Assembly: GCA_002372575.1 (NCBI GenBank)
Contig: DFHC01000060.1
Coordinates: forward strand, 1 to 12,802
Source of the DNA: a bacterium UBA3734
Lineage (GTDB): Bacteria; Bacteroidota; Bacteroidia; Bacteroidales; Bacteroidaceae
Reading direction: 5' to 3'
Length of the DNA: 12,802 nt
Shown here: positions 1 to 12,802 of the stretch, in pieces
Position numbering within the stretch: position 1 is the stretch's first letter
Layout of the letters: every line of letters starts with the position of its first letter
The notes under the pieces: generated by a model
Told to the model about the DNA's origin: nothing
The model's input: only the letters and a program-made list of their open reading frames with translations
The model's database searches: none
Made by a program: the position numbers and the translations under genes

Positions 1-249
1 GTCGATGCCCACGATGGCGTTGGCACCGAGTTCTCGGGCGCGTTCTGTCATCTCCTGCATCGAAGTGTCTTTGGCTTCGCGCAGCACGTGCTCGTAGGAG
101 CTGCTCCGACCGCCCACGAAATCGCGGATGCTGGCCTTGATGTCTTTCCAGAAATTGGCTCCGATGATGGTTTCGCCAGTCACCACGCCTTTGTACTCAC
201 GAATTTGACGCCCCTCAATGGTCGGGGTTGTCGAAAGAATCATTTCCAT
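1..249 (-). CDS. UPF0145 / YbjQ-like protein, C-terminus cut off by window edge
   Basis: The first 83 residues are visible, read leftward from an ATG at 247-249; the gene continues beyond base 1. The protein begins [13 protein letters not shown] and contains [20 protein letters not shown], a region rich in Ser and Arg ([11 protein letters not shown]), and then [17 protein letters not shown]. These are hallmarks of the YbjQ/UPF0145 family, small (about 105 residue) cytosolic proteins thought to form pentameric rings, with no settled function; some are described as putative heavy-metal-binding proteins. A second in-frame ATG at 241-243 gives MILSTTPT, closer to the usual family start, so the true start may be two codons later. 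It lies 67 bases downstream of mnmA on the same strand. I see no TAnnTTTG promoter in the gap, only a GTTAA-rich tandem repeat, so it may be co-transcribed with mnmA. Confidence 0.88.
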
Positions 250-316
250 AACTTTTAACTCTTTTAACGTTTAACTTCTTAACCCTTTAACGTTTAACTC
301 CTTAACCCTTTAACTC
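250..316. repeat. GTTAA-rich tandem repeat between mnmA and the YbjQ-like gene
   Basis: The whole gap consists of imperfect repeats. Two adjacent 23-base units, 268-290 and 291-313, differ at a single base. On the minus strand the tract reads as about eight copies of GTTAA separated by 2-4 purine-rich bases. It fills the space from the mnmA stop codon to the start codon of the next gene, so it forms the immediate upstream region of the YbjQ-like gene. Copy number could vary by slippage. No hairpin or terminator is apparent. Confidence 0.85.
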
Positions 317-1459
317 TTAATCCTCACCCGAAATCTCCCCCGACCCAAAACAGCGGTGGAAATCGCGGTCATAAACCACGCAGAACTGCCCGGGAGCCAC
401 GCCCTGCACCCAGCGGTCGGCATGCATCAGGTAGCGGCCGTCGCCGAGGTCGTCGGCAGTGCCGATGAAAAAGTCGGGCGTGTGGCGCACCTTGAATGTC
501 ACCTCGCGGGGCAGCGGCTTGCCCGTGGGCGTGAGGAAATGGAAATCCTTGATGGGAAACTCCATGCGATGCGCCTTGATGGGCTCGTAGCCTTTAACGA
601 CGTATAAAATGTTTCGTTCGATGTCTTTTTTCACCACGTTCCATGGTCCGCCGCCCAGTCCGAGGCCCTTGCGCTGGCCGATGGTGTGGAACCAGTGGCC
701 TTTGTGTTGTCCGAGAATCTGATTGGTTTCAATGTCGATGATGTCGCCGGGCTGTTCGCCGAGATAGCGGCGCAGATAGTCGTTGTAGTTGAGTTTTCCG
801 AGGAAGCAGATTCCCTGCGAGTCCTTCCTATGGGCGTTTACGAGGTGTTCGCGCTCGGCAATGGCCCGAACCTCCTCTTTCCGCAGGTGGCCGATGGGGA
901 AAAGTGCCTTTTGCAGCTGCCAGTCGTAGAGTTGCGCAAGGAAATCGGTCTGGTCTTTCACCAAATCTGGGCTTGTGCAAAGCCATTTCAAAGGACGATT
1001 GCCGGTTTCGGTGGCCTCCCCTAATTGGGGGAGGTTGGAGGGGGCTTCGATTTCCGTCTGTGCATAGTGACCCGTGGCGATGAGGTCGTAGTCGTGGCCG
1101 CGCTTGCGGTCGAAAGCTCCGAATTTGATGAGGCGGTTGCACATCACGTCAGGGTTGGGCGTGCGACCGTTGCGCACGGAATCCATCGTGTAGCGCGTCA
1201 CCTCGTCCCAATAGTCGCGATGGCAATCTACCACCTCAAGCCCCACGCCGTAGCGTCGGCAGAGCGTCGTGGCCATCTCCAAATCCTCCTCGGCGGCGCA
1301 GTCCCATTCGTCAGATCCGTCGTCCTCGGGACCGATGCGAATGTAGAAACAGTCGGGGCGTATGCCCTGCTCCGTCAGCAGATGCAGCGCCACGGCACTA
1401 TCCACGCCGCCCGAAAGCAGCAGTGCAACGCGTTTCTGATGGAGATTTTCAGTTTTCAT
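317..1459 (-). CDS. mnmA: tRNA-specific 2-thiouridylase MnmA
   Basis: MnmA adenylates U34 of tRNA-Lys, -Glu and -Gln and replaces its 2-oxygen with sulfur relayed by persulfide carriers. The 380-residue protein shows the PP-loop SGGVDS at 16-21, the first catalytic cysteine in PNPDVMCNRLIKFG (Cys107), the second in DSQGICFLG (Cys218), and the conserved WFHTIGQRKGLGLGGGPW segment. The ATG at 1457-1459 was chosen because it places the PP-loop 16 residues in. The reading frame continues upstream to 1549, but that extension overlaps promoter DNA. A TATTTTTG promoter box lies only four bases before the ATG, so the mRNA would be leaderless or nearly so. Residues about 138-153 (EAPSNLPQLGEATETG) are an extra loop relative to MnmA proteins as I know them, encoded by a GC-rich palindrome (1001-1048). 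The gene is divergent from queC, another tRNA wobble-base modification system. Confidence 0.96.
   Translation of the reverse strand: MKTENLHQKRVALLLSGGVDSAVALHLLTEQGIRPDCFYIRIGPEDDGSDEWDCAAEEDLEMATTLCRRYGVGLEVVDCHRDYWDEVTRYTMDSVRNGRTPNPDVMCNRLIKFGAFDRKRGHDYDLIATGHYAQTEIEAPSNLPQLGEATETGNRPLKWLCTSPDLVKDQTDFLAQLYDWQLQKALFPIGHLRKEEVRAIAEREHLVNAHRKDSQGICFLGKLNYNDYLRRYLGEQPGDIIDIETNQILGQHKGHWFHTIGQRKGLGLGGGPWNVVKKDIERNILYVVKGYEPIKAHRMEFPIKDFHFLTPTGKPLPREVTFKVRHTPDFFIGTADDLGDGRYLMHADRWVQGVAPGQFCVVYDRDFHRCFGSGEISGED
1001..1048. repeat. Palindromic element inserted in frame within mnmA
   Basis: Within mnmA, CCTCCCC (1015-1021) and GGGGAGG (1028-1034) form a perfect 7-base-pair hairpin with a 6-base loop, followed on the plus strand by TTGGAGGGGGCT (1035-1046). 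It codes for about 16 residues that look extra compared with typical MnmA, lying just after GHYAQTE and before the conserved LCTSPDLVKDQTDF segment. The last 12 bases recur exactly at the end of an extra segment in the HD-domain gene (around 9552-9563). I infer a short palindromic repeat element tolerated in a surface loop. Confidence 0.55.
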
Positions 1460-1463
1460 GCTG

Positions 1464-1494
1464 CAAAAATACGAATAAAAATGAAGATTTGGAA
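1464..1494 (-). promoter_or_regulatory. Predicted mnmA promoter
   Basis: On the minus strand TATTTTTG (1464-1471) matches the Bacteroidota -7 box TAnnTTTG. Twenty bases upstream is ATTC, a weak match to the -33 TTG. The box ends four bases before the mnmA ATG, so transcription would start at or just before the start codon. Confidence 0.5.
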
Positions 1495-1502
1495 TAAAAA
1501 TG

Positions 1503-1533
1503 GATAGAAATTGGCAAAAAAAGTGTACCTTTG
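1503..1533 (+). promoter_or_regulatory. Predicted promoter of the queCDEF operon
   Basis: TACCTTTG at 1526-1533 is a perfect TAnnTTTG -7 box. The -33 position (about 1503-1505) is poor; TTGG occurs at 1511-1514, too close for the canonical spacing. Transcription would begin near 1538, giving a leader of about 70 bases that carries a hairpin and the preQ1 aptamer. The -33 regions of this promoter and of the divergent mnmA promoter lie about ten bases apart. Confidence 0.65.
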
Positions 1534-1542
1534 CACCCGATT

Positions 1543-1563
1543 TCCGCATTGATGCGGATTTTT
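1543..1563 (+). promoter_or_regulatory. 5' leader hairpin followed by U-run, ahead of the preQ1 aptamer
   Basis: TCCGCAT and ATGCGGA (1543-1549 and 1552-1558) are perfect inverted repeats separated by TG. As RNA this gives a six-pair stem closed by a UUGA loop, followed by UUUUU (1559-1563). It begins a few bases after the predicted transcription start. It resembles a small terminator or an RNA-stabilising 5' hairpin, or the DNA could be an operator. Which of these applies cannot be decided from sequence. Confidence 0.5.
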
Positions 1564-1568
1564 ACAAC

Positions 1569-1603
1569 AGGGGTACTTGCTCAACCCCCTTTAACAAAAC
1601 AAG
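1569..1603 (+). promoter_or_regulatory. preQ1 class-I riboswitch in the queC leader
   Basis: P1 pairs AGGGG (1569-1573) with CCCCT (1586-1590). The loop carries CTTG (1576-1579), which pairs with CAAG at the end of the A-rich tail (1600-1603), forming the H-type pseudoknot. The tail TTAACAAAACAAG (1591-1603) is identical to the tail I recall for the Thermoanaerobacter tengcongensis aptamer. Aligning to that structure, U1574, C1585 and A1599 take the places of the preQ1-contacting U6, C15 and A29, and G1579-C1600 the pair above the ligand. The aptamer ends four bases before the queC ATG and no terminator follows it. Ligand binding should therefore lock up the ribosome-binding region and repress translation of the preQ1 pathway. 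Confidence 0.93.
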
Positions 1604-1607
1604 AAAT

Positions 1608-2282
1608 ATGAAAAAAAACACTTTACCGTCTGCGGATTCGGTGATTATCTACTCCGGCGGACTCGATTCCACGACGCTCCTCTACGAAGAGCAGCGACGC
1701 ATTGCCTTGGCCGTTACCTTCGACTATGGCAGCAATCACGGCATTCGCGAACAGGAATGCGCGCGCTACCACTGCCAACGCCTTGGCATCGAACATCTTG
1801 TGATTAACCTCAGTTTCATGGGGCAGTACTTTTCCTCGTCGCTCACGAGCGGTGCCGACGCCATCCCCACGGGCAGCTACGACGCTGAAAACATGCGCTC
1901 CACCGTCGTGCCGTTCCGCAATGGAATCATGCTTAGCGTGGCTTGCGGACTGGCCGAGAGCCGCGGCCTGAAGCGCGTGCTGATGGCCAACCACGGCGGC
2001 GACCACGCCATCTATCCCGACTGTACGCCGCACTTCGTTGAGACGATGAATGCGGCCATGCAGGCAGGTACCTACGAGGGCGTCGTCTTAGACTCGCCCT
2101 ACACCCATCTCACGAAGGCCGACATCTTGCGACGGGGCGCGCAGCTCGGCATCGACTATGCCCACACGTATTCTTGCTATTGCGGCAACGAAATCCACTG
2201 CGGTCGCTGTGCCACGTGTGTGGAACGGCGCGAGGCTTTCGCCCAGACGGGCATCGAGGACCCTACGCAGTATGATGTTTAA
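1608..2282 (+). CDS. queC: 7-cyano-7-deazaguanine (preQ0) synthase QueC
   Basis: QueC converts 7-carboxy-7-deazaguanine to preQ0 using ATP and ammonia. The 224-residue protein, a normal family length, has the PP-loop SGGLDS at 16-21, the segment IPTGSYDAENMRSTVVPFRN typical of QueC, GGDHAIYPDC, and a C-terminal zinc site with Cys190, Cys198, Cys201 and Cys204 (SCYCGNEIHCGRCATCVER), plus an extra Cys192. The ATG at 1608 was chosen because it immediately follows the preQ1 riboswitch; an upstream in-frame ATG at 1500 lies before the predicted transcription start. It is the first gene of queC-queD-queE-queF, with 18 bases to queD. Expression is expected to fall when preQ1 is abundant. Confidence 0.97.
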   Translation: MKKNTLPSADSVIIYSGGLDSTTLLYEEQRRIALAVTFDYGSNHGIREQECARYHCQRLGIEHLVINLSFMGQYFSSSLTSGADAIPTGSYDAENMRSTVVPFRNGIMLSVACGLAESRGLKRVLMANHGGDHAIYPDCTPHFVETMNAAMQAGTYEGVVLDSPYTHLTKADILRRGAQLGIDYAHTYSCYCGNEIHCGRCATCVERREAFAQTGIEDPTQYDV

Positions 2283-2300
2283 AAAACGAATTCCAAAGTC

Positions 2301-2636
2301 ATGTATTATATCCAGAAAACCATAGAAATTTCGAGTGCACACCGTCTGCAACTCGACTATCCCAGCAAGTGTACGCAGTTACACGGTCATAACTGGACTA
2401 TCACCGTCTATTGCCGTGCCCGCGAGCTCAACCACAACGGCATGGTGGTCGATTTTACGGAAATCAAGCGACTCATCAAGGGACCGCTCGACCACAAAGT
2501 GCTCAACGACGTCATTCCCTGCAACCCCACGGCCGAGAACCTCGCCCGCTGGTGTTGCGAGCAGATTCCCTGTTGCTATCGCGTGGATGTGAAAGAGAGC
2601 GAGGGCAACGTGGCCACCTACGAAATCGACGAGTGA
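2301..2636 (+). CDS. queD: 6-carboxy-5,6,7,8-tetrahydropterin synthase QueD
   Basis: QueD turns 7,8-dihydroneopterin triphosphate into 6-carboxytetrahydropterin, releasing acetaldehyde and triphosphate. The 111-residue protein is of the 6-pyruvoyltetrahydropterin-synthase fold. Visible are the zinc-binding histidines His14 (SSAHRL), His28 and His30 (LHGHNW), the catalytic Cys24 in KCTQLHGH, the VVDFTEIK segment, the LDHKVLND catalytic Asp/His pair (64-65), NPTAENLA and the C-terminal VKESEGNVATYE with the pterin-anchoring glutamate. The single-domain length is usual. Its stop codon overlaps the queE start by one base (TGATG), indicating translational coupling. The substrate comes from GTP cyclohydrolase I (FolE), which is not in this window. 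Confidence 0.96.
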   Translation: MYYIQKTIEISSAHRLQLDYPSKCTQLHGHNWTITVYCRARELNHNGMVVDFTEIKRLIKGPLDHKVLNDVIPCNPTAENLARWCCEQIPCCYRVDVKESEGNVATYEIDE

Positions 2637-3223
2637 TGCGCGTAAACGAGATTTTCCATTCGCTTCAAGGCGAGGGCTACAATAGCGGCACACCCGCCGT
2701 CTTCATCCGTTTCAGCGGATGCAATTTGCAGTGTCCGTTTTGCGACACGCAGCACGAGAGCGGCACGGAAATGACCGAGCAGGAAGTCGTCGAGGCCGTA
2801 AAATACCTCGCTCCTCGCTCCTCGCTCCTCGTCGTCACTGGAGGAGAACCCGCGCTGCAGCTCACTGCGTCGCTCGTCGATGCGTTGCATGAAATCGGGA
2901 AACGAGTGGCCGTGGAGACCAACGGAACGCTGCCGCTGCCGCCGAATGTCGATTGGATTACGCTCTCGCCCAAAAACGCATGGCTGGGCGACGAGGCTAT
3001 GCCTGTGCTCACCCGCGCCGACGAGCTGAAAGTGCTCTACGACGGCTCTTGCGACCCTTCCGTCTTCGATTCCATCGTCGCCACTCACCGCTTCCTGCAG
3101 CCGATGGACACGGGCGACGCTAACCGCAACGCCGACCTGATGCAACAAGCCGCCGACTACTGCTTGCAGCATCCGCAGTGGCGACTCTCCCTTCAGATTC
3201 ATAAAATCTTAAACATACGATAA
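2636..3223 (+). CDS. queE: 7-carboxy-7-deazaguanine synthase QueE (radical SAM)
   Basis: QueE rearranges 6-carboxytetrahydropterin to 7-carboxy-7-deazaguanine by radical SAM chemistry. The 195-residue protein starts [18 protein letters not shown], the family N-terminus. It has the [4Fe-4S] motif CX3CX2C at Cys29, Cys33 and Cys36 ([10 protein letters not shown]), the SAM-binding [16 protein letters not shown], and ends in [11 protein letters not shown]. The ATG at 2636 overlaps the queD stop codon; the open frame upstream merely shadows queD. Just before the GGEP motif, a 7-base tandem repeat (2807-2831) encodes APRSSLL. Because 7 is not a multiple of 3, gain or loss of one unit would frameshift the gene. 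Confidence 0.96.
2807..2831 (+). repeat. 7-base tandem repeat (CTCGCTC, 3.6 copies) inside queE
   Basis: Three perfect copies of CTCGCTC (2807-2813, 2814-2820, 2821-2827) are followed by CTCG. They encode part of a loop (LAPRSSLL) directly ahead of the strand leading into the GGEP motif. Slippage by one unit shifts the reading frame. Confidence 0.85.
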
Positions 3224-3227
3224 TCTC

Positions 3228-3683
3228 ATGGAAAGAAACCAAGAACATCTGCAGCAATTAGGCCAAAAAGTCCAAATTCCTGCCGACTACGCCCCCGAAG
3301 TGCTCGAAACCTTTGAAAACGTCCATCCCGACAACGATTATTGGGTGCGATTCAACTGTCCGGAGTTCACGACGCTCTGTCCCATCACGGGGCAGCCCGA
3401 TTTCGCTGAAATCCGCATCGCCTACGTGCCTGCCGAGCGCATGGTGGAGTCGAAAAGCCTGAAACTCTATCTTTTCTCGTTCCGCAACCACGGCGATTTC
3501 CACGAAGACTGCGTGAACACGATTGTGAAAGACCTTGTGCGACTGATGCAGCCGAAATACCTCGAAGTGCGCGGCCTGTTCACGCCACGCGGCGGCATCA
3601 GCATCTGGCCCTACGCCAACTATGGGCAGCCCGGCACGAAGTGGGAACAGCTTGCCGAACAGCGGCTGATGCAGCAGGAATAA
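3228..3683 (+). CDS. queF: NADPH-dependent 7-cyano-7-deazaguanine (preQ0) reductase QueF
   Basis: QueF reduces the nitrile of preQ0 to the aminomethyl group of preQ1, using two NADPH. The 151-residue protein is the short unimodular type. It shows the nucleophile Cys51 and the acid Asp58 in [13 protein letters not shown], the QueF motif [15 protein letters not shown] (74-88), and Glu93 of GDFHED, which binds the substrate. It starts four bases after queE. Because the product preQ1 is the riboswitch ligand, this gene closes the feedback loop. Tgt, QueA and QueG/QueH, which complete queuosine, are not in the window. The gene ends 15 bases from a convergent lipoprotein gene, and I see no hairpin terminator between them. 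Confidence 0.97.
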
Positions 3684-3698
3684 AATAGAGAAAAAAGA

Positions 3699-4496
3699 TT
3701 AGTTTTTCATCGCTCGGCGCAGGCGTTCTTCGGCCTTCTGTCGGGCGATTTTGTTGATGTCGTCCTTGTTCGTGTGGCGATAGTAGCTGCGCGTTGCGCC
3801 CTCGCTACCGAGCACGAGCGAGTCGCCGCGCAGGTAGAGGATGTCGCAGGTGTCGTTGCGCGTGCTCACCATCTCCATTTCGTCGCTGTCGGCCTTGCGG
3901 CGGAAGTCGCCGCTGGTCATCACGAGCTTGCCGTTGAGAATGTGCCACTCGGTGAAGAAGCGCAGCTGCGGATATTCCACGGGACTCTTGCTCTCCAGTG
4001 CGCTCTCGGGCCTGACGTAGCCCACGCTCTGCGCCGTCCATTGGCGTTTGAGCGAGAAACCGTATTCGCGCGGAATGAAGTATTCTTGTTTCACGGAGTC
4101 GGGCACTTCGCGAACGAGCCGCGGCATCACCACGTAGCACCACGTGCCCTTCAGCTCGTCGAGGTCCACCACGAGGTCGGCCACGGTCGAGTCCTCGGCG
4201 TTGCGCACGAGGCCAATCCAGTCGCCCACGCTCAGGCTGCCGTGGACTTTCTGTCGGCGATGCGCCTCGATGACGTTGTAGCTGACGGGGTCGCGTCCGT
4301 CGGTCGGCAGCAGCACGACCACGGAGTCGCCCGAGCCCTCGCAGGCCAGCCCGTAGATGGTGCTGTCGCCCTCGAGCAGCAGTTCTTCGCTTGTTTTTCC
4401 CTCGGAGCTCGGCGAGGCCATTTTCTCCTCTTGGCTTTTCTGTCCGCAGGCGAAAACGAGGCCGCAAAACAGCAGAATAACGATAGATTTCTTCAT
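3699..4496 (-). CDS. Putative lipoprotein of unknown function
   Basis: A 265-residue protein with an N-terminal lipoprotein signal (MKKSIVILLFCGLVFACGQ; lipidated residue probably Cys17), then a Ser/Glu-rich tether. The mature part has charged beta-strand-like segments, including LDELKGTWCYVVMP. The C-terminal half has YPQLRFFTEWHILNGKLVMTSGDFRRK and NDTCDILYLRGDSLVLGS, which resemble the GTW...L..G.L...S layout of lipocalin-like small barrels, but I do not recognise a named family. The last 25 residues are strongly basic (RQKAEERLRRAMKN). Its ATG overlaps the stop codon of the upstream hydrolase gene (ATGA), so the two are probably translated together. It is clearly more GC-rich than the hydrolase. 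Location is likely periplasm or outer membrane. Confidence 0.85.
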   Translation of the reverse strand: MKKSIVILLFCGLVFACGQKSQEEKMASPSSEGKTSEELLLEGDSTIYGLACEGSGDSVVVLLPTDGRDPVSYNVIEAHRRQKVHGSLSVGDWIGLVRNAEDSTVADLVVDLDELKGTWCYVVMPRLVREVPDSVKQEYFIPREYGFSLKRQWTAQSVGYVRPESALESKSPVEYPQLRFFTEWHILNGKLVMTSGDFRRKADSDEMEMVSTRNDTCDILYLRGDSLVLGSEGATRSYYRHTNKDDINKIARQKAEERLRRAMKN

Positions 4497-5620
4497 TTCT
4501 TTAAAAGATCTTTTCTATTTTCAATCCATGCAACCATATTTCGGCACAATTCAGAGAATCCCTTTCCGGCCTGATAGCCCTTATTTTGCTTTTTTTCATG
4601 ACGGACAAAATGCGGCATAAGTGGCTGAAAAATTCCGCCAGAATCTTCAAACGAGTGAGTGACGCTATCAATGGCGATGCTGTAGTAGTCGAGGTGTCTG
4701 TTTTCCATCAAAAATCGCTCTAAACCCTCTTGGTTTTCTTTGTATCTCATCAGGTTGTCATCTTTGGCATAGGCGATGAATACAGGACATTTTATAGTCG
4801 GAAAATAATCAGCCGGATTATATCGTATAAAGGCCAAATAGCGTTTGTCCTCTTCCGGTCTCCTGAAAACGTCCTTCACATACTCGTCTTCGCTTTGCTT
4901 GCCAAAGAAACTCTCCTTGCCGAGTTTTTGGGTTTCGTTTTCCCTGTAAAATCTTCGGGCCTCTGCTCTAAGTTTAGAAAAGGCCGTTTCATTGTCAGGA
5001 TTGTTTGCAAGGATGTGAATCGTTCGATATAGGTTGTATTTAAATAGCTTCATCTTCTGTGTAGGCACAATATGGGACAAGTATTCTAATCTTGAAACTT
5101 GTTGTGAATATGCGAATTGCTCTCCTGACAGACCGGAAGTTGCCAATAACAGCAGGAATTTCACTTCGGGATTTCGTGCTGTTTCAACAATGGATATGCT
5201 TCCTCCTTCACTGTGTCCGACAAGCCCGATTGGACGGTTCTGATTCTTTTTTAAGAAAGCTATTGCATCGTGCAAATCATCTGCTCCGTCGTGTATGGTA
5301 TATCGTCCGTCGTTGGGTTCTGAGTTGATGGTATCGGAAAAATTACGGTTATCGTATCGGAACGTGGCGATTCCGTACTTGTTCAGCGTGTCGGACAAGG
5401 CTTTGAAAAAGCCCCTGTAGTCTCTGCTTATTGGTTGCGGAGGGCTGACCAATACCAATAATGGTGCATTTGGAATTAAATTTTCAGGCTCGGACAGAAC
5501 ACCTCTCAAGGTCATTTTACCATTGAGAATGGAAAAGTCGATTTCGGTTGTTTTTGTTCCCTTTGAACATAATAACAGCGGAGTGCATATCAATAAAATG
5601 ATTATACTTAGTCTTTGCAT
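4493..5620 (-). CDS. Secreted alpha/beta hydrolase (serine hydrolase)
   Basis: A 375-residue protein with an N-terminal hydrophobic export signal (MQRLSIIILLICTPLLLCSKG). A cysteine follows LLL, but this is a poor lipobox. The core is an alpha/beta-hydrolase: LLVLVSPPQP near the oxyanion hole, GIATFRYDNRNFSD, the nucleophile elbow GHSEGG with Ser137, a helical lid region, the acid-bearing strand CPVFIAYAKDDNL, and a late histidine in VTHSFED. It resembles the S33/S9-like esterase-peptidase group; the substrate is unknown. The start was chosen for its signal peptide and its position downstream of a TATCTTTG promoter; an ATG at 5641, seven codons earlier and preceded by AGAAGG, is equally possible. 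The frame stays open to 5755, but that part covers the promoter. It is AT-richer than the downstream gene, which it overlaps by four bases. Confidence 0.9.
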   Translation of the reverse strand: MQRLSIIILLICTPLLLCSKGTKTTEIDFSILNGKMTLRGVLSEPENLIPNAPLLVLVSPPQPISRDYRGFFKALSDTLNKYGIATFRYDNRNFSDTINSEPNDGRYTIHDGADDLHDAIAFLKKNQNRPIGLVGHSEGGSISIVETARNPEVKFLLLLATSGLSGEQFAYSQQVSRLEYLSHIVPTQKMKLFKYNLYRTIHILANNPDNETAFSKLRAEARRFYRENETQKLGKESFFGKQSEDEYVKDVFRRPEEDKRYLAFIRYNPADYFPTIKCPVFIAYAKDDNLMRYKENQEGLERFLMENRHLDYYSIAIDSVTHSFEDSGGIFQPLMPHFVRHEKKQNKGYQAGKGFSELCRNMVAWIENRKDLLKK

Positions 5621-5666
5621 TGTTCTTGTTGTTGCCTCCATACACCTTCTATTTTGTAATTCACTT

Positions 5667-5719
5667 GCAAAGATAAAACAAAATAGCGAAACCGCCAAGG
5701 CTTTCGCAGGAATTTTGTG
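5667..5719 (-). promoter_or_regulatory. Promoter of the hydrolase gene; copy A of a duplicated promoter cassette
   Basis: On the minus strand there is TTG (5696-5698), a 20-base spacer and TATCTTTG (5668-5675), a textbook Bacteroidota promoter. The whole 53-base stretch, including about 20 bases upstream of -33, matches 6605-6657 at 43 of 53 positions without gaps. It sits in the 131-base gap after the nim-like gene, so the hydrolase and lipoprotein can be transcribed separately. Confidence 0.8.
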
Positions 5720-5751
5720 CGGGAAACCAAAAGATGCGACGTTCAAGGGCG

Positions 5752-6252
5752 TCATGCGCCACCCCTCTCCTGACGGACAAGTTCTATGGCTTCTTTGCCC
5801 GTGAGGTGTTCGATGTCCATTCGGATGATGAGCATACGGTCAAACCCTTTTTCTATTTCTTTCTGAAGGGCTTCCTCTTGGTTGGGGTTGTATTTTCGCC
5901 CTAACATTTGCGTCGCGGTCAGTTTCTCGGCGGGGTCGGAAAGAATCTTGATTCGCCCGAAAGCAATGATGCTCCTGAAGTACGTCGTATATTCGTCGCC
6001 GTGGACTTCATCCTTGTCAATGATGCAGAACGAGGCTTTCCCGTACTTGTTTATTGCATCAATTTTGTGGCCTGACAGGGCACTGTGAAAGAAGAGGCAG
6101 TTGTTTGCATACACGTAGCTAATGGGCACGGCATAGGGATAGTCGCCATCGCCGAGCAATGCCAGCGTTCCGGCAGTTGCGCGGTTTAGAATTTCCAGAC
6201 ATTTTTCCGTGGAAAGCTGTTGTCGCTTCCTTCTCATTTCCCTGAATTCCAT
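5752..6252 (-). CDS. Pyridoxamine 5'-phosphate oxidase-family flavoprotein, NimA-like
   Basis: A 166-residue protein starting MEFREMRRKRQQLS, then CLEILNRATAGTLALLGDGDYPYAVPISYVY, LFFHSALSGHKIDAI, ASFCIIDKDEVHG and YFRSIIAFGRIKIL. This is the split-barrel FMN-binding fold of the PNPOx-like group, and closest in style to the Nim proteins linked to 5-nitroimidazole resistance in Bacteroides, including a conserved SGHK (His62). Many chromosomal relatives have no shown role in resistance, so only the family is claimed. Its ATG follows the stop codon of the SMR exporter without a gap (TAAATG), so the two form one translational unit. It is followed by a 131-base gap with a separate promoter. Confidence 0.9.
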   Translation of the reverse strand: MEFREMRRKRQQLSTEKCLEILNRATAGTLALLGDGDYPYAVPISYVYANNCLFFHSALSGHKIDAINKYGKASFCIIDKDEVHGDEYTTYFRSIIAFGRIKILSDPAEKLTATQMLGRKYNPNQEEALQKEIEKGFDRMLIIRMDIEHLTGKEAIELVRQERGGA

Positions 6253-6576
6253 TTATGAAATGCTTTTAAGTCCGATGATGGATATGATTAGTGTGCTAAG
6301 GAAAAACAGCCTCCAAAACGTGGCAGGCTCTTTGAAGATGAAAATGCCAACGACGACGGCACCAATGGCTCCAATTCCTGTCCAGACGGGATAGGCGGTG
6401 CCGATGGGCAGGGTTTGCGTTGCTTTGGCCAGTAGGACGGCGCTCAGCACGTAGAAGAGCGCAAATCCGCCAATCCACGACCACCACTCGCTGCCATCTA
6501 CGCCTTTTGTCTTTCCCAGACAGTAGGTAAATGCCACTTCGCAAATTCCCGCAACAATAAGAATAATCCAGTTCAT
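6253..6576 (-). CDS. Small multidrug resistance (SMR) family transporter, SugE/Gdx-like
   Basis: A 107-residue inner-membrane protein with four transmembrane helices, the normal SMR size. The essential Glu13 is present (AGICEVAF). The helix-3 motif LPIGTAYPVWTGIGAIG resembles the SugE/Gdx branch (guanidinium exporters) rather than the Qac branch, which has IAYA.WSG. Position 16, a tryptophan in the Gdx proteins I can recall, is phenylalanine here, so substrate preference is uncertain. The ATG at 6574-6576 was chosen over the open frame to 6768 because a TACTTTTG promoter lies 30 bases upstream of it. It is the first gene of a pair with the Nim-like flavoprotein; the two are directly abutting. 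Confidence 0.94.
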   Translation of the reverse strand: MNWIILIVAGICEVAFTYCLGKTKGVDGSEWWSWIGGFALFYVLSAVLLAKATQTLPIGTAYPVWTGIGAIGAVVVGIFIFKEPATFWRLFFLSTLIISIIGLKSIS

Positions 6577-6604
6577 AGTCGTATGATGCTTTGAGATTGA
6601 TGCT

Positions 6605-6657
6605 GCAAAAGTAAGACAAAAATGCGGAAAAGCCAAGGCTTTCACACGAATTTTGTG
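6605..6657 (-). promoter_or_regulatory. Promoter of the SMR gene; copy B of the duplicated promoter cassette
   Basis: On the minus strand there is TTG (6634-6636), a 20-base spacer and TACTTTTG (6606-6613). It is 43/53 identical to 5667-5719 in the same register, with the best block AAGGCTTTC...GAATTTTGTG (plus strand) lying at and upstream of -33. Transcription would start about 25 bases before the SMR start codon. Confidence 0.8.
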
Positions 6658-6673
6658 TAGAAAACTTAAAAAG

Positions 6674-6705
6674 TTTGGTCGCCTTGTTTTTTTTGCGTAA
6701 TTTTG
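6674..6705 (+). promoter_or_regulatory. Promoter of the polyferredoxin gene
   Basis: TTTG (6674-6677), a 20-base spacer and TAATTTTG (6698-6705) match the Bacteroidota consensus exactly. Expected transcription start is near 6710, about 15 bases before the ATG. The promoter is bracketed by GGTCGC (6677-6682) and GCGACC (6705-6710), and AAACTT/AAGTTT arms (6662-6667, 6671-6676) overlap the -33 box. It lies back to back with the SMR promoter but does not overlap it. Confidence 0.8.
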
Positions 6706-6724
6706 CGACCTCAATTGTAAAACT

Positions 6725-7411
6725 ATGGTCAAAAAACAATTCCACCGCCATTTTCCGACGAAAGGCATTCCGTTGTATTGGATACTTTTCGCCTATCTTG
6801 TTGTAGGCTATTTCTATCCGTTTATCGGCTTTGTTGCCTTGATTTGTATGTTAGGTCCCGTGCTGACCTCGATTTGGAAGGGTCGTTACTGGTGCGGGAA
6901 TGTCTGTCCGCGCGGTAATATGTACGACCGCCTGCTGTCGCGCTATTCGCCGCATCGCCCCATCCCGTCCTTTGTGCGCACTTTCGGCTTCCGACTTTTC
7001 GCCGTATTTTTCATCCTCACCGTTTTCGGCGTGCAGTTCTACCTCGGATGGGGTGACTGGAACGCAATGGGAAAGGTGTTCTGGAATATTATCCTCCTGA
7101 CCACCATCGTGGGCATTGTCCTTTCTTTTGTCTATGCTCCGCGGACGTGGTGCTCGTTTTGTCCAATGGGAACGATTTCGTCGTGGGTCGCACCGCGCAG
7201 GATACCTTTTTCCAAGAGCTATAAGAGCATACACGTGAGCAGCGATTGCCAGATGAAGTGCAAAAGTTGTGCTCGTGTGTGCCCAATGCAACTGACACCC
7301 TACGACTGTCGCGGACAGGAGCTCGGTTACCTGAACCCAGACTGCATCAAATGCGGCAAATGCGTGATGGCATGTCCTACGAAAATCATGTCAATGCGCA
7401 TGGAAAGGTAG
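6725..7411 (+). CDS. Membrane-bound 4Fe-4S polyferredoxin, NapH/CcoG-like
   Basis: A 228-residue integral membrane iron-sulfur protein. It has hydrophobic segments at about 16-50 (probably two helices), 88-108 and 118-138. Two cysteine motifs of the NapH/NosR/CcoG type lie next to the membrane: WCGNVCPRG (Cys57, Cys61) and WCSFCPMGT (Cys143, Cys146). Two C-terminal ferredoxin-type clusters follow: Cys175, 179, 182, 186 (CX3CX2CX3CP) and Cys207, 210, 213, 217 (CX2CX2CX3CP). Such proteins pass electrons between the membrane and a partner enzyme. No partner such as a nitrate, nitrous-oxide or cytochrome-oxidase maturation gene is nearby, so the role is unknown. It has its own good promoter and ends 32 bases before the carboxyltransferase gene on the same strand. 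Confidence 0.92.
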   Translation: MVKKQFHRHFPTKGIPLYWILFAYLVVGYFYPFIGFVALICMLGPVLTSIWKGRYWCGNVCPRGNMYDRLLSRYSPHRPIPSFVRTFGFRLFAVFFILTVFGVQFYLGWGDWNAMGKVFWNIILLTTIVGIVLSFVYAPRTWCSFCPMGTISSWVAPRRIPFSKSYKSIHVSSDCQMKCKSCARVCPMQLTPYDCRGQELGYLNPDCIKCGKCVMACPTKIMSMRMER

Positions 7412-7443
7412 AAAATGGAAATATTAACAATAAAAATGACAAT

Positions 7444-9225
7444 ATGATGAAAAAGAAGATTCAATTCAGTCTCGTCTATCGTGATATGTGGCAGAGCTCA
7501 GGCAAGTTCCAGCCACGGAAAGACCAGTTGGAGCGCATTGCTCCGGTGATTATCGAAATGGGCTGTTTCGCCCGTGTGGAAACCAATGGCGGTGCCTTCG
7601 AGCAGGTGTGTCTGCTGGCAGGCGAGAACCCCAACGACGCTGTTCGTGCGTTTTGTAAGCCGTTCAACGAGGTGGGCATCAAAACCCACATGCTCGACCG
7701 TGGTCTGAACGCGCTGCGAATGTATCCCGTGCCCGACGATGTGCGCGCCCTGATGTACAAGGTGAAACACGCGCAGGGTGTCGATATTCCGCGTATTTTC
7801 GACGGTTTGAACGACACGCGCAACATCATTCCTTCCATCAAATGGGCGAAAGAGGCTGGCATGACACCGCAGGCCACGCTCTGCATCACGACATCGCCCG
7901 TGCACACGCTCGACTACTATATGGCGATTGCCGACGAGGTGGTGGCAGCAGGTGCTGAGGAAATCTGCTTGAAAGACATGGCGGGCATCGGTCAGCCGGC
8001 GTTCTTGGGCCAACTGACGAAGATGATTAAGACGAAATATCCCGACATCATCATCCAATACCACGGCCACAGCGGTCCTGGACTGTCGATGGCTTCGATT
8101 CTCGAAGTCTGCGAAAACGGTGCCGACATCATCGACACCGCCATTGAACCGCTGTCGTGGGGCAAGGTGCATCCCGACATCATTTCGGTGCAGTCGATGC
8201 TGAAAAACGAGGGCTTCGACGTGCCTGAAATCAATATGAATGCCTATATGAAGGCTCGTTCGCTCACGCAGGAATTCATCGACGACTGGCTCGGCTACTT
8301 CATCAACCCGGGCAACAAGCACATGTCGTCGCTCCTGCTCGGCTGCGGACTGCCGGGTGGCATGATGGGCTCGATGATGTCTGACCTCGGCGGCATCATG
8401 GGCGTCATCAACAAGGAACGGCAGAAGAAGGGCGAGCCCGAACTTTCGACCGACGACATGCTCGTGAAGCTCTTCAACGAGGTGGAATACGTGTGGCCGC
8501 GCGTGGGCTATCCACCGCTGGTGACGCCGTTCTCGCAATACGTGAAGAACATCGCGCTCTTCAACCTGCTCACGCTCGAACAGGGCAAGGGACGCTACGT
8601 GATGATGGACGACTCCGTCTGGGGAATGATTCTCGGAAAGAGCGGAAAGGTGCCCGGCGAACTGGCTCCCGAAATCGTGGAACTGGCCAAGAAACAAGGC
8701 CGCGAGTTCGTTACGGCCGACCCGCGCACGTTCTATCCCAATGCGCTCGACGATTTCCGCAAGGAAATGGACGAAAACGGCTGGGAATACGGTCCCGACG
8801 ACGAAGAACTCTGGGAACTGGCGATGCATCCCGAGCAATATCGCAACTACAAGAGCGGTCAGGCGAAGAAAAACATGCTTGCCGACCTCCAGAAAGCGAA
8901 AGACGCGGCGCTGGGCGCAAAACTCTCGCCCGAGGAACTCAGCGCATTCAAACACGCAAAAGCCGATGCACTCGTGGCTCCCGTGAAGGGGCAGCTCTTC
9001 TGGGAATTCGGCGGCGACGGCGAGGCTGTGGCCACCGTGGAACCGCACATTGGCAAGGAATACAAAGAGGGCGACACGTTCTGCTACATCGTGGCCACGT
9101 GGGGTGAAATCGTCACCGTGCCGGCAGCGTTGGGCGGAAAACTCGTCGAAATCAATGCCAAACAGGGCACGAAAGTGGCGAAAGGCGACGTGATTGCCTA
9201 CATTGAGCGTCCTTCTGAAAAATGA
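7444..9225 (+). CDS. oadA: Carboxyltransferase subunit, oxaloacetate decarboxylase alpha / pyruvate carboxylase B type, lacking the biotin lysine
   Basis: A 593-residue protein. The N-terminal HMGL-like TIM barrel begins SLVYRDMWQSSGKFQ (Asp14 expected to bind metal), with the carboxylatable Lys177 in ICLKDMAGI and metal-binding His207/His209 in YHGHSGPG. The conserved carboxyltransferase domain (PGGMMGSMMSDL, EVEYVWPRVGYPPLVTPFSQ, LAPEIVELAKKQGREF) follows. A biotinyl/lipoyl-like domain spans about 510-593. Where the family has EAMKM or EAMKT, this protein reads VATWGEI, with Trp553 in place of the biotinylated lysine. The barrel residues are intact, so a separate biotin carrier probably serves it. 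OadB and OadG are not nearby. The first of two adjacent ATGs (7444, 7447) is used; an in-frame ATG at 7246 lies inside the upstream gene. Its stop overlaps the HD gene (ATGA). The choice between oxaloacetate decarboxylase and pyruvate carboxylase is not resolved. Confidence 0.92.
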   Translation: MMKKKIQFSLVYRDMWQSSGKFQPRKDQLERIAPVIIEMGCFARVETNGGAFEQVCLLAGENPNDAVRAFCKPFNEVGIKTHMLDRGLNALRMYPVPDDVRALMYKVKHAQGVDIPRIFDGLNDTRNIIPSIKWAKEAGMTPQATLCITTSPVHTLDYYMAIADEVVAAGAEEICLKDMAGIGQPAFLGQLTKMIKTKYPDIIIQYHGHSGPGLSMASILEVCENGADIIDTAIEPLSWGKVHPDIISVQSMLKNEGFDVPEINMNAYMKARSLTQEFIDDWLGYFINPGNKHMSSLLLGCGLPGGMMGSMMSDLGGIMGVINKERQKKGEPELSTDDMLVKLFNEVEYVWPRVGYPPLVTPFSQYVKNIALFNLLTLEQGKGRYVMMDDSVWGMILGKSGKVPGELAPEIVELAKKQGREFVTADPRTFYPNALDDFRKEMDENGWEYGPDDEELWELAMHPEQYRNYKSGQAKKNMLADLQKAKDAALGAKLSPEELSAFKHAKADALVAPVKGQLFWEFGGDGEAVATVEPHIGKEYKEGDTFCYIVATWGEIVTVPAALGGKLVEINAKQGTKVAKGDVIAYIERPSEK

Positions 9226-9839
9226 TTCCCCAAATTATCAACTATTACTACGGCGAGGGCAGCAGCGAACTGAAAGAGCTGTTGCTCTCGCACAGCAGAG
9301 CCGTGGCCGACAAAGCCCTGCAAATTTGCGACGCGCACCCTGAATTCGGTCTCGACCGCGATTTCATCGAGGCAGCCGCCATGCTCCACGACATCGGCAT
9401 CATTCGCTGCGATGCCCCCAAAATCCACTGCCACGGCACCGAACCCTACATCCGCCACGGCATTCTTGGTGCCGAGATGCTGACCTCGCTTCGACACTCT
9501 CTGTCGAACAGCGATTTTTCATCCATATTTTTTTTAAAAGGAAAGGGAGAAAATTTGGAGGGGGCTGCCCGAATCTGCCGCCGCCACACCGGAGCCGGAA
9601 TTTCTCGCGCTGAGGTCATCGCGCAGCAGCTTCCGCTTCCGCTTCCCGACGACGGCAGCGAGCCCTATATGCCCGAAACCCTCGAGGAAAAACTCATTTG
9701 CTACGCCGACAAATTCTTCTCGAAAACTCGTCCCGACCACGAAAAAACCTATGAGGAGGCCGAGCGCAGCCTTCTGAAATTCAGCGAGGATGGGGTAAGG
9801 CGCTTCCGCGAGTGGCACGAACTGTTCCGTTTTTCGTGA
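9222..9839 (+). CDS. HD-domain metal-dependent phosphohydrolase
   Basis: A 205-residue soluble protein of the HD superfamily. The metal-binding set is His24 (LSHSRAVADKAL), His56-Asp57 (MLHDIGI) and Asp163 (CYADKFFSK), with RHGILGAEML and CRRHTGAGIS between, typical of stand-alone HDIG-type hydrolases acting on nucleotides or other phosphate esters. The substrate is unknown. Its ATG overlaps the stop codon of the carboxyltransferase gene (ATGA), implying translational coupling. Residues about 88-114 look inserted: the DNA there (about 9483-9563) is AT-rich with a hairpin and a run of eight T, unlike the GC-rich flanks, and separates GAEML from ICRRHTG, which in relatives I know are only a short distance apart. 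The frame is open through the insert, so the gene appears intact. Confidence 0.92.
   Translation: MIPQIINYYYGEGSSELKELLLSHSRAVADKALQICDAHPEFGLDRDFIEAAAMLHDIGIIRCDAPKIHCHGTEPYIRHGILGAEMLTSLRHSLSNSDFSSIFFLKGKGENLEGAARICRRHTGAGISRAEVIAQQLPLPLPDDGSEPYMPETLEEKLICYADKFFSKTRPDHEKTYEEAERSLLKFSEDGVRRFREWHELFRFS
9483..9563 (+). repeat. AT-rich hairpin-bearing segment inserted in the HD-domain gene
   Basis: Starts with a perfect hairpin TTCGACA (9490-9496), 5-base loop, TGTCGAA (9502-9508). It continues through an AT-rich stretch with T8 (9528-9535) and a purine-rich stretch, and ends in TTGGAGGGGGCT, the same 12 bases that end the palindromic insert in mnmA. It encodes about 27 residues without breaking the frame. 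Its identity as a repeat element is inference. Confidence 0.45.
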
Positions 9840-9847
9840 CTTTCCTC

Positions 9848-9870
9848 TAAAGAAAATTGAAAATTCTTTA
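9848..9870. other. AT-rich inverted repeat downstream of the HD gene
   Basis: TAAAGAA (9848-9854) and TTCTTTA (9864-9870) are perfect 7-base arms with a 9-base spacer. It starts nine bases after the HD-gene stop codon. It could be a weak terminator-like stem, though without a T-run, or a protein-binding site upstream of lptD. Confidence 0.35.
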
Positions 9871-9881
9871 ACGACTGGCCT

Positions 9882-9908
9882 ATAATTCGAGAATTATGCC
9901 TAAATTTG
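9882..9908 (+). promoter_or_regulatory. lptD promoter with embedded 16-base palindrome
   Basis: TAAATTTG (9901-9908) matches the -7 box. The -33 position (about 9878) has only TGG-like sequence. Between them lies ATAATTC-GA-GAATTAT (9882-9897), a perfect palindrome with a 2-base centre, positioned as an operator for a dimeric regulator would be. The ATG follows the -7 box by eight bases, so the leader is only a few bases long. Confidence 0.6.
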
Positions 9909-9916
9909 CACGCTGA

Positions 9917-12802
9917 ATGAGACGAACGACATTCGTTTTCCTGATGCTGGCAGCCTTGATGCTGATTTTAGGCAGTTGTCGGCACGGATTGCAACAGACG
10001 CTGACGAATATGGTTTCCGACCTTGGAAACGCTGTTCCAGACGAGCGGGCTGAAGTGGCGGACACTTCGGTTCGGGCTGTGGCCGTGCCTGACGTTGAGC
10101 CCCGAAAAGATGTTGCCGAAACCGTCTCAACAGAGATTTCCGAACCCACTCCAAAAGATTCGATCGTACCGACGACTTCACCGCGCGAGGAAGAGAGCTC
10201 GACAGCGCAAGACTCCGTTTCTGCACCCGACCGGCAGCCCGACGTGGCCGTCGTGGACACCACGAAGATGGACTCGCTCGAGCTGGCCGTGTATCGCCAT
10301 AATCGCGCCGTCGATGACAGCATCCGCCTCGACTCGCTCAACCGACAGCGCAAGGGCGGCATCGACGCGCCGGTGGAATACGTTGCCAGCGACTCCATCG
10401 TCTATTACGCGGGCTCGAAAATGGCATACCTCTACGGCCAGTCGAACGTGAAATACCAGAACATGGACCTCAAGAGCGAGCGCATCTACATGAATATGGA
10501 CTCGAGTCTGGTTCATGCCACTGGCGTGCTCGACACGCTGGGAACGCTGCAAGGCACGCCCGTGTTCCAAATCGGCAGCGATACCTATGAAAACGACACG
10601 ATGGCCTTCAATTTCAAGTCGAAAAGAGGCCTGATTCGCAACGTCTATACCGAACAGGAAGACGGTTTTTTGAGGAGTGAAATCTCGAAACGCACGGAAA
10701 CGGGCGAGGTGTATCTGGCAAAAGGCCGCTACACAACCTGCGATGCCGATCATCCCGACTTCTACATTGCCATCTCGCGGGCGAAAATGCGTCCTGGCAA
10801 GGACGTGGTGTTCGGGCCGGCTCACCTCGTGGTGTGCGATGTGCCGCTACCTTTAGCCATTCCCTACGGCTTTTTCCCGTTTACGAAAAGCTATTCGAGC
10901 GGATTCATCATGCCGACCTACGGCGACGAGAGCGCCCGTGGCTTCTACCTGCGCGACGGCGGCTACTATTTCGCCATCAGCGATAAAATCGACTTGAAAC
11001 TGCTCGGCGAAATCTATACGAAGGGTTCGTGGGGCATTTCGGCGGCTTCGAACTATCGCAAGCGATATAAGTATAACGGCTCTTTCTACTTTAGCTATCA
11101 AGACACGCGCACCGGCGACAAGGGAATGCCCGATTACCAGCGGCAGGAAAGTTTCAAAGTGCAGTGGAGCCACCGGCAAGACCCGAAGTCGAACCCCTAC
11201 AGCTCGCTCGCGGCCAGTGTGAACTTCGCCTCTTCGAGCTACGAGCGGAACAACCTCACGTCGATGTATAATCCGCAGGCCATGACGCAGTCCACGCGCA
11301 CCTCGTCGGTGTCATGGAGCACCACGTTCTCAAGCATCGGCCTGTCGCTCTCCTCGACAATGAACCTCGAGCAGAATATGCGCGACACCACCGTGTCGAT
11401 ACGACTGCCCGACCTGAACATCTCCATTTCGCGTTTCTATCCCTTTAAACGGAAAAAAATGGTGGGAAAAGAGCGTTGGTACGAGAAGATTTCGATGTCT
11501 TATACGGGACAACTTTCGAACTCCATCTCCACGAAAGAAGACCGACTGCTCAAATCGAACCTGATCAAAGACTGGCGCAACGGAATGCAGCACCAGATTC
11601 CCATTAGCGGCTCGTTCACGCTGTTCGACTATCTGAATATCACACCGTCGTTCAACTTCACCGACCGTATGTACACGTCGAAAATTATGCGCTCATGGGA
11701 CAAAGACGCACAGAAAGAGGTGACCGATACCGTCTACGGCCTGCACAACGTCTATAACTGGAACCTTTCGCTTTCGGCCTCGACGAAACTCTATGGCTTC
11801 TACATCCCGTCGCGCAAGATTTTCGGTGACAAAATCGACCGCATCCGCCACGTCATCACGCCGACCCTCTCGTTCAGCTATGCACCCGACTTCGGAGCCG
11901 AGCGCTACGGCTACTACAAAACCTATCAAAAGACCGACGCCGACGGAAACGTCTCGCTCGTGCAGTACTCGCCCTTCCAGAATGCGCTCTACGGCGTGCC
12001 TGGCAGAGGAAAGTCGGGCAGGGTGACGCTGTCGCTCTCGAACAATATCGAAATGAAGGTGAAGGCCGGCGACACTGACTCGATTGACTACAAGAAAATC
12101 AGCCTTATCGACGAGCTCGGAGCCACGATGTCCTATGATCTGGCTGCCAAAGAACGTCCGTGGAGCGACCTCTCGGTGAATCTCCGACTGAAGCTCACAA
12201 AGAGCTATACGTTCAATCTGAATGCCGTGTTCTCGACCTATGCCTACGAGCTCGACGAGAACGGTCGGCCCTACCTCGGCACGCGCACCGAATACAGCTA
12301 CGGCCGATTCGGGCGCTTCCAAGGCATGTCGCAGAACATTTCCTACACGCTGAACCCCGAAAAAATCAAGAAAATCTTCGGCGGTGGCGACAAGGACAAA
12401 AGTACGCGCGACACCGACCCCGACGACGGCATCGACACCGAACGCGAATCGAACATCGATGACACGATGGTCAACGGACAACGGAAGGGACGCCGACGCG
12501 GAAGCAACGGCATGGCCGAAACCGATGACGACGGCTACATGGCGTTCAAAATGCCGTGGTCCCTCACGTTCGGCTACGGAATCACGATGCGCGAGGACAC
12601 CGATCCCGAAAAATTCAACAAAAAAAGGATGCGCTATCCCTATAAATTCACGCAGACGCTCAACGTCAGCGGTAATCTGCAGCTTTCCGAGGGCTGGAAC
12701 ATATCCTTCTCGTCGGGCTACGATTTCGAGAATAAAAAAATCTCGATGACAACGGCTTCGTTGCAACGAGATTTACATTGTTTCAATATGTCGTGCTCGG
12801 TG
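9917..12802 (+). CDS. lptD: LPS-assembly protein LptD (C-terminus beyond window)
   Basis: The frame from the ATG at 9917 stays open for 962 codons to the window edge. LptD is the outer-membrane beta-barrel that, with LptE, inserts lipopolysaccharide into the outer leaflet. The N-terminus is MRRTTFVFLMLAALMLILGSC, an export signal ending in a lipobox-like LGSC (Cys21). Then comes a Ser/Thr/Pro/Asp/Glu-rich linker to about 150, the OstA/LptA-like jellyroll (SDSIVYYAGSKMAYLYGQSNVKY, DLKSERIYMNMDSS), VPLPLAIPYGFFPFTKSYSSGFIMPTYGDE leading into the barrel, and many alternating aromatic/polar strands. A charged loop (about 822-870) carries acidic, then basic runs. The last visible residues, QRDLHCFNMSCSV, belong to the C-terminal part of Bacteroidota LptD, so probably only some tens of residues are missing. 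Confidence 0.95.
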   Translation, partial: MRRTTFVFLMLAALMLILGSCRHGLQQTLTNMVSDLGNAVPDERAEVADTSVRAVAVPDVEPRKDVAETVSTEISEPTPKDSIVPTTSPREEESSTAQDSVSAPDRQPDVAVVDTTKMDSLELAVYRHNRAVDDSIRLDSLNRQRKGGIDAPVEYVASDSIVYYAGSKMAYLYGQSNVKYQNMDLKSERIYMNMDSSLVHATGVLDTLGTLQGTPVFQIGSDTYENDTMAFNFKSKRGLIRNVYTEQEDGFLRSEISKRTETGEVYLAKGRYTTCDADHPDFYIAISRAKMRPGKDVVFGPAHLVVCDVPLPLAIPYGFFPFTKSYSSGFIMPTYGDESARGFYLRDGGYYFAISDKIDLKLLGEIYTKGSWGISAASNYRKRYKYNGSFYFSYQDTRTGDKGMPDYQRQESFKVQWSHRQDPKSNPYSSLAASVNFASSSYERNNLTSMYNPQAMTQSTRTSSVSWSTTFSSIGLSLSSTMNLEQNMRDTTVSIRLPDLNISISRFYPFKRKKMVGKERWYEKISMSYTGQLSNSISTKEDRLLKSNLIKDWRNGMQHQIPISGSFTLFDYLNITPSFNFTDRMYTSKIMRSWDKDAQKEVTDTVYGLHNVYNWNLSLSASTKLYGFYIPSRKIFGDKIDRIRHVITPTLSFSYAPDFGAERYGYYKTYQKTDADGNVSLVQYSPFQNALYGVPGRGKSGRVTLSLSNNIEMKVKAGDTDSIDYKKISLIDELGATMSYDLAAKERPWSDLSVNLRLKLTKSYTFNLNAVFSTYAYELDENGRPYLGTRTEYSYGRFGRFQGMSQNISYTLNPEKIKKIFGGGDKDKSTRDTDPDDGIDTERESNIDDTMVNGQRKGRRRGSNGMAETDDDGYMAFKMPWSLTFGYGITMREDTDPEKFNKKRMRYPYKFTQTLNVSGNLQLSEGWNISFSSGYDFENKKISMTTASLQRDLHCFNMSCSV

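Follow-up and report, generated by a model that had tools for sequence, protein, structure and literature searches.

The window, by which we mean the whole stretch of 12,802 nucleotides analysed here, carries a small structured element followed, four bases further 3′, by the ATG of queC at position 1608 and then by queD, queE and queF (Table 1). A preliminary description of the sequence had placed an aptamer directly ahead of queC-queD-queE-queF, and this gene order was upheld by matches to TIGR and Pfam profiles. QueC and QueF passed the NCBIfam equivalog cut-offs and QueD and QueE scored below theirs; the Pfam cut-offs were exceeded by all four, with the QueE match being to the general Radical_SAM family only. 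The same description spoke of a complete preQ1 operon, which holds in the sense of the four genes queCDEF. In the genome of the window (G000), which is 58.5% complete, tgt was present as two fragments on two contigs (C94 and C99). An open reading frame running from ATG1500 through the aptamer into queC was dismissed, its extension (1500-1607) being an artefact because the homologues start at 1608. The QueC relatives intermingle with rows labelled Prevotella, in agreement with the earlier impression of a Prevotella-like genome, and the genus of the window was taken as Prevotella for this reason.

Table 1. Features of the preQ1 locus in the window.
Feature	Position	Strand	Basis or remark
Stem-loop, 6-bp, GC-rich, TCCGCA-UUGA-TGCGGA, and T-run	1543..1563	+	Between presumed promoter and aptamer
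preQ1-I aptamer, whole	1569..1603	+	Sequence, RF00522 match, relatives
P1 5′ strand, AGGGG	1569..1573	+	Pairs with C1586-U1590, 5 bp
L1, U1574 (equivalent of Tte U6) and A1575	1574..1575	+	U after P1 in 74/75 distinct rows, gap in one
P2 5′ strand, CUUG	1576..1579	+	4 Watson-Crick pairs with C1600-G1603
L2, CUCAAC, AC motif at its end; C1585 is the specificity base	1580..1585	+	C conserved in 75/75
P1 3′ strand, CCCCU	1586..1590	+	P1 covariation
L3, A-rich	1591..1599	+	Identical to Tte L3
P2 3′ strand, CAAG	1600..1603	+	Sequence; ends 4 nt 5′ of start codon
queC	1608..2282	+	TIGR00364 above cut-off, PF06508
queD	2301..2636	+	PF01242; TIGR03367 87.8 against cut-off of 89.25 bits (narrow miss)
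queE, overlaps queD stop	2636..3223	+	TIGR04508 best, 172 against cut-off of 240 bits; Radical_SAM
queF	3228..3683	+	TIGR03139 above cut-off, PF14489

Upstream of the aptamer, positions 1526..1533 of the forward strand read TACCTTTG, which we take to be a Bacteroidetes-type -7 box; no -33 box was found in the window sequence at the standard spacing from it. Of 119 leaders, 75 contain the motif TAnnTTTG in the 75 nt preceding the aptamer (raw count without control). The idea that the hairpin at 1543-1563 forms part of the switch was unsupported, since no such hairpin is seen ahead of the aptamer in G071, the nearest relative. Two terminator-like sites were detected (1543-1558 with its T-run, and one inside queC) versus a mean of 1.1 in shuffled sequences, and none lay between the aptamer and the start codon, as the preliminary description had noted.

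The element has the layout of an H-type pseudoknot, with P1 as its hairpin and P2 formed between the loop and the tail. The P1 loop (U1574-C1585) comprises 12 nt, C1585 stands immediately 5′ of the P1 3′ strand, and the inner P1 pair, G1573-C1586, adjoins the presumed ligand site. Further features of RF00522 are found in the window, namely the specificity C, the G-C floor pair, the U after P1 and the A-rich L3, as is the location upstream of genes for preQ1 synthesis or transport. The limits of the aptamer coincide exactly with those originally proposed (1569-1603), and the 5-bp P1, the CUUG/CAAG P2 and the specificity base C1585 had been read correctly. The definition of type II includes AC before the P1 3′ strand (PMC11625349), which is represented here by A1584-C1585. 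Type I is marked by UC in front of the P1 3′ strand and UU following the P1 5′ strand, and type III by UU following the P1 5′ strand together with the Shine-Dalgarno (SD) sequence AAGG in P2; the window matches neither, having AC and UA in the first comparison and UA and CAAGA in the second.

Comparison with known systems agreed with this assignment. The type II preQ1-I aptamer of Thermoanaerobacter tengcongensis (Tte), with the sequence CUGGG-UCGCAGUAAC-CCCAG-UUAACAAAACAAG (PMC10639078), has in common with the window the 5-bp P1, the AC, the U after the 5′ strand and the 13-base tail, the identity of which with a thermoanaerobacterial aptamer had already been pointed out. Equivalents of Tte C30 and G33 are also present in P2 of the window (PMC10639078). 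Unlike Tte, the window has a loop of 12 rather than 10 nt (the two extra bases noticed earlier) and four Watson-Crick pairs in P2, where Tte has a non-canonical P2, and no functional SD is seen in it. The type II switch of Bacillus subtilis queCDEF governs the same type of operon and has a canonical P2 like the window (and relative L238 has CUAG in P2), but the window lacks its terminator and the aptamer abuts the start codon. The type III switch of E. coli yhhQ resembles the branch described below in controlling yhhQ and in its canonical P2 and AC motif; in contrast to it, the branch has no UU after P1, a longer loop and, in most members, no buried AAGG SD.

RF00522 matched the window with 26.8 bits (E 0.001 for 221 bases and 4227 families) and, when searched against the whole 1.88-Mb genome, gave the window an E value of 0.002, the next of eight matches being at 0.98. 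The Rfam gathering score of this family is 39 bits, a curation limit rather than a structural feature, and the default Rfam scan of the window was therefore empty; RF00522 was likewise above cut-off in 0 of 60 relatives and 0 of 20 related loci. The covariance-model check that had been proposed thus failed at the gathering threshold and succeeded through the sub-threshold match and through our own branch models. Taken with the structure, the gene context and the relatives, the sequence makes it near certain that the element is a preQ1-I aptamer, as originally claimed, and a sound member of the class, nearest to type II. The class itself is already known, and the branch has features absent from the available descriptions.

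Alignment of the relatives indicated that P1 is conserved as a structure. It is paired in 99.5% of 367 cells in 75 distinct rows, one pair being broken in L052, and its inner pair is G-C in all 75. Two-sided changes occurred in 15 cells over four of the five pairs, a level attained in 0 of 500 shuffles; further pair types were not above shuffles (5 versus 4.3; 191/500). The alignment behind this result (A3) had been fitted to P1, P2 playing no part in the fitting. P1 covaries, and P2 does so in a few members. Automated reading of P2 succeeded for 69 rows, with CUUG/CAAG in 63, UUUG/CAAG in 2, AUUG/CAAU in 1 and AUUG/CAAC in 3; six rows were skipped, of which L210 and L211 have truly lost P2. 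A scan requiring at least four P1 pairs and at least three P2 pairs, which is the basis of the P2 and distance counts, yielded 91 distinct aptamers, among them ones with CUUG/CAAG (83), AUUG/CAAU (1), CUAG/CUAG (1) or AUUG/CAAC (4, one pair broken) as P2. The two bases before the P1 3′ strand were AC in 90 of these 91 and UC in one. The length of L3 tracked that of P1: where P1 has 4 bp, 26 of 29 aptamers have an L3 of 7 nt, and where it has 5 bp, 51 of 62 have one of 9 nt, as would be predicted for an L3 that spans the P1 groove.

To survey the relatives, the RF00522 search, which returned many chance matches (E up to 0.5), was replaced by two branch models, R1 and R2. Because the MAFFT alignment A1 misaligned P1, R1 was built from eight gap-free aptamers; R2 was built from 80 aligned members. 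At E ≤ 0.1, R1 detected the aptamer in 69 of the 150 genomes searched from the window's genus. The 30 loci retrieved in this search, together with 20 weaker places, all stand at the start of a preQ1 gene (yhhQ or queF, and queC in the window's genome). The weak scores were due to real variants, in which P1 was shorter (AGAG/CUCU) or had different pairs, or the tail was altered. R2 found 83 places in 82 of the 150 genomes, all of them directly ahead of yhhQ (75), queF (7) or queC (1), eight places without a yhhQ match having been assigned by reading the genes. Conversely, 99 matches of yhhQ, the protein used being a queuosine-precursor transporter (TIGR00697, PF02592), occurred in 98 of the 150 genomes, and 74 had an R2 match within 46 nt upstream. 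Among the other 25, an aptamer was recognized by eye in 16, doubtful in 1 and absent in 7, one broken gene being left out. The same switch in the relatives therefore usually precedes yhhQ or queF, a wider pattern that the preliminary description had missed.

We considered the possibility that the element is an unrelated structured leader or a chance resemblance, as its score below the Rfam gathering limit might suggest. This is scarcely credible given the preQ1-gene context of 83 places out of 83, the P1 covariation and the tail identity with Tte. Another deazaguanine such as preQ0 might also be the ligand instead of preQ1, inasmuch as yhhQ carries preQ0 too and the preference of the Tte aptamer for preQ1 over preQ0 is only 17-fold (PMC10622847). 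Yet, the branch retains the residues with which Tte reads preQ1, and queF, the product of which converts preQ0 to preQ1, is among the genes that follow the switch, so that we regard preQ0 as a quite improbable ligand and preQ1 as the probable one.

Among 395 genomes of the phylum, R2 gave matches in five at E ≤ 0.02, comprising the genome of the window, a second genome of its genus and three others with E values of 0.008-0.02, and no strong match outside the window's genus. R2 being specific to the branch, this search is silent on other preQ1 riboswitch types; a 2024 review lists Bacteroidota among the holders of preQ1-I types I and II (PMC11625349). Across the order, 20 genomes out of 295 were matched by R1 at E ≤ 0.1, strongly only in the case of the window's genome and of G250 and G435, both of one genus. 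The weak order loci (L150-L167) were discarded, 16 of the 18 being without a tail match and two (L157 and L165) having look-alike tails at other genes. In family f101, strong matches were found in 12 of 119 genomes, all of genus g103, the only other genus of the order to provide strong matches; seven of these precede queC and five a yhhQ-like gene, as judged by its first residues. In QueC loci from named genomes, the aptamer was present in 25 of 80, comprising 25 of the 27 queC-first loci (queC followed by queD and/or queE, and queF at the end wherever it is within reach) and none of the 53 others (queF before queC, or queC without other genes found). L050 and L053, the remaining queC-first loci, both begin directly after another gene.

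Translational riboswitches are usually explained by the hiding of a Shine-Dalgarno sequence, and Bacteroidetes are largely without such sequences. We analysed the start regions of 120 leaders, kept from 125 after removal of one false leader and of four ahead of yhhQ-like genes missed by the name filter. The distance to the start codon is short and fixed: from the end of CAAG to the AUG it is 3-4 nt in 97 of the 120 leaders (search range 1-9 nt). SD-like motifs are nearly absent, tetramers of this kind occurring at -20 to -4 in only two of the 120; CAAGG, which places an SD-like AAGG very near the AUG, is found in 20. Adenine is present at -3 in 87 leaders, at -6 in 107, at -12 in 86 and at -13 in 76. 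In Flavobacterium johnsoniae, which initiates without SD, adenines at precisely these positions and low structure near the AUG favor initiation (PMC6847099), and translational riboswitches have been predicted in organisms without SD (PMC11625349, section 11). P2 of the window contains A-6 and L3 contains A-12, and ligand-driven folding would therefore hide both.

These findings suggest how the switch may operate. At low preQ1, the leader would contain the P1 hairpin only, and the A-rich strand up to AUG1608 would be open to the 30S subunit. At high preQ1, the ligand would stack on G1573-C1586, pair with C1585 and be held by U1574 and by the final A of L3. P2 would then form between CUUG1576-1579 and CAAG1600-1603, in a pseudoknot ending just short of the start codon, and the burying of A-6 and A-12 would block 30S loading without needing a Shine-Dalgarno sequence. 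Translational off-control is thus likely from the layout, and we assign a probability of about 85% to the reading that a preQ1-I riboswitch of near-type II character switches off translation of queCDEF.

The same aptamer could instead control transcription, through ligand-dependent pausing at the pseudoknot or through Rho-dependent termination in untranslated queC mRNA. The type II switch of B. subtilis does act on transcription and pauses the polymerase (PMC11625349, section 11), and Rho polarity would carry the control to queDEF. We nevertheless consider this unlikely, as no terminator-like site separates aptamer and AUG, and the conserved geometry is that to the AUG, which lies 1-8 nt after the aptamer in all 120 leaders kept (scan range 1-9 nt). 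Because a pseudoknot of 35 nt ends only 1-8 nt before the start codons of the branch, indirect occlusion is directly testable in its members.

Comparison of the flanking genes suggested that the genes under the switch may have changed. Of ten same-genus places that were read, seven have yhhQ and queF after the switch or after the position that it would occupy, and these seven share the downstream neighbors of the window (OadA, LptD, an HD protein and, in many cases, the gene at 3699-4496); the window has queC-queD-queE-queF where the relatives have yhhQ. Its QueC is 73-74% identical to those of G250 and G435 and 58-66% identical to 19 same-genus QueC, while its QueF is 82-86% identical to the nearest same-genus QueF and 71% to those of G250 and G435. 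Accordingly, the window groups with queC-first operons in the QueC tree (SH-aLRT 98.6) and falls outside the queC-first clade in the QueF tree (100/99), though the alternatives were not rejected by AU tests (p of 0.097 and 0.327). As QueC and the gene order point to an operon of the g103 type, and QueF and the flanks to the genus, yhhQ may have given way to queCDE beneath a switch that was already in place, which the trees favor and do not prove. A mis-binned contig was rejected as the explanation, the LptD of the window being 65-78% identical to those of 20 same-genus genomes and 34% to those of G250 and G435. Separately, the region 4493-7411, from the queF side to OadA, contains hydrolase, pyridoxamine-oxidase-like, small multidrug-resistance-family and ferredoxin genes, none of which was matched in the synteny table of same-genus relatives.

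The window has a single aptamer. A pattern of two adjacent aptamers was found in six of 398 genomes of the genus, the reversed-pattern control giving none in the table. One of the six, G1177, was not a leader; the other five have tandem aptamers ahead of yhhQ, with three copies in G012 (L254/L309) and G1091 (L282) and two in G132 (L237/L307), G961 (L285) and G1155 (L287). A mechanical scan of the collected loci, with 121 matches in 1.26 Mb versus 3 in 1.18 Mb of block-shuffled sequence, also recovered the tandem copies in G012 and G132. Like these five relatives, known tandem riboswitches have aptamers for the same ligand in series (PMC9481103). Section 40 of that 2022 survey places preQ1-I, -II and -III among the classes not found in tandem, and going by its list, the present tandem members would be the first for preQ1-I (PMC9481103). 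Among the papers listed on preQ1 in connection with tandem arrangement, Prevotella or Bacteroidetes/Bacteroidota, none was recognised as reporting tandem preQ1-I. Other members are expanded by insertion. L2 is at least 17 nt long in 19 of 91 aptamers, and support for folding of the inserts is modest, with z ≤ -1.9 in 8 of 18 (best -5.1) and -1.6 to +0.4 in the rest, relative to letter shuffles. L3 contains a hairpin in L308 (G162), L256 (G090) and L257 (G141), the first of which has a long L2 insertion as well.

On balance, we lean slightly towards a broader interpretation, in which these elements form a Prevotella-centred preQ1-I branch below the Rfam cut-off. Such a branch would exert SD-free translational control by folding initiation-promoting adenines into the pseudoknot, would evolve by insertion of hairpins in L2 or L3 and by stacking of two or three tandem aptamers, giving a steeper response, and would keep its place while the genes swap between transport (yhhQ) and synthesis (queCDE). 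It would supply many natural cases of SD-free riboswitches, which have been named as still to be found (PMC11625349). Annotation pipelines relying on the Rfam cut-off would miss the loci tested here.

A few switches appear to have lost part of their structure. L210 and L211 (G160 and G018), and also L015, all of which precede yhhQ, retain P1 and the greater part of the tail, but they have another sequence in place of CUUG and CAAA at the end of the tail, so that P2 is lost; the switch is perhaps decayed or locked on in these three leaders.
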